A DNA stretch of 64,000 nt from Acidobacteriota bacterium (GTDB lineage: Bacteria > Acidobacteriota > Thermoanaerobaculia > Multivoradales > JAGPDF01), in contig JACTMI010000020.1 in assembly GCA_014584695.1 (NCBI GenBank), positions 62,001-126,000 on the forward strand, given 5' to 3'. Made by a program: the position numbers and the translations under genes. This document shows positions 1 through 64,000 of this stretch, one piece after another (position 1 is the stretch's first letter; each line of letters begins with the position of its first letter). The notes beneath the pieces are model-generated. The model was not told the DNA's origin. It did not search any database and saw nothing but the letters and a program-made list of their open reading frames with translations.

Positions 1-1075
1 CGGCCCGCTCGGACAGCAGGTCGGCCGCCGACGCCGCGGCTTTCCAGTCCTCGCGCTCGAGGTGGAAGCGGACGGCGATCGCCGCCAGGGCATAAGCGCC
101 GGCGAAGTTCTGCTGGTCGAGCTCGGAGAACCGGGCGGCGCGCGCGGCGATCTCGCGGGCGAGCTCGTCCTGGGCGGTCTGCAGGTAGGCGTACTCGAGG
201 TAGTCGAGCGCGTGCAGCTCGTCGAAGGAGGAGGCGACCGGGTAGATGGGCCGCGTCGCGTGCGCGGAACTGGCCGAGTCGAGATTCGAGGCGATCGACT
301 CGGGCCACAAGCCGAGGCGGACGAAGATGTGCGACGGCATGTGCAGCGCGTGCGACGACGAGGGCGCGATGCGCGCGTAGCGTCGCGCCGCGTCGAGCGC
401 CAGATGGGCGAGCTCGGGATAGTCGAGCGAGTGGATCAGATAGTGCGCGATCCCCGGATGGTCGGGGTGCTCGTCGACCAGCGGGCGCAAGATCTCGACC
501 GCGCGCTTCTGCTGCGCGAAGCTCCGGTCGCTGGGCGGCGCGGTACCGAGCAGCATCAACGCCTCGAAGACCCGCGCCTCGTGGTCGTCGGGGAATCTCT
601 CGGCGAGCGCCGTCAGCGCCTCGCGGTAGCGGACCGCCCGGGTGCGGTGATCCGCGCTCTCGGCATCGGCGTAGAAGGCGCCGATGGCGGCGATCCAGGC
701 GCGCTCGCGCTCGGTCTGCGCCCCCACCTCGGCCGCGCGCTCGGCGGCGGCGCGGCCGGCCGCCAGCTCGGCCGGCGTCGGAGCCGCCCAGAGCGGGTGG
801 AGGTAGGTCGTCGCGACCCCCCAGTGCGCCATGCCGCAGCGGGAATCCTCCTCGGCGACCGCCTCGAAGCCGGTCTTGGCGAACTCGTAGCCGAAGGAGT
901 GCAGCTGGGCGACCGCCCGCTCGAAGCGCTGCTGGACCGCGGGGGAGCAGCTGGTCTTGAACTCGACGGTGCCGTGGACCTCGCCCGCCGCGTGGTCGGC
1001 GACGAGGCCGGGAGCGGAGCCGAGCGAGAGCAGCAGCGAAAGGGTCAACGGGACAGCCAACGGGTGGATGCGCAT
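1..1075 (-). CDS. Secreted TPR-like protein, C-terminus beyond window
   Basis: The frame runs off the left edge, so only the first 358 codons are present and the C-terminus is unseen. The ATG at 1073-1075 follows a strong AGGAGGAGG ribosome site. Residues 1 to about 27 look like a Sec signal peptide: basic start, leucine-rich core, then LVADH. The mature part is alpha-helical and repetitive, with TPR-like elements such as [20 protein letters not shown] and [13 protein letters not shown]. This style is known from exported TPR proteins of unknown function in Acidobacteria and Proteobacteria. It is divergent from the copper ATPase, with about 155 bp between them. The exact role is unknown; a periplasmic scaffold is the most one can infer. 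Confidence 0.75.
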
Positions 1076-1107
1076 GGGCCTCCTCCTCCTGGAAACTACG
1101 GCTGGTG

Positions 1108-1129
1108 ATGTGCCCCCAAAGTTGCACAT
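1108..1129. promoter_or_regulatory. Candidate operator: inverted repeat ATGTGC-N10-GCACAT
   Basis: A perfect 6-bp inverted repeat with a 10-nt spacer sits in the divergent gap between the TPR protein and the copper-type ATPase. The dyad spans 22 bp, a usual size for a dimeric repressor or MerR-type site. Which regulator binds is not visible in the window, and no obvious -35/-10 pair flanks it, so the call is tentative. Confidence 0.3.
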
Positions 1130-1230
1130 TCCGGCCGCGCTGGCAAGGGCGTGGCCGTCGGCCGACCCGAGCGCCTCGGGCGGCGGTAAGGTATCGAGCG
1201 TCCGCGGTGCCGAGAGGAGCGAGCGAGCCG

Positions 1231-3765
1231 ATGAGCCACGAGAGTCACGAGAGCCACGAGAGCCACGAGAGCCACGATCCGAGTCCGAAGCGGGGCCTGG
1301 GGCTGCGGGTGCTGCCGGACGCGGCGCCCGGCGCGGTCGACCTCGTCTGTGGGATGCGGGTCGACCCGGCGACCGCGCGCCACCGGCTCCTCCACGAGGG
1401 CACCGAGTACGTCTTCTGCTCCGGCGGCTGCGCGGCGAAGTTCGAGGCGGATCCGGCGAGGTACCTCGCCGGGCACCGCGAGGCGATGGCGCCCGCGGTG
1501 ACGGCCGGCGCCGGTGCGGCCATGGTGCCCGCCGGGACGAGGTGGATCTGCCCGATGGATCCGGAAGTCGAGAGCGACGCCCCCGGCGCCTGTCCGAAGT
1601 GCGGCATGGCGCTCGAACCGGCGCTGCCGCTCGCCCCGGCCACGAGGACCGAGTGGACCTGCCCGATGCACCCCGAGATCGTCCGCGACGCCCCGGGCAG
1701 CTGCCCGATCTGTGGCATGGCGCTCGAGCCGCGCACGGTCGAGGTCGAGGCAGGGCCCAACCCCGAGTACCTCGACATGCGGCGGCGCTTCTGGATCTCG
1801 GTGCCGCTCGCGGCGGCGACCCTGGTCCTCGCGATGGGCGAAATGATCCCGGGCGATCCGCTCGGCCGCCTGCTCTCTCCGGCCACCCGCCTCTGGCTGC
1901 AGCTCGCCTTCGCGACGCCGGTCGCGACCTGGGCGGCCTGGCCGTTCTACCAGCGCGCGGTGGCCTCGGTGCGCAACCGCAGCCTCAACATGTTCACGCT
2001 GATCGGGCTCGGCGTCGGCGTCGCCTTCGGCTACAGCCTGTTCGCTACCTTCCTGCCCGGCTTACTGCCGCACACCATGCGCCACGGACCGGCGGGGCTG
2101 CCGCCGGTCTATTTCGAGGCGGCGGCGGTGATCACCGCGCTGGTGCTCCTGGGTCAGGTGCTCGAGCTCAAGGCGCGCGGCGAGACCGGCGCGGCGCTGC
2201 GCAAGCTGCTCGGCCTGGCCGCCAAGGAGGCGCGGCGGATCGAACATGACGGCTCCGAGCACGACGTGCAGCTCGCCCACATCCGCGTCGGCGACCGCCT
2301 GCGGGTGCGCCCGGGCGAGAAGGTGCCGGTCGACGGCGTCGTGCTCGAGGGCAGGAGCAGCATCGACGAGTCAATGGTCTCGGGCGAGCCGATCCCGGTC
2401 GAGAAGGAGCCCGGTTCGAAGGTCGTCGGCGCGACGGTCAACGGCACCGGCTCGCTGGTCGTCCGCGCCGAGCGGGTCGGCTCCGACACCTTGCTCGCGC
2501 GCATCGTGGCGATGGTCGCCGAGGCGCAGAGGAGCCGCGCGCCGATCCAGAAGCTCGCCGACAAGATCTCGGGCTGGTTCGTGATGGCCGTGCTCGCGAT
2601 CGCCGCGCTGACCTTCGCGCTCTGGGCGACGATCGGCCCCGAGCCGCGCCTCGCCCACGCGCTGGTCAACGCGGTGGCGGTGCTGATCATCGCCTGCCCC
2701 TGCGCCCTGGGGCTCGCCACCCCGATGTCGATCATGGTCGCCTCCGGGCGCGGCGCCTCGATGGGGGTCTTGTTCCGCAACGCCGAGGCGATCGAGCAGT
2801 TGCGCGAGGTCGACACCCTGGTGGTCGACAAGACCGGTACTCTCACCGAGGGCAAGCCGAAGCTCGCCGAGGTGCGCGCGCTCGCCGGCTTCGGCGAGGA
2901 CGACCTGCTCGCGCTGGCCGCGGCGGTCGAGCGCGGCAGCGAACACCCGCTGGCGGCGGCGATCGTCGCCGGCGCCGAAGCCCGCGGACTCGCGATGGCG
3001 AAGGCGGAGGAGTTCGAGTCGATGACCGGGCGCGGCGTCGCGGCCTTGGTTGGCGGTCGCCGCGTCGTGCTCGGCAACCAGAAGATGCTCGAGGAGGGCG
3101 GCATCGAGGCCGGCGCTCTGGTTGCTGCCGCGCTGGAGCTGGCCGCCGCCGGGCGCACCGCGATGTACGTCGCGGTCGACGGCCGCGCCGCCGGCCTGGT
3201 CGCGGTCGCCGATCCGATCAAGGCGACGACGCCGGCCGCGCTCGCCGCGCTGCGCGAGGAGGGGATCCGCCTCGTCATGCTGACCGGCGACGCGCGCGGC
3301 ACGGCCGAGGCGGTGGCGAAGGAGCTCGGGCTCGACGAGGTCGTCGCCGAGGTGCGCCCCGACCAGAAGGCGGAGGTGGTCGCGCGGCTGCAGTCGGAAG
3401 GGCGCTTCGTCGCGATGGCCGGCGATGGCATCAACGACGCGCCGGCGCTGGCGAAGGCCCGGGTCGGCATTGCCATGGGCACCGGCACCGACGTCGCGAT
3501 GGAATCGGCCGGCGTCACGCTGGTGAAAGGCGACCTCGCCGCCATCGCCCGCGCCCGGCGCCTGTCGCACGCGACGATGTCCAACATCCGCCAGAACCTG
3601 TTCTGGGCCTTCGCCTACAACGCCCTCGGCGTGCCGATCGCCGCCGGACTGCTCTACCCCTGGACCGGCTGGCTGCTCTCCCCGATGCTCGCCGCCGCCG
3701 CGATGAGCTTCAGCTCGGTGACGGTGATCACGAATGCCCTGAGGCTGCGCCGGGCGCGGGTCTGA
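1231..3765 (+). CDS. copA: Copper-type P1B ATPase with His-rich tail, YHS and two HMBD domains
   Basis: This is a heavy-metal efflux pump that couples ATP hydrolysis to export of a soft metal, most likely Cu(I), across the inner membrane. The start at 1231 is chosen because GAGAGGAG precedes it; the frame is open further upstream. In order (844 aa): a SHE-repeat His-rich tail (1-16), a YHS domain (about 36-80, LVCGM...CSGGC), two heavy-metal-binding domains (about 105-130 and 142-166, CPMDPE...[10 protein letters not shown] and CPMHPE...[10 protein letters not shown]), then the ATPase core. Core motifs are SGEP in the actuator domain, CPCALG (about 490), DKTGT (about 533) and GDGIND (about 731). 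The MSFSS motif near the C-terminus is typical of copper pumps. No classical GMTCxxC domain is present; the YHS and HMBD modules take its place. Confidence 0.93.
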
Positions 3766-3808
3766 GGCGGAGGGGAGTCGGCCGGAAACAGTCCCGGCGA
3801 ACCAGCGA

Positions 3809-3846
3809 TGGACGCATCATTCGAGATGAGATAGCATCTGATGCGT
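3809..3846 (+). promoter_or_regulatory. Promoter-operator of the vapBC-like operon
   Basis: TGGACG at 3809-3814, a 17-bp spacer and TAGCAT at 3832-3837 form a plausible sigma-70 promoter. Only 7 nt separate the -10 box from the GTG start, implying a leaderless transcript. An inverted repeat, ACGCATCA (3812-3819) and TGATGCGT (3839-3846), brackets the spacer and -10, with a smaller dyad AGATG/CATCT inside. This is where an autoregulating VapB would be expected to bind, although binding is inferred. Confidence 0.5.
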
Positions 3847-4090
3847 GCGCACCACACTCGATCTCGCTGAGGACGTGCTGGCGGCCGTCAAGGAGCGGGC
3901 GCGGCGTGAGAAGCGCTCGGCGGGAAAAGTCCTCTCCGACCTCGCCCGCCAGGCTCTGACCGGTGCGGCGAGCGGCGAGGAGGTGGCGGAGCCGGAGGCG
4001 TTTTTCGGCTTCGTGCCGCTTCCTCATCGCGGCGTCGTGGTGACCGACGAGCTCGTCCAACGACTGCGCGAAGAAGACGAAGACCCGTGA
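3845..4090 (+). CDS. VapB-like antitoxin (ribbon-helix-helix)
   Basis: An 81-residue acidic protein. It begins with a short beta-strand MRTTLDL followed by helices AEDVLAAVKERARREKRS and GKVLSDLARQALT, the arrangement of a ribbon-helix-helix DNA-binding domain. The C-terminal part (GFVPLPHRGVVVTDELVQRL) is the usual toxin-masking arm of this antitoxin group. The GTG start is in frame with the fold and has no Shine-Dalgarno. Its TGA stop overlaps the GTG of the toxin gene (GTGA), so the two are translationally coupled. It should neutralise the downstream PIN toxin and repress its own promoter. Family assignment is from fold and context. Confidence 0.8.
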   Translation: MRTTLDLAEDVLAAVKERARREKRSAGKVLSDLARQALTGAASGEEVAEPEAFFGFVPLPHRGVVVTDELVQRLREEDEDP

Positions 4091-4515
4091 GGGCTCTGCT
4101 CGACGTCAATGTGCTCGTAGCGCTCCTCGACGCCGATCACGTGCACCACGGTGTGGCCAGGAACTGGCTGGCGGCGGAGATCGAATCCGGCTGGGCCTCT
4201 TGTCCGATCACGCAGAACGGTCTGATCCGGATCCTCAGCCAGCCGCGATACCCGGGCTCGATCCCCGTGGCCCGAGCCGTCGAGCGTCTGCGTGCGGCGA
4301 CCTCGACTCCGTATCACCAGCACTGGCCGTGCGACCTGAGCATTCTCGACCCCGAGCTCTTCGATCGCACCCGGCTCCACGGTCCGGGCCAGGTGACCGA
4401 CGCATACCTGCTCGCGCTCGCCGTCCGGAACGGTGGCCGCTTCGTCACGCTCGACACGAGCGTCGCCCCTCATGCCGTGCGCGGTGCCGGTGACGAGCAC
4501 CTCGTCGTCCTCTAG
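4087..4515 (+). CDS. VapC-family PIN-domain ribonuclease toxin
   Basis: 142 residues with PIN-domain hallmarks: DVNVL at residues 6-10 provides the first metal-binding aspartate, TDAYLLALA the mid-protein acidic residue, and FVTLDTS the last one. PIN toxins are Mg2+-dependent RNases that usually cut tRNA or rRNA. The segment CPITQNGLIRIL is typical of the TA_Chp subgroup of VapC-like toxins. The gene starts with GTG overlapping the antitoxin stop. All expected acidic residues are present, so the toxin looks intact. The RNA target cannot be read from sequence. Confidence 0.88.
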   Translation: MRALLDVNVLVALLDADHVHHGVARNWLAAEIESGWASCPITQNGLIRILSQPRYPGSIPVARAVERLRAATSTPYHQHWPCDLSILDPELFDRTRLHGPGQVTDAYLLALAVRNGGRFVTLDTSVAPHAVRGAGDEHLVVL

Positions 4516-4738
4516 CTCGTTTCCCTTCAGCGCGGAGTCCAGTCACTCGGCCCCTGGCGCGCGCGCCGCGGTCGGCCAGCGGCGGGATCCGGTGGCCGGA
4601 GAGCCCGGCGTTTGACGGCGGGCAAGGATCGGCGGCACCATCGGCGCGAGGATGGGCGGGCGAGGGGCTCGAGCCGTCCGCCGGGGGCCAGGAGGCGACC
4701 GGGGCGGCAGACGGGCCCTGCCCAGTGGGAGGTCTGCC

Positions 4739-5260
4739 ATGAAGCTCCGATCCGTCGTCGCCGCCACGCTGCTCGTCGCCGCTGTCGCCACGGCCCAGGG
4801 GAGCCACGAGCACCATCCTCCGGCGCCGCAGGAGCCGATGGGCTCGGCGCCGGTCGGAGCCCTGGCCGCGCTGCCGCCGGAGCTGCGGGAGCTCTTCCGG
4901 CTCGAGATGGCAGCTCTCCAAGGGGCGATGCTGGAGCTGCTCCCCGCGGTGATTGCCGGGGATTGGGGGACGATCGGCCGGATCGCGGGCGAGATTCGGA
5001 GCGGCTTCGTGCTCTCCCGCCGGCTGACGGAGGCGCAGCGCGAGGAGCTCCATCGCGTTCTGCCGCCGAGCTTCCTCGAGCGGGATGGCGACTTCCACCG
5101 CCTCGCCGATGGGCTCGAAGCCGCGGCTCGCGGCCGCAGCCCGGAGCTGACGTCCTTCTATGTCTACCGCCTGGTGGAAGGCTGCGTCGGCTGCCACTCC
5201 CGCTTCGCGCAGGAGCGCTTCCCGGCGTTCGCGCCGCCGGCGCCCGCGCACGCGCACTAG
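4739..5260 (+). CDS. Exported mono-haem c-type cytochrome, cytochrome c'-like
   Basis: A 173-residue exported protein. The ATG at 4739 follows GGGAGGT and begins a Sec signal peptide (MKLRSVVAATLLVAAVATAQG). The mature chain starts with a His-rich SHEHHPP patch, is mostly helical, and carries a single haem-attachment motif CVGCH about 20 residues before the C-terminus. A four-helix bundle with a C-terminal CxxCH is the cytochrome c' layout; the match is by architecture only. It should be a periplasmic electron-transfer, gas-binding or metal-related haem protein. It stands alone, with 223 bp of featureless sequence before it. Confidence 0.7.
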   Translation: MKLRSVVAATLLVAAVATAQGSHEHHPPAPQEPMGSAPVGALAALPPELRELFRLEMAALQGAMLELLPAVIAGDWGTIGRIAGEIRSGFVLSRRLTEAQREELHRVLPPSFLERDGDFHRLADGLEAAARGRSPELTSFYVYRLVEGCVGCHSRFAQERFPAFAPPAPAHAH

Positions 5261-5378
5261 CGAGGCCGTTGACGCGGCGGTCTAGGCCGGCCTCTCGCGA
5301 CGAACCCGACCGGGTTTCCGGGGCTCAGTTGGTCCCGGGCTTGCAACGGTTGGTCCCCGCGAAGGAAAGGAGGCTGCG

Positions 5379-6332
5379 ATGACCGACCTTCGAACCCAGA
5401 GAAATCTCGCGCTGGCCGGCGCCGCGGTGGCGGTGGCGGTGCTGCTCGGCTTCGTGCTCGGCAGAGGTAGCCAGTCGTCCGCGCCGCAGCTCGAAGCGTC
5501 GCGCGCCGTGGCGGCCGAGTCCGCGGCCGCGGCAGGCGAGAGCGCGACCCCCGCGCCGGCGGAGCAGAGCGCGCCACCGGCCGCGGGCGCGAGCGTGCCG
5601 GCGGCTTCGACTCCGCCCGCGGCGTCGCCCTCGGCGCGTCGCGCCGAGGCGCCGTCGCGGCCCGCGAGCACGGGCGCGGCGGACGCGCCGGCGTCCACCG
5701 ACCGGCCGGCCGGCGAGCGGTGGACCCAGGAGCCCGGCGCGGCGCTGGAGGCGGCCGAGCAGTCCGCCGCGCCGGCGGAGCCCGAGCCGGCTCCCGCGCG
5801 TCCGGAGCCGGTGCCTCTGACGGTCGCCGAAGGCACCCAGATCACCCTCGAGCTGCTCGATCCGGTCTCGAGCCAGACCGCGCAGGTCGGAGACCGCATC
5901 GACGCGGAGCTCCTGCTGCCGGTCGAAGTCGACGGCCGCGTCGCGCTCCCCGCGGGCTCCCGGGTCATCGGCCGGGTCACCGAGGCGGTGGCGCTCGGAC
6001 GCATCGGCGGCCGCGCGCGCCTCGCGTTCTCGTTCGAGAGCGTGCGCGTGGATGGGCGTGACGTGCCGATCGCCGCGCACTTCGCGCGCGAGGGCAAGAG
6101 CGAGACCGGCAAGGACGCCGCGACCATCGCCGCGGGCGCCGCGATCGGCACGATCCTGGGCAACCAGGCGAAGAAGAACGACCGCGGCAAGGTGATCGGC
6201 GGCGTGGTCGGCGCGGCCGCCGGGACCGCCGCCGCGGCCGCCACGAAGGGAGAGACGATCGACCTCGTGGCGGGCGCCGAGCTGCGCCTGACCTTGCGCC
6301 AGGCGGTCACCGTCACCCGCGCCGCCCATTGA
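5379..6332 (+). CDS. Membrane-anchored protein with glycine-zipper C-terminus
   Basis: 317 residues. An uncleaved N-terminal membrane anchor (about 8-30, LALAGAAVAVAVLLGFVLG) is followed by about 110 residues of Ala/Pro/Ser-rich low-complexity linker. A folded domain begins near VPLTVAEGTQITLELLDPV. That domain resembles the beta-rich segment seen in TrbI/VirB10-related and other envelope proteins, with the recurrent pattern GDRIDAELLLPV...LPAGSRVIGRV. Near the C-terminus is a glycine-zipper stretch (AAGAAIGTILGN and GGVVGAAAGTAAAA). It is probably an envelope-spanning structural protein, and no enzymatic motif is visible. It has a ribosome site (GGAAAGGAGG) and is not obviously part of an operon. 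Confidence 0.6.
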   Translation: MTDLRTQRNLALAGAAVAVAVLLGFVLGRGSQSSAPQLEASRAVAAESAAAAGESATPAPAEQSAPPAAGASVPAASTPPAASPSARRAEAPSRPASTGAADAPASTDRPAGERWTQEPGAALEAAEQSAAPAEPEPAPARPEPVPLTVAEGTQITLELLDPVSSQTAQVGDRIDAELLLPVEVDGRVALPAGSRVIGRVTEAVALGRIGGRARLAFSFESVRVDGRDVPIAAHFAREGKSETGKDAATIAAGAAIGTILGNQAKKNDRGKVIGGVVGAAAGTAAAAATKGETIDLVAGAELRLTLRQAVTVTRAAH

Positions 6333-6510
6333 CGGGCGAGCTCCACGACCTCGGCTGCCGGCGCGAAGTGGGCGAATTGTAGGCGAGCCGCCGGCCGCCG
6401 ACAAACCCCCTCGGGGTTGCGGCCGACGGCCCCCCGGGGTGGCCCCGAACCGGGTCCGCGGGGGGCTCGCGCGCCGCGCCGCCTCCCTACAATCGAAGCG
6501 GGTGCGGAGA

Positions 6511-6552
6511 GCGAGCCCACGGGCTCCGGCCCCGCATCGGGCGAGCCCACGG
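6511..6552 (+). repeat. Two direct repeats GCGAGCCCACGG 30 bp apart in the hoxF leader
   Basis: The 12-bp sequence GCGAGCCCACGG occurs at 6511-6522 and again at 6541-6552, exactly 30 bp (about three helical turns) apart, 23-64 bp before the hoxF start. A TACAAT -10-like box lies at 6488-6493, so the repeats would sit in the transcribed leader. They may be tandem activator or repressor sites, or simply repeated sequence; no regulator is known. Confidence 0.35.
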
Positions 6553-6574
6553 ATTCGATTCCCGAGGTGCGAGC

Positions 6575-8419
6575 ATGGAGAGGTTCAAAGAGGCGGCGGT
6601 CGCGGCGATCTGCGACGGCCTGGGCGGAGACCGCGGGCGGCTGCTCGACGTCCTGCTCGAAGTGCAGCGCCAATTCGGCCAGATCGACGGCGAGTCGATC
6701 GACGCCGTCGCGGCGGCGCTCGGCGTCGCTCGCGTCGACGTCGAAGGGGTCGCGACTTTCTACTCCTTCCTGTCGAGCGAGCCGACCGGCCGGGTCGTGA
6801 TCCGGCTCTGCGACGACGTGCCCGACCAGATGATGGGCGCCGACCAGGTCGCCGAGGCGCTCGAGGAGGAGCTCGGCATCGGCGTCGGCGAGACCACCGC
6901 CGACAGCGAGTTCACGTTGCTGCGGACCTCTTGCATCGGCCTGTCGGACCAGGCTCCGGCGGCGCTGTTCAACGACGTCCCGGTGCCGAACCTCGGCCCT
7001 TCGAGCTCGCGCCGGCTGGTGCGCGAGATTCGCGCTCACCCGCGCGAGGTCGACCTCGGCAAACTGCTGGTGCGCGAGTACGGCGATGGCGCCAACTCGC
7101 ACGACCTCGTCCGTTCGGCGGTCAAGAACAACCTGCGTCGCCCCGGCGAGGTGATCTTCGCGCCGATGGCGCCGGGCGCCGCGCTCACCAAGGCGCTCGC
7201 GATGAGCCCGGCGGAGGTGATCCGCGAGGTCAAGACGGCGCGCCTGCGCGGCCGCGGCGGCGCCGGTTTCCCGACCGGCATGAAGTGGGAGTTCACCCGC
7301 GCCGCTGAAGGGGCCGAGCGCTATCTCGTCTGCAACGCCGACGAGGGCGAGCCCGGCACCTTCAAGGACCGCGTGATCCTCACCGAGCGCCCCGACCTGC
7401 TGTTCGAGGGGATGACGGTCGGCGGCTACGCCATCGGCGCCCGCCAGGGCATCCTCTACCTGCGCGCCGAGTACGCCTATCTGCGCCGCTACCTGGAGCA
7501 CGTGCTCGCCCGCCGGCGCGAGCAGGGCCTGCTCGGCCAGAGCCTGTGCGGCCGGGCGGGAATCGACTTCGACATCCGGATCCAGATGGGCGCCGGCGCC
7601 TACGTCTGCGGCGAGGAGACGGCGCTGCTCTCCTCGTGCGAGGGGCTGCGCGGCGATCCGAAGAACCGGCCGCCGTTCCCCGCTCAGCGCGGCTACCTCG
7701 GGCGGCCGACCTCGGTCAACAACGTCGAGACGCTCTGCTGTGCGGCGCGCATCCTCGAGCTGGGCCCGGGTTGGTTCGCCTCGCTCGGTTCGCGCCAGAG
7801 CACCGGTACCAAGCTGCTCAGCATCTCGGGCGACTGCACGCGCCGCGGCGTCTACGAAGTCCACTTCGGCACGCCGCTCGCCGAAATCTTCGCCCTGTGC
7901 GGAGCCGACGAGCCGCTGGCGGTGCAGGTCGGCGGCCCGAGCGGGCAGCTCATCGGCGCGGCGGATTTCGGCCGCAGCGTCTGCTTCGACGACCTCGCAA
8001 CCGGCGGCGCGCTGGTCTTGTTCGCGGCCTGGCGCGATCCGCTCGAGATCGCCTCGCGCTACATGAGCTTCTTCGTCCACGAGAGCTGCGGCTTCTGCAC
8101 GCCCTGCCGGGTCGGCAACGTGCTGCTCAAGGAGCGGCTGGACCGGATCCGCGCCGGCCTGGGCGAGCCGGCCGACCTCGATTACCTGCGCGAGCTGGGC
8201 GAGAGCGTCAAGACGGCGAGCCGTTGCGGTCTCGGGCAGACCTCGCCCAACCCGGTGCTGTCGACGCTGGCGAACTTCCGCCCGGCCTACGAGCGGCTGC
8301 TGCGCCAGCCGTCCGGCGACGGCGCTCAACCGGGCTTCGATCTGGCGGCGAAGCTCGCGACCGCGAGCGCGCTGGCGGGGCGACGGTCGGTCCACGTCGG
8401 GCCCCAGGGGGAGAGCTGA
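6575..8419 (+). CDS. hoxF: NAD-reducing hydrogenase diaphorase subunit HoxF
   Basis: The flavin- and NAD-binding subunit of a bidirectional group 3d [NiFe] hydrogenase, passing electrons between NAD(H) and the HoxUYH module in the cytoplasm. At 614 aa it matches the Ralstonia-type HoxF. A NuoE-like domain (about 1-150) ends in the family signature CIGLSDQAPA. The NuoF-like part follows with GRGGAGFPTG (FMN, about 226), CNADEGEPGTF, GAGAYVCGEE and the [4Fe-4S] ligands ESCGFCTPC and SRCGLG near the C-terminus. The NuoE-like domain lacks two of the four cysteines of classical NuoE, as in Ralstonia HoxF from memory. The ATG follows GAGGTG. Its stop overlaps the hoxU start (TGATG). A separate hoxE is absent, as expected when the domain is fused. 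Confidence 0.93.
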   Translation: MERFKEAAVAAICDGLGGDRGRLLDVLLEVQRQFGQIDGESIDAVAAALGVARVDVEGVATFYSFLSSEPTGRVVIRLCDDVPDQMMGADQVAEALEEELGIGVGETTADSEFTLLRTSCIGLSDQAPAALFNDVPVPNLGPSSSRRLVREIRAHPREVDLGKLLVREYGDGANSHDLVRSAVKNNLRRPGEVIFAPMAPGAALTKALAMSPAEVIREVKTARLRGRGGAGFPTGMKWEFTRAAEGAERYLVCNADEGEPGTFKDRVILTERPDLLFEGMTVGGYAIGARQGILYLRAEYAYLRRYLEHVLARRREQGLLGQSLCGRAGIDFDIRIQMGAGAYVCGEETALLSSCEGLRGDPKNRPPFPAQRGYLGRPTSVNNVETLCCAARILELGPGWFASLGSRQSTGTKLLSISGDCTRRGVYEVHFGTPLAEIFALCGADEPLAVQVGGPSGQLIGAADFGRSVCFDDLATGGALVLFAAWRDPLEIASRYMSFFVHESCGFCTPCRVGNVLLKERLDRIRAGLGEPADLDYLRELGESVKTASRCGLGQTSPNPVLSTLANFRPAYERLLRQPSGDGAQPGFDLAAKLATASALAGRRSVHVGPQGES

Positions 8420-9135
8420 TGAGCGACGAGACGATCACCCTCACCGTCGACGGCCAGCGGATCCCGGCCCGCCCCGGCCAGACCATCCTCGAGGCGACCG
8501 AGGCGGCCGGCATCTACGTGCCCCGGCTGTGCTGGATGAAGGAGCTGCTGCCGGGCGGCAGCTGCCGGGTCTGCACGGTGCGGGTCAACGGCCGCGCCCA
8601 GGCCGCCTGCACCCAGCCGGTGGCGTCCGGCATGGTGATCGAGAACGACACGCCGGAGCTGCGGCGGCTGCGTCGGGACATCGTCGACATGCTGTTCGTC
8701 GAGGGCAATCACTTCTGCATGTTCTGCGAGAAGAGCGGCAACTGCGAGCTGCAGGCGCTCGCCTACCGCTTCGGCATCACGGCGCCGCGCTTCCCGTACC
8801 TGTTCCCCCAGCGCGAGGTCGACGCCTCTCACCCCGAGATCCTGCTCGACCGCAACCGCTGCATCCTGTGCGCTCGCTGCGTGCGCGCGAGTCGCGAGCT
8901 CGACGGCAAGGCGGTCTTCGGCTTCACCGGCCGCGGCCCCGGCAAGCGGCTGGCGGTCGCTTCGGCGGACGGCCTCGCTGGCACCGACGCCGAGCGCGGC
9001 GACCGCGCGGTCGCCGCCTGCCCGACCGGCACGCTGCTGCCGAAGCGGGTCGGCTACGCCGTGCCGGTCGGCCGCCGGCGCTTCGACCACGAACCGATCG
9101 GCGCGGAGATCGAGCCGGCGACGGCGAGCGAGTGA
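8419..9135 (+). CDS. hoxU: NAD-reducing hydrogenase diaphorase subunit HoxU
   Basis: The iron-sulfur wire between HoxF and HoxY, 238 aa, close to the usual length. A plant-ferredoxin-type [2Fe-2S] domain comes first, with cysteines 38, 49, 52 and 64 (CWMKELLPGGSCRVC...AAC). It is followed by a NuoG-type His-Cys3 cluster site HFCMFCEKSGNC, then a ferredoxin-like CILCARC and ACPTGTL. It lacks the molybdopterin-like domain of full NuoG, as expected for HoxU. The start codon shares a nucleotide with the hoxF stop, so translation is coupled. The next gene begins 10 nt downstream. Confidence 0.93.
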   Translation: MSDETITLTVDGQRIPARPGQTILEATEAAGIYVPRLCWMKELLPGGSCRVCTVRVNGRAQAACTQPVASGMVIENDTPELRRLRRDIVDMLFVEGNHFCMFCEKSGNCELQALAYRFGITAPRFPYLFPQREVDASHPEILLDRNRCILCARCVRASRELDGKAVFGFTGRGPGKRLAVASADGLAGTDAERGDRAVAACPTGTLLPKRVGYAVPVGRRRFDHEPIGAEIEPATASE

Positions 9136-9145
9136 GAGGACTCCG

Positions 9146-9691
9146 ATGGCGAAACCGAGAATCGCGACCACTTCGCTCTGCGGCTGCTTCGGCTGCCACA
9201 TGTCGCTGCTCGACATCGACGAGCGGATCCTGCAGCTGGTCGAGCTGGTCGAGTTCGACCGCTCGCCGATCAACGACTGGAAGGAGATCCAGGCCGACGT
9301 CGACGTCGGACTGATCGAAGGCGGCTGCTGCAACGAGGAGAACGTCGAGGTGCTGCGCAGATTCCGCGCCCGCTGCAAGGTGCTGGTCTCGGTCGGAGAC
9401 TGCGCGATCAACGGCGGCATTCCGGCGCTGCGCAACCTGGTGCCGCTCTCGGAGTGTCTCGAGGAGGCCTACCTGAACGGCCCGACGGTGGTCAATCCGG
9501 GCGGCCGCATCCCGGACGATCCGGAGATCCCGCTGCTGCTCGACCGGGTCTATCCCTGCCACGAGGTGGTGCGGATCGACCATTACCTGCCGGGCTGTCC
9601 GCCCTCGGCCGACGCCCTGTGGGCGGCGCTCACGGCGCTGCTCGGAGGCCGGGCGCCCGAGCTGCCCTACGAGCTGGTCAAGTACGACTGA
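9146..9691 (+). CDS. hoxY: [NiFe] hydrogenase small subunit HoxY
   Basis: The small subunit, carrying the single [4Fe-4S] cluster next to the Ni-Fe site. 181 aa, short as in cytoplasmic group 3d enzymes, with no Tat signal. The N-terminal LCGCFGCHMSLLDID supplies the proximal-cluster cysteines (the last Cys of the motif is C17). Further ligands are in EGGCCNEENV, SVGDCAINGG and LPGCPPSA. It starts 10 nt after hoxU with a GAGAGGA ribosome site and is followed within 20 nt by hoxH. The absence of a signal peptide and of extra C-terminal clusters supports a cytoplasmic, NAD-coupled enzyme. Confidence 0.93.
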   Translation: MAKPRIATTSLCGCFGCHMSLLDIDERILQLVELVEFDRSPINDWKEIQADVDVGLIEGGCCNEENVEVLRRFRARCKVLVSVGDCAINGGIPALRNLVPLSECLEEAYLNGPTVVNPGGRIPDDPEIPLLLDRVYPCHEVVRIDHYLPGCPPSADALWAALTALLGGRAPELPYELVKYD

Positions 9692-9710
9692 GGGGAGAGG
9701 AGAGAGGCAG

Positions 9711-11159
9711 ATGGAGAGCACCGGCAACCGGCGGATCGTGATCGAGCCGGTCACCCGCGTCGAGGGCCACGGCAAGGTCACCATCCTCCTCGATGAGGAG
9801 CGGCGGGTCCAGGAGGCGCGGCTCCACATCGTCGAGTTCCGCGGCTTCGAGCGCTTCATCCAGGGGCGTCCGTTCTGGGAGGTGCCGGTCCTGGTGCAGC
9901 GGCTGTGCGGCATCTGCCCGGTCAGCCACCACCTCTGCGCGGCCAAGGCGGTCGACGGCATCGTCGGCGTCGATAGGTTGACGCCGACCGGCGAGAAGAT
10001 GCGCCGGCTGATGCACTACGGCCAGATGTTCCAGTCCCACGCGCTGCACTTCTTCCACCTCGCCGCGCCCGATCTGCTGTTCGGCTTCGACGCCCCGGTC
10101 GCGACGCGCAACGTCCTGGGCGTGATTGCCGCCCATCCGGATCTCGCGGTCCAGGGCGTCACGATGCGCAAGTTCGGCCAGGAGATCATCCGGCTGACCG
10201 CCGGCAAGAAGATCCACGGCACCGGCGCCATCCCCGGCGGCATCAACAAGAACCTGTCGCTTTCGGAACGGGACTTCCTGCTCGCGGAGCTGCCCCGCAT
10301 GCTCGAGTGGAGCCGGCAGTCGGTCGCCCTCGCCAAGGACTACACGCTCGCCCATCTCGAGCAGCTCGCCGGGTTCGGCTCCTTCCCGTCGAACCATCTG
10401 TCGATCGTCCGCGCGGACGGCGCGATGGACCTCTACGACGGCGGCCTGCGGGCGATCGACGAGACCGGCGGCACGATCCTCGACCACGTCGACCCGCGCG
10501 ACTACCTCGACGAGATCGGGGAGGAAGTGCGGCCGTGGTCGTACATGAAGTTCCCCTTCCTCAAGCGGCTGGGTCCCGAGCGGGGCTGGTACCGGGTCGG
10601 CCCGCTGGCGCGGGTCAACGCCTGCGACTCGATCGACACGCCCGGCGCGGAGGCCGCGCGGCGCGATTTCCTCGCCCACTTCGGCGGCGGCCCCTGCCAC
10701 GTCACCATGGGCTACCACTGGGCGCGGATGATCGAGCTGCTGCACGCCGGCGAGGTGATCGAGCGGCTGCTCCACGATCCCGACCTCCAGGGCGACGACC
10801 TGGTGGCGCCGGCGGGCGAGCGGCGCGGCGAGTTCGTGGCGATGATCGAGGCGCCGCGCGGCACGCTGACCCACCACTACCGCGTCGACGCCCAGGACCG
10901 GGTGACGATGGCCAACCTGATCGTCTCGACCACCTGCAACAACGAGGCGATGAACCGGGCGGTGCGCAAGATCGCCGACGACCACTTGACCGGCGTCGAC
11001 GAGATCACGGAGGGGCTGCTCAACCGGATCGAGGTCGGGATCCGCGCCTACGACCCCTGTCTCTCCTGCGCCACCCACGCGCTCGGACAGATGCCGCTCG
11101 AGGTGACGGTGGTCGGCCCGGACGGCGCCGAGCTCGCCCGTCGCGCGAGGCCGGAATGA
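9711..11159 (+). CDS. hoxH: [NiFe] hydrogenase large subunit HoxH (precursor)
   Basis: The catalytic subunit that binds the Ni-Fe(CN)2CO centre. 482 aa. The L1 motif RLCGICPVSHH gives Cys66 and Cys69, and the L2 motif DPCLSCATH gives Cys450 and Cys453. The 26 residues after His456 form the C-terminal extension that a dedicated protease removes after nickel insertion. All four nickel-ligand cysteines are present, so the enzyme should be active. A GGGGAGAGGAGAGA ribosome site precedes the ATG. The stop overlaps the start of the protease gene (ATGA). Genes for the hyp maturation machinery are not in the window and must be elsewhere. Confidence 0.95.
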   Translation: MESTGNRRIVIEPVTRVEGHGKVTILLDEERRVQEARLHIVEFRGFERFIQGRPFWEVPVLVQRLCGICPVSHHLCAAKAVDGIVGVDRLTPTGEKMRRLMHYGQMFQSHALHFFHLAAPDLLFGFDAPVATRNVLGVIAAHPDLAVQGVTMRKFGQEIIRLTAGKKIHGTGAIPGGINKNLSLSERDFLLAELPRMLEWSRQSVALAKDYTLAHLEQLAGFGSFPSNHLSIVRADGAMDLYDGGLRAIDETGGTILDHVDPRDYLDEIGEEVRPWSYMKFPFLKRLGPERGWYRVGPLARVNACDSIDTPGAEAARRDFLAHFGGGPCHVTMGYHWARMIELLHAGEVIERLLHDPDLQGDDLVAPAGERRGEFVAMIEAPRGTLTHHYRVDAQDRVTMANLIVSTTCNNEAMNRAVRKIADDHLTGVDEITEGLLNRIEVGIRAYDPCLSCATHALGQMPLEVTVVGPDGAELARRARPE

Positions 11160-11683
11160 CGGCGGGCGCGACGCTGGTACTCGCCTGGGGCAATCCCGGA
11201 CGGCGCGACGACGGGCTGGGACCGGCGCTCGCGGCGGCGCTGGTGGCCGCCGAGCTGCCGAACGTCCGCGTCGAGGCGGGTTACCAGCTCGAGGTCGAGG
11301 ACGCCGCCGAGCTGGCCGGGCCCGCGCGGGTCGTCTTCGTCGACGCCGATCGGACCGGCCCGGAGCCCTTCTCGCTGCGGCGGCTCGAGCCGGACGGCGG
11401 CGGCTTCGGCTTCACCAGTCACAGCGTGCCCCCCGCCCGGCTGCTCGCGCTCGGACGGGACCTGTTCGGCGGCCGGCCGGAGGCCTGGCTGCTGGGCATC
11501 CGGGGCTACGAGTTCGACGAGTTCGACGAGGGGCTGTCGCCGGGAGCGACGGCCAACCTCGCCGCGGCGACCAGCCACCTGCGGGCGGCGCTCGCCGCGG
11601 GCGAGCTGCGCGAGACGCCACCTACTGCTCCCGCCGGGCGCCGGCGCGTCCTGGAGCGGGCCCGCGAGGTCGACCATGGCTGA
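11156..11683 (+). CDS. hoxW: Hydrogenase maturation endopeptidase HoxW
   Basis: 175 aa member of the HybD/HycI/HoxW peptidase family. It probes nickel in the HoxH precursor and cleaves after the histidine of DPCLSCATH. Visible family features are GNPGRRDDGLG near the N-terminus (metal-sensing acidic residue in DDG), FVDAD in the middle, and the histidine of FTSHSVPP. The ATG overlaps the hoxH stop by 3 nt. The last codons overlap the next gene by 8 nt, so HoxW is coupled both ways. The Arg-rich tail after about residue 150 is longer than the core needs. Confidence 0.88.
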   Translation: MTAGATLVLAWGNPGRRDDGLGPALAAALVAAELPNVRVEAGYQLEVEDAAELAGPARVVFVDADRTGPEPFSLRRLEPDGGGFGFTSHSVPPARLLALGRDLFGGRPEAWLLGIRGYEFDEFDEGLSPGATANLAAATSHLRAALAAGELRETPPTAPAGRRRVLERAREVDHG

Positions 11684-12065
11684 ACAGAGAGCGATGATCC
11701 TCTGCATCGACGACGATCCGGACGTGCTGTCGTTCCTCGAGATCGTGCTCGGGAGCGCGGGCTACGGCTTCGCTGGCGCCGCCAGCGCCGAAGCGGGCTT
11801 GCGGATCTACAAGGAGGCCCACCCCGACCTGGTCATCGTCGACCTGATGATGGAGGAGGTCGATTCGGGGGCCGTGTTCGCCAAGGAGCTCAAGGCGCTC
11901 GGCAACCGGGCGCCGGTCTTCATGCTGAGCTCGGTGGGCGACGACCTCAACCTCTCGACCGACGCGACCGCGCTCGGCCTCGCGGGGGTCTTCCAGAAGC
12001 CGCTCGCCAGCGCGCACCTGCTGCCCGTGCTCGAGGCGGCGCTCGCCGAGCGGCGCCCGGCCTGA
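11676..12065 (+). CDS. Single-domain response regulator coupled to the hox operon
   Basis: 129 aa, a CheY-like receiver with no output domain. It has the acidic pair IDDDPD near residue 11, the phosphoacceptor Asp56 in VIVDLMM, and the conserved lysine in FQKPL. It starts inside the last codons of hoxW (8-nt overlap), so it is made with the hydrogenase. The C-terminus faces a membrane histidine kinase gene convergently, only 23 bp away. It may relay the kinase signal to a protein partner rather than to DNA. Its link to hydrogenase control is inferred from position alone. Confidence 0.88.
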   Translation: MAEQRAMILCIDDDPDVLSFLEIVLGSAGYGFAGAASAEAGLRIYKEAHPDLVIVDLMMEEVDSGAVFAKELKALGNRAPVFMLSSVGDDLNLSTDATALGLAGVFQKPLASAHLLPVLEAALAERRPA

Positions 12066-12071
12066 GGCTTC

Positions 12072-12084
12072 CGGGCTGAGCCCG
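12072..12084. terminator. Short hairpin between convergent genes
   Basis: CGGGC-TGA-GCCCG, a perfect 5-bp stem with a 3-nt loop, sits in the 23-bp gap between the stop codons of the response regulator and the histidine kinase. It could end both transcripts, but no T-run follows, so the call is weak. Confidence 0.3.
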
Positions 12085-12088
12085 CAGC

Positions 12089-14062
12089 TCACGCCAGCGG
12101 GTCGGGGGGCGGCTCGAGGACGGGCTGGCTGACGCGCCGGACCGGGATCTCGACTACCACCGTCGTCCCTTCGCCTTCGGTGCTCGCAACCTCCACGCGG
12201 CCGTGGTGCCGCTCGACGGTCTGCTTGACCAGCGCCAGGCCGAGTCCGGTGCCCGCCGGGGAGTGCCTCTTGGCGTTCGAGGCGCGGAAGAACTCCTGGA
12301 AGAGCTTGCCCTGCTCGGCGGCCGGAATGCCGATACCGGTGTCGCGGACGACGAAACGGACCTCGCCCGGCGCCCCGGCCTCGAAGCGGACGGTGACCTC
12401 TCCCCCTTCGGGCGTGTAGCGCAGCGCGTTCGAGACCAGGTTCTCCATCAGCTCCTTGAGCAGGTCGACGCCGCTCTCGACCGCCGGCAGTCCGGGCGCC
12501 ACGGTGACCCCGAAGCGGAGCCCCCGGGCCGTCGCCTGGGCGCGGAACGTCTGCTCGGTCTGACGCGCCAGCTCCTCGAGGTCGACCACCACGTCCGGGA
12601 TCTCGCGGCTGATGTCGCGGGCTCGCGCGATGGTCAGCAGCTGGCCGATGGCGCGGTCGAGCGCGCGCAGCCGCTCCTCGAGGCGGCCGAGCAGCTCGGC
12701 CTGCCGGTCGTTGACCGGGCCGACGTGCCCGGCCGCGACCAGCTCGAGCATGCCCAGGCCGGCCGACAGCGGGGCGCGCAGGTTGTGCGCGACCTTGAGC
12801 ATGAACAGCGTGCGGTCGCGCATCAGATCTTCGATCGCCTCGTTGGCGCGCGCGTTCTCGATCGCCAGCGCCACCAGCTCGGCGGCGAGGCGGAGCAGCT
12901 CGGAGTCGCGCCGGTCGAAGCGGTCCGCGGTGTGGGCGTAGATGCCCAGGGTGCCGATCACGCGTTGCTCCACCTTGAGCGGCGCCAGGATGGCGGAACG
13001 GATGCCGAGCGCGCCGAGCTCCTGCTGGAGCTGCAAGGCGATGTTGCCCTCCAGGCCCCCTTCGACCAGGGTCTCGCCGCCCTCGATGATGCGGCGGTTG
13101 AGCGGGCTCTGGTCGAGACGGATCACGGTCTCGCGCATCAGCGACTCGGGCAGGCCGTGCGCGGCGACGTAGCGCAGCGTCTCGCCATCGTCGGACAGCA
13201 GCTTGATGGCGACGGCGGGAACCTCGGTGACCTGCGCCACCTCGCGCACCACCGTCTCGAGGATCGGCGCCAGGTGGCGCTCGGTGCCGATGGCGCAGAC
13301 CATCGCGTAGAGACTGTGCAGGTGCCGGTTGAGCTCGGCGATCTCGGCGCTGACGCGGGCGAGCTCGTCGACGCCGCGGCGCAGCTGGCCCATGATCCGC
13401 GTCACCAGCGTCGCGGTCAGGAAGAGCGCCGCGGTCAGGCCGAGCAGCAGGACGGTGGCGTGCACCGGCTGGTCGATCAGGTGGAGCGGCTCGCCGCGGA
13501 AGGCGAGGCCGTGGCTGGGCAGCAAGCCGGAGACGTCGCCCAGCAGCAACCCCCACAGGCCGGCGGCCGCGAGCCCGGCGAACAGATACGCGGTCGCGGC
13601 CGGGAACTGGACGGCCGCGATCACGACGTGGAAGAGCAGGAAGAAGGCGAGCGGGCTCGAGGCGCCGCCGGTGAAGTGCAGCAGCGCCAGCATCGCCGCG
13701 TAGTCGAGGATCACCTCGACCACCACCAGCAGCCGGTCGAGCGCGGGATCGGCCGCCAGGCGCTCCTCCCAGCGGCTGAAGGCCCAGGCGAAGAGCGCGT
13801 TGTAGAGCGGGCTCGCGACGGCGATGAGGAGGATCGGCAGCGCGCGCAGCTCGAAGCCCAGCGCCTGCGCGATCAGGACGCCGGCGATCATCACCGGGGC
13901 GACGGCCCAGCGGAGCCGGATCTGCCAGAAACCGCTGCGGCCCCAGAGCTGGGGCAGCCGCTGCTGTTCAGCGAGCCGCTCGCGCTCCGGGGGGCCGGCG
14001 GGCGGCTCGGATCTGGGCTCTGCTCTCGCTCCCGCGGCGGACTCCGTCCCCGAGCTCGGCAT
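12089..14062 (-). CDS. Membrane sensor histidine kinase with GAF domain
   Basis: 657 aa. The start at 14062 follows GGAGGAGG; the frame is open far upstream, but that part overlaps other sequence. After a charged tail come about six membrane segments (residues about 45-215), a short coiled linker, a GAF domain (about 245-400), and a HisKA region with the phosphoacceptor His near residue 426 ([10 protein letters not shown]). The HATPase domain has the N box [10 protein letters not shown], the G1 box DTGIGIP and the G2 box GTGLGLALV. All kinase motifs are intact. It is convergent with the orphan receiver downstream of hoxW, which makes the two natural candidates for a pair. The input signal cannot be read from the sequence. 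Confidence 0.88.
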
Positions 14063-14318
14063 CGGCCCCTCCTCCGAAAGCACCGGCGACGGCGCCCCGC
14101 CGCCGGCCGCGACGCCCCCAAGAGAGCAGGCGGAGCGCCGCCTGTCGACATCCCCTGGGGTGGGGTCAGCCCGGAAACCCCAGTTGGCTTCTGCTGCGAG
14201 GCCAGAACTGCCGCCGACGCGGGCCTCCAGGTGGTGGACCCGCCCGGTGGAGCCGTGCGGCGGCGACCCCTTCGCCATCCCGTCGGGGTCGAGGAACGCC
14301 TCGTAGACGCGCGCCGCG

Positions 14319-16686
<2,368 letters not shown>

Positions 16687-16992
16687 CTACCGAGTTTCCA
16701 GGAGACGGCGCAGGGCGCGGAGGCCCAGGAAGCAGAGCACCACGGGCACCGAGTAGATCAACCCGGCCGCGAGGATCCCCGCGAGCGGCGGCGGCGCGCT
16801 GCCACCGCCCATCAGCGCGGCGGGCAGCTCGCCGTAGCTCACCGCCGCTCGGAGGAGCGAACGACCGAATCTCTCTGCACCGAGCCCGAGACCGATCCGG
16901 CCGACGGCGCCGACCAGGAACGGCAAGCCCACCAGAACCACGGGGATCAGCCACAGGGGCGAGATTCTCCGGCGCAGGAGCTGGCGCATCAT
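16687..16992 (-). CDS. Small two-helix membrane protein, unknown
   Basis: About 101 aa. The ATG at 16992 is preferred over GTG at 16998 because AGCGGAG lies 5 nt upstream. Two hydrophobic segments are visible (LWLIPVVLVGLPFLVGAVG near the N-terminus and LAGILAAGLIYSVPVVLCFL near the C-terminus), with basic ends (MMRQLLRRR and LRALRRLLETR). I do not recognise a family. It lies between katG and a DUF4256 gene on the same strand without close coupling to either. Confidence 0.5.
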   Translation of the reverse strand: MMRQLLRRRISPLWLIPVVLVGLPFLVGAVGRIGLGLGAERFGRSLLRAAVSYGELPAALMGGGSAPPPLAGILAAGLIYSVPVVLCFLGLRALRRLLETR

Positions 16993-17111
16993 GGGCACTC
17001 CGCTGCCGATCCTACGCCCAGGCTGCCATCGGCAGCGTGCCGGTCGCGGCGAGCAGCGAGGTCCAGCCGCCGGCCCTGAGGACCGGGCTCATCGCGGACG
17101 CTCGCGCGCCG

Positions 17112-17657
17112 TCAGACGACGAGTGTGCCTCGGAAGCCTCTCGCCGCGTAGTACGACTCGGCGCCGTTGTGGTAGACGAAGACCGTGCCATAGCGACGGT
17201 CGCAGAAGAGAGCCCCGCCCAGCGAGCGAACTTCGGCCGGGGTCGCGACCCAGCTGGAGGTCTTGGTGTCGAATTCGCCCAGCCGCTGGAGATCCCGATA
17301 TTCCCCTTCCGTCAGAAACGCGACGCCGATCTCGGCGGCCAACTCGAGCGCGCTGCTCCGCGGCTTGTGCTCCTTGCGCGAGTCGAGCGCCGCGCGGTCG
17401 TAGCAGAGGCTCCTGCGGCCGCTCGGACTCTGCGCGGAGCAGTCGCAGAAAGTCAGGCGCCCGGTCGCCTCGTCGCGGCCGATGACGTCGGGCTCGCCGC
17501 CGGTCGCCTCCATCGCGCGCAGGCTCTTCAGGGCCTCGGGACGACTCTCGAGCCGCGCCTCGACCGCGGTCCAGGCGACGCCCGGGTGGCGATGCGGATG
17601 CGCCTCGAAGCGGGCCTTCAACGTGCGGAGCAGCTGGTCGCGTTCTCGGGCGGTCAT
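17112..17657 (-). CDS. DUF4256 family protein
   Basis: 181 aa, full length for the family. Conserved blocks are easily seen: GGEPDVIGRD, FCDCSAQSPSGRRSLCYDR, FDTKTSSW and the C-terminal GTVFVYHNGAESYYAARGFR. The family is widespread in bacteria and has no established biochemical function. There is no signal peptide or membrane segment, so it is probably cytoplasmic. The ATG start agrees with the family's N-terminus. It is a single gene, with 144 bp of unremarkable sequence before the RES toxin gene. Confidence 0.9.
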   Translation of the reverse strand: MTARERDQLLRTLKARFEAHPHRHPGVAWTAVEARLESRPEALKSLRAMEATGGEPDVIGRDEATGRLTFCDCSAQSPSGRRSLCYDRAALDSRKEHKPRSSALELAAEIGVAFLTEGEYRDLQRLGEFDTKTSSWVATPAEVRSLGGALFCDRRYGTVFVYHNGAESYYAARGFRGTLVV

Positions 17658-17801
17658 GGCTCTGGGCGTCCTCTGGAGGTCGGGTGGCGGTCGGTGTCGC
17701 GCGCGGCGCGCGCAGCTCGAGTCGGGCCAGGGGAAGACCGATCGTAGCAGGACGACGCAGCCGGGCCGGGGCGCGGGGCGCGGCGGGTGGCGAGCGGTCC
17801 G

Positions 17802-18269
17802 CTACGGCCGCGGGACCAGCCGCTGGTCGAGCTCGAAAGCGATCGCGGGGCCGGTCGAAAGCGAAGCGAAGTCGGGGTGGGTGGGGTCGAGGAGGAGATT
17901 CCACTGCTGCTCGATCACCGCGCTGGGCACCCGCAGGGCCAGCGAGCTCTTGGCTCGGATCCAGGAGTCGCCGAGCCGCGCCAGGCGAGGGGGCGCGGGA
18001 TAGGCCCGCCAGTCCGTGGGCAGCAGCGAGCGATCGAGGTCGGCGACCGACGCGTCGGGCACTTCGATGCCGCGCAGCACGAATCTCGAAAGGAAGGAGG
18101 CATCGTTGAGGCCGACCAGGAGCTCGAGCGCGGCCAGCGAGGGCGAGTCCGAGGTGTAGACCATCGCGATGCCGGGCGAGTTCCAGCGCCCACCGTGGAG
18201 CCGCGCCCCCTCGCCGTCGAAGGCCGTGGCGGCGTACTTTTCGGCGACGATCCTCCAGGCCGTCGGCAC
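17802..18269 (-). CDS. RES-domain toxin
   Basis: 155 aa. RES toxins act on NAD+ (degradation or ADP-ribosylation chemistry) and stop growth until neutralised. The family core is visible: an early arginine in TAWRI, then GARLHGGRWNSPG, a serine/leucine-rich helix SPSLAALELLVGL, and the C-terminal NLLLDPTHPDF. The GTG start overlaps the stop of the antitoxin gene (TAGTG), which fixes the start and couples translation. It is in the usual antitoxin-first order. The conserved Arg/Gly/Trp block is intact, so the toxin appears functional. Confidence 0.9.
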   Translation of the reverse strand: MPTAWRIVAEKYAATAFDGEGARLHGGRWNSPGIAMVYTSDSPSLAALELLVGLNDASFLSRFVLRGIEVPDASVADLDRSLLPTDWRAYPAPPRLARLGDSWIRAKSSLALRVPSAVIEQQWNLLLDPTHPDFASLSTGPAIAFELDQRLVPRP

Positions 18270-18778
18270 TACGAGTAGACGCCGTGCTCGATTCGTCCGA
18301 TGACCGCTTCGACCTCTCGCGCGCCGACTTCCGTCCTGGCGAGCTCCCAGGGCGCGGCGCCCCCCAGCACGGCTTGCGGGGTGGCGAGCCACCTGCGCGC
18401 GGCGGCCGGCTCGCCGCCGAACAGCTCGATGGCGCGGCCGAACAGACGGCCGGCTCGCAGCAGGCGGTCGGTCTCGTCGGGCTTCAAGCGGCCCTCTCGC
18501 TTCCGCCGCGTCAGCGTCCGCTGCGGGATCTGCACGACGTCGAGCAGATCGATCTGCGACAGCTCCAGGTTCCGCTGCAGCCGCGCCAGCGCCTCGAAGG
18601 GAACGCCGCGCTCGACGGTCCGCAGCAGCTCGGCCGGGTCGAGCTGCTCCAGGCCCAGGAGCAGGACATAGGAGTGGGCACCGGGCCCGCCCTCGTGAAC
18701 GAGCTCGACGAAGCGGGAGACGTCGGCCGGTTCGCGGGCGCTGTCGGAGAGAACCGTCGCCAGCGCAGGAGTAGCCAT
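18269..18778 (-). CDS. Xre/MbcA/ParS-type antitoxin
   Basis: 169 aa. The middle holds a helix-turn-helix segment (LSQIDLLDVVQIPQRTLTRR), and the C-terminus has the DUF2384 toxin-binding part, GRAIELFGGEPAAARRWLATP, ending in IGRIEHGVYS. It pairs with the RES toxin directly downstream and shares a TAGTG overlap with it. The ATG at 18778 lacks a Shine-Dalgarno and lies only 7 nt from a -10 box, so it is probably a leaderless message. It should bind both the toxin and the palindrome in its own promoter. Confidence 0.9.
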   Translation of the reverse strand: MATPALATVLSDSAREPADVSRFVELVHEGGPGAHSYVLLLGLEQLDPAELLRTVERGVPFEALARLQRNLELSQIDLLDVVQIPQRTLTRRKREGRLKPDETDRLLRAGRLFGRAIELFGGEPAAARRWLATPQAVLGGAAPWELARTEVGAREVEAVIGRIEHGVYS

Positions 18779-18785
18779 GTGGCCA

Positions 18786-18814
18786 AGGATAGAGGCCAAT
18801 TGGCGCACTGTCAA
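18786..18814 (-). promoter_or_regulatory. Xre-RES promoter with palindromic operator
   Basis: On the minus strand a perfect -35 TTGACA (18814-18809), a 17-bp spacer and -10 TATCCT (18791-18786) lie 7 nt before the antitoxin ATG. The spacer contains the perfect 10-bp palindrome GCCAATTGGC (18795-18804). TTGGCC half-sites recur on both sides of the -10 box. This is a textbook layout for autorepression by the antitoxin. The -35 also contains the stop codon of the gene upstream. Confidence 0.75.
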
Positions 18815-19458
18815 GCGAAGGAGGCCCGCGCCGCGCCTCTCGCCGGCGGGGTCGAATCCGCGGGGGTCCTCTCGGGCGAGGCTCCGTTGATTGGCGCCGG
18901 CGCGAGTTTGGTGGCCGGTTCGGCGATTGGGTCGCGTTGCAGGGGCGTGCCCGCGAGGTACTCCGCCTCCGAGATCGACCCGCCGCGCGCCGTGTCCTGA
19001 TCGACCAGGATCCGCCACCGCCCATCCTCCAGGCGCAGGATCATCTCGAAGGCTGTGTACCGGACTCGGGTTTCCCCTCCCGCCAGCACCACCTCGGAGC
19101 GAAACACCCCGGTATCCCGGGCCAGCCCGCCGGAATGGGTCCGGGTGAGGAAGCGCACTTCGCTGTGGCGCCGGATGCCCCGCTCGCGCGCCCGGGCGAA
19201 GCCTTCGACCAGCTCGCGCCGATAGCGGTCCAGTCCGTAGATTTCGCTGGTGTCGACCGACACGCGCACCAGGTCCGCCGACTGCACGGCCAGGAAGCCC
19301 TCGGCGTCGAATTGGTTGGAGGCCGCGAGCAGCGGAATCCAGACCTGCCGATCGATCTCGCGCGGTACGTCGCTCGCGCCGACCGGCGCCGCGCCGCCGG
19401 CGGCCAGCGTCACGAACAGTGCCGAAACCGTCACGGTCGCTCGGAGCCAGATCGTCAT
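18811..19458 (-). CDS. Exported NTF2-like (SnoaL/DUF4440-type) protein
   Basis: 215 aa. The start at 19458 has GGGAG upstream and opens with a Sec signal peptide (RATVTVSALFVTLAAGGAAPVGA). The mature core (about 35-160) looks like the cone-shaped NTF2 fold, a helix LLAASNQFDAEGFLAVQ followed by strands ending in FEMILRLEDGRWRILVDQD. That is the typical pattern of DUF4440/SnoaL-like exported proteins. The C-terminal 50 residues are disordered and Pro/Ala-rich. No catalytic residues can be assigned. Its stop codon lies within the -35 box of the Xre-RES promoter, so the two units abut. Confidence 0.65.
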   Translation of the reverse strand: MTIWLRATVTVSALFVTLAAGGAAPVGASDVPREIDRQVWIPLLAASNQFDAEGFLAVQSADLVRVSVDTSEIYGLDRYRRELVEGFARARERGIRRHSEVRFLTRTHSGGLARDTGVFRSEVVLAGGETRVRYTAFEMILRLEDGRWRILVDQDTARGGSISEAEYLAGTPLQRDPIAEPATKLAPAPINGASPERTPADSTPPARGAARASFA

Positions 19459-19702
19459 GGTCGTCTCCCGTCGAGTCCCCGGAGGGACGCTGGTCGGTGA
19501 GGAGCAGTGCTTATCACGGCGCGCCCGAAGCGGACCACGGCGTACCCCACGGGGAGGCCACCCAGAAGAGCCGGGTTGACCTCGATCCACCGGGGGAGCG
19601 TGCGGGTGATGATCTGGCCCCAGGGAGGTTACGCTCCCGGCGCGTCGATGACCCGGCCTCGGCAGCAACGATTGTCTCGAGCAAGGCGCGGAGCGGCTCG
19701 GG

Positions 19703-19990
19703 TCAGGGACCCGTGGACTGCTCGCGGATGGCGTTCTCGATGACGTCGAGAACGGTGGGCCAACTGTAGATCAGCAGCCCATGATCGAGCATCCAGGGCA
19801 ACCGCGGCGCGAGCTCGAGCAGCGCCGGATGTTCGACGACGAGCGCCCGCAGACGCGAGGTGCCGCGCTCCCGGAGCCGTGCAGCCTCCGCGGTCGAACC
19901 ATGGTCGAAGGCATCGTTCGCGACGCCAAAGAGAGTCAGGAGCCGGCCGACCTCCGTCAGTACTTCAAGCGGGATGCGCGAGGAGTTCAC
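19703..19990 (-). CDS. Small hypothetical protein
   Basis: 95 aa from a GTG start with no clear ribosome site. The sequence is helical and soluble (VLTEVGRLLTLFGVANDAFD, then LRALVVEHPALLELAPRLPW). No family is recognised. It follows another small gene by 74 nt on the same strand within a stretch of lower GC than the rest of the window. The 244 bp beyond it toward 19459 contain no gene I can support. Confidence 0.4.
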   Translation of the reverse strand: MNSSRIPLEVLTEVGRLLTLFGVANDAFDHGSTAEAARLRERGTSRLRALVVEHPALLELAPRLPWMLDHGLLIYSWPTVLDVIENAIREQSTGP

Positions 19991-20064
19991 GGGCAGTCTC
20001 CAGCACCGGCGAGAGCGCGTCGAGAGGAGGAATCGAAGCCGCCAGAGCTGACCCTGATCCTGCT

Positions 20065-20268
20065 CTACGGCAGTTCAACGCGCCAGACCTTCTTGCTCGG
20101 GTCGACAGGCGAGTTCACGTCAAGAACCACCAAGCGTTCATCGGCAGTTCTGGCAACGATGTCTCCCTCGGGGAGGGCCGAACCGCGATCTGCCAGATAG
20201 GCCAGGAGATCGGAGAAGGTCTCCAGGCCATCGCTAGTGGACGAGTGCGGTGCCAGCTCTTCACGCAT
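20065..20268 (-). CDS. Small hypothetical protein overlapping the CPBP gene end
   Basis: 67 aa from ATG 20268; a GTG at 20277 is an alternative. It overlaps the last codons of the CPBP protease gene by 8 nt, which suggests coupling. The product is acidic, with a helical first half (DGLETFSDLLAYLADRG) and a beta-rich second half (DIVARTADERLVVLDVNS). This is compatible with a small regulatory or antitoxin-like protein, but no family is recognised. Confidence 0.4.
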   Translation of the reverse strand: MREELAPHSSTSDGLETFSDLLAYLADRGSALPEGDIVARTADERLVVLDVNSPVDPSKKVWRVELP

Positions 20269-21151
20269 CCAGCGCACGCTGCCGGGGCTGTCGCGGCGCA
20301 GGGTCGAGCAGTGCGCCGATCTCGGCCCGACGCATCCTCAGCAGGAGCAGCACCGCGACCCCCCAGGACACGCCGACGGTCGACCAGGCCACCAGTGAAC
20401 CGTGGAACGACATGGGGTTCACCGCATCGGGCACCGCCGCGGGAACGATGCCCGTCGTGTTGTTGACGGAAGCATGCATCAGCATCACCAGCAGCAGACT
20501 GCCCTCGGTCTTCCAGTAGAGCCAGGACATCGCCACCGACAACGCGGTCACGTGCAGCAGGTAGATCGGAAACGACTGCCCGTCACTCCCGCTGCCGGGC
20601 AGGAAGAACAGCGGCAGGTGCCAGAGCGCCCAGACGACGCCGAGAAGCACGCTCGCGCCGCCGAGGCCTAGGTGCACCGCCAGGCGAGGGAGCGCGTATC
20701 CCCGCCATCCGACCTCCTCGCCAGCTTGCGCCCAGGTCGAAATGAGAATCGCGCCCAGCATCAGGGGGACCGAAGTGTCGCCGAAGGTCGGCCACGCGCC
20801 CAGGACCAGGCGATGGGTCAGGGCGGCGACGACTTTGGTGGCCGCCATGTAGCCGATGGCGAACAGATACCAGCGTGCGCCGAGCCGCCACTTGCCGATG
20901 CGCCTCAGCAGTCGCGCGACTCCAGCGCTCCCTTCACTGTGGGCAGTGAGCGCGAGCGCCACGAACGCCGGCGCGAAGACACCGAGAAGGAAGACCGGGC
21001 CGCCGAGGCCGAACAACCAGGAGTTGCCTGGCGTCACGAACGCCGCCGATGCCAGCCAGGCGATCCAGGTCAACGCAAAGGTCAGGACGAAGAAGCTCGA
21101 CCAAGCGGTGGGCGCCTCGCTCCGAGCATCGGTGTCATCGCTGTCGCCCAT
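20261..21151 (-). CDS. CPBP-family intramembrane metalloprotease (CAAX-protease-like)
   Basis: About 296 aa, with seven or eight membrane segments. The family motif 1, AGEEVGWRGYALPRL, supplies the paired glutamates and arginine. Motif 2 is WALWHLPLFF and the third is MLMHASVNN, so the active site is complete. Bacterial CPBP proteases include abortive-infection, bacteriocin self-immunity and housekeeping members; which applies here is not clear. The ATG at 21151 is preferred; the frame extends to 21208. It begins just 3' of a CGTTAGCC sequence on the minus strand, near the attC element, and may be a gene cassette. Confidence 0.85.
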   Translation of the reverse strand: MGDSDDTDARSEAPTAWSSFFVLTFALTWIAWLASAAFVTPGNSWLFGLGGPVFLLGVFAPAFVALALTAHSEGSAGVARLLRRIGKWRLGARWYLFAIGYMAATKVVAALTHRLVLGAWPTFGDTSVPLMLGAILISTWAQAGEEVGWRGYALPRLAVHLGLGGASVLLGVVWALWHLPLFFLPGSGSDGQSFPIYLLHVTALSVAMSWLYWKTEGSLLLVMLMHASVNNTTGIVPAAVPDAVNPMSFHGSLVAWSTVGVSWGVAVLLLLRMRRAEIGALLDPAPRQPRQRALDA

Positions 21152-21379
21152 GACCGGGATCCGTCTGGTCGGGCTAACGAGCCGTGACGTGAGCGGCGTG
21201 CCATCCACGGCGAGCCGCGAATCGGGCCACGACCGCGGAACGTCTCCGCTCGCAGGACCTGTCGGGCGACAGGCTCCGACCGTTCCGGATCACAGGAACC
21301 GCCGCTTTAGCCAGGTCGCCGGGCTCAGCTGCTGGCGACGCCAGGAACCAGAGGGGGCGTTCATGGAATCTGCTCCGCA

Positions 21380-21453
21380 GACCAACGGCCGAGCTCACCG
21401 GCGACACCGGGAGCGCAGCGACCGGTGGCGCCCGGTGCAGCGTGTAGTTCGGC
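21380..21453 (-). other. Integron attC recombination site (no integrase in window)
   Basis: A 74-bp imperfect palindrome with the full attC layout. Outer boxes GACCAAC (21380-21386) and GTTCGGC (21447-21453) pair at the AAC/GTT cores. Unpaired central spacers of 6 and 5 nt follow, then a stem GCT/AGC. There is one extrahelical base (21438), then two runs of CACCGG/CCGGTG around a short internal region and an 11-nt variable loop. One bulged base on one arm and unpaired spacers are diagnostic of attC. Read on the minus strand the site follows hicBA, the orientation expected for a hicBA cassette. The region 21152-21540 holds no other gene. Confidence 0.75.
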
Positions 21454-21540
21454 CGCGCCTCGGTACCTTCGCGTAGAGAACATGGAAGGTGCCACTGCAG
21501 GCAGGCGACCCGCAGCACATTGCAGCCGGCGCGACCGACG

Positions 21541-21736
21541 CTAGGCTTGCTCTGGTGCGGGTACTTCGAGGTCGCGGCAGATCTTGGCCGCGAGGTACGA
21601 GTTGATCTCGCGATGGCGGGGCACCGTGCTCGTGCGGCCAGCGGCAGCGTTGACCCAGACGGTGTGGCTGCCGCCCTCCCGCAGCAACTGGCAACCATGC
21701 CGCTCGAGGTGCCGGGAAAAGGTCCCTCCGTTTCAA
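21541..21736 (-). pseudogene. hicA: hicA toxin gene with a +1 frameshift
   Basis: HicA is a small dsRBD-like mRNA interferase. The first codons, TTG AAA CGG AGG GAC CTT, encode the family start MKRRDL and overlap the hicB stop (TTGA). After CTTTTC one extra C in a run of three shifts the frame. The continuation RHLERHGCQLLREGGSHTVW runs in the other frame to the TAG at 21541, with the catalytic His in GGSHTVW intact. Dropping one base restores a 64-residue HicA, the normal size. No alternative start lies between the shift and the dsRBD core. It could be a true inactivation, a sequencing error or, less likely, recoding. Confidence 0.8.
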
Positions 21737-21954
21737 CCAGAGACCCTGAGCGGCTCGCGAAGAGCCTCCACGCCCTCGAGCTCCCGTTCCGCCAATTCTC
21801 GATTGGCCTCGAGTACCAACTGGACGGCCTCCCGGAGATTCGAGCGCGCCTCCTCTAGACTCGAACCCTGCGTGTTGGCTCCCGGAAGTTCCTCGACGAA
21901 GGCGATGTAGCCCTCCGGGACCTTGCGATACACCGCTGTGAATTCGGACTCCAT
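21733..21954 (-). CDS. hicB: HicB-family antitoxin
   Basis: 73 aa from the ATG at 21954, chosen because GAGGTGG lies just upstream; another ATG at 21969 has no site. The partial RNase H-like HicB fold is clear: YRKVPEGYIAFVEELPGANT, then GSSLEEARSNLREAVQLVLEAN. A TATCCT box at 21977-21972 gives a short leader. The stop overlaps the toxin start (TTGA). This HicB is short and lacks a C-terminal helix-turn-helix, as many do. With hicA broken, it may persist as an orphan antitoxin. Confidence 0.85.
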   Translation of the reverse strand: MESEFTAVYRKVPEGYIAFVEELPGANTQGSSLEEARSNLREAVQLVLEANRELAERELEGVEALREPLRVSG

Positions 21955-22158
21955 ACCGCCACCTCGCATTTAGGATACCAGCTCGCCCGGGCCCGACTCG
22001 CGCTGCTTCCTTCACGCCCGCCTGCGCTCTTCGCCACTGGCGAAGTGCGGCCGGACAGATCCTGAGTTCACCGCGGCGCCCCTCGAACGTCACCGAGCGA
22101 AGCGAGCCGCTGCGCAACGGGCGCGTCCGGTGAAATGACTTGCAGCTCATGCAGGCCC

Positions 22159-22213
22159 CCTCTGGAGCTACCCACGCGGTAGCTTTCGAGGTGGCAATCA
22201 ACCCACCCAGAGG
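22159..22213 (+). ncRNA. Compact multi-stem element upstream of an IS110 remnant
   Basis: Outer stem CCTCTGG (22159-22165) with CCAGAGG (22207-22213) encloses two hairpins. One is AGCTACC-CACGC-GGTAGCT (22166-22184) and the other GGTGG-N8-CCACC (22190-22207). All three stems are perfect, although the last shares one base with the outer stem. It lies directly before the IS110 transposase remnant, where IS110-family elements encode their structured guide (bridge) RNA. That identity is an inference from position and fold; it could also be a terminal structure of the element. Confidence 0.4.
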
Positions 22214-22223
22214 AAGCGCTGCA

Positions 22224-22315
22224 TGCGAGTCTGTCCGCCGTCGCCACGACTTCAGCTGCGGCATCGACCTGCACGCCCGGACGCTGTACCTCTGCGTCCT
22301 CGGCCGTGAGGGCCG
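22224..22315 (+). mobile_element. IS110-family transposase N-terminal remnant
   Basis: The translated segment HDFSCGIDLHARTLYLCVLG is the unmistakable start of the DEDD domain of an IS110-family transposase (usually YYCGIDLHARTMYVCVLD). The ATG at 22224 is in another frame than this peptide, and similarity ends after about 27 residues, so only a degraded 5' end survives. The rest of 21955-22456 holds no gene. Position next to an attC site recalls IS110/IS1111 elements that target attC, but no element ends could be defined. Confidence 0.7.
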
Positions 22316-22456
22316 AACGGGGCGGGGGCGGGTGGTCATTGCGCGCGGTGTGGTGGGGTCTCCTGGCCCGGGTTGGACGGGCGTTTCCGGCGGTCGACGT
22401 GGGGGGTGGAAACGGGGGATGATCGCGGGCCCGCGGGGATGGAAGGAGGAGCTTCG

Positions 22457-23023
22457 ATGGACCTCGACAAGGCGCTCGAAACGCAGCTCGCGAACATCCA
22501 GAAGAAGACCGGCAAGTCGCTCGATCAGCTGTATGGGTGGTTGAAGGGGACCGGGCTCGCCAAGCATGGCGAGCTGCGGGACGCGGCCAAGAGCGGGCTC
22601 GGGCTCGGGCACGGGGATGCCAATACGTTGGTGACGCTCTACCTGCGGGCGAGCGGCGGCGCGGCGGCCCCCGCGGCGAGCGGCCAGGCGGCGGTCGGCG
22701 AGATCTACGCCGGGCCGAAGGCGGCGCTGCGGCCGGTGCACGACCGGGTGATGGCGGCGATCGAGGGCTTCGGAGCGTTCGAGATCGCGCCCAAGAAGGG
22801 CTACCTGAGCCTGCGCCGGAAGAAACAGTTCGCGATGGTCGGGCCGGCGACCAAGACCCAGGTCGAGATCGGCCTCAACGCCAAGAGCCTCGCGGGCGGC
22901 GCCCGCCTCGTCGCCCAGGCTCCGGGCGGCATGTGCCAGTACAAAGTGCGCATCGCCGCCGCCGACGAAGTCGACGCCGAGCTCATCGGTTGGCTCCGCG
23001 CCGCCTACGACGCCGCCGGCTGA
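22457..23023 (+). CDS. DUF4287/DUF5655 domain protein
   Basis: 188 aa. ATG at 22457 after GGAAGGAGGAG. Residues 1-55 match DUF4287, with KALETQLANIQKKTGKSLD and LRDAAKSGLGLGHGDANTL. The C-terminal 110 residues match DUF5655: YAGPKAALRPVHDRVMAAI, GFGAFEIAPKKGYLSLRRKK and the QVEIGL strand. The pair is common in soil bacteria and actinobacteria and has no proven function; DUF5655 is often described as a transport-associated or DNA-related fold. There is no signal or membrane segment. It is a single gene between the IS110 remnant and a repeat region. Confidence 0.85.
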   Translation: MDLDKALETQLANIQKKTGKSLDQLYGWLKGTGLAKHGELRDAAKSGLGLGHGDANTLVTLYLRASGGAAAPAASGQAAVGEIYAGPKAALRPVHDRVMAAIEGFGAFEIAPKKGYLSLRRKKQFAMVGPATKTQVEIGLNAKSLAGGARLVAQAPGGMCQYKVRIAAADEVDAELIGWLRAAYDAAG

Positions 23024-23067
23024 GCGGGGGGGCCGCATGGCCGAACCCAGGACCCGACGCAAGGCCG

Positions 23068-23690
23068 AACCCTGACCGGCCCACCGCGCTTCTGGGCCCG
23101 ACATCCCAGCGCCGAGCCACCAGCGCGCCGCAGCCTGCTACCGCCCTTCCGATGGACACTTCTCGACCCTGCGCCCGCGAGCCCATTCCGCTTCGAGATT
23201 CCAGCGAGAAGTAGCAGAGAAGGAGAAGATCAGAAAACGAAAAGACCAGGGAAGGAACGGACCAGGGAAGGAAAGGACCAGAGAAGGAAAGGACCAGAGA
23301 AGGAAAGGACCAGAGAAGGAAAGGACCAGAGAAGGAACCCTGATCGGTCCACCGCGCTTCCGGTCCCGGCTCCGCAGCGCGGAGTCACCAGCGCCCCGCC
23401 GCCCACCGGCCCCCTTCTATGGAGCTTCTTCTCGACATCGCGCCCGCGAAGCCGTCGAGCTTCGCGACATCATGGAGAAGCAGCAGAGAAGGAAAGGACC
23501 AGAGAAGGAAAGGACCAGCGAAGTAGCCCTGATTGGTCCACTGCGCTCGCGATCCCGGCTCCGCAGCGCGGAGTCACCGGCGAGACGCCGCTCACCGGCC
23601 CTCTTCTATGGAGCTTCTTTTCGACATCGCGCCTGCGAACCCGTCGAGCCTCGCGACATTCTGGAGTCGCAGGGAGGATGGAATGAACGG
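23068..23690 (+). repeat. Three degenerate copies of an intergenic repeat
   Basis: Copies begin near 23068, 23336 and 23525. Each opens with ACCCTGA-CGGTCCAC-like sequence, continues through CCGCGCTTC..CCGGCTCCGCAGCGCGGAG-like and CCCTTCTATGGAGCTTCTT-like blocks and ends near a GAGAAG/GCAG segment. Copies 2 and 3 are closest (period 189 bp). Copy 1 is more diverged, and its longer spacing is filled by tandem units. No start codon with coding character spans them, so the 711 bp between 23023 and 23735 are non-coding. Confidence 0.7.
23235..23330 (+). repeat. Tandem 16-bp repeat GAAGGAAAGGACCAGA
   Basis: Exact or near-exact 16-bp units start at 23251, 23267, 23283, 23299 and 23315, with a more degenerate one at 23235. 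Two further units stand at 23488-23519 inside the larger repeat. The units are purine-rich on the plus strand and much lower in GC than the surroundings. The period is not a multiple of three, so this is not a coding repeat. The units are contiguous without spacers, so it is not a CRISPR. Confidence 0.85.
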
Positions 23691-23734
23691 ACTCGAGAGG
23701 ACGAGCGAGCGAGAGAGTGCGGTAGGGTGCGAGC

Positions 23735-24412
23735 ATGCGAACTTCGACGACACTCTCCGTGCTCCTGCTGGCTTCGATCTCGTTCCTCGGCTGCGACGCC
23801 GCGCCGCGCGAGGCCGCGCCCGCGCCGGCGCCCGCATCGGTGCCCGGGGACGCTCCCGCAACCACCGAGCCGGCGGCTGCCGCCGAGACGGCACCGGTGG
23901 ACGCTTTTCTCGCGGCGTTCGAGTTCCACTGCGGACAGGCGTTCCCGGGGAAGATCGTCGCCAACGAGCCGGCTGCGCCCGACGATCCCTTCGCCGGCCA
24001 GGCGCTGGTCATGCACATTCGCGAGTGCGGCGAGAGCGAAGTCAAGGTGCCCTTCCACGTCGGCGAGGATCGCTCGCGGACCTGGGTCCTGACCCGTACC
24101 GAGAGCGGGCTGCGGCTGAAGCACGACCACCGGCACCAGGACGGCAGCCCCGACGCGGTCACGATGTACGGCGGCGACACCGCCACCGCGGGCACGGCGA
24201 TTCGCCAGGAGTTCCCGGTCGACGCCGAGTCGATCGCGATGTTCGAGCGCGCGGGGCTCGCCGCCTCGGTCACCAACACCTGGGCGATGGAAATCGAGCA
24301 GGGCCACCGCTTCCTCTACGAGCTCTCCCGCCCCGGCGGCCGCCTGTTCCGCGTCGAGTTCGACCTGACCGCGCCGGTCGACGCGCCGCCCGCGCCCTGG
24401 GGGCACGAGTAG
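23735..24412 (+). CDS. Lipoprotein of unknown function
   Basis: 225 aa. A lipoprotein signal with lipobox SFLGC places the lipidated cysteine near residue 20. An Ala/Pro/Thr-rich linker of about 35 residues follows. The folded part starts at FLAAFEFHCGQAFPGKI and includes HIRECGESEVKVPFHVGEDR, RTWVLTRTESGLRLKHDHRH and GHRFLYELSRPGGRLFRVEF. Two conserved-looking Cys and several His are present. The family is one I have seen only as hypothetical. TAGGGT lies 6 nt before the ATG, so leaderless expression is likely. Envelope location follows from the lipobox. Confidence 0.65.
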   Translation: MRTSTTLSVLLLASISFLGCDAAPREAAPAPAPASVPGDAPATTEPAAAAETAPVDAFLAAFEFHCGQAFPGKIVANEPAAPDDPFAGQALVMHIRECGESEVKVPFHVGEDRSRTWVLTRTESGLRLKHDHRHQDGSPDAVTMYGGDTATAGTAIRQEFPVDAESIAMFERAGLAASVTNTWAMEIEQGHRFLYELSRPGGRLFRVEFDLTAPVDAPPAPWGHE

Positions 24413-24500
24413 CGCCGAGCGATCGAGTGGGAGGTCCGGCGCCCGTCGAGTGGCGGTCGGGCGCGCCGCTCGGAGCCCGGCGAGGAGGAGGTGACCGACG

Positions 24501-24980
24501 ATGCGAAGCTCGAGCTGGTTTCGCGGCGCGCTGGCTGGGCTGGCCGGTGGGATCGCCTGGCTCGTCGGCCTGATGCTCTGCTTCGGTCCCGTGCAAGGCC
24601 TGCTCGCCGATCCCGATCTGCAGAGCGCGAAGATGCTCGCCGCGTTCGGTGGCGAGCCGCCGCCCCGCACGGTCGAGGCACCGTGGATCCTGGTCGCCGG
24701 CCTGCTCGGGATCGGCGTGCTGTGGGGATGGGTGTACGCCGGGCTGGCGCGGGGCTGGGATCTCCCCTGGTGGCGGCGCGGGTTGCGCTTCAGCCTCGTC
24801 GCGTGGGTGCTGATGGTGCCGTGGTTCGAGTTCTACCTGCCCTGGAGCGTGCTGCGCGAACCGGCGCCGCTGGTGGCGTTGGAGCTCGCTTGCTGGGCGG
24901 GGGTCCTGCTCCTGGTCGGCGCGGCCATCGCGGGGGTCGAGCAGGCACTGCGCCCGCCGCGCCTCAGCCGAGCAGCTTGA
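24501..24980 (+). CDS. Four-helix membrane protein, unknown
   Basis: 159 aa with a GAGGAGG ribosome site. Four membrane segments are visible: ALAGLAGGIAWLVGLMLCF, APWILVAGLLGIGVLWGWVY, FSLVAWVLMVPWFEFYLPW and ALELACWAGVLLLVGAAIAG. The region between the first two carries the acidic and basic residues. No enzymatic motif is evident. The 3' end overlaps the convergent DedA-like gene by 17 bp, so the two messages are antisense at their ends. It may be a DUF-type integral membrane protein; the role is unknown. Confidence 0.55.
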   Translation: MRSSSWFRGALAGLAGGIAWLVGLMLCFGPVQGLLADPDLQSAKMLAAFGGEPPPRTVEAPWILVAGLLGIGVLWGWVYAGLARGWDLPWWRRGLRFSLVAWVLMVPWFEFYLPWSVLREPAPLVALELACWAGVLLLVGAAIAGVEQALRPPRLSRAA

Positions 24981-25611
24981 TCGCCGCGAAGCCGCCGATC
25001 GCCGCGAGAGCGAGGGCGACCAGGGCCCACTCGAGCTTGGTCTCCAGGAAGGGGCGAATGCGCTCGCCGTAGCGGCCGATCAGACCGGCGACGAGGAAGA
25101 AGCGGAACGCGCGGCCGATCACCGAAGCGCCCACGAACTGCGCGAAGTCGAAGTGGAACCAGCCCGAGGCGATGGTGAAGACCTTGTAGGGAATCGGCGT
25201 GATGGCGGCGACCAGCACGCCGAGGAAGCCCAGCTCGGTGTACCACCGCTGGACCTTGTCCATCACCTCCTGACCGTCGTAGAAGTCGACGATCGGCTTG
25301 CCGACACTGTCCCAGAGCGCCCAGCCGAGGTAGTAGCCGAGCATGCCGCCGAGAATCGAGGCGACCGTGCACCAGAGGGCGATGCGCGCCCAGCGGCGCG
25401 GCGTCGAGAAGCAGATCGCGATCAGCAGCACGTCCGGCGGCACCGGGAAGAAGGACGACTCCGCGAAAGAGAGCACCGCCAGCGCCGGCACCGCGTGCGG
25501 CGTCGCCGCCCAGTGGAGCGTCCAGAAGTAGAGCTTGCGGACCGGGTTGCGGGTCGCCCGCGCCCGCTCCATCGCGGTCAAAGGGGGGGTCTCGACGATC
25601 TCGGGGCGCAT
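24964..25611 (-). CDS. DedA/YqaA-family membrane protein (VTT domain)
   Basis: 215 aa. The VTT/SNARE-associated domain is clear: LSFAESSFFPVPPDVLLIAI with the re-entrant motif, GGMLGYYLGWALWDSVGKP and AAITPIPYKVFTIASG. It also has the family arginines in ASVIGRAFRFFLVAGLIGRYG. DedA-family proteins are implicated in lipid carrier (undecaprenyl phosphate or phospholipid) translocation across the inner membrane. The YqaA subtype is smaller and matches here. It is convergent with the preceding membrane protein and about 77 bp from the metalloprotease stop on the same strand. Confidence 0.88.
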   Translation of the reverse strand: MRPEIVETPPLTAMERARATRNPVRKLYFWTLHWAATPHAVPALAVLSFAESSFFPVPPDVLLIAICFSTPRRWARIALWCTVASILGGMLGYYLGWALWDSVGKPIVDFYDGQEVMDKVQRWYTELGFLGVLVAAITPIPYKVFTIASGWFHFDFAQFVGASVIGRAFRFFLVAGLIGRYGERIRPFLETKLEWALVALALAAIGGFAAIKLLG

Positions 25612-25688
25612 CGGTCGCGGCGCACTTCACCAGGAAACGGCCCGGCGCGCAAGTGCGCCGCCGCGCCCGCCGGTGGCGGCGGCCGCCG

Positions 25689-27218
25689 TCAGGTCGTGCC
25701 CAGCGCCCAGCGCGAGGTGTTGCCGCTCTCGAACCCGTCCGCGAAGATGTAGACCTGCGGCGCGAGCGCCAGGCAGGCCGGATTGTTTGTCGCGATGGTG
25801 TTGACGTGCGCAGCCATGCGCGCCGGCACCCGCTCGGGGGCGACGCCGTAGAGGTGTCCCACTCCGAAAGTGAAGGCGATGTTGGTGAAACCGCCGGTGC
25901 GTTGGTGGCAGTAGCTCATGATCGTGCCGTTGCGCTGCCCCGAGACGCCCCCGGTCACCGAGCCGGGTCCCGGCAGGCTGACCGTGCCGGCGTAGCAGCC
26001 CGGCTGCGTTCCCCAGCAGTGGTCGATGTGCGAGGCGTTGCCGCCGAGCCCGGCGTAGCAATGGGTGTGGGGAGAATTGAAGTTGTGGCCGATCTCGTGC
26101 GTGGTCGCCACCAGATCCCAGATGATCGACGGGTTGTTGGGCGAGAAGTTGGCGTTCATGCCGCCGGTGTAGCCGTAGCCGCCGCCGTAGTTGCCGACGC
26201 CTGAGAAGGTGCAGTTGCCGGAGGTGCTGTCGTAGTTGAAGGCGCCGCTGCAGAGCACCCCCGCCCAGGCGACGCCGCCACCGTTGCTCTTGCCGCTCAT
26301 CATGTGGGCGATGGTGCGGGAGGTCGCCCCCATGTTGTCGTTCCAGTGCTTGCCGAACTGGTAGAGATTGCAGAGGGGGCTGGTCTGCGTCCACGGATCG
26401 TTCGAGGTGGTCCAGATCCGGACGTAGTGGGCGTTCAGGGAGGTGTTCGTCTCGGCGGCGTAGACGAGCGAGGCGTAGCCGATGAGATCCCCGATGTAGT
26501 TGACCGCGCGGCTCGTGTTGTTGAACTTCTGGTAGAACTCGAAGTCGGTGTCGACCGCCACGCGAGCGGTGCGATTCGCCGCCAGCGGCTGGTCCGGGAG
26601 AGCGACTCCGAGGGCGCCGGCGGCAGGCGCCGCGGGCTCGGCGAGCAGGTCCGCGGGCTCGAGCAGATCGGCGTCGCAGGCGAAGCCGTGCGCCGCGGTC
26701 GCGCGCTCCATCGCCGCGGTGGTGACCCGCACCAGCTCCAGCGCGTCGCCGACACGTGCCGGCCGGTCGTCGCCCCCCACCATCTCGACCTCGCCATCTC
26801 TCAGCGCCAGCCCGCGGATCTCGCCCCCTTCGAGCAGCGTCAACAGCACGCGCGAGCCCGGCTCGCCTTCGATCCGCCCCCCCAGGTAGACGTTGGCAGG
26901 CGGGCCGAGCCGCTGCTCGCCGGCGTCGCTCATCACCACGACGATGGCGTCCGGCGGGAAGACCTCGAGGCGGGCGACCTCCAGCACCACCTCGCGGCCC
27001 TCCGCGGTCGAGCGGACGCCGGTCAACCGCAGCGGCTCACCGAGCGCGAGGTCGGCGGCCCGCTCGGCCAGTTCGGTGATCGCCAGGGTGGCGGCCGGCG
27101 GCGGCTCGGCGACGGCGAGGGCGGTCAGGGCGAGCGCCAGGCAGGCGCAAAGAGCCAGCGGAGCGGATCGAACGGGCACGGTGGGAGCTCCTCGGAGAGG
27201 GTGGACGAAGTCGTCCAT
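25689..27218 (-). CDS. Secreted metzincin metalloprotease with DGFESG tail
   Basis: 509 aa from ATG 27218. A signal peptide (PLALCACLALALTALAVA) is followed by a propeptide-like region to about residue 215 and then the catalytic domain. The zinc site THEIGHNFNSPH has the metzincin HExxHxxxxxH, and the Met-turn is NGTIMSYCH, close to the M12B/reprolysin-like group. Several cysteines suggest disulfides. The C-terminus ends with IFADGFESGNTSRWALGTT. This DGFESG-type tail recurs on secreted proteins in some Acidobacteria and Xanthomonadales and is probably an export or sorting tag. It is divergent from the zinc ATPase. Confidence 0.88.
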   Translation of the reverse strand: MDDFVHPLRGAPTVPVRSAPLALCACLALALTALAVAEPPPAATLAITELAERAADLALGEPLRLTGVRSTAEGREVVLEVARLEVFPPDAIVVVMSDAGEQRLGPPANVYLGGRIEGEPGSRVLLTLLEGGEIRGLALRDGEVEMVGGDDRPARVGDALELVRVTTAAMERATAAHGFACDADLLEPADLLAEPAAPAAGALGVALPDQPLAANRTARVAVDTDFEFYQKFNNTSRAVNYIGDLIGYASLVYAAETNTSLNAHYVRIWTTSNDPWTQTSPLCNLYQFGKHWNDNMGATSRTIAHMMSGKSNGGGVAWAGVLCSGAFNYDSTSGNCTFSGVGNYGGGYGYTGGMNANFSPNNPSIIWDLVATTHEIGHNFNSPHTHCYAGLGGNASHIDHCWGTQPGCYAGTVSLPGPGSVTGGVSGQRNGTIMSYCHQRTGGFTNIAFTFGVGHLYGVAPERVPARMAAHVNTIATNNPACLALAPQVYIFADGFESGNTSRWALGTT

Positions 27219-27372
27219 TGGGCAATTTTCCGTCGCCTCGCGGCGGCCGGCTGCGAAGTACTCCGCCGCCCCGGCGCCGATTCCACAATCGCCTCGCCGG
27301 CCGGAAAGCGACACGAGAACGACATCTCATTCGCCGGGCTCCGAGGCGCTTCGTGCCACGATCGGGGCCGGC

Positions 27373-29529
27373 ATGAAAGTGCGGACGACGGCGTTTCGGG
27401 TGGCGGGGATGGACTGCGCCGAGGAGGTCGCGATCCTCAAGCGCGAGCTCGGCGGGCTGGTCGGCGGGGAGGGCAACCTCGGCTTCGATCTGCTGGCGGG
27501 CAAGCTGACCGTGGCGGGAGAGGTCGACGCCGAAGTGGTGCGGCGCCGGATCGCCGCGACCGGGATGCGGGCCGAACCTTGGCTGGCCGGTGCGCGCGCG
27601 GGCGCTGACGGGGCGCGGCGCCGGGGCGCTTGGCTCGCCGCGCTGAGCGGCGCCGCGATGGCGGCCGGATTCGCCGCCCATGCCACGCTCGCGGGCGGCG
27701 TTCTCGCCGCGCTGGGTGCGGGGGAGCTCGCGGCGTCCGCGGTCGCCCTGCCCCTTCCCGCGCGGCTGCTCTACCTCGTCGCGGTGGTGGCGGGTGGCTG
27801 GCTGGTGGCGCCCAAGGCCTGGGCGGCGCTCCGGCGGGCGCGCCCCGACATGCACCTGCTGATGACGATCGCCGTCGCCGGCGCGCTCGGCATCGGCGAA
27901 TGGCTGGAGGCGGCGACGGTCGCTTTCCTCTTCGCCCTGTCGCTGGCGCTCGAAGGGTGGAGCGTCGGGCGGGCCCGGCGGGCGGTCGAGGCGCTGCTCG
28001 AGCTGGCGCCGCCGCTGGTGCGGGTGCGCCGCCCGGATGGCAGCCTGGCCGAGCTGCCCGCGGCCGAGGCCGCCGTCCGCAGCCGCTTCGTGGTCCGCCC
28101 GGGGGAGCGGCTGGCGCTCGACGGCGTGGTCGTCGCCGGCGTCTCGGAGGTCGACCAGTCGCCGCTGACCGGCGAGAGCCTGCCGGTCGCGAAGCAGCCC
28201 GGCGACGAGGTGTTCGCCGGCTCGATCAACGGCCGCGGCGCGCTCGAGGTCGAATCGACGCGGGCGGCGAGCGAGACCACGCTGGCGCGGATCCTCCGCT
28301 CGGTCGAGGAGGCCCGGTCGCGGCGGTCGCCGTCGGAGCGATGGGTGGAGCGGTTCGCGCGCATCTACACGCCGCTCGTCTTCGCCCTGGCGCTGGTGGT
28401 CGGGCTCGGCTGGCCGCTCGCGGGGCTGGCGTCGTGGGGCGACGGGATCTACCGGGGCCTGGCGCTCCTGGTCATCGGCTGCCCCTGCGCGCTGGTGGTC
28501 GCGACCCCGGTCTCGGTCGTCGCCTCCTTGGCCGCGGCCGCCCGCCACGGCGTGCTGATCAAAGGGGGACGCTACGTCGAGGAGCCGGCGCGGGTGGTGA
28601 CCGTGGCGATGGACAAGACCGGCACCTTGACCCGGGGCCGCCCCGCGGTGACCGGGATCGTGCCGCTCTCGGGCCACGACGAGGACGGACTCGTCGCCCG
28701 CGCCGCCGCTCTCGAGGCGCACAGCGAGCACGCGCTCGCCCACGCCATCCGCGACGAGGCGACGCGCCGCGGGCTCGCCGCCGCCGCCGCGGAGGGCTTC
28801 GCGATCCTGCCCGGCCGGGGCGCCGAAGGGTCGATCGGCGGCCGGCGCTTCTGGATCGGCTCGCACCGGATGCTCGAGGAGCGGGGCCAGGAGACGCCGG
28901 AGATCCACGCCCGCATCGAGGCGCTGGCCGCCGGCGGCGCGACCATCGTCGTGGTCGGCAACGAGACCCACGTCTGCGGCCTGATCGCCCTCGCCGACGA
29001 GATCCGCCCCGAGGCCCGGCGGCTGGTCGGCGAGCTCCACGCCGCGGGCGTGCGGCGGGTGGTCATGCTGACCGGCGATCACCGGCCGACCGCGGAGCGG
29101 GTGGCGGCCGTGTGCGGCATCGACGAAGTGCAAGCCGAGCTCTTGCCGGCCGAGAAGCTCGAGGCGATCGAACGGCTGGTGGCGCGCGACCGCCACGTCG
29201 CGATGGTCGGCGACGGCGTCAACGACGCGCCGGCGCTGGCGCGGGCGACGGTCGGCGTCGCCATGGGGGCGGCGGGGACCGACGCCGCGATCGAGACCGC
29301 CGATGTCGCGCTGCTCTCCGACGACCTGTCGCGGCTGCCCTGGCTGATCCGCCACTCCCGCCGCACGCTCGCGACCATCCGCGCCAACGCCGCCTTCGCG
29401 CTCGCCATCAAGGCGGTCTTCGTCGCCTTTGCCCTCGGAGGCATGGCCACGCTCTGGGGCGCCATCGCCGCCGACATGGGCGCCACCCTGCTGGTGATCG
29501 CCAACGCCTTGCGCCTGCTGCGCTCCTGA
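27373..29529 (+). CDS. Zinc/cadmium P1B-type ATPase (ZntA/CadA-like)
   Basis: 718 aa. An N-terminal HMA-like domain carries GMDCAEEV, with one cysteine followed by two glutamates, a variant seen in Zn/Cd pumps. Then come the transmembrane core, LTGES in the actuator (about 268), CPCALVV (about 377), DKTGT (about 416) and GDGVND (about 616). Segment 8 has MATLWGAIAADMGATLL, whose Asp with the preceding KAVFVAFA Lys is typical of P1B-2 Zn2+/Cd2+ pumps rather than copper pumps. It therefore complements the copper-type pump at 1.2 kb. The ATG at 27373 has no good ribosome site. Confidence 0.9.
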   Translation: MKVRTTAFRVAGMDCAEEVAILKRELGGLVGGEGNLGFDLLAGKLTVAGEVDAEVVRRRIAATGMRAEPWLAGARAGADGARRRGAWLAALSGAAMAAGFAAHATLAGGVLAALGAGELAASAVALPLPARLLYLVAVVAGGWLVAPKAWAALRRARPDMHLLMTIAVAGALGIGEWLEAATVAFLFALSLALEGWSVGRARRAVEALLELAPPLVRVRRPDGSLAELPAAEAAVRSRFVVRPGERLALDGVVVAGVSEVDQSPLTGESLPVAKQPGDEVFAGSINGRGALEVESTRAASETTLARILRSVEEARSRRSPSERWVERFARIYTPLVFALALVVGLGWPLAGLASWGDGIYRGLALLVIGCPCALVVATPVSVVASLAAAARHGVLIKGGRYVEEPARVVTVAMDKTGTLTRGRPAVTGIVPLSGHDEDGLVARAAALEAHSEHALAHAIRDEATRRGLAAAAAEGFAILPGRGAEGSIGGRRFWIGSHRMLEERGQETPEIHARIEALAAGGATIVVVGNETHVCGLIALADEIRPEARRLVGELHAAGVRRVVMLTGDHRPTAERVAAVCGIDEVQAELLPAEKLEAIERLVARDRHVAMVGDGVNDAPALARATVGVAMGAAGTDAAIETADVALLSDDLSRLPWLIRHSRRTLATIRANAAFALAIKAVFVAFALGGMATLWGAIAADMGATLLVIANALRLLRS

Positions 29530-29545
29530 GCGACGGCGAGCGCCG

Positions 29546-29875
29546 TCAGTCGGCCGGGGGGGTCGCGGTCAGGCGCAGGCCGACGATCGAGATCAGCAGC
29601 AGCGCCAGGAAACCGAGCCGCGGCGCGGTCACCGGCTCGCCGTAGAGGACGATGCCGAGAACCGCGGCGCCCAGGGCGCCGATTCCGACCCAGACGGCGT
29701 AGGCGGTGCCGATCGGCAGCGTCCGCGCCGCCGCGGCGAGCAGCGCCAGGCTGGCCGCGAGCGTCACCAGGACGAACAGCGTCGGCCCGGGGCGGCGGAG
29801 ACCGTCGGTCGACTTGAGGCCGACCGCCCAGGCGACTTCGAACAGGCCGGCGACGAACAGGAGGATCCAGGACAT
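29546..29875 (-). CDS. gdx: Guanidinium exporter (SMR family, SugE/Gdx)
   Basis: 109 aa with four short membrane helices, the usual small multidrug resistance size. MSWILLFVAGLFEVAWAVGLK has the functional Glu (residue 13) and the Trp/Lys pattern of the Gdx subgroup, and TAYAVWVGIGALGAAVLG forms helix 3. Gdx exports guanidinium in exchange for protons as a dual-topology dimer. The assignment as Gdx instead of a drug exporter is strongly supported by the guanidine-III riboswitch directly upstream. It is convergent with the zinc ATPase (16-bp gap). Confidence 0.95.
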   Translation of the reverse strand: MSWILLFVAGLFEVAWAVGLKSTDGLRRPGPTLFVLVTLAASLALLAAAARTLPIGTAYAVWVGIGALGAAVLGIVLYGEPVTAPRLGFLALLLISIVGLRLTATPPAD

Positions 29876-29894
29876 GACGAGGCCTCGCTTTCCC

Positions 29895-29935
29895 GCGTCG
29901 TCTTGTCCTGACCGGGTACGACGCGCCTCGTCCGG
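29895..29935 (-). ncRNA. Guanidine-III riboswitch (ykkC-III)
   Basis: The 41-nt minus-strand element, from CCGGACGAGG through GTACCCGGTCAGGACAAG to ACGACGC, matches the known guanidine-III aptamer almost base for base. Differences from the Thermobifida aptamer (as I recall it) include a compensatory pair (GCGTCG/CGACGC), so the stem is conserved by covariation. The ATG lies 19 nt downstream with GAGG as ribosome site. The aptamer segment GACGAGGC is fully complementary to GCCTCGTC just before the ATG, a plausible off-state. A TAGCAT -10-like box lies at 29977-29972. Confidence 0.95.
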
Positions 29936-29988
29936 GCCGCTCCCCGAGGCAGCCGGGGGAGCGGCGGCTGGATGCTACCAACCCGGCC

Positions 29989-30321
29989 TCAGGCGGCGCG
30001 CGACTCGAGCCACTGGCGCAGCGCGGCCTTGGGCGCGGCGCCCGCCACCCGATCGACCTCCTGACCGCCGGCGAACAGGATCATGGTCGGGATGCCGGAG
30101 ATGTGGAAGGGATAGGTGAGCTCCGGCAGGGCGTCGACGTCGACCTTGGCGATGCGGACCCGGCCGGCGAGCTCGACCGACAGCTCTTCGAGGATCGGCG
30201 CCACCATTCGGCAGGGGGCGCACCAGGCGGCCCAGAAATCGACCAGGACCGGGGTCGGGCCGGCGAGGGTGTCGCGGAAGTGCTGCTGGTCACGAATCTG
30301 CACGATGGACTCGGAAGCCAT
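29989..30321 (-). CDS. trxA: Thioredoxin
   Basis: 110 aa cytoplasmic thioredoxin. ATG 30321 follows AGGAG; an upstream ATG at 30384 would add a disordered tail. The active site is WCAPC (about residues 34-38 of this start), a mild variant of WCGPC. The cis-proline is in GIPTM and the buried Asp in LVDFWA. The fold is complete. It reduces cytoplasmic disulfides. It sits between the ECF sigma gene and gdx on the same strand, but with a 105-bp gap on the sigma side, so separate transcription is possible. Confidence 0.93.
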   Translation of the reverse strand: MASESIVQIRDQQHFRDTLAGPTPVLVDFWAAWCAPCRMVAPILEELSVELAGRVRIAKVDVDALPELTYPFHISGIPTMILFAGGQEVDRVAGAAPKAALRQWLESRAA

Positions 30322-30426
30322 ATCTCGTCTCCTGACGGCTCGTCTCTCGTCGGGTGGGCCCGCCGCGGACGGACCGGCGTTCAACGGGGAAGAGACACCG
30401 GGGCCGGAAGAGGTTCCCGGGAGGGC

Positions 30427-31236
30427 TCAGGCGCCCGCGTCCGCCCCCAGGATCCGGGCCCGCAGCCGGGCGGGTAGCGGCTCGCGCCCGAACGAGGCGC
30501 AGGTGGCGCCGGCCAGGTCGAGGGTGCCGAGCAGCGAGCGGCAGCGCTCGCACAGGGCCTGATCGGAGTAGGGAAAGGGGGCGCGGCGGTCCATCGCCTC
30601 GAGCTTGGAGCGCAGCAGGTCGAGGCAGACCTGGCGTCCGTGGCCCGGCGGCCGCGCGGGTCGCTGCGGCAGACCCTGCTCGAGCACGGCCCGCAGCTTC
30701 AGCCGGGCGCGGTGGAGCCGCGTCTTGACCGTCGCCTCGCGGATGCCGAGCACGGCGGCGATCTCCGCCATCGTCAGCTCGGCGACGTCGGCGAGCACCA
30801 GCGTCCGCCGGAAGGGCTCGGGCAGCTCGGTGAGCGCACGCTCGACCAGCTCGCGCGCCTCGGCGCGGAGGCGCTCCCGGTGCGGATCGTCGCCGCCGTC
30901 ACCAACGGCTCCTCCGAGATCGGGCAGCGAGGCGGCGGGGCGCGGCAGCAGCTCGTCGAGCGATTCCATCCGGGCCGGCTCGCCGGCGCGGCGGCGGTGC
31001 ATCCGCTGGCAGACCCGGCGGGCGATGGCGTAGAGCCAGGCGCGGGCCTGCGCCGGGTCGGCGAGCTGGTCCCAGGCGCGAAAGGCGCGGGCGAAGGTCT
31101 CCTGCACGACGTCCTCGGCGTCGGAGCCGTCGCCGCAGCTGCGCCGCGTGAAGGCGAGCAGCTTCGCCCCCTCGGCGTCGAGCAGCCGCTCGATGGCGGC
31201 GTGGCGCTCGGCGGCGGGGGCGGGCGCCTCGCTCAC
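30427..31236 (-). CDS. ECF sigma factor with C-terminal cysteine-rich extension
   Basis: 269 aa. Sigma-2 region: DAEDVVQETFARAFRAWDQ. Sigma-4 with its helix-turn-helix: MAEIAAVLGIREATVKTRLH. After about residue 190 comes a 75-residue extension with VCLDLLRSKLEAM and CERCRSLLG, reminiscent of the zinc-binding anti-sigma module normally found on a separate protein. No separate anti-sigma gene is adjacent. The GTG start abuts the DUF190 stop (TGAGTG), so translation is coupled. Target promoters cannot be read here. Confidence 0.85.
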   Translation of the reverse strand: MSEAPAPAAERHAAIERLLDAEGAKLLAFTRRSCGDGSDAEDVVQETFARAFRAWDQLADPAQARAWLYAIARRVCQRMHRRRAGEPARMESLDELLPRPAASLPDLGGAVGDGGDDPHRERLRAEARELVERALTELPEPFRRTLVLADVAELTMAEIAAVLGIREATVKTRLHRARLKLRAVLEQGLPQRPARPPGHGRQVCLDLLRSKLEAMDRRAPFPYSDQALCERCRSLLGTLDLAGATCASFGREPLPARLRARILGADAGA

Positions 31237-31590
31237 TCAGACGCCGCCTCGGCGGTCGGCCTGGTGCCGGTAGAGGACCACCTGGACGCGCTCGAGCGTC
31301 GCCAGCCCGTCGCCGATCCAGGGTCCGATCTCGTCGAGGAAGCGCCGGATCTTCTCGGTCTCGTCCACCACCTCCACGACGATCGGCAGGTCCTCCGACA
31401 GGCGCAGGATCGAGGCGCGGTGAATGCGCGAGTTGGCGCCGTAGCCGACGATGCCGCGCAGCACCGTGGCGCCGGCGAGGCCGTCCGCGCGGGCCTTCTG
31501 CACGATGGCATCGTAGAGCGGCAGGCCGTCGCGGCGGTCCGACTCGCCGAGGAAGAGGCGGAGCAGCGTCCGTTCGCCTTCGAGCTTCAT
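31237..31590 (-). CDS. DUF190 family protein
   Basis: 117 aa, PII-like ferredoxin fold by family. Visible blocks are MKLEGERTLLRLFLGESDR, PLYDAIVQKARADGLAGATV, GIVGYGANSRIHRA and LSEDLPIVVEVVDETEKI. The family is known to sit next to crcB fluoride channels, as it does here (10-nt gap), and has been proposed to be a small ligand-binding regulator. No experimental function is established. Stop and sigma start are adjacent. Spacing suggests crcB, DUF190 and the sigma gene are one operon. Confidence 0.92.
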   Translation of the reverse strand: MKLEGERTLLRLFLGESDRRDGLPLYDAIVQKARADGLAGATVLRGIVGYGANSRIHRASILRLSEDLPIVVEVVDETEKIRRFLDEIGPWIGDGLATLERVQVVLYRHQADRRGGV

Positions 31591-31600
31591 GTCGCCTCCC

Positions 31601-31993
31601 TCACAGCGCGCGCGCGGCCGCGGCGCCGAGCCAGACCCCCGCCAGGCCGAGCGCCACGCTGACCGCGACGTTGGCTGCGGCGAGCGCGAAGTTGCCGCCC
31701 CGCGCCAGCTCGATCGTCTCGTAGCCGAAGGTCGAGAAGGTGGTGAAGCCGCCGAGCAGGCCGATCAGCGCGCAGGTCCGCACCGCCGGATCGACCGCCA
31801 GCCGCTCGCCGAGCAGGGTCGCCAGGAAGCCGACGGCGAGGCAGCCGAGCCCGTTGACCGCGAGCGTGCCGGCGGGGAAGAGGGCGATCCAGCCCATACC
31901 GGCGGAAGCCCGCTGCTGGACCCAGCCGCCCACCAGGTAGCGGGCGACGGATCCGGCCGCCCCGCCGAGCGCCACGGCGACGATCTCGCGCAC
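31601..31993 (-). CDS. crcB: Fluoride channel CrcB/Fluc
   Basis: 130 aa with four membrane helices. The hallmarks are GGAAGSVARYLVGG, the conserved Asn in TLAVNGLGCLAVGF and the phenylalanine/threonine track GGFTTFSTFGYE. It forms a dual-topology dimer that lets F- leave the cell. The GTG start has no ribosome site, but TAGACT lies 6 nt before it, consistent with leaderless translation. No fluoride riboswitch is present upstream. Operon: crcB, DUF190, ECF sigma. Confidence 0.95.
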   Translation of the reverse strand: MREIVAVALGGAAGSVARYLVGGWVQQRASAGMGWIALFPAGTLAVNGLGCLAVGFLATLLGERLAVDPAVRTCALIGLLGGFTTFSTFGYETIELARGGNFALAAANVAVSVALGLAGVWLGAAAARAL

Positions 31994-32015
31994 CAGAACA
32001 GTCTAGCTGAGGGCC

Positions 32016-32510
32016 CTAGTCACAGCGGTCGGCCGCGGCCCGGCCGGCGATGCGGGAGCCCTCCTCGGTCGCGCAGTCGAGCTCGAGAGCGACCCGGCGG
32101 ACGTGGACTTCGTTGATGATCCAGCCGGTCGGCGCCAGCGTGAAGGTGAAGGTCTCGCAGTCGTCGCGGAAGAAGACGACGGAGCGCTCGAACCGGTCCT
32201 CGGAGTCGAAGACCCGCACGGCCGGCCCGAACAGCGGATCGATCACCAGGCGCACGACGAGCCGCGACGAGGCGTCCTCGAGGTCGACGCCCAGGAACCG
32301 CTCCGGGTCGCCCGAGCTGCAGGCGGTCGGCGCGATCCGGGCCGCCGGGCCGAAGGACGAGGCGACCTCGAAGTGGCCGAGCCGCGCCCCCTCCGCGCCA
32401 TCTCGCGAACCGGGAGCGGCGGAGGGAAGCGATAGACAGCCGCCGCCGAGCAGCGCGGGGGCCGAGAGGGCGAGAAGCGACAGGGCGGTCCGGGGGGAGA
32501 TCATGGTCAC
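32016..32510 (-). CDS. Lipoprotein of unknown function
   Basis: 164 aa. The GTG at 32510 has GGAG 6 nt upstream; an ATG two codons later is the alternative. The signal ends in lipobox ALLGGGC, with the lipidated Cys near residue 25. The mature domain is beta-rich (LVVRLVIDPLFGPAVRVFD, SVVFFRDDCETFTFTLAP, GWIINEVHVRRVALELDC) with paired cysteines that could bridge. No family recognised. It is about 20 bp upstream of crcB on the same strand, but a promoter for crcB probably lies in that gap. Confidence 0.55.
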   Translation of the reverse strand: MTMISPRTALSLLALSAPALLGGGCLSLPSAAPGSRDGAEGARLGHFEVASSFGPAARIAPTACSSGDPERFLGVDLEDASSRLVVRLVIDPLFGPAVRVFDSEDRFERSVVFFRDDCETFTFTLAPTGWIINEVHVRRVALELDCATEEGSRIAGRAAADRCD

Positions 32511-32602
32511 GGGGCGCTCCGGGGCGGGAGAATACGACGGGAGCCGGCGAGTGGGGCGGCTCGGCGGCGCGGCTCGGTTGCTCCGAGCGCGAGGAGGCGG
32601 CG

Positions 32603-33235
32603 ATGGCGGGGATGTCCTGGAGGAGCGAGCTCGCGGGTTGGGAGCTCGCCTGGAACCGAGTCGAGATCGCGGGCGACCCGGCTGGGCCGGCGCGGCTGGC
32701 CGCTCGCCGGGCCCGCGTCGTCGCCCGCCTGCGCGAGCGCTGGACTCCGGCGGCGCTGGGCGAGGATCCGGTGGTGGCCGCCCTGCGCCGGCTGTTCAAG
32801 GCGGCCGGCACCGATCCGTCGCGCTACCGGCCCTCCTCCGAGGCGCTGCTGCGCCGGGTGCTCAAGGGCGAGGAGCTGCCGGCGATCCACCCGCTGGTCG
32901 ATCTCAACAACCTGTTGTCGATCGAGCTCAAGGTGCCCGCCTGCGTGCTCGCCGAGGGGACCTTCGAGCCCCCCGTCCTCCTGCGCGCCGGGCGCGCCGG
33001 CGAGACGCTCGACTCGATGCGCGGGCCGCTCGATCTCGCCGGCAAGCCCCTGCTCGCCGACGCCGCCGGAGCGTTCGGCACCCCGATCACCGACTCCCAT
33101 CGGGTCAAGGTCCGCCCGGAGACCACGCGCGCCTGGCTGGTCGCCTACCTGCCCGCGGGCGAGCTCGACGCCGAGGCCGCCGCAGCGGTGCTCGCCGACA
33201 TCCTCGAAGAGGCGCCGGTCGCCCGCGCGCGCTAG
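32603..33235 (+). CDS. B3/B4 domain protein (PheRS beta B3/B4-like)
   Basis: 210 aa with GAGGAGG before the ATG. The B3/B4 fold, found in the phenylalanyl-tRNA synthetase beta chain as editing or tRNA-binding domain, is here free-standing. Visible blocks are YRPSSEALLRRVLKGEELP, HPLVDLNNLLSIELKVP and GTPITDSHRVKVRPETTRA, the last being the signature strand. Stand-alone members may hydrolyse mischarged aminoacyl-tRNA, but this is not established. Twelve nt separate it from yhbY, so they may share transcripts. Confidence 0.85.
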   Translation: MAGMSWRSELAGWELAWNRVEIAGDPAGPARLAARRARVVARLRERWTPAALGEDPVVAALRRLFKAAGTDPSRYRPSSEALLRRVLKGEELPAIHPLVDLNNLLSIELKVPACVLAEGTFEPPVLLRAGRAGETLDSMRGPLDLAGKPLLADAAGAFGTPITDSHRVKVRPETTRAWLVAYLPAGELDAEAAAAVLADILEEAPVARAR

Positions 33236-33246
33236 ACTGCGGTTCG

Positions 33247-33555
33247 ATGAGTCTCGACCTCTCGCCGCGCCAGCGCAAGTTCCTGCGCGGACTCGCCCAC
33301 GGCTTCGAGCCGCTCGTCCACCTCGGCAAGGGGGGGCTGACCGAGCCGGTGGTCGCGCAGATCGACCGCGCCCTCGCCGACCACGAGCTGATCAAGATCC
33401 GCTTCGTCGCCGGCAAGGAAGAGAAAGAGACCGCGCTCGCCGAGATCGTCCGCCGCCTGGGCTGCGCCGAAGTCGGCCGCGTCGGTCACGTCGCCGTCCT
33501 CTACCGGCCGCATCCCGAACCCGCGAAACGGAAGATCCACCTCCTCGGCCGGTAG
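33247..33555 (+). CDS. yhbY: YhbY-family ribosome-assembly RNA-binding protein
   Basis: 102 aa CRS1/YhbY domain. MSLDLSPRQRKFLRGLAHG, VHLGKGGLTEPVVAQIDRAL and ELIKIRFVAGKEEKE with the GKGG loop are exact family features. It binds pre-50S particles and takes part in large-subunit assembly. The ATG at 33247 has no Shine-Dalgarno; TAGACT, which overlaps the stop of the gene before, lies 8 nt upstream. The usual full-length domain is present with a short basic C-terminus. Confidence 0.95.
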   Translation: MSLDLSPRQRKFLRGLAHGFEPLVHLGKGGLTEPVVAQIDRALADHELIKIRFVAGKEEKETALAEIVRRLGCAEVGRVGHVAVLYRPHPEPAKRKIHLLGR

Positions 33556-33731
33556 GCGAGCGACACAGCAGCAGCCTCCGAGCGAGAGCCCATGCCCTTG
33601 CCGCCCCGGGGGGTGAGGGGCCGGGGCGACGGGGGCGTCGGATACACTGCGGAGCGCGCGGAGCGGCCCCGGCGGGCCGGAATACCCGGGTCGCGCACGA
33701 CGTTTTCACGGCACGACGAGGAGACTCGCCC

Positions 33732-34427
33732 ATGCTCGGATTCGACCCCATCTATTTCGTCTTCCTGGCCCCGGCCCTGGCCCTCTCGCTGTGGGCCAGC
33801 TTCCGGACCAAGTCGGCGTTCAACAAGTACTCGAAGGTCCGCGTCTCGACCGGCCTCACCGGCGCCCAGGCGGCGCAGCGTCTCCTCGACGCCGCCGGCA
33901 TCACGGACGTCCAAGTGGTGCCGCACAAGGGGACGCTCTCGGATCACTACAACCCGATCACCAAGACCCTCGCCCTCTCCGAGCCGGTCTACGGCGTGCC
34001 CTCGGTGGCGGCGGTCGGCGTCGCCTGCCACGAGGCCGGCCACGCCATCCAGCACGCGGTCGCCTACAAGCCGCTGTGGCTGCGCTCGCTGCTGGTGCCG
34101 ACCGCCAACATCGGCTCCTCGATCGGCTACCTGGTGATGGTCTTCGGCTTGATCCTCGGGTCGATGAACATGTTCCTGGTCGGGGTCGTCCTCTTCTCCT
34201 GCGTCCTGCTGTTCCAGCTCGTGACGCTGCCGGTCGAGTTCGACGCCTCGGCCCGCGCCAAGCAGCTCGCGGTCTCGAACGGCATCGTGCTGGCGCAGGA
34301 GCGCGAGGGGATGGACCGCGTGCTCAACGCGGCGGCGCTCACCTACGTCGCCGCGGCGGTCTCGACGCTGCTGACGCTGCTCTACTTCCTCTTCCGCGCC
34401 GGCCTCCTGGGCGGCCGCCGCGACTGA
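33732..34427 (+). CDS. Membrane zinc metallopeptidase (YugP-like, Zn_peptidase_2)
   Basis: 231 aa. A first membrane helix (YFVFLAPALALSLWASF) is followed by a cytoplasmic domain with STGLTGAQAAQRLLDAAG, DHYNPITKTLALSE, and the zinc site VACHEAGHAIQHA. Two or three further membrane helices come after it, with EFDASARAKQL as a third ligand region. The layout is that of the YugP family, proposed to act in membrane protein quality control. It precedes the gamma-glutamyltransferase by 53 bp on the same strand. The substrate is unknown. Confidence 0.9.
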   Translation: MLGFDPIYFVFLAPALALSLWASFRTKSAFNKYSKVRVSTGLTGAQAAQRLLDAAGITDVQVVPHKGTLSDHYNPITKTLALSEPVYGVPSVAAVGVACHEAGHAIQHAVAYKPLWLRSLLVPTANIGSSIGYLVMVFGLILGSMNMFLVGVVLFSCVLLFQLVTLPVEFDASARAKQLAVSNGIVLAQEREGMDRVLNAAALTYVAAAVSTLLTLLYFLFRAGLLGGRRD

Positions 34428-34480
34428 GCCGACGACGGCGCGCGCGAGGTAGTCTCGGCCCCGACCCCACGGAGGCCGCC

Positions 34481-36349
34481 ATGCCGCTGCGCCGCGCCCT
34501 GTCGCTCGTCGTCGTCGCCTGCATCCTCTCTCTCGCCGGGCTCGCTCTCCGTTCCCGGCCGGCGGAGGCCGCGCGGACCCAGAAGCCGCCGCTCCACGCC
34601 CGGCACTGGATGGCGGTGACCGGCAAGCCGCTCGGCGCGGTGGCCGGCGCGCGCGCCTTCTGGCGCGGCGGCAACGCCGTCGACGCCGCCTGCTCGATGC
34701 TCGCCGCCACCTGCACGCTCTGGGACACCCTGGGCTGGGGGGGAGAGACCCAGGCCCTGGTCTGGCATCCGGGAGAGCGGCGCGTGATCGGCGTCAACGG
34801 CCTGGGCACGGCGCCCGCCGCCGCCACGCCCGAGCGATACCGGGCGGAGGGCTCGCGCTATCCCCCGGAGTACGGCCCGCTCGCCGCGGTCGTCCCGGGG
34901 ACGCCGGGCGGGCTGGTCGCCATGCTGGCCGAGTGGGGCCGGCTGTCCCTGGCCGAGGTGCTCGCGCCGGCGATCGAGCTCGCGGACGGCTTCGCGATCG
35001 AAGCGCAGCTCGCCGGCACGATCGGCCGCCACCGCGACCGGTTATCGAGCTGGCCGTTCTCCCGCGCGCTCTTCCTGCCCGGCGGCGCGCCGCCCGTGCC
35101 GGGGTCGGTCTTCCGCCAGCCCGACCTCGCGCGGACGCTGCGGCGGCTGGTCGAGGCGGAGCGGGTGGCGCTGGCGGCGGGCGCCGGTCGCCGCGAGGCG
35201 ATCCTCGCCGCCGGCGAGCTGTTCTATCGCGGCGAGCTCGGCCGCGAGCTGGCCGCCGCGGCCGCCGCCGAGGGGGCGCTGCTCACCTTCGAAGACCTCG
35301 CCGGCTGGCGGCCGCGCTTCGAGCCCTCGGTGTCGACCCTCTATCGGGGCGTCGAGGTCCACAAGCTGACCGTGTGGACCCAGGGGCCGGCGCTGCTCCA
35401 GGCGCTCAACCTGCTCGAGGGCGAGGACTTGCGCGCGCTCGGCTACAACAGCGCCCGCTACCTCCACACCGTCGCCCAGGCGATGCATCTCGCCTTCGCC
35501 GACCGCGACTTCTACTACGGCGATCCGGACTTTCCGCCGGAGGAGCCGGTGGCCGGGCTGCTGTCGAAGGCGTACGCGCGCGAGCGCTGGCGGCACTTCG
35601 ACCCGGAGCGGAACCGGACCGATCTGGGCCCCGGCGACCCGTACCCGTTCCAGGGCGGGCGGCATCCGTTTCCGGAGCTGCTGCGCGAGTGGACGGCGCC
35701 GGACACGGTCCAGGACACCCGGCCGGGTTTCCAGGTCTCCTCGTTGGGCTTCGACGAGGCCTTCCGTGCGGGCACGACCTCGATCGTCGCCGCCGACGCC
35801 GAGGGCTGGGTGGTGTCGATGACCCCGTCGGGCGCCTGGGTGCCGGCGGTGGTCGCCGGCTCGACCGGCATCGGCCTGTCGCAGCGGATGCAGAGCTTCG
35901 TGCTCGACCCGCGCGACGGTCCCTACAACGTCCTCGCACCCGGCAAGCGGCCGCGGGTGACGTTGACGCCCACGCTCGCGCTGCGCGACGGCGAGCCCTG
36001 GCTCGCGTTCGCCGTCCAGGGCGGCGACTCGCAGGATCAGAACCTGCTGCAGTTCTTCCTCAACGTCCTCGAGTTCGGCATGACGCCCCAGGAGGCGAGC
36101 GAGGCGGCGAACCTGAACACCTACCAGATGCGCAGCTCCTTCGGCGACCACGCGAGCCAGCCCGGACGGCTGACGCTGCGGACGGACGTCCCCGAATGGG
36201 TGCGCGACTCATTGCGCCGGATGGGCTACCGGCTCGACTTCGAGGAGCGGACCTCCGGTCCCTTGACCGCGATCGAGATCGATCGCGCGCACGGCACGCT
36301 CTGGGGTGCCGCGTCGAACCATGGCGAGGACACCGGCATCGGGTGGTGA
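34481..36349 (+). CDS. ggt: Gamma-glutamyltransferase
   Basis: 622 aa N-terminal nucleophile hydrolase that cleaves or transfers gamma-glutamyl groups, as from glutathione. A signal peptide starts at ATG 34481 after ACGGAGG. The N-terminal chain has RGGNAVDAACSMLAATC and EYGPLAAVVPGTPGGLVAM. The autocatalytic cleavage site is before Thr432 in FRAGTTSIVAADAEGW, giving the small subunit. The C-terminal part includes SQRMQSFVLDP. The wider GGT family also includes acylases, so the exact substrate is open. It should be periplasmic. Confidence 0.88.
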   Translation: MPLRRALSLVVVACILSLAGLALRSRPAEAARTQKPPLHARHWMAVTGKPLGAVAGARAFWRGGNAVDAACSMLAATCTLWDTLGWGGETQALVWHPGERRVIGVNGLGTAPAAATPERYRAEGSRYPPEYGPLAAVVPGTPGGLVAMLAEWGRLSLAEVLAPAIELADGFAIEAQLAGTIGRHRDRLSSWPFSRALFLPGGAPPVPGSVFRQPDLARTLRRLVEAERVALAAGAGRREAILAAGELFYRGELGRELAAAAAAEGALLTFEDLAGWRPRFEPSVSTLYRGVEVHKLTVWTQGPALLQALNLLEGEDLRALGYNSARYLHTVAQAMHLAFADRDFYYGDPDFPPEEPVAGLLSKAYARERWRHFDPERNRTDLGPGDPYPFQGGRHPFPELLREWTAPDTVQDTRPGFQVSSLGFDEAFRAGTTSIVAADAEGWVVSMTPSGAWVPAVVAGSTGIGLSQRMQSFVLDPRDGPYNVLAPGKRPRVTLTPTLALRDGEPWLAFAVQGGDSQDQNLLQFFLNVLEFGMTPQEASEAANLNTYQMRSSFGDHASQPGRLTLRTDVPEWVRDSLRRMGYRLDFEERTSGPLTAIEIDRAHGTLWGAASNHGEDTGIGW

Positions 36350-36464
36350 CCCGGAGGCTCGGACTGTGCAGTACTCCACACGCGAGGCGAGGCTCCGGCA
36401 CGCCTCTTGAAGCAGCGCTCCACAACGCGCCTCGAGTCGAGGTGGCGATGAAAGGAGGTCTGCC

Positions 36465-36947
36465 ATGTTTCCCGTCTGGTTCCGTGCATCGCGCCGGTTC
36501 GTGGCGCTGCTGTCGCTCTTCGCCCTGGTGGCCCTGCCGGCCGCGGCGTCCGCCGCCGATCTCGACTTCGGCGTCCGTGCCGGTGGCTATCTGAAGGACT
36601 CCGACCCGTTCGTCGGCCTCGAGCTGCTGATCCCGCTGGGGCCGTCGGACTGGTATTTCAATCCCAACATCGAAGCGACCTTCGCGGACCGGCGCGACCG
36701 GCTGTCCGGGAACTTCGACTTCCACTACGACTTCCGGCAGACCCCCGACTACTACCTGTGGGCGGGCGCCGGATTGGCGGTGATCCACCTGGACGCCGAC
36801 CGTGGCCGTGACTCGGAGACCGACCTCGGCGCCAATCTGCTCGCCGGGATCGGCTGGCGATTGAAGGACTTCACCCCCTACGCCCAGCTCAAGATCGTGG
36901 TCTCCGACGACTCCCAGGTCGTCGCCGGCGTCGGCATTCGGTTCTAG
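36465..36947 (+). CDS. Small outer-membrane beta-barrel protein
   Basis: 160 aa. GGAGG precedes ATG 36465. A signal peptide ends at AAASAADL, then the mature chain is alternating beta-strands: DFGVRAGGYLKDSDPFVGL, WYFNPNIEATFADRRDR, YYLWAGAGLAVIHLDADRG, LGANLLAGIGWRL, and a terminal strand QVVAGVGIRF ending in Phe. A C-terminal aromatic strand is the BAM signal. About eight strands fit an OmpA/OmpX-like barrel. The function is unknown. Confidence 0.8.
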   Translation: MFPVWFRASRRFVALLSLFALVALPAAASAADLDFGVRAGGYLKDSDPFVGLELLIPLGPSDWYFNPNIEATFADRRDRLSGNFDFHYDFRQTPDYYLWAGAGLAVIHLDADRGRDSETDLGANLLAGIGWRLKDFTPYAQLKIVVSDDSQVVAGVGIRF

Positions 36948-36987
36948 CCTCGGCAACCTCGGCTGGTTTCGTTGCGACAGGCCGCAG

Positions 36988-37029
36988 CTGCCGGAGAGGA
37001 CGGGCGAGAACACACGTCAGCTCCGGCAG
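36988..37029. terminator. 9-bp inverted repeat between convergent genes
   Basis: CTGCCGGAG (36988-36996) and CTCCGGCAG (37021-37029) form a perfect 9-bp stem with a 24-nt loop in the 129-bp gap between the outer-membrane gene and the convergent glycosyltransferase gene. It may stop both transcripts. No T-tract follows on either strand, so Rho-independent action is uncertain. Confidence 0.45.
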
Positions 37030-37076
37030 GGCCGGGGGCCTCGCCGTCGAAGCCAACGGAGGCTTCCAGGCTCGCC

Positions 37077-38567
37077 TCAGGGGGGCGGGAGGACCGCGTC
37101 TTCAGGCCCGCGCTCGGGTTGGACGAAGATGCCGAGCTCGTCGAGCTCACCCGCGGGGTGAACGTGCCAGCCCAGCTCGTGCAGCTCACCCAGAAAGACC
37201 TCTTCGATCCGTTTCGGAACCAGCCAGATCGTCGCCCTTTCCCCCTCTTCGATCTCCTCCCGGAGCGGTACGAAGAGGGGTCGGTACGAGGGCTCTCGCG
37301 GCCGCGCCGGAATCGACTCGAGCTCCACTCTCTCGACGTCGACGTCGAAGTAGAACGAGAGGCTGTAGGGCGGCCTGCGGTGGACGAGGATCAACTCGCC
37401 TGGTGGGTAGGGCAGATGCGAAGCGAGCCGGGCCGCGAGGCGGCGGCCGTCCCGCGCCGTCGGCCAGACAGCGGCGGCGCCCTTGAGCGCCAGCAACAAG
37501 CCGAGCCAGGCCGCCACCAGTCCTCGCCGCCGCCGCGACGCCAGCGCGTCCGCGGGCAGGGCGCGTGCGAGCATGATCGATGCGGGCACCACCAGCGGCA
37601 GCAGATAGAGCGGCATGCGCGAGCTCGAGAGGCAGAAGACGACGAGCGGGAGCAGCAGCCAAGCGCGCAGCAGCGCGGCGGCCGGGTCCAGCGGGAGTGG
37701 CCGCGTGGCGCTGCCCCGTCGGCGGAGCCAACGCGCGATCGCCCACGGACTCCAGGGCAGTGAGGCGGCGACGATCACCGGCAGGAAGGCGCGCGCGAGG
37801 CCGGCGAGGCCGGCGTTGCGGCCGAAAGCGTCCGTCGCCACGCGCTCGACCACTTCCTCGCCCAGCAGGTACGGCAGCAGATCCGGCCGCAGCACGATCT
37901 CGAGCGCGAACCAACCGAGCCCGACGAGAGCGAAATAGAACACCGCGCGGGTGGAGTAGAGGCGCGCCAGGCCGCGCAAGCCATCGAAGCGGATCGTGCA
38001 GGCGAGGATCGCCAGCAGCGGCAGCAGCCCGGGCGGTCCTTTGGTCAGGAAAGCGAGGCCGAATCCCAGTCCCATCCAGGCGAGTGGCCGCCGGGGCCGA
38101 TCCGGGTCGAAGCGGTGCTCGACGAAGCCGGCGACGCCCAGGGTGGAGAAGAGGGCGAGCAGCGTGTCGGTGGTGACGATGTTGGCGGCGACGAAGGGGA
38201 AGAGTGAGGTCGCCTGGATGGTGGCTGCCAGCGTCTCGCGCCCCGGCGCCAGGCGACGCGCGAGCCGGTGAACGAGCAGCACGGTGAAGGCCCAGGCGAG
38301 CGCGTTGGGGAGCCGGGCGGCCCACTCGTTGCGGCCGAACAGGGCGATCGAGCCGCCCACTGCCCAGTAGGTGAGGGGCGGCTTGGAGAAGTGCGGAACA
38401 TCGTGCCAGAGCGTGGGCGTGAGCCAGTCGCCGGAGCGGACCATGCGCAGCGCGACGTTGACGTAGCGCCCCTCGTCGGGATCCCAGAGACCCCGGGCGC
38501 CCTGCAACGCGAACGCGAAGGCGAAGAGCGCGAGGATCGCGGCCGCGCGGCCGCGCGCTCCCTCCAT
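37077..38567 (-). CDS. ArnT/PMT-like membrane glycosyltransferase
   Basis: 496 aa with about eleven membrane segments. The catalytic loop near the N-terminus reads GLWDPDEGRYVNVALRM, whose Asp/Glu pair is the metal or donor site in GT39/GT83 enzymes, and KPPLTYWAVGGSIALFG is the next conserved block. Such enzymes move a sugar from a polyprenyl phosphate to lipid A or another envelope acceptor. A 110-residue soluble tail follows. The donor sugar is unknown. It starts 10 nt after the phosphohexomutase gene ends, so the two are likely co-transcribed and share a glycan pathway. Confidence 0.85.
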   Translation of the reverse strand: MEGARGRAAAILALFAFAFALQGARGLWDPDEGRYVNVALRMVRSGDWLTPTLWHDVPHFSKPPLTYWAVGGSIALFGRNEWAARLPNALAWAFTVLLVHRLARRLAPGRETLAATIQATSLFPFVAANIVTTDTLLALFSTLGVAGFVEHRFDPDRPRRPLAWMGLGFGLAFLTKGPPGLLPLLAILACTIRFDGLRGLARLYSTRAVFYFALVGLGWFALEIVLRPDLLPYLLGEEVVERVATDAFGRNAGLAGLARAFLPVIVAASLPWSPWAIARWLRRRGSATRPLPLDPAAALLRAWLLLPLVVFCLSSSRMPLYLLPLVVPASIMLARALPADALASRRRRGLVAAWLGLLLALKGAAAVWPTARDGRRLAARLASHLPYPPGELILVHRRPPYSLSFYFDVDVERVELESIPARPREPSYRPLFVPLREEIEEGERATIWLVPKRIEEVFLGELHELGWHVHPAGELDELGIFVQPERGPEDAVLPPP

Positions 38568-38577
38568 GCCCGCTCCC

Positions 38578-39942
38578 TCAGTGGTCGACCGGGTGGCCGA
38601 TCCGGTCGACCAGCTCGGCCATGCGGGTCGCGAGCAGCTCGGGTGTGCGCGCTTCGCAGACCAGGCGCAGGAGGGGTTCGGTGTTCGACGGCCGGACGTT
38701 GAACCACCAGTCGTCGTACTCGACGGTGATGCCGTCGAGCCAGTCGATCCGGCCGCCGGCGTAGGCCGCTTCGAGCTCCTTCATCTTGCCGCTCTTGTCC
38801 TCGACTTCGAAGTTGGTCTCCGGGCTCTTGGCGTAGCGGGTGAGCGGCGCCACCAGCTCCGACATCTTGCGGCCCGAGTGCCAGAGCAGGTTCAGGATCT
38901 CGACCACCGCGGCGATGGCGCAGTCGGCGTGGTAGTTGTCGCGGAAGTAGTAGTGGCCGGCGAGCTCGCCGCCGAACAGGCCGCGCTTGGCGCGCAGTGT
39001 CGCCTTCATGAAGGAGTGGCCGACGCGCTCGCGCACCGGGATTCCGCCCCGCTCCCGGATGTACTCGGCGACCGCGCGCGAGGAGCGCAGGTCGTAGAGC
39101 ACGTGCTTGCCGGGATCGTGCGCGAGCAGCTCGCCGGCGATCAGCGCCGTGGCGAGGTCCGAGCCGATCGGCTGGCCGCGCTCGTCGACGAAGGCCGCGC
39201 GGTCGAAGTCGCCGTCGCAGGAGACGCCGAGGTCGGCGCCGGTCTCGAGCACCGCGGCCTGGAGGTCGCGCAGGTTCTCGAGCTTCAGCGGATTCGCTTC
39301 GTGATTCGGGAAGGAGCCGTCGAGCTCGAAGTAGAGCGGCACCAGCTCGATGCCGAGCGCGTCCCAGATCGCGCGGTCGACGACCGCCATGCCGTTGGCG
39401 GCGTCGACCACGACCCGCAGCGGCCGGGCGTCGGCGGGCCGCTCGAGGAACGAGAGGACGTGCCGCCGGTAGGCCTCGGCGACTTCGGCGCGCTCGACCG
39501 TGCCGACCCGGCTCGCCGCCGGGAAGGCACCCGCTTCGACCACGCGCTCGAGCAACGGAATGCCGTGGTCGCCGGAGACCGGCCGGGCCTCGTGCTTCGA
39601 GAACTTGAGCCCGTTGTATTCGGCCGGGTTGTGGGAGGCGGTGACCTGCACGCCGCCGGCGGCGCGCAGGTGGCCGATGGCGAAGTAGTTCATCGGCGTC
39701 GAGGCGAGCCCGATGTCGACGACGTCGAGGCCCGCCGCGACCAGGCCCTCGGCGAGGGCGGCCGCCAGCGGCTCGGAGGAGGGCCGCATGTCGCGGGACA
39801 CCACCACCCGCGTGCCGCCGTGGGCGACGTCGTCGGCGTCGAGCACGGCCGGGAAGGCGCGGCCGATCCGGCGCGCCATCGATTCGTCGATCTGCGACGG
39901 GTAGATCCCGCGCACGTCGTATGCCTTGAAGATGCCGGCCAT
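38578..39942 (-). CDS. Phosphomannomutase/phosphoglucomutase
   Basis: 454 aa, typical of bacterial PMM/PGM (AlgC-type), which interconverts hexose-1- and -6-phosphates through a phosphoserine. The phosphoserine loop is VTASHNPAEYNGLK, the metal site DGDFDRAAF, the sugar-specificity loop GGELAGHYYF and the phosphate site RPSNTEPLLRL. The N-terminus FKAYDVRGIYP fits exactly. It should supply mannose-1-P or glucose-1-P for envelope polysaccharides. The glycosyltransferase follows immediately. The start is at ATG 39942 with a weak GGGGGAACG site. Confidence 0.95.
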   Translation of the reverse strand: MAGIFKAYDVRGIYPSQIDESMARRIGRAFPAVLDADDVAHGGTRVVVSRDMRPSSEPLAAALAEGLVAAGLDVVDIGLASTPMNYFAIGHLRAAGGVQVTASHNPAEYNGLKFSKHEARPVSGDHGIPLLERVVEAGAFPAASRVGTVERAEVAEAYRRHVLSFLERPADARPLRVVVDAANGMAVVDRAIWDALGIELVPLYFELDGSFPNHEANPLKLENLRDLQAAVLETGADLGVSCDGDFDRAAFVDERGQPIGSDLATALIAGELLAHDPGKHVLYDLRSSRAVAEYIRERGGIPVRERVGHSFMKATLRAKRGLFGGELAGHYYFRDNYHADCAIAAVVEILNLLWHSGRKMSELVAPLTRYAKSPETNFEVEDKSGKMKELEAAYAGGRIDWLDGITVEYDDWWFNVRPSNTEPLLRLVCEARTPELLATRMAELVDRIGHPVDH

Positions 39943-40054
39943 CGTTCCCCCGGTCGACGTTCGTCCTGGCCGCGAGGTTATCAGCCCCCTTCGGCCCGCC
40001 GGCGTGTCCTGCTGCGGCGCTGAATCGCGTTCTTCCCGGAGAGGAGATCCCGGA

Positions 40055-40336
40055 ATGCTCCGACTCGCCCTGCCCCTGGCCGCCGCGGCGGCGCTGCTCG
40101 TCGCGGCCGCGGCGCTCGCCCTCTGGCTCGACCGCCGCCGCGGCGCCGCGGCGGAACCGGCGAGCCCGCCTTCCTCGCTGGCCCCGTCACCGCCAGAGGG
40201 CGACGCGGAGCCGGCGCACACGACGCTGGTCTTCTCCCCCGGGCGCAGCGGCGCGCTCGAGCGCACGGCGTTCGAGGAGACGATCGACTTCGTGCCGCCG
40301 CCGGAGGCGCTCGAAAGACCGCCGAAGCCCTCCTGA
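40055..40336 (+). CDS. Small single-pass membrane protein, unknown
   Basis: 93 aa. GGAGAGGAG precedes the ATG at 40055. One membrane helix (LAAAAALLVAAAALALWL) with positive DRRRG on its C-terminal side, then a Pro/Ala-rich disordered segment with a conserved-looking core HTTLVFSPGRSGALERT. Orientation is uncertain; the positive-inside rule would put the tail in the cytoplasm. No family recognised. It is divergent from the phosphohexomutase and convergent with ileS. Confidence 0.5.
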   Translation: MLRLALPLAAAAALLVAAAALALWLDRRRGAAAEPASPPSSLAPSPPEGDAEPAHTTLVFSPGRSGALERTAFEETIDFVPPPEALERPPKPS

Positions 40337-40354
40337 AGGGCGGCGGCCGGCGGG

Positions 40355-40378
40355 CCGGAACCCGGCTGAGGTTTCCGG
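40355..40378. terminator. Hairpin between convergent genes
   Basis: CCGGAACC (40355-40362) pairs with GGTTTCCGG (40370-40378) leaving one bulged T and a 7-nt loop, in the 44-bp gap between the small membrane gene and the end of ileS. It is a plausible bidirectional terminator without a T-run. Confidence 0.4.
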
Positions 40379-40380
40379 GC

Positions 40381-43817
<3,437 letters not shown>

Positions 43818-43821
<4 letters not shown>

Positions 43822-44816
43822 GCGCTCGGGAGGCTCTCGTGGAAACGCGCCAAGAGAGCGGCGAAGCTCGCGGGCGCCTCGGCGTGCGGGAGGATGCCGG
43901 CCCCCTCGACGACCTCGAGCTCCGCGTCCGCTTGCGCTTGCATCCAGAGATCGGCCGACTCGACCGGCGGATGGACCGCCTGGCGGCCCCAGACCAGCAG
44001 CGTCGGCAGACGGAGCCGGCCGAGCGCGGCGCCGGTCTGGTGGTTCAGGTAACCGGAGAGATAGGCCGCGAGTGCGCCGCGGCTGCCGGATTCGTGGGCT
44101 CCCCGCCAGTGGTGGTCGAGCAGCTCGGGTGTCACCCGGGCCGGGTCCGCGTAGACCTCGGTGCGCAGGTGGTGGTCGAGGCCGGCGCGACTCGAGTAGA
44201 CGTTGAGCGCCGAAGTGCCGACGACCGGCAGGCGCAGCAGCCGGTGGATCACCGCGTCCTTGAGGTCGGGCTCGTCGCCGGCGGTGTCGAGTCCCAGCGG
44301 GCAGACCAGCGCGAGCGCCCGCACCAGCTCCGGCCGGTCGACGGCCACCTGGACCGCGTAGGCGGCGGAGAGGCCGCTGGCGACCAGGATCGCGCGCCGC
44401 CGGACCACCTCGATCAGGAAGTCGATCAGGAACTCGATGTAGAGCTCGGAATCGTACTGGACCGAAGGGCGATCGGACCGCCCCCACCCGGGCAGGTCGG
44501 GGGCGAAGAGCTGGAAGCGGGAGGCGAGCGACCCGGCGGCATCGCGCCACTCGAGCGAGTCGTGCCCCGGCCCGAACGAGTGCAGGAGGACCAGCGGGTC
44601 GCCTTCGCCCAGGCGTTGAAAGAGCACGTCGCCCAGGTCCCAGGCGTAGCGGTGGCGCCGCCCCCAGGTCGTCGGCTCGACCCGCTTCGCCCGCCGGGCG
44701 ATGACGGCGTTGACCAGCGCCGGCAGGCCGACCGCGGCCCCACCCACCAGCAGCCCGCGCAGGATCCGCTTGCGCCGCCTCCGGCGCTCCTCTTCCTCGG
44801 CGGTCCAGGCGGCCAT
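43818..44816 (-). CDS. Alpha/beta-hydrolase, membrane-anchored
   Basis: 332 aa. A charged start (EEEERRRRRKR) and a short hydrophobic helix (GLLVGGAAVGLPALVNAVIA) suggest an inner-membrane anchor facing the cytoplasm. The hydrolase core has the oxyanion strand PLVLLHSFGPGHDS, FAPDLPGWGRSDRPS, a nucleophile elbow in ASGLSAAYAVQ (Gly-x-Ser-x-Ala instead of Gly-x-Ser-x-Gly), and the C-terminal His in GILPHAEAP. The reaction is unknown. It overlaps ileS by 4 nt and is divergent from def (58-bp gap). Confidence 0.78.
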
Positions 44817-44874
44817 GAGACGGTCGAGATTATCACGCGCTGCGGTCGCCGCCGGGCCGCAGTAAGATGCGCTC

Positions 44875-45432
44875 ATGCCCGTCCTGCCCATCGTCCGGCT
44901 CGGCCATCCGGCGCTGCGGACTCCGGCTGAACCGCTGCCCGCCGGCCGGCTCGAGGAGGCGGCGACACAGCGCCTGATCGACGACATGATCGAGACGATG
45001 CGCGCGGCCGACGGTGTCGGCCTGGCGGCGCCCCAAGTCGGCACCGGTTGGCAGCTGTTCGTCTACGAGGCGGTCGACGCCGCCCGCCCCGGCGAGGGCA
45101 TCCCGCTGCGGGTGGTGGTGAATCCGATGCTGGTCCCGGACGGCCACGAGCTGGTCTACGACTGGGAAGGCTGTCTGTCGATTCCCGACCTGCGCGGCCT
45201 GGTTCCCCGTCACCCCGCGGTGCGCGTGCGCGCGCTGGATCGCGCCGGCAACCCGCTCGACTACCTCGCCGAGGGTTTCGAAGCGCGGATCGTGCAGCAC
45301 GAGTTCGACCATCTGAACGGCGTCGTCTTCCTCGACCGGATGCGCGATTTCCAGTCGCTCGCCTTCTACGAGGAGTGGGAGCGCTACCTGGTCGAACCGG
45401 GCGCCGCTCCCGGCGGCGCTCGACCGGAATAA
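44875..45432 (+). CDS. def: Peptide deformylase
   Basis: 185 aa. Removes the formyl group from nascent N-formyl-methionine. All three metal-site motifs are intact: GVGLAAPQVG, EGCLSIPDL (the Cys ligand) and VQHEFDHLNG (His ligands and catalytic Glu). A proline/glycine-rich tail follows. No ribosome site, but TAAGAT lies 6 nt before the ATG. The stop is directly followed by the GTG of rlmH, so the pair is co-transcribed. Confidence 0.96.
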   Translation: MPVLPIVRLGHPALRTPAEPLPAGRLEEAATQRLIDDMIETMRAADGVGLAAPQVGTGWQLFVYEAVDAARPGEGIPLRVVVNPMLVPDGHELVYDWEGCLSIPDLRGLVPRHPAVRVRALDRAGNPLDYLAEGFEARIVQHEFDHLNGVVFLDRMRDFQSLAFYEEWERYLVEPGAAPGGARPE

Positions 45433-45909
45433 GTGGCCCTCTCCTTCCAGATCCTGTGGGCGGGCCGGCACCAGCCGGACGCCTGGGAGGCGCTGTGCGC
45501 CGACTACCGACGGCGGATCGAGCCGCTGGTCCGCATCGAGGAGCGGCCGATCCGAGCGCGGACGCCGGGCGACGATCCCGCGCGTCGGCGCGCCGAGGGG
45601 CGCGCGATCGCGACCGCCGCGCCGCCCGACGGTTTCTGGGTAGCCCTCGACCGGCGCGGCGAGATGGTGGACTCCGAGCGTCTGGCGCGCCAGGTCGAGA
45701 CCTGGCGGCGGGAGTGGCCGCACGCCGTCGTCTTCTTTCTCGGCTCCGACCTCGGCCTCGCCCCCGAGCTCGTCGAGCGCTGCCGCTGGCGCTGGTCGCT
45801 CGGGCCGTTGACCTTGCCGCACGCGCTCGCCCGCCTGGTGCTGCTCGAGCAGCTCTATCGTGCGCTTTCGATCGGCGCGGGAATCCAGTATCATCGCAGG
45901 CCGTTTTAA
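45433..45909 (+). CDS. rlmH: 23S rRNA pseudouridine-1915 N3-methyltransferase RlmH
   Basis: 158 aa SPOUT methyltransferase. The GTG start immediately follows the def stop (TAAGTG). Visible blocks are FQILWAGRHQPD, the central GFWVALDRRGEMVDSERLA, the SAM-site loop VVFFLGSDLGLAPE and the C-terminal LTLPHALARLVLLEQLYRA with a YHRRPF end, all characteristic of RlmH. It modifies helix 69 of 23S rRNA on assembled 70S ribosomes. Neighbours def and the DksA-like gene fit a translation cluster. Confidence 0.93.
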   Translation: MALSFQILWAGRHQPDAWEALCADYRRRIEPLVRIEERPIRARTPGDDPARRRAEGRAIATAAPPDGFWVALDRRGEMVDSERLARQVETWRREWPHAVVFFLGSDLGLAPELVERCRWRWSLGPLTLPHALARLVLLEQLYRALSIGAGIQYHRRPF

Positions 45910-45967
45910 CCAGGCGACGCCGTTGGCCGGCGCGGCCGGACGGTGGCCTCCAAAGGGGGACGTGCGC

Positions 45968-46978
45968 GTGGCCCAGAAGAAGAGCAAGTCCGTGAAGTCG
46001 GCGCGACCGAAGCCGTCCGCGAAGGGTGCCCAGGGGAGCGGGAGCCGCCGTTCCGCCAAGGCGGCGCCCGCGCGGCCGAAGTCGGCGTCGAAGGCCCAGC
46101 GGGCCGCGGCGGTCCCGGCGAAGGTCTCCAGCCGCGCGAAGCCCGCGCAGGCCGCAGCGAAGCCCAAGGTGGCCGCGAAGGCGAAGTCGAAGCCGGCACC
46201 GAAATCGAAACCGGCGCCCAAGCCGAAGTCCGTCGCCAAGCCGAAGTCCGTCGCCAAGCCGAAGTCTGTCGCCAAGCCGAAGTCCGGCGTCAAGCCGAAG
46301 TCCGTCGCCAAGCCGAAGTCGGCGCCGAAAGCGCCGGCGAAGAAGGCCAAGCAGCCCGAAAAGAAGGGGGCACCGAAAGTCTCGCGGGCCGCCCAGCGGC
46401 TGGCCAGGACCCAGGCCAAGGCGCAGGCGCGCAGCTCGGCCAAGGGCACCCCGGCGGCGAAGCCCGCGGTCAAGAAGCCCGCCAAGCCGCGGGCCCCGAA
46501 GACGCCCTCGGCGAGCGCCACCCCGATCTGGTCGGCGCCGGTGCGGTCGCAGCGCTCGAAGCCGGTGCCGCCGCGGCCGCCCGCGCCGGTGCCGGCGCCC
46601 CCCGCCGGGGTCTCCTTCCCCGCCGACTTCCTCGCCGAGCAGCGGGCCCGCCTGGAAGCGAAGAAGGAGGAGATCCTGGCGCTCTATCGCAAGGACCTGA
46701 AGAGCGGCCAGGAGTCGAACGACGGTCCCACCGAGGACATCGTCGATCGCGCGAACAACGCCTACAGCCGCGAGCTCGCCTTCTCGATCTCCGACGCCGA
46801 GCGCAACCTGCTGATGCAGATCGAGGAGGCGCTCTCGCGGGTCGAGGCGGGCACCTACGGCTTCTGCGCGCACACCGGGCAGCCGATCGGTCGAGCCCGG
46901 CTCGAGGCGCTGCCCTGGGCCCGCTACGGCATCGAGGCGCAGGAGCTGCTCGAGAAGGGCCTGCTGACCGAAGCCTGA
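45968..46978 (+). CDS. DksA/TraR-like protein with long histone-H1-like N-terminal tail
   Basis: 336 aa. The GTG at 45968 is chosen for its spacing to AAAGGGGGA. Residues 1 to about 225 are Lys/Ala/Pro-rich and disordered, like histone H1 or AlgP, with five KPKSVA-type repeats. The last 110 residues are a DksA coiled-coil/zinc-finger domain: LEAKKEEILALYRKDL, then DIVDRANNAYSRELAFSIS and GTYGFCAHTGQPIGRARLE. Only one of four finger cysteines remains; the second half reads ARYGIEAQE, as in one-cysteine DksA variants of alphaproteobacteria. It may bind RNA polymerase while the tail binds DNA or RNA. Confidence 0.85.
   Translation: MAQKKSKSVKSARPKPSAKGAQGSGSRRSAKAAPARPKSASKAQRAAAVPAKVSSRAKPAQAAAKPKVAAKAKSKPAPKSKPAPKPKSVAKPKSVAKPKSVAKPKSGVKPKSVAKPKSAPKAPAKKAKQPEKKGAPKVSRAAQRLARTQAKAQARSSAKGTPAAKPAVKKPAKPRAPKTPSASATPIWSAPVRSQRSKPVPPRPPAPVPAPPAGVSFPADFLAEQRARLEAKKEEILALYRKDLKSGQESNDGPTEDIVDRANNAYSRELAFSISDAERNLLMQIEEALSRVEAGTYGFCAHTGQPIGRARLEALPWARYGIEAQELLEKGLLTEA
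46220..46309 (+). repeat. In-frame 18-bp tandem repeat in the DksA-like gene
   Basis: Five units of AAGCCGAAGTCCGTCGCC with few changes (46220, 46238, 46256, 46274, 46292), plus a partial sixth, encode repeated KPKSVA. The units are nearly identical at the DNA level, so they could expand or contract by slippage and change tail length. Confidence 0.9.
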
Positions 46979-47003
46979 GGACACCGGGCCGAGGCAGGAA
47001 GCG

Positions 47004-48434
47004 ATGCGCATCCGCTCCTTCTTCGGCCTGCTGCTCGCCGTCGCCGCGGCGGTCTACGGCGCGGTCCTGCACACCCACAACCGGGACCTCTTCCGGGAGC
47101 GTTTCCAGCTCGCGCCGGATCTGTCGATCTCGCTCGGCACGGCCCTGGTCGCGATCTTCCTCGCCGGATTCCTGCCGACCGCGATCACGCTGGTGATCGA
47201 CACCCTGCGGCGCGACCTCGGGCAGCGCCGCGAGCGCCGCCGCCTGCGCGAGCAGGAGAGCTTCGACGGCATCCTGCGGCGCGCGGCCGACTTGCAGGCC
47301 GACGGCCAGCCGTCGCGCGCCGCGGCCGAGCTCGAGGCCTACCTCGCCGGCCGACCGGACGACTTCGAGGGCTTGCTCCGCTACGGCGAGGCGCTGCGGG
47401 AGCTGGGCCGCGGCGAGGAGGCGGTCGAAGTCCACCGGCGGGCCGCGAAGCTCCATCCCCAGTCGGTCCGGCTGCTCTACCAGCTCGCCGAGGATCACCG
47501 GGCGCGGGGCGAGAGCGACGTCGCGCGAGAGATCGAGAGCCGGATCGTGCGCGAGTTCCCGGGCCTCGGCCTCGCGGTGCTCGAGCGCCGGCGCGCCGCC
47601 GCCCTGGCGCGACAGGACTGGACCGAGGCCACGCAAGTCCACGACCGCATCGCCGCCATCCTGAACGAGAGCGGCGACACGGCGTCGCTGGCGCGCGAGA
47701 CCGGCTTGGCGCGCGGCCTGACGTACCAGCGGGGCCTGCTGCTGCTCGAGAGCGAGCGCGTCGAGGAGGCGCGCGCGCTGTTCGAGTCGTTGCTCGAGCA
47801 GGAGCCGCGCTTCATCCCGGCGCGGATCCTGCTGGGAGAGACGGAGCTCGTCGCCGGGCGCGAGGAGGCCGCGGTCGAGGCTTGGCGACAGGGGTATCTC
47901 GGGACCGGCAGCCCGGTCTTCCTGCACCGGATCGAGGACCACTTCATCGAGGAGGAGCAGCCGGTGCGCGCGATCGAGACGCTGCGGGCGCTGATCGCGC
48001 AGGCCGACAACGACCTGCTGCCGCGCTTCTACCTCGGCCGCCTCTACTACCGGCTGGAGATGCACGAGGAGGCGCTGCGCCAGCTCGAGTCGGTCGAGGA
48101 GCGGATCAAGTCCTCGCCGACCTTCCATTTCCTGGTCGCCCGGATCCACGAGCGGCGAGGCGAGCTCGGCCGCGCCGTGGAGTCCTACCGCGCTTGCTTG
48201 CGTCAGCTCGAGCTGGGCGCGGCCGAGTACGCCTGCCGCGTCTGCCACGCGCGGTCGAGCGACTGGCGGGACTACTGCAACCGTTGCGGCTCGTGGAACT
48301 CGGTCGAGCTCGACTTCGAGGAAGAGAAGCTCTCGGCCGAAGAGCTGGGCGTGCTCGAGGTGCCGGTGTGGGGTGCGGCGGACGACTCCGGGGACTATCC
48401 GGTGCTCGAGCTCGAGCCGCCCGCGGCGCGCTGA
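47004..48434 (+). CDS. LapA-LapB fusion-like envelope regulator (membrane TPR protein with rubredoxin-type metal site)
   Basis: 476 aa. Residues 1-70 contain two membrane helices around LHTHNRDLFRERFQLAPDL, the LapA (DUF1049) layout. Then come TPR-like repeats (about 85-385, for example LLRYGEALRELGRGEEAVEV and PRFYLGRLYYRLEMHEEALR), and a C-terminal rubredoxin-type site YACRVCHARSSDW...YCNRCGSWNS as in LapB/YciM. In E. coli LapA and LapB are separate neighbouring proteins that control lipopolysaccharide synthesis with FtsH. The start follows GAGGCAGGAAG. It is followed 14 nt later by holA. Family call is from architecture. Confidence 0.85.
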   Translation: MRIRSFFGLLLAVAAAVYGAVLHTHNRDLFRERFQLAPDLSISLGTALVAIFLAGFLPTAITLVIDTLRRDLGQRRERRRLREQESFDGILRRAADLQADGQPSRAAAELEAYLAGRPDDFEGLLRYGEALRELGRGEEAVEVHRRAAKLHPQSVRLLYQLAEDHRARGESDVAREIESRIVREFPGLGLAVLERRRAAALARQDWTEATQVHDRIAAILNESGDTASLARETGLARGLTYQRGLLLLESERVEEARALFESLLEQEPRFIPARILLGETELVAGREEAAVEAWRQGYLGTGSPVFLHRIEDHFIEEEQPVRAIETLRALIAQADNDLLPRFYLGRLYYRLEMHEEALRQLESVEERIKSSPTFHFLVARIHERRGELGRAVESYRACLRQLELGAAEYACRVCHARSSDWRDYCNRCGSWNSVELDFEEEKLSAEELGVLEVPVWGAADDSGDYPVLELEPPAAR

Positions 48435-48448
48435 GGGAGCTGGCTTCG

Positions 48449-49960
48449 ATGTCGCGCGCCGATTCGAGTGGGACCGGCGACCGGGCGGTCGATCGGCTGT
48501 TGACGGCCGCCCGGGAGGGTGAGGCGCCGCCGCTGGTCGTCGTCGCCGGGGATCGTCCGCTGGCCGAGCCGGTGGCGCACCGGCTCGCCGCGGGCCTGGG
48601 CGAGCTCTGGGGGACGGCGCCCACCACCCTGCGCCATCCCGACGACCTGGGCAGGGTGGTGGAGGACCTCGAGACCTTCTCGCTCTTCGAGGCCGGCAAG
48701 GTGGTGGTCGCGGTCGGCACCGGGGCGCTCGCGGACCGCAGCGCGGCGAGCCAATTGGTCGCCGAAGCGCTCGCGTCGACGCCATTCGCGGGCGGACCGA
48801 CCGAGCTGGTGGGGAGCGCGCGCCAAGGGGCGCTGGCGCTGCTGAGGGTCCTGCGGCTGTTCGATCTCGATCCGGCGCAGGGCGCCGCGGAGTCGCTGCT
48901 GGCGCGGCTTCCCGCCGCGCTCTTCACCGCCGGCGCGGGCGGCCGGGGGCGCAAGGCGGCCGCCGCCGGGGATCCGCGGGAAGCGCTCGTGCCGCTCCTG
49001 CACGCGGCGGTCGAAGCGGGGTTGCGCGGCTTGGGCGCGGACTCCGGCTCGCGGCTCGCCGACCTTCTGCGCGACGGGCTACCCGAGCGGCACGTCTTGA
49101 TCCTGGCCGAGAGCGCGATCGCCGACGGGCACCCGCTGGTGGCCCCGCTCGAGCGCCGCGGCGGCTGGATCGACACCGGCCGGCTGGAGAGCGAGCGCGG
49201 CAGGATCGACGGCCTCGAGCGCCTGGTCGGCGAGCTCGAGCGCGAGACCGGCGTCCCGATCCGGAGCGACGCCGCGACCGAGCTGGCGCGACGGACGCTG
49301 CGCGGCGCCGGGCGGCGCGGCGCCGAGGGCGCCGTCGACACCGATTCCACCGAGCGCTTCGGCGCCGAGTACCGCAAGCTCGCCGCCCTCGCCGGCGGCG
49401 GGGAGATCCATCGCGCGGCCGTCGAGGCGCACGTCGAGGACCGGGGCGAAGAGGATGTCTGGGACATCCTCTCCGCTTTCGGCGCCGGCAAGCGGGGAGA
49501 GGCGCTGGCCCGGCTGGAGCGCCGGCTCGCGAGCGCGGAGGACTCGGTGGCCGAGCGGCTGAGCTTCTTCGGCCAGCTCGCCGCCTTCCTCCGGCACGTG
49601 GTGGCGGTGCGCGGCATCGCGCGGTCGCTCGGTGTCGGGTACGGCGAGTCCTTCTACCCTCGGTTCAAGAGCGAGGTCGCGCCGCGGCTCCTGGGCAGCG
49701 TGCCCGGCATGGAGAAGAACCCGCTCGCGGGCGTCCACCCCTACCGGGTGCATCGGGCCTACCTCGCCGCCGAGCGGCTCTCCGACGGCGAGGTCGATCG
49801 CATTCCGGCCGAGCTGCTGGCGACCGAGCGCCGCCTGAAAGGCGACTCCGGCGAGCCCGACGCGGCGCTCGCCGCTCTGCTGCTGCGGCTGTCGCCCGCC
49901 GCGGCGAGCGGCCGCCGGCCCGCTCCCGCCTCAGGCCAGATCCGAAGGCGAGATCGGTAG
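48449..49960 (+). CDS. holA: DNA polymerase III delta subunit-like protein
   Basis: 503 aa, longer than the usual 330-350. ATG 48449 after GAGGGAG. The first part, [20 protein letters not shown] and [20 protein letters not shown], matches the AAA+-like fold of the clamp-loader delta subunit, which has no ATPase activity of its own. The C-terminal part has [20 protein letters not shown] and [20 protein letters not shown], the collar-domain signature. The middle carries an Ala/Gly-rich insertion that explains the extra length. The 3' end overlaps the convergent molybdenum enzyme gene by 30 bp. It opens the beta sliding clamp. Confidence 0.78.
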
Positions 49961-52138
49961 CCGCCGCAGCCGCTTGCCGGTGAGCGCGAAGAGCGCGTTG
50001 GCGACCGCCGGCGCGATCGGCGGCAGCGCCGGCTCGCCGATCCCGGTAGGGCGCTCCTCGCTCGCCACCGCGTGGACCTCGACCACCGGCATCTCGTCGA
50101 TGCGCAGCATCTCGAAGTCGTGGAAGTTCGACTGTTCGACCTGTCCGCTCGCGACCGTGATGGCGCCCTTGAGCGTCGCGGTCAGGCCGTAGACGACGCC
50201 GCCCTCGACCTGCGCGGCGAGGTTGTCCGGGTGCATCACCTGGCCGCAGTCGACCGCGGCGACGACGCGGTGGACGCGCGGGCGGCCGCGCTCGAGCGAG
50301 ACCTCGGCCACTTCGGCGACGTAGCTGTGGAAGCTGAAGTGCGCCGCGATGCCGCGGGCTCGACCGGCCGCGAGGGGGCGCCCCCAGCCGGCCTTCTCCG
50401 CCGCCAGCTCGAGCACGCGACGCAGCCGGGCCGTCAGGAGCGGTGGTCCGCTCGGATCGCCCGGCTCGCGAACCTCGCGCGGCTCGGCGAGCAGGCGGAG
50501 TCGGAACTCGAGCGGATCGACGCCGGCGGCGTGGGCCAGCTCGTCGACGAAGCTCTCGATCACGAACGCGTTGCCGGAGTGCTCGACCGAGCGCCACCAC
50601 ATCACCGGCACCGCGGTCTGGGCGAGCGCGTACTCCATCCGATGGGCGGGGAGCGCGTAGGGCAGGTCGACAGCGCCGCCGATCTCGCTCATCTCCGGCC
50701 GCGAGCCGCCGCCCCAGCCCCAGTAGGCGGCGATCGAAGGCGACGCCATGCGGTGGTGCCACGCGATCGGCCGGTCCTCGCCGTCGAGGCCCGCCACCAG
50801 ACGGTGGCGCGCCGCGGGGCGGTAGAAGTCGTGACGCATGTCGTCTTCGCGGGTCCACAGCAGCTGCACCGGCCGTCCGATCGCCTTGGAGATCTGGGCC
50901 GCCTCGACCGGATGATCGGTGGAATAGCGGCGGCCGAAAGCGCCGCCCAGGAAGAGGTTGTGGACGGTCACCTTGGCCGGATCGACGCCGGTGACGGCGG
51001 CGATCCGCGCTCTGACGTCGTGGGGGCCCTGGCTGCCGAGCCAGACCTCCACGCCGTCGGCGCGGACGTCGACGGTGGCGTTGAGCGGCTCCATCGGCGC
51101 GTGGGCCTGGAACGGAATCTCGTAGGTCGCCTCGATGCGGCGGGCGGCGCGCGCGAGGGCCGCCGGCGCGTCGCCGTCGTCGCGGACCACCTTGCCTTCG
51201 CGGCCGAGCAACTCCTCCATCTGACGAGACAGCGCCGCGCTGCTCTCGCCGGCGGCGGCGCCGGCGTCCCACTCGATCGCGAGCGCGTCGCGGCCGGAGA
51301 TCGCGGCCCAGGTGTGCTCGGCGACCACCGCCACGCCGCCGGTCGAGAACACCCCGTTGTCGCGCACGGCCGGAATCTCCAGCACCTCGCGCACTCCCTT
51401 GACCGCCTTGGCCCGCTGCGCGTCCCACCGCTTCGGCTTGCCGCCGATCGTGGGACAGCGGGCGACCACGGCGTAGAGCATGCCGGGCCGCCGGACGTCG
51501 AGGCCGAAGCGGGCGCTGCCGTCGAGCTTCGGTGGAATATCGCGGCGCGGCACCGACGTGCCGAGCACCTGCCACCCGCTCGCGGGCTTGAGCGGCAACG
51601 TGGCGAGGTCCGGCAGCGGCCGTTGGGAAGCCGCCGCCACCAGCTCGCCGTAGCCTGCCCGCTCGCCGCCCGGCCCGATCACCACGCCGTCGTCGACGCG
51701 GCAGGCGCCCGCCGCGACGCCCCAACGCTCGGCCGCGGTGGCCACCAGCTGGTGGCGCGCTGCCGCCGCGGCCTGACGCAGGGGTTCGAACGAGGTGCGG
51801 ACGCTCGTGCTGCCGCCGGTGCCGTGGCTGTAGATCTCCGCGTCGGTCGGCGCCTGCTCGATTCCGACGCGCGCGAAATCAACGTCGAGCTCCTCGGCGA
51901 GCAGCATCGGCAGCGTGGTGAAGACGCCCTGACCCATCTCGGCCTTGGCCACCAGCAGCGTGACGGCGCCGTCGGTACCGATGCGGATCCAGGCGTCGAA
52001 CGGGCGCGGCGCCGGCCGCGAGCCCGCGGGCTGGGCCGCCGCGTCGCGGCTCCAGTGGAAGCCGATGACGAGCGCCGCGCCGGCGGTCGCGGCGGCGCCC
52101 AGGAAGTCGCGGCGGGACAGCGACTCGAGGGGGCTCAC
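49931..52138 (-). CDS. Molybdenum hydroxylase large subunit (IorB-like), Tat-exported
   Basis: 735 aa. GTG at 52138, preceded by GGAGG and overlapping the small-subunit stop (GTGA). The N-terminus has a Tat signal, [19 protein letters not shown]. The xanthine dehydrogenase-type molybdopterin domains follow, with [34 protein letters not shown] and [10 protein letters not shown]. The catalytic Glu lies in [19 protein letters not shown]. Closest in style to isoquinoline 1-oxidoreductase beta chain; the real substrate (aldehyde or N-heterocycle) is unknown. It should be periplasmic. No dedicated c-type cytochrome acceptor is adjacent. Confidence 0.9.
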
Positions 52139-52596
52139 GCGGCACCTCCGCGCGCGGCGCGGTGGACCGCGCTGCGGATCCGCTGATAGGTGCCGCAGCG
52201 GCAGATGTGATCGCCCAGGGTCCGGTCGATGTCCTCGTCGGTGGGGCGCGGCTTCTGCGCCAACAACTCGGCCGCAGTCATCAGCATGCCCGGCTGGCAC
52301 CACCCGCATTGCGGCACCTGCTCGTCGACGAAGGCGCGCTGCAGCGGATGGCTGCCGTCCGTCGACAAGCCCTCGATGGTGGTGACCTTGCGACCGGCGG
52401 CGGCCGAGACGGGGGTCGCGCAGGAGCGCGTCGCGACGCCGTCGACGTGGACGGTGCAGCAGCCGCAGAGTGCCATGCCGCAGCCGTACTTGGTGCCGGT
52501 CAAGCCGAGCACGTCGCGGATCACCCAGAGCAGCGGCATGTCGGGGTCGACGTCGACGCTGCGGCTCGCGCCGTTGACGTTCAGCTCGATCGGCAT
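52135..52596 (-). CDS. Molybdenum hydroxylase [2Fe-2S] subunit (IorA-like)
   Basis: 153 aa electron-transfer subunit of the adjacent Mo enzyme. ATG 52596 follows GAGGAGGACC. The plant-type cluster is [18 protein letters not shown] with ATRSC, and the second cluster [11 protein letters not shown] with [14 protein letters not shown]. Eight cysteines are as expected. There is no signal peptide of its own, so it is probably carried through the Tat pathway by the large subunit. The stop overlaps the partner's GTG start. Confidence 0.95.
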
Positions 52597-52693
52597 GGCA
52601 GGTCCTCCTCGGGAAGGTGACTCCGTTCCCAAGCGTATGCCAACCGGGGGAGGGGTGGGGCGGCGGCGCGGGCGGGCGCTCGCGCGGGTGGTC

Positions 52694-53650
52694 TCAGGCC
52701 CGGCCGGGCAGGGCGCGGGGGAGCCCGTGCTCGAGGCGGAGGCGGCGGTAGTTGGCGAGCAGCTCGTCGCGCGCGGCGGCGCCGAGGTAGTCGCCGCGCT
52801 GGTAGAGGCGCCGGTAGAGCGACAGCAGCGCCGGCTGCTCCCGCTCCAGCCAGCCGAAGAAGACCGCGCGGGTGGCCGGGCGCAAGAACAGCGCCGAAGC
52901 GTGGATGTCCGCCGCTCCGGCCGCCAGCGCGCGCTCGAACAGCGGCGCCAGCCGCGCGGTGGAGTCGTTGAGACCGGGCATCACCGGCATGCAGTTGACG
53001 ACGACCCGGAGGCCCGCCTCGGCCAGCCGCTCGATGGTGCGCAGGCGCGCGGCCGGGTCCGGGGCCTGGCGCTCCAGGCTGCGGGCGAGTTGACCGTCGA
53101 CGGTGGTGAGCGTCACCGCCACCGTGACCGCGTGCCGGCGGTCGAGCTCCACCAGGAGGTCCAGGTCGCGCAGGACGAGCGGCGACTTGGTCGTCAGGGC
53201 GAGAGTCAGATCCTCGGCCTCGGTCAGGACCTCGAGCAGGGCGCGGGTGATGCCGTAGTGCTTCTCGGCCGGCTGGTAGGGATCGGTGGCGGTGCCGAGC
53301 GCGATCGACTGGCCGCGCAGGTCGCTCTTGCGCAGCCGTTGACGCAGCTTCTCGGCCGCCCGGCGCTTGACGAAGATCTTGCGCTCGAAGTCCTCGGGAT
53401 CGGCGAGATCGAAGAAGCCGTGGGTGTAGCGGGCGTAGCAGTAGGTGCAGCCGAGCTCGCAGCCGCGGTAGGGGTTGATCGTCCAGTCGAACGGCAGTCG
53501 CTCCTGATCGTTGCGGTTCAGGACGTCGCGCACCAGCAGATCGAGGTACTCGACCCCGGCGCGGCGCCGCAGCGCCTCGGCGCCCGGGTCGGGGCGCCCG
53601 GGCGCCGGCAGGAGCGAGGGGAAGAGCGGGAGGGTGGCTTGGTCGATCAT
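52694..53650 (-). CDS. SPL-like radical SAM enzyme (Rv2578c/PA0069 type)
   Basis: 318 aa. The cluster motif [11 protein letters not shown] (CxxxCxxC) binds [4Fe-4S]-[23 protein letters not shown] and [20 protein letters not shown] are the family signatures, and [17 protein letters not shown] is a TIM-barrel strand-helix. The group is related to spore photoproduct lyase, but its substrate is not established. It is expressed from a strong promoter (see 53659-53687) and divergent from mutM, which hints at a DNA-repair context. The ATG at 53650 lies 8 nt from the -10 box. Confidence 0.88.
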
Positions 53651-53658
53651 TTACGCCT

Positions 53659-53687
53659 TTTTTACGCCAACGCGGAGAAAATGTCAA
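53659..53687 (-). promoter_or_regulatory. Strong sigma-70 promoter of the radical SAM gene
   Basis: Minus strand: perfect -35 TTGACA (53687-53682), 17-bp spacer, -10 TAAAAA (53664-53659). The ATG is 8 nt downstream, so the message would start at or beside the initiation codon. The short sequence GGCGTAAA occurs twice around the -10. Confidence 0.75.
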
Positions 53688-53725
53688 CCGCGACCCGCTG
53701 CGGCTCCGATCCGTAGAATTCGACC

Positions 53726-54550
53726 GTGCCCGAGCTACCCGAAATCGAAGTCCTCCGGCGCTCCCTGGAGCCCCGGCTGCTCGGGCGGCGGATCGTGGGG
53801 GTCGAAGTCCATACCCCCGCATTGCGCGAGCCGCTCGACCGCCGGGCGCTGCGGCGGCGCCTGCAGGGTCAGTCGATCCTGGCGCTGCGGCGCCGCTCGA
53901 AGTACCTCTGGATCGAGGTCTCCGGCGGCTCGACCCTGGTCGTTCACCTGGGGATGAGCGGGCGGTTGACCCTGGCGCCGGCGGGCGCGCCGCGCGAGGC
54001 CCACGAGCACCTGGCCTTCGGGCTCGATTCGGGCGAGCGGCTCCGTCTGCGGGACCCGCGCCGCTTCGGGATCGCCTTCGCCGCGCCGACCGCCGCGCTC
54101 GCCCGCGACCCGCATTTCGCCGGCCTCGGCCGCGAGCCGCTCGATCCGCCGCTCGCCGGCCCGGAACTCTCGGCCCTCGCCCGCGGCTGCCGAGCCCCCG
54201 CCAAGGCCTTCCTGATGGACGCCAAGCGCCTGGTCGGCGTCGGCAACATCTACGCGAGCGAGTCTCTTTTCGCGGCCGGAATCCACCCGGCGCGGTCGGT
54301 CGCGCGGCTCTCGGCGGCGCGCTGGCGGCGGCTCGCGGTGGCGGTGGTCGAGGTGCTCGAGCGCGCGATTCGCGCCGGCGGCACGACGCTCAACGACTTC
54401 GCGGACGGCACCGGAGCCGCCGGCTACTTCCAGGTCGAGCTCGCGGTCTACGGCCGGGAGGGGGAGCCCTGCCCGCGCTGCGGCGCCGCCATCCGCCGCC
54501 TCGTGCAGTCGAACCGCAGCAGCTTCTACTGCCCGCGCTGTCAGCGCTGA
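53726..54550 (+). CDS. mutM: Formamidopyrimidine-DNA glycosylase (Fpg/MutM)
   Basis: 274 aa base-excision repair enzyme for 8-oxoguanine and ring-opened purines, with AP-lyase activity. The GTG start gives MPELPEIEVLRRSLEPRLLG; after Met removal Pro2 is the nucleophile and Glu3 the general acid. The beta-sandwich has HLGMSGRLTLAP and DPRRFGI. The H2TH motif VGNIYASESLFAAGIHPAR and the zinc finger CPRCGAAI...YCPRCQR are intact. TAGAAT lies 6 nt before the GTG, with no Shine-Dalgarno. Divergent from the radical SAM gene. Confidence 0.95.
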   Translation: MPELPEIEVLRRSLEPRLLGRRIVGVEVHTPALREPLDRRALRRRLQGQSILALRRRSKYLWIEVSGGSTLVVHLGMSGRLTLAPAGAPREAHEHLAFGLDSGERLRLRDPRRFGIAFAAPTAALARDPHFAGLGREPLDPPLAGPELSALARGCRAPAKAFLMDAKRLVGVGNIYASESLFAAGIHPARSVARLSAARWRRLAVAVVEVLERAIRAGGTTLNDFADGTGAAGYFQVELAVYGREGEPCPRCGAAIRRLVQSNRSSFYCPRCQR

Positions 54551-54588
54551 CCGGCAGGGCCAGTGCCGTCGCGTACAATCCCATTGGC

Positions 54589-55221
54589 ATGAGACCCGTC
54601 GCGCTGGGGGTGGCCGGGGGGACCGGCTCGGGCAAGACCACGGTGGCGCGGGCCATCCTCGAGGCGGCGGGGCCGGACCGCATCGCCTTCCTGGCCCAGG
54701 ACAACTACTACCGCGACGTCGAGTGGGAGAGCCCGCAGCAGCTGCTCGACTACAACTTCGACCACCCCGCGGCGCTCGACACCGAGCTCATGGTCCGCCA
54801 GCTGTCGGCGCTCAAGTCGGGCCGGCCGATCGAGCTGCCGGTCTACGATTTCGTCCGCCACCGCCGCACCCCCGAGACCCGGCGCATCGAGCCGCGGCCG
54901 GTGATCCTGGTCGAGGGGATCCTGCTCTTCGCCGAGCCCGAGCTGCGCGCGTTGCTCGACTTCAAGGTCTTCGTCGACACCGATTCCGACGTGCGGCTGG
55001 TGCGCCGGATCCGGCGCGACATCGCCGAGCGCGGCCGCAGCGTCGGCGACGTCCTGCGTCAGTACATGGCGACCGTGCGCCCCATGCACCTCGAGTTCGT
55101 CGAGCCGTCGAAGCGCTGGGCCGACGTGATCGTCCCCGAAGGGGGAGAGAACCGCGTCGCGCTCGCCATGGTGGCCGCGCGGGTCGAACAGCTGCTCGCG
55201 GCGGACGCGGTCCGCAGCTGA
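54589..55221 (+). CDS. udk: Uridine kinase
   Basis: 210 aa. P-loop GGTGSGKTTVAR, then LAQDNYYRDVEW with the substrate-binding Asp/Tyr pair, the hinge DYNFDHPAALDTELMV, YDFVRHRRTPETRRI, VILVEGILLF (Walker B) and RLVRRIRRDIAERGRS in the lid. It phosphorylates uridine and cytidine for pyrimidine salvage. TACAAT lies 9 nt upstream of the ATG. It follows mutM by 38 bp and is convergent with the PilT-like gene. Confidence 0.95.
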   Translation: MRPVALGVAGGTGSGKTTVARAILEAAGPDRIAFLAQDNYYRDVEWESPQQLLDYNFDHPAALDTELMVRQLSALKSGRPIELPVYDFVRHRRTPETRRIEPRPVILVEGILLFAEPELRALLDFKVFVDTDSDVRLVRRIRRDIAERGRSVGDVLRQYMATVRPMHLEFVEPSKRWADVIVPEGGENRVALAMVAARVEQLLAADAVRS

Positions 55222-55317
55222 GGCCCGGCCGCCGAGCGCGGCTCGAGTCAGCAGTCCCCCCAGCCGCCCGCGACGGCGCGCCGGACCGATGAAGAACGAG
55301 GTGCGGGGGCGGGCGAC

Positions 55318-56808
55318 TCAGCCGGACAGATCGAGCTCGGCGGTGAGCGAGCCGGACGGGTCGAGGGCGCGCAGGCGCTCCACCAGGAGCGGGACGTCGA
55401 AGGCCGCGCGCAGCGCTTCGCGGGGCTCCACCATCCGGTAGGCCACCAGGTCGGCGAGCGCTTCGGCCTCGCTCTGCGCCCCCGTGCCGTGGGCCGCGGC
55501 GAGCACGGCAGGGAGCCGCCAGAGGTCGCCCTCGGCGATCGTCGAGGTGACCGCTGGAGCCGCCGGCGCGATTTCCCACGCCGCCAGCCTTCCCGCTCCA
55601 GTCGCGCGGCGCAGCAGCTTCTGGGAGATGGCGCCGGCGAAGACCGCGGCGAGCTCGGCGCCGGGGCGGCGGGAGCCGGCCGCGGTGAGCGCCGCGAGCG
55701 CAGTCTCGAGCGCGGCACGCACGGAGGCGGCGTCGACGACCGCGAACACCAGGACGCCCGCGGCCGCGCGTTCGATCGCGGCGGCGAGGGCCGCCGCGTC
55801 GCCAGCGTCGGCGAGCGCGAGCACGTCGGTGTCGGTGTGCCGGCTGGCGGCGATGGCTTCGACCGCGTTCGCGGCGTGGGTGGGTACCTCGGTCTGGCGG
55901 AACAGCGAGCGCCGGGAGGTGAGCAGGAACTCGACGGGGCGCTCGATCGTGGTCACGTGGGCCGCCCGGCGCAGGTCGACCAGACCGAGTAGCGCCGCCA
56001 GGCTGGAGCTACGGCCGGAGCCGGGGGGACCGGCGAGCAACACCAGGCCCCGCTCGACCTCGGCCAGCCGCCGGACCGCGGGCGGCAACTCGAGCGTGTC
56101 GGCGGACGGCGGCACGAGCGGCACTTGGCGAATCGCCGCGCCGACTCCCTGGCGGTCCCGCGAGAGCGCGATCCGGAAGCGGGCGATCCCCTCGATCTCG
56201 AGGGCGAACAGCGCCCTGCTGGAGCGCTCGAACTCCTCCCGGACGCGCTCCGGAGCGACCTCGTAGAGCAGCTCCTTGAGGCGCGCCGAGGTCGGGGGCT
56301 CGAACGTCTCGAGCCCGGCGAGCTCGCCGTGGATGCGCAGCCACGGGGCCTCCCAGGCGGCCAGGTGGAGGTCGGAGGCGCCGAGATCCACCATGCTGCG
56401 CAACAGGGGGACGAGCGCGGGGAGCGCTCGGCGGCCTTTCTCGCGGGCGGTGGCCCAGGTGGGCGTCGGGGGGCCGGGGTGTGCCGGTTCGGACTGGGGC
56501 GCGATGGCGACCTTCCAGCCCCCGGGTGCCGCCAGGCAGGCGAAGTGGAACCGTGCTCCGGCGGCCCGATGATCGAATTCGAAGCGGGCCTGATTCGCCG
56601 GGTTGGGGACCAGCCTTCCGGGGGCGACCTCGGCCAGCAGTCGCTCGATCGCCGGGCCGTCGAGCACCTTCTGGGTCACCTCGTGGTCGGCGCCGCCACG
56701 GCGGAAAGCGGGCAGGCGGCCGGGCTCGAGCAGGACGAGCTCGACTTTGTGGCGGAGCGCTTCCTCGAGCAGACGATCGATCGCGGCCACCGGATCAGCT
56801 CCGGACAC
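55318..56808 (-). CDS. PilT/GspE-like ATPase with degenerate catalytic motifs
   Basis: 496 aa. The C-terminal two thirds have the PilT secretion-ATPase fold: LGASDLHLAAWEAPWLRIHG matches the PilT N-domain motif. The Walker A reads GPPGSGRSSS, with Arg in place of the essential Lys. The Walker B region DVLALADAGD lacks the Glu of PilT (usually GEMRD), and the His box is VFAVVDAASV instead of LHTNSA. It is probably a non-hydrolysing regulator or partner of a type IV pilus motor. The first 110 residues are divergent. The gene overlaps the 3' end of an unknown gene by 14 bp. No pil genes are in the window. Confidence 0.75.
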   Translation of the reverse strand: MSGADPVAAIDRLLEEALRHKVELVLLEPGRLPAFRRGGADHEVTQKVLDGPAIERLLAEVAPGRLVPNPANQARFEFDHRAAGARFHFACLAAPGGWKVAIAPQSEPAHPGPPTPTWATAREKGRRALPALVPLLRSMVDLGASDLHLAAWEAPWLRIHGELAGLETFEPPTSARLKELLYEVAPERVREEFERSSRALFALEIEGIARFRIALSRDRQGVGAAIRQVPLVPPSADTLELPPAVRRLAEVERGLVLLAGPPGSGRSSSLAALLGLVDLRRAAHVTTIERPVEFLLTSRRSLFRQTEVPTHAANAVEAIAASRHTDTDVLALADAGDAAALAAAIERAAAGVLVFAVVDAASVRAALETALAALTAAGSRRPGAELAAVFAGAISQKLLRRATGAGRLAAWEIAPAAPAVTSTIAEGDLWRLPAVLAAAHGTGAQSEAEALADLVAYRMVEPREALRAAFDVPLLVERLRALDPSGSLTAELDLSG

Positions 56809-57253
56809 GCAGGATCGCGCCGCGCCGGACGTAGCGATCGACGCCGGCCGTCACCAGGTGGAGGAAGCGGTCGCTGGTCGAGTTGAGCAGGTCGGAGACG
56901 CGCGCGCGCCCGGGCCGGGCGACGAAGACGAGATCACCGGCGAGCGTTTCGCCCGTGACCAGCTCGAGGTCGACCGGCGCGCGCCGGCAGGCGGCATCCT
57001 CGGGCCGCGCCGGCTCGGCCCCGGCGGGACATTCCACGTAGGCGATCCACTCGAGATTGACGAGCGCGGTCTCGCCGCCGATCTCGCACGGCAGGAACTC
57101 GCCGTCGAGCGAGTTGAGCCGCTCGGCGACGGTCTCGGGGCTCGGGCCCCGGGCGGTGGCGTCGCGCAGGTAGAGCTGGGCGTTCGCGGAGCTGCCGTCG
57201 AAGCCGAACAAGCGCGCGGCGCGCCGTCGAACGGCCAACGCGTAGTCGGACAT
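56795..57253 (-). CDS. Unknown protein coupled to the PilT-like gene
   Basis: 152 aa, soluble, without signal peptide. Begins MSDYALAVRRRAARLFGFDG and contains beta-rich segments GEFLPCEIGGETALVNLEWI, VDLELVTGETLAGDLVFVAR and FLHLVTAGVDRYVRRGAILR. The second half resembles a small beta-barrel of PilZ-like or Sm-like size, but I cannot assign a family. The 3' end overlaps the PilT-like gene by 14 bp, so they are probably co-expressed. TAAACT lies 6 nt before the ATG. It is divergent from the pterin enzyme gene with 28 bp between starts. Confidence 0.55.
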   Translation of the reverse strand: MSDYALAVRRRAARLFGFDGSSANAQLYLRDATARGPSPETVAERLNSLDGEFLPCEIGGETALVNLEWIAYVECPAGAEPARPEDAACRRAPVDLELVTGETLAGDLVFVARPGRARVSDLLNSTSDRFLHLVTAGVDRYVRRGAILRVRS

Positions 57254-57281
57254 GCCGTTAGTTTACGTTACGATTCCGGTC

Positions 57282-57665
57282 ATGGCCCGCTATTCGCTCG
57301 CGGTCTCGGCAGGCTTCGAGGCGGCTCATCATCTGCGTTCGTACCGGGGCGCGCCGGAGCCGGTGCACGGGCACAGCTGGCGGGTGATCGCGCAGCTCGA
57401 ATCCGACCACCTGGACGGCGAGGGGATGGCCTTCGATTTCGTGCCGGTGCGCCGGGCGCTCGAGACCCTCGCGGCGCGTTTCCACCACGGCGACGTCAAC
57501 GGCGTGCCGCCGTTCGACGTCGAGAATCCGACCACCGAGCGGATCGCCATCTGGTTCTTCGACGAGCTCGCGCGGCGGCTGCCGGAGGCGCCGCTCGCCG
57601 CGGTGACGCTCTACGAGGGCCCCGACTGCAGCGCGACCTACCGCCCCGGGGGATCCGGTCGGTGA
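57282..57665 (+). CDS. 6-pyruvoyl-tetrahydropterin synthase family enzyme, PTPS-III-like
   Basis: 127 aa tunnelling-fold enzyme. Zinc ligands are in FEAAHHLRSY and the HGH of EPVHGHSWRV. The usual catalytic Cys four residues before HGH is missing, and a Glu lies three residues before it (ExxHGH). That is the PTPS-III signature, a class that makes 6-hydroxymethyl-dihydropterin directly and can replace FolB in folate synthesis. It is therefore not a typical QueD. The ATG at 57282 is preferred (TACGAT 7 nt upstream); 57252 is an alternative. The stop overlaps the next gene (GTGA). Confidence 0.82.
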   Translation: MARYSLAVSAGFEAAHHLRSYRGAPEPVHGHSWRVIAQLESDHLDGEGMAFDFVPVRRALETLAARFHHGDVNGVPPFDVENPTTERIAIWFFDELARRLPEAPLAAVTLYEGPDCSATYRPGGSGR

Positions 57666-58567
57666 CCGTCGCCGGGCGCCTCGGGCTCGGGCTCGCGCTC
57701 CCCCTGCTCGCGAGCTTGGCCGCGTGCACGCCCCGGTCCCCGTCGGTGGCGCGGATGGAGTCTCATCCCGCGCATCTGCGCCTCGCCTACCCCGAGTTCG
57801 CCGAGGTCGAGATCGTCCTCGAGCCGCTGCTGCCGCTGCCGGAGGGAGCGGGCACGCCGATCGTCTTCCTGCACCTGAACGACGAGCCGGGCTCGGTGGC
57901 GCGCACCTTCGATCACACCCTCGCCGCTCCCTGGAAGCCCGGCCGGACCATCCGCCACGTCGTCCGCGTCTACCAGTCGGCGCTCGCCGAACCGCTCGAG
58001 CCGGGCCTCTACTCGCTAACCGTCGGTCTCTACGATCGCTACCTCGGGCGCTACCGCCTCGCCACCAGCGACGCGGAGGTGGCGCGCGGCGAGTACAAGG
58101 TCGGCGACGTCGAGGTGCCGGCGCCGGAAGCGGAGATCCCCCACCTGCGGTTCTCGGAGAACTGGCTCCCCGCCGAGGCCGGCGCCGACCGCCAGATCCT
58201 GGTCCGGCGCGCGCTCGGCGCCGGGGGGCCCGGGCGCCTCCAGGTCGGGCCGCTCCAGGGTCCCGGTCGTCTCTACCTGGCCTTCGAGATTCCGTTCGGC
58301 GCCGCCGGCACGCGCCTGGACCTCGCGGCCGGCGAGACCGAGCCCCGGCTGGGCATCGTGTCGGATTGCGGCGGCGAGCGGATCGAGCTCGCCGGCGGGG
58401 GGCGTCACGACGTCGACCTGTTCGTGCCGCCCGCGGCGATTCCCTGGCACTGCGACCTCGAGATCGCGCCCAACTTCCGCCTCCAGTCGCGCGAGCGGGC
58501 CGAGGCGAGCTCGGCGCGGCTCCAGATCGTCGCCTGGTCGGCGGGAGCCGAGCCTGGGCCGCGCTGA
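57662..58567 (+). CDS. Lipoprotein, unknown function
   Basis: 301 aa. The GTG overlaps the previous stop. The lipobox is ASLAAC at about residue 22. The mature protein is beta-rich, with YPEFAEVEIVLEPLLPLP, PIVFLHLNDEPGSVARTFDH, GLYSLTVGLYDRYLGRYRL and RLYLAFEIPFGAAGTRLDL. No recognised family; an envelope role is implied by the signal alone. It is transcribed with the pterin enzyme and the methyltransferase. Confidence 0.6.
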   Translation: MTVAGRLGLGLALPLLASLAACTPRSPSVARMESHPAHLRLAYPEFAEVEIVLEPLLPLPEGAGTPIVFLHLNDEPGSVARTFDHTLAAPWKPGRTIRHVVRVYQSALAEPLEPGLYSLTVGLYDRYLGRYRLATSDAEVARGEYKVGDVEVPAPEAEIPHLRFSENWLPAEAGADRQILVRRALGAGGPGRLQVGPLQGPGRLYLAFEIPFGAAGTRLDLAAGETEPRLGIVSDCGGERIELAGGGRHDVDLFVPPAAIPWHCDLEIAPNFRLQSRERAEASSARLQIVAWSAGAEPGPR

Positions 58568-58610
58568 CCCGATCCTGCGCCCGCGGCAGGCGCGCTACCT
58601 CGAACGGCTC

Positions 58611-59237
58611 TTGCCCCGCGAGGACGCCGTCGCGCAGCGCTTCGCCGCCCGCGCCGCCCTGCTGGGGGTGCCGATCGCCGCGCGCGCCACCGCCCGGCTG
58701 CTCGAAGCGCTCGCGGCGGCGGAGCCCGCCGGCCGGGTGCTCGAAATCGGTACCGGCATCGGCTACTCGACGCTGCACTTGGCGCGCGGCGTGCGGGAGG
58801 GGCGGGTGGTCTCGATCGATCTCGACGGCGAGCGCCAAGAGGTGGCGCGCGAGCTGCTGAGCGAGGCCGGAGTCGCCGCGCGGGTGGAGCTGATCCAGGG
58901 GGCGGCGCTCGAGCGGTTGCCGGGGCTCGCGCCCCCCTTTCACCTGGTCTTCCTGGACGGCGCGCCGGGCGAGCTGCGGCGCTCGCTCGACCTGGCGCTC
59001 CCGCTGGTCGCGGTGGGCGGCCGGATCGTGGTCGATCACCTGCTCTGCGGAGGTTGGGTGGCCGAACCCGAGCGGCGGCCAGAGAGCGGCGCGCCGGAGG
59101 CCGAGGCGATCGAGCGCTTCAACCCGTACCTCCAGGTCCACCCGCAGCTCGCGACGGTCCTGCTGCCGCTCGGCGACGGCGTCGGCCTCGCGGTCAAGCG
59201 GCGGCCGACGCTGCGCGAGCTGGGGGGACCCTACTGA
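58611..59237 (+). CDS. SAM-dependent O-methyltransferase (class I, YrrM/TrmR-like)
   Basis: At least 208 aa. SAM motif I is VLEIGTGIGYSTLHLARGV, motif II VVSIDLDGERQEVAREL, and the acidic metal site FHLVFLDGAPGE with VVDHLLCGGWV. The first usable start seen is TTG at 58611, but the frame stays open upstream with a family-like sequence (RADPILRPRQARYLERLL) reaching about 58557, and no ATG, GTG or TTG in that stretch. The true start may therefore be a rare codon (for example CTG 58575). Candidate functions are tRNA or catechol-type methylation. Confidence 0.78.
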   Translation: MPREDAVAQRFAARAALLGVPIAARATARLLEALAAAEPAGRVLEIGTGIGYSTLHLARGVREGRVVSIDLDGERQEVARELLSEAGVAARVELIQGAALERLPGLAPPFHLVFLDGAPGELRRSLDLALPLVAVGGRIVVDHLLCGGWVAEPERRPESGAPEAEAIERFNPYLQVHPQLATVLLPLGDGVGLAVKRRPTLRELGGPY

Positions 59238-59254
59238 GCTCCTGAGCTCGAGCT

Positions 59255-59275
59255 GCCGGGCTCGAGCTGCCCGGC
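59255..59275. terminator. Inverted repeat between convergent genes
   Basis: GCCGGGC (59255-59261) and GCCCGGC (59269-59275) form a perfect 7-bp stem with a 7-nt loop in the 40-bp gap between the methyltransferase and redoxin genes. It is placed as a bidirectional terminator; no T-run. Confidence 0.5.
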
Positions 59276-59277
59276 TC

Positions 59278-59874
59278 TCAGTACTTGACGGTGCAGCCGT
59301 ACGGCTTGGTCGAGGCCGGGTCGGGGCTCTTGCCCGCCGCCAGCGCGTCGAGCGCGGAGACGACGTAGTTGACCTTGGCGTTGCCACCGCGCGGGTCGTC
59401 GTCGATCGCTCCCATGTAGGCGATCTTGCCGGCCGGGTCGATCACGTACATGTGCGGCGTCGTCTTGGCGCCGTAGGCCTTGCCGACCTTGCCGTCGCTG
59501 TCGTAGAGGACGGGGTAGGTGAGCGACTTCTCGCCCAGGAACTTGGCGTAGTCGGCCGGCTTCAGGAAGTCCTGGTGCGAGGCTTGGGTGCTGTTGACGG
59601 CGAGAAAAACCACGTCGCCGCCGCGATCGGCGATCTTCTGCATCGTCTTCTCGTCCGAGTGGCGCAGCGAGAAGGGGCAGTTCGGGTTCATCCATTCGAG
59701 CACCACGGTCTTGCCCTGGAACTGGTCGAGCGACACGGTGCTGCCGTCGACGGCGGTGAGCGAGAAGGTGGGGGCGGCCTGGCCGACCGCCAGATCGGCG
59801 AGGGTCGGATTGGCGCAGGCGGCGAGCGCGAGGGCGAGCACGGCCGTCATCTTGGCGAGGCGGTCGAGGTTCAT
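59278..59874 (-). CDS. Exported redoxin (AhpC/TSA-like)
   Basis: 198 aa. Start ATG 59874, which overlaps the stop of the DsbD-alpha-like gene (ATGA). The signal region LALALAACANPTLA may be a lipobox (LAAC) or be cleaved after TLA. The thioredoxin-like fold follows: TVVLEWMNPNCPFSLRH with a single active-site Cys, FLAVNSTQASHQDFLKP, and the cis-Pro loop GAKTTPHMYVIDP. The CxxC of thioredoxins is absent, so this is a one-Cys redoxin in the exported group. Likely works with its DsbD-alpha-like partner in periplasmic redox. Confidence 0.85.
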   Translation of the reverse strand: MNLDRLAKMTAVLALALAACANPTLADLAVGQAAPTFSLTAVDGSTVSLDQFQGKTVVLEWMNPNCPFSLRHSDEKTMQKIADRGGDVVFLAVNSTQASHQDFLKPADYAKFLGEKSLTYPVLYDSDGKVGKAYGAKTTPHMYVIDPAGKIAYMGAIDDDPRGGNAKVNYVVSALDALAAGKSPDPASTKPYGCTVKY

Positions 59875-60938
59875 GCGGGGTTTCCTCCGGGTCGTTGCCG
59901 CCGACGGCGGGCGAGATAGATCACCACGGTGAGCAGGATCACCGCGCCGATCCAGACGAATCGGTTCCGGGCTTCCGGGGCCGGTCGCGACAGCGCGGCA
60001 GTCCCCTCGAGCGCCAGGGAAGCGCTTGCAATCTCGAGGCCGGTCGCGGTCCACTCGAGCGGCAGCGGGTCGGGCAGTGGCCGGGTCTCGTCGAGCGATC
60101 GCAGGGGCACGCGGAAGACGGGCCCGTCCGCGCTCGCCACGAACCGCGGCCGGGCCAGCTCGACCCAGTCCTGCGGCGCGAAGAACAGATCGGGGTCCGG
60201 CGTGCGCAGGCCGGCGGCGGACAGGCCCAGCTCGAGCGTCGACCAGGGATAGTCCCCGGGCAGCCAGCGGATCGTCACCGCGACCGGCGGCTCGACCTCC
60301 GTCGCCCGTCTGGGCAGGCGCGAGCGCCAGCGGTCGACCGCCGGCGCCATCTCGGCGTCCTCGGCCGCGCCGCCGATCGACAGGGTGAGCGCCAGCTCGG
60401 CCAGGTAGGGGATGCACTTCTCGGCGCAGACGAGGTAGTCGAGCCTCGCCGCGAGCGCGAGCTCGCCCGCCGCAGCCGGATCGAGGGCGGCGTCGATCGG
60501 GTAGATCACGGCCTCCTCGTAGCCGATCGAGACGAGGTCCCCTGGCAGCTCGAAGCGCTGGGGGGCCGGGAAGCGAAGGGTCGCCGCGCCGAGGCCCGGG
60601 GCCGGAGCGAGCTCCAATCGGGGCGGGAATCCGGCGTCGCCGCTGTTCTTCCAGTAGACGTGCCAGCCTGGCGCGAGCGCGAACTCGAGCCCCAGGCCGG
60701 CGTCGCCGCCAGCCGGTGCGACCGCCCAGCGCGAGACCAGCCGGACCCTCGCCTCCGGCATCTCGGACCAGGGTCCGGTGGCGGCGAACGAGCCGCCGCC
60801 GGTCGCGAGGACCGCCAGCAGCGCGCAGCGGGCCGCACGCCGGCGGCGGCCGCTCGCCGAGCCGTGGCGAGCGGATTCGGGGAGCTGCGCGGCCGATCTG
60901 GGGACGGAACCGCGAGTGCCGGCGCGTGCGGTGGCCAT
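59871..60938 (-). CDS. DsbD-alpha-like (ScsB N-terminal-type) redox protein with C-terminal anchor
   Basis: About 355 aa; ATG 60938 or 60947, neither with a strong ribosome site. A signal segment (AARCALLAVLATGGGSFAAT) leads to the DsbD_N fold, with APGWHVYWKNSGDAGFPPRL and LVCAEKCIPYLAELAL, where the Cys pair lies in CAEKC. It ends with one membrane helix (VWIGAVILLTVVIYLA) and a basic tail. The polytopic DsbD core and the C-terminal thioredoxin domain are missing, so its electron source must be elsewhere. The stop overlaps the redoxin start by 3 nt, giving strong coupling. Confidence 0.8.
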   Translation of the reverse strand: MATARAGTRGSVPRSAAQLPESARHGSASGRRRRAARCALLAVLATGGGSFAATGPWSEMPEARVRLVSRWAVAPAGGDAGLGLEFALAPGWHVYWKNSGDAGFPPRLELAPAPGLGAATLRFPAPQRFELPGDLVSIGYEEAVIYPIDAALDPAAAGELALAARLDYLVCAEKCIPYLAELALTLSIGGAAEDAEMAPAVDRWRSRLPRRATEVEPPVAVTIRWLPGDYPWSTLELGLSAAGLRTPDPDLFFAPQDWVELARPRFVASADGPVFRVPLRSLDETRPLPDPLPLEWTATGLEIASASLALEGTAALSRPAPEARNRFVWIGAVILLTVVIYLARRRRQRPGGNPA

Positions 60939-60977
60939 GGCCGGCATCTTACCGGGGTCGACATAGACTGCGCGGTC

Positions 60978-63329
60978 ATGCGAGCGCGCGGCGTGGTGCG
61001 GGGCGGAGTCGTGGTGCTGGGGTTGCTCTTGGTGGCGGCCGCGGGGTTGGTCTTCTGGCTGCAAGGGAGCGGCCGGCCGCAGCGATCGGGAGAGGCGGTG
61101 CTCGCGGGTCTCGGCGCGGCGGTCGAGGTCCGCTTCGACGGATTCGGCGTGCCCGCCATCCGCGCCGACTCCTCGCTCGATGCCTTCGCGGCGCTCGGTT
61201 GGCTGCACGCCAACGACCGCCTGTTCCAGATGGAGATGTCCCGGCGGGCCGCGGCGGGCCGGCTCTCGGAGCTGCTCGGCGAGCGCGCCGTGGCGTTCGA
61301 CCGCCGGATGCGCCGGCTCCGGTTTCGCAGAGCCGCCGAGCGCGGCTGGACGCACGCCTCGGACGAGGCGAGGCGGGCGCTCGAAGCTTACGCGGCCGGG
61401 GTCAACGCTTGGATCGCCGCGCGCGGCGCCGACCTGCCGCCCGAGCTTCGGATCCTCGGGCACCGTCCGGAGCCCTGGACGCCCGTCGACACCCTGAGCT
61501 TCATCCTGATGATGGCGCGCAATCTGTCGCCGATCGACGCGCCGCCGGAGGACGAGTACTTCGCCTATCTGCGCGCCTTCGGACCCGAGCGCGCGCGCTC
61601 GCTCGCCGGGGATCCGGAAGCGGCGCTGTTCGACGAGGTGGTCGAGCTCGCCCGCGCGACGCCGGCGGCGCGGGAGGAAGTGGGTCGGCGCCCCGAAGCG
61701 GCCGGGCTGGGAAGCAACAATTGGGTGGTCGCCCCGGAGCGGACGGCCGACGGCCGCGCCCTGGTCGCCAACGATCCGCACCTCGGCCTCGAGCTGCCCA
61801 ACGTCTGGTACCAGGCTTCGATCCGCAGCCCCGAGTACGAAGCGAGCGGCATGACCTTGCCGGGCACGCCGATGGTGACGCTCGGCCGCGGTCCCGACGT
61901 CGCCTGGGCGATGACCAACCTCTACGTCGACGACGTCGACGTCTTCGTCGAGCAGCTCGATCCGAGCGGCACCAGCGTGCGGCGCGGGGACGGTTTCGTG
62001 CCGATCGAGGTCGAGACCGAACGGATCCTGGTCAAGGGTGGGGAAGCGGTCGAGGTCCTGGCGAAGACCACCGACCGCGGGGTCTTTCTCGACGCCGATC
62101 CGGAGCGCGGCCTGCCGCCGCGCAGCGTCGCCTGGACCGGCTACGCGAGCGGGGACCAGTTCGCCGCCATCCGCGCGCTCGCCCGCTGTCGCTCGGTCGA
62201 CGAGGTCCCGGCGGCGATCGCCCCCTGGGTCTTCCCGGCCCAGAACCTCCTGGTCGCCGACCGGGCGGGGCGGATCCTCTGGACGCCGATCGGCCGCGCG
62301 CCCGCCCGCTTCGGTTGGGACGGCCGTTTCCCGGCGCCCGGCTGGTCGCTCGCGGTGGGCTGGGAAGGGCTCCACCCGGCCGAGCGCAACCCGGTGCTGG
62401 TCGATCCGCCGAGCGGTGAGATCACGACCGCCAACAGCTTCCTCCCGGTCGAGCAGCCCGACTGGTTCCAAGGGGATTTCGACACGCCGTTCCGGGCCGA
62501 GCGGATCCGCGAGCGGCTCGCCCAGCGCGCCGACTGGAGCGTCGAGTCGCTCGCCCAGCTCCAGCAGGACCACGTCTCGAAGTGGGCCCTCCTGCTGGTG
62601 TCGCGGATCACCGAGGGCGGCGCGACCTACGACGGCGACGCCGGCCGCGCCGCCGCGGCGCTCGCCGCCTGGGACGGCGCGATGGCGCTCACCGGGCCCG
62701 CCGCGCTCTTCGCCCTGTTCGAGCGCGCGCTGCAGCGGGCGACGTTCGAGGACGAGGCGACCGCGAGCGGGCTGCGCCGCTTCGGCACCCGCTGGCGGCT
62801 GCTCCGCTTGCTCGACGGCGCGCTGTCGGAGCAGTTCTGGGACGACGTCTCGACGGCGGCGGTCGAGGGGCGGCGGGAGATCCTGGAGCGCGCCCTGACC
62901 GAGGCGTGGCGCGAGGGCGTCGCGCGCTTCGGCTACGAGGTCGCGCGCTGGGACTACGGCGCGCTGCGCCGCCTGACGCTCGACCATCCGCTCGGCTCCC
63001 TGCCGGTGGTCGGCCGGTGGCTCAACCGGGGCCCCTATCGAGTTCCCGGCTCGGCGACGACGGTGCTCGCCTTCGGCGGACCCTGGCGGGGGGACTTCCA
63101 GGAGGTCACCTACGGCCCGTCCATGCGCTACGTGACCGCGCCGGCCGAGCCCGAGCGGACGCTCGCCGTGATGCCGGGGGGGCAATCCGGCCATCCGTTC
63201 GATCCCCACTACGACGATCAGATCGGGATCTTCCTCGAGAACCGCCAGCGGCCGGTGCCCTGGGGCGAGGCGGCGATCGAAGCCTCGACGGTGACCCGCC
63301 TGCGACTGGTGCCCGCCGCGCCGGGCTGA
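60978..63329 (+). CDS. Penicillin acylase/cephalosporin acylase-like N-terminal nucleophile hydrolase
   Basis: 783 aa. A membrane segment or signal (GVVVLGLLLVAAAGLVFWL) starts the chain. The pro-alpha part has LGWLHANDRLFQMEMSRRAA. The autocleavage gives Ser246 in GLGSNNWVVAPERT as the nucleophile of the beta-chain, followed by ANDPHLGLELPNVWYQ and the oxyanion Asn region ITTANSFLPVEQP. These enzymes deacylate penicillins, or acyl-homoserine lactones in quorum quenching; substrate is not predictable. TAGACT lies 8 nt before the ATG. Divergent from the DsbD-alpha-like gene by 39 bp. Confidence 0.9.
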   Translation: MRARGVVRGGVVVLGLLLVAAAGLVFWLQGSGRPQRSGEAVLAGLGAAVEVRFDGFGVPAIRADSSLDAFAALGWLHANDRLFQMEMSRRAAAGRLSELLGERAVAFDRRMRRLRFRRAAERGWTHASDEARRALEAYAAGVNAWIAARGADLPPELRILGHRPEPWTPVDTLSFILMMARNLSPIDAPPEDEYFAYLRAFGPERARSLAGDPEAALFDEVVELARATPAAREEVGRRPEAAGLGSNNWVVAPERTADGRALVANDPHLGLELPNVWYQASIRSPEYEASGMTLPGTPMVTLGRGPDVAWAMTNLYVDDVDVFVEQLDPSGTSVRRGDGFVPIEVETERILVKGGEAVEVLAKTTDRGVFLDADPERGLPPRSVAWTGYASGDQFAAIRALARCRSVDEVPAAIAPWVFPAQNLLVADRAGRILWTPIGRAPARFGWDGRFPAPGWSLAVGWEGLHPAERNPVLVDPPSGEITTANSFLPVEQPDWFQGDFDTPFRAERIRERLAQRADWSVESLAQLQQDHVSKWALLLVSRITEGGATYDGDAGRAAAALAAWDGAMALTGPAALFALFERALQRATFEDEATASGLRRFGTRWRLLRLLDGALSEQFWDDVSTAAVEGRREILERALTEAWREGVARFGYEVARWDYGALRRLTLDHPLGSLPVVGRWLNRGPYRVPGSATTVLAFGGPWRGDFQEVTYGPSMRYVTAPAEPERTLAVMPGGQSGHPFDPHYDDQIGIFLENRQRPVPWGEAAIEASTVTRLRLVPAAPG

Positions 63330-63343
63330 TCCCAAATCCGAGA

Positions 63344-64000
63344 TCAGTCCTCGGCTTCGGCCGGCTCGGCGTCGGCCGAGAGCGCCCGCGGGCCGTTCTC
63401 GAGCGCCACCGGAGTCTCGAGAGTCTGGCCGTCGGCGGGACCGAGGCTCTCGAAGCGGCGCCCCTGGGGCAGGACGCGCAGCTCGAAGGAGCCGACGGCC
63501 CGGTTGTAGGCGCCCACCGCCGAGCTGAGCCCTTTGCCGACGCCGCCGAGGTGCTCGGCGAACTTGCGCAAGCGGTCGTAGAGCTCGCGCGCGGCATCGG
63601 AGATCTCGCGCGCGTTGGCGGCGAGGGACTCCTGGCGCCAGCCGTAGGAGACGGTCTTGAGCAGGGCCACCAGCGTCGCCGGCGTGGCGATCAGCACGCT
63701 CTGCTGGAAGGCATCCTCGATCAGCGTCGGATCCTGCTCGAGCGCCGCCGAGAAGTAGGCCTCACCGGGGAGGAAGAGGACGACGAACTCCGGCGCGTCG
63801 TCGAACTGATCCCAATAGCGCTTTTCGGCCAGCCGGCCGAGGTGGGTGCGGACCTGGCGCGCGTGCCGGGCGAGCGCCACCCGCCGCTCCTCGTCCGTCG
63901 TGGCTTCGATGGCCGAGAGGTAGGCGTCGAGGGGGACCTTGGCGTCGACGACCACCCGCTTGCCGCCCGGCAGCTGGACGACGAGATCGGGCCGCAGCCG
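63344..64000 (-). CDS. rmuC: DNA recombination protein RmuC (C-terminal part, start outside window)
   Basis: The last 218 codons of the gene are visible; the 5' end lies beyond the right edge. Family blocks are RPDLVVQLPGGKRVVVDAK, KRYWDQFDDAPEFVVLFLPG with the conserved Glu/Tyr, IEDAFQQSVLIATPATLVAL and LKTVSYGWRQESLAANAREI. RmuC limits short-inverted-repeat recombination and has a PD-(D/E)XK-related core. The C-terminus ends in an acidic tail (DAEPAEAED). Convergent with the acylase gene by 14 bp. Confidence 0.93.
   Translation of the reverse strand, partial: RLRPDLVVQLPGGKRVVVDAKVPLDAYLSAIEATTDEERRVALARHARQVRTHLGRLAEKRYWDQFDDAPEFVVLFLPGEAYFSAALEQDPTLIEDAFQQSVLIATPATLVALLKTVSYGWRQESLAANAREISDAARELYDRLRKFAEHLGGVGKGLSSAVGAYNRAVGSFELRVLPQGRRFESLGPADGQTLETPVALENGPRALSADAEPAEAED

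Follow-up and report, generated by a model that had tools for sequence, protein, structure and literature searches.

The integron integrase IntI acts on attC sites in the form of single-stranded hairpins (the folded bottom strand); by cutting and rejoining them it excises or inserts the gene cassette that lies between two sites. CALINs, the IntegronFinder class of loci with at least two attC sites, a spacing of at most 4 kb and no integron integrase nearby, occur about as often as complete integrons do (2961 versus 2760; PMC9024848). Three origins have been proposed for them: off-target insertion, loss of intI and rearrangement (PMC8618304). Insertion sequences of the IS1111 type whose target is one end of attC have been described as well (ISKpn4, ISPst6; PMC11187229). 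The locus described here lies on contig C9 of a draft genome, in the stretch of 64,000 nucleotides that was analysed as a whole (the window). It very probably represents a decayed piece of an integron array with two attC sites (a CALIN), in which a truncated IS1111-like element, an IS-broken attC, a hicBA cassette and a well-preserved attC follow one another. Its features are the following.

20261-21208, minus strand: gene of a CPBP (Rce1-like) protease, accessory (PF02517, 57.1 bits)
21172-21267, minus strand: candidate third attC, strongly decayed, including a GTTAGCC box (15.3 bits)
21380-21453, minus strand: attC of the hicBA cassette, R'' GCCGAAC and R' GTTGGTC (covariance model and 93%-identical twin)
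21380-22056, minus strand: entire hicBA cassette (about 677 bp), extending from the upstream site's R' through its own attC
21541-21732, minus strand: remnant of a hicA toxin gene (PF07927 HicA_toxin, 40.9 bits, profile positions 8-57 only)
21733-21969, minus strand: hicB-like antitoxin gene (PF21748 UPF0150, 27.3 bits, at the cut-off)
22050-22146, minus strand: sequence read as a second, decayed attC, its R''/spacer side replaced by an IS end (21.4 bits)
22140-22312, plus strand: truncated 5' end of an IS110/IS1111-like element, transposase start HDFSCGIDLHARTLYLCVL, inserted in the second attC

The 74 nt of 21380-21453 had been proposed to be an attC in the initial annotation of the window. 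On the minus strand they read GCCGAAC (R'')-TACAC-GCT(G)CACCGG...CCGGTGAGC-TCGGCC-GTTGGTC (R'), with outer boxes of 7 nt each, a variable loop and L arms that are paired at 9 of 9 positions around a single extrahelical base. The two spacers are indeed unpaired and of the lengths given earlier, although by our own parse their order is 5 then 6 nt and not 6 and 5. The folding energy (z -1.8) is by itself weak evidence, and a crude box-and-stem score does not discriminate alone, as values of 9 or more occurred twice in random sequence (30 x 64 kb). Because neither measure was decisive, a covariance model was built, as the initial annotation had also suggested. It was trained on 14 attC sites from the C2 array of the same genome and from relatives at the family, order and class level, a set in which stem covariation was present; the site itself and its closest twin were left out. 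Applied to 46 named integron loci of many groups, this model found 98 sites at E <= 0.001, with scores of 26-61 bits, which indicates that it recognises attC in general. The left-out site at 21380-21453 received 39.8 bits (E 2e-8 in 119 kb), a mid-range value for the attC sites of the 46 named loci, and topped the 64-kb window by 18 bits. Its twin, C2:31606-31679, is 93% identical to it over 70 nt, is intergenic and is the second of five attC sites in the genome's own integron array, with a different gene in front. As R''/R' boxes, L''/L' arms, extrahelical base, spacers and recognition by the model are all found together, 21380-21453 is a genuine attC site. An Rfam search of the 19-23 kb region returned a single match below the gathering score and no attC family, and a degenerate pattern of this attC had no match when searched genome-wide. 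The fast first pass of the genome-wide model search missed the 21380 site, which is found by direct search, so the genome-wide list of attC sites is a lower bound. A look-alike at 17337-17458 had a good score in the crude scan but only 10.9 bits by the covariance model, and was rejected.

The statement in the initial annotation that an integrase is lacking holds locally, since neither a match to the IntI family nor an intI fragment was found on C9. It does not hold for the genome. The genome-wide search for intI that had been proposed with it (profile search; 4.35 Mb, 48 contigs) revealed a full-length IntI on contig C2 (TIGR02249, 451.7 bits, cut-off 265), which is followed by five attC sites toward the contig end. 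An intI adjoining an attC array, as in a complete integron, is thus present on C2 and not at the window locus, and a genome need not be free of integrase when a 64-kb window of it shows an attC and no integrase. In the C2 integron (G000:C2:29357-33976; L015 12357-16976) intI and cassettes are on the same strand with the array 3' of intI, opposite to the classical layout; this arrangement is also apparent in the relatives G004, G005, G019 and G076. More attC sites occur at or near the ends of C2, C11, C47 and C1, which suggests that the array was probably split by the assembly across these contigs, and the IS110/IS1111-like repeat is probably what splits it. The site at 21380-21453 sits 83 kb inside a 259-kb contig, away from the contig ends.

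Upstream of hicBA, 0.6 kb from the preserved site and hence well within 4 kb, the model found a second site at 22050-22146 with 21.4 bits. The E-value was 0.0039 in 119 kb, 0.00029 in 9 kb unfiltered and 0.139 genome-wide, so that the score alone is not significant at genome scale, and the R' box is GTCCGGC where GTTNNNN is expected. The case for this site is made by its position and the IS junction and not by the score alone. The IS remnant at this junction matches contigs C11 and C47 at their ends, with 79-80% identity, as well as copies in relatives. The first 32 residues of the C47 copy match annotated IS110 family transposases with E down to 2e-6 (N-terminus only). The copy that lies at an attC in G004 reached 21.2 bits with PF02371 (cut-off 21.3) and stayed below the cut-off with PF01548. 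No match to the Pfam IS110 model was obtained in the own genome, because the IS copies found there are cut at contig ends or truncated. The IS end occurs at nine other places. At seven of them, which are spread over five genomes including the own one, it directly adjoins an attC recognised by the model, always at the same position; the window junction aligns with these seven junctions, which defines a fixed insertion point at one attC end. The remaining two places are L192, where the IS end is followed by a hairpin that ends in GTTAGGC and was rejected by the model, and L189, the most diverged copy, which is without attC. Because the junctions align and attC-targeting IS1111 elements such as ISKpn4 and ISPst6 are known, 22050-22146 is read as an attC broken by an IS1111-like element that would target attC. 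A 10-bp inverted repeat (CAGGAAAGCT/AGCTTTCCTG) is present at the C47 and C2 contig ends; at the right end of C2, sequence containing the complementary 10-bp repeat comes after GCCTAAC, an R'' box like that of an attC, and resembles the opposite end of the IS. Two further observations concern this element. C2 and C11 (right end) and C47 (left end) all appear to break off within one and the same IS110/IS1111-like element, inserted in attC sites. In L192 (36-99) the short hairpin after the IS end (GCCGATGAG...CTCATCGGC; 4.4 bits) resembles an attC of another type.

Between the two sites lie hicB and hicA, and the preserved attC follows them on the same strand and ends the cassette, as had been noted from the sequence. 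The first codons of hicA (KRRDL) are in a different frame from the rest of the gene, a frame break for which an assembly error is possible in a draft genome. Among consecutive pairs in true arrays, R' and the following R'' agree at 6-7 of 7 positions in 32 of 37 cases, with non-consecutive pairs often reaching 6; on C2 the outer boxes agree at 7 of 7 in all consecutive pairs of sites. The corresponding boxes of the window locus, R' GTCCGGC of 22050-22146 and R'' GCCGAAC of 21380-21453, match at six of seven positions, which is compatible with one hicBA cassette, though not specific for it. The hicBA unit hence has what characterizes a gene cassette, i.e. open reading frames followed by an attC on the same strand and an R'/R'' match, and the boundaries 21380-22056 are supported. 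On C47 (L077, 1-780) a second toxin-antitoxin cassette, by eye hicAB, comes directly after the same IS-attC junction; its gene order is opposite to that of hicBA.

The GC content of 20.1-22.3 kb, reported before to be low, was 66.9% against a window mean of 72.4%, the second lowest value of 309 sliding windows. On the other side of the cassette a degenerate second site, CGTTAGCC, had been suspected just ahead of the CPBP gene. This box exists, at 21172-21178 rather than at 21167-21174. The surrounding 21172-21267 scored weakly (15.3 bits; E 0.21 in 119 kb and 0.016 in 9 kb; box rule 5/7); it may be a third, decayed attC, as an unproven candidate, and 22050-22146 is the better partner of the preserved site. 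The CPBP gene itself was not accepted as a cassette, since the covariance model recognised no attC downstream of it, and this part of the initial annotation is unsupported; no close relative of the gene was found in three genomes of the same genus. To the right, about 150 bp separate the IS remnant from the start of a conserved DUF4287 gene at 22.46 kb. In the same-genus genome G003 this gene directly adjoins the ortholog of the gene at 4.8-5.2 kb of the window. As the flanking genes are adjacent there, about 17 kb (window 5220-22390) is extra compared with G003, and the IS/attC remnant forms the right edge of this block. NuoEF-like, hydrogenase-like and peroxidase genes are carried by it as well, so that the cassette fragment is only part of the block. 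At 17802-19018 (minus strand) an Xre/MbcA/ParS-type antitoxin lies beside a protein that resembles, by eye, a RES-domain toxin, with no attC nearby. PADLOC reported no defence family.

With a second attC 0.6 kb away and no intI nearby, the cassette relic proposed in the initial annotation is borne out as CALIN-type. The preserved site keeps the boxes, stem and extra base typical of recombination sites, while in its upstream partner the IS has replaced the R'' side and the GTT core is changed. Owing to these two defects the hicBA cassette is probably locked in place. The disruption of hicA points to a toxin-antitoxin pair in decay, with a toxin function that may be lost. The most likely way of arrival is a rearrangement that removed a piece from the array, and not a capture at the locus: the fragment has two attC sites, an IS borders it on the outside, and a twin of its attC exists in the array of the host.

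Capture would mean that the host IntI inserted the hicBA cassette, alone or as one of a few consecutive cassettes, at a secondary site of the chromosome. IntI is present in the genome, its off-target activity is documented (PMC10127599) and such insertion is among the proposed CALIN origins (PMC8618304). Moreover, R' GTTGGTC after the good attC mismatches the cassette's own box, as is expected where it meets other DNA. A single cassette, however, brings one attC, yet a second attC and an IS end are found upstream and the block resembles a stretch of array. We therefore give capture a small, though real, chance. It is unlikely that the locus is what remains of a separate, older resident integron that has lost intI and most of its cassettes. 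The decay of one attC and of hicA and the weak third candidate at 21172-21267 would fit such a history, and loss of intI is a proposed route to CALINs (PMC8618304); on the other hand, the 93% identity with an attC of the existing array suggests a common and fairly recent origin, no intI fragment was detected on C9, and G003 is without the block. A chance hairpin, a terminator or a coding-sequence coincidence at 21380-21453, to which the fold z-score of only -1.8 and the crude box scores sometimes attained by random sequence might point, has a negligible probability in view of the E-value of the held-out model and of the nearly identical intergenic twin found in a genuine array.

The locus is a case in which one can tell where a CALIN probably came from, owing to a twin attC in the host integron, an attC-targeting IS at the edge and a decaying toxin-antitoxin cassette inside. 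That the attC-targeting IS1111-like element is a general means of breaking up and scattering integron arrays in this lineage, so that IS-bounded pieces become detached CALINs, here with a toxin-antitoxin cassette, is a speculative extension that we consider quite doubtful.

Compared with described systems, the locus is a clear example of a known phenomenon, no element of it being new in kind. The IS1111 elements that insert in attC (ISKpn4, ISPst6) are marked by a DEDD transposase of the IS110 type, a fixed insertion point at one attC end, subterminal inverted repeats and a guide RNA encoded downstream of the transposase. The IS of the window locus shares with them the insertion at one attC end and would also resemble them in an IS110-like transposase start and an inverted repeat near both ends (at the C47 and C2 contig ends), whereas the window holds a 5' remnant only and the likeness is read from partial copies. 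Like the toxin-antitoxin cassettes of chromosomal integrons, hicBA combines two small toxin-antitoxin genes in one cassette with an attC behind them; unlike those, its hicA is frame-disrupted and it lies outside an array. The chromosomal integron on C2 has a near-identical attC, and the same IS end occurs in attC sites of that array type, but it possesses intI and a longer array, whereas the window locus is without intI. As in other CALINs, two attC sites lie within 4 kb with cassette genes between them and no intI nearby; the locus is set apart by having two sites only, one of them IS-broken, and by a host that carries a complete integron elsewhere.
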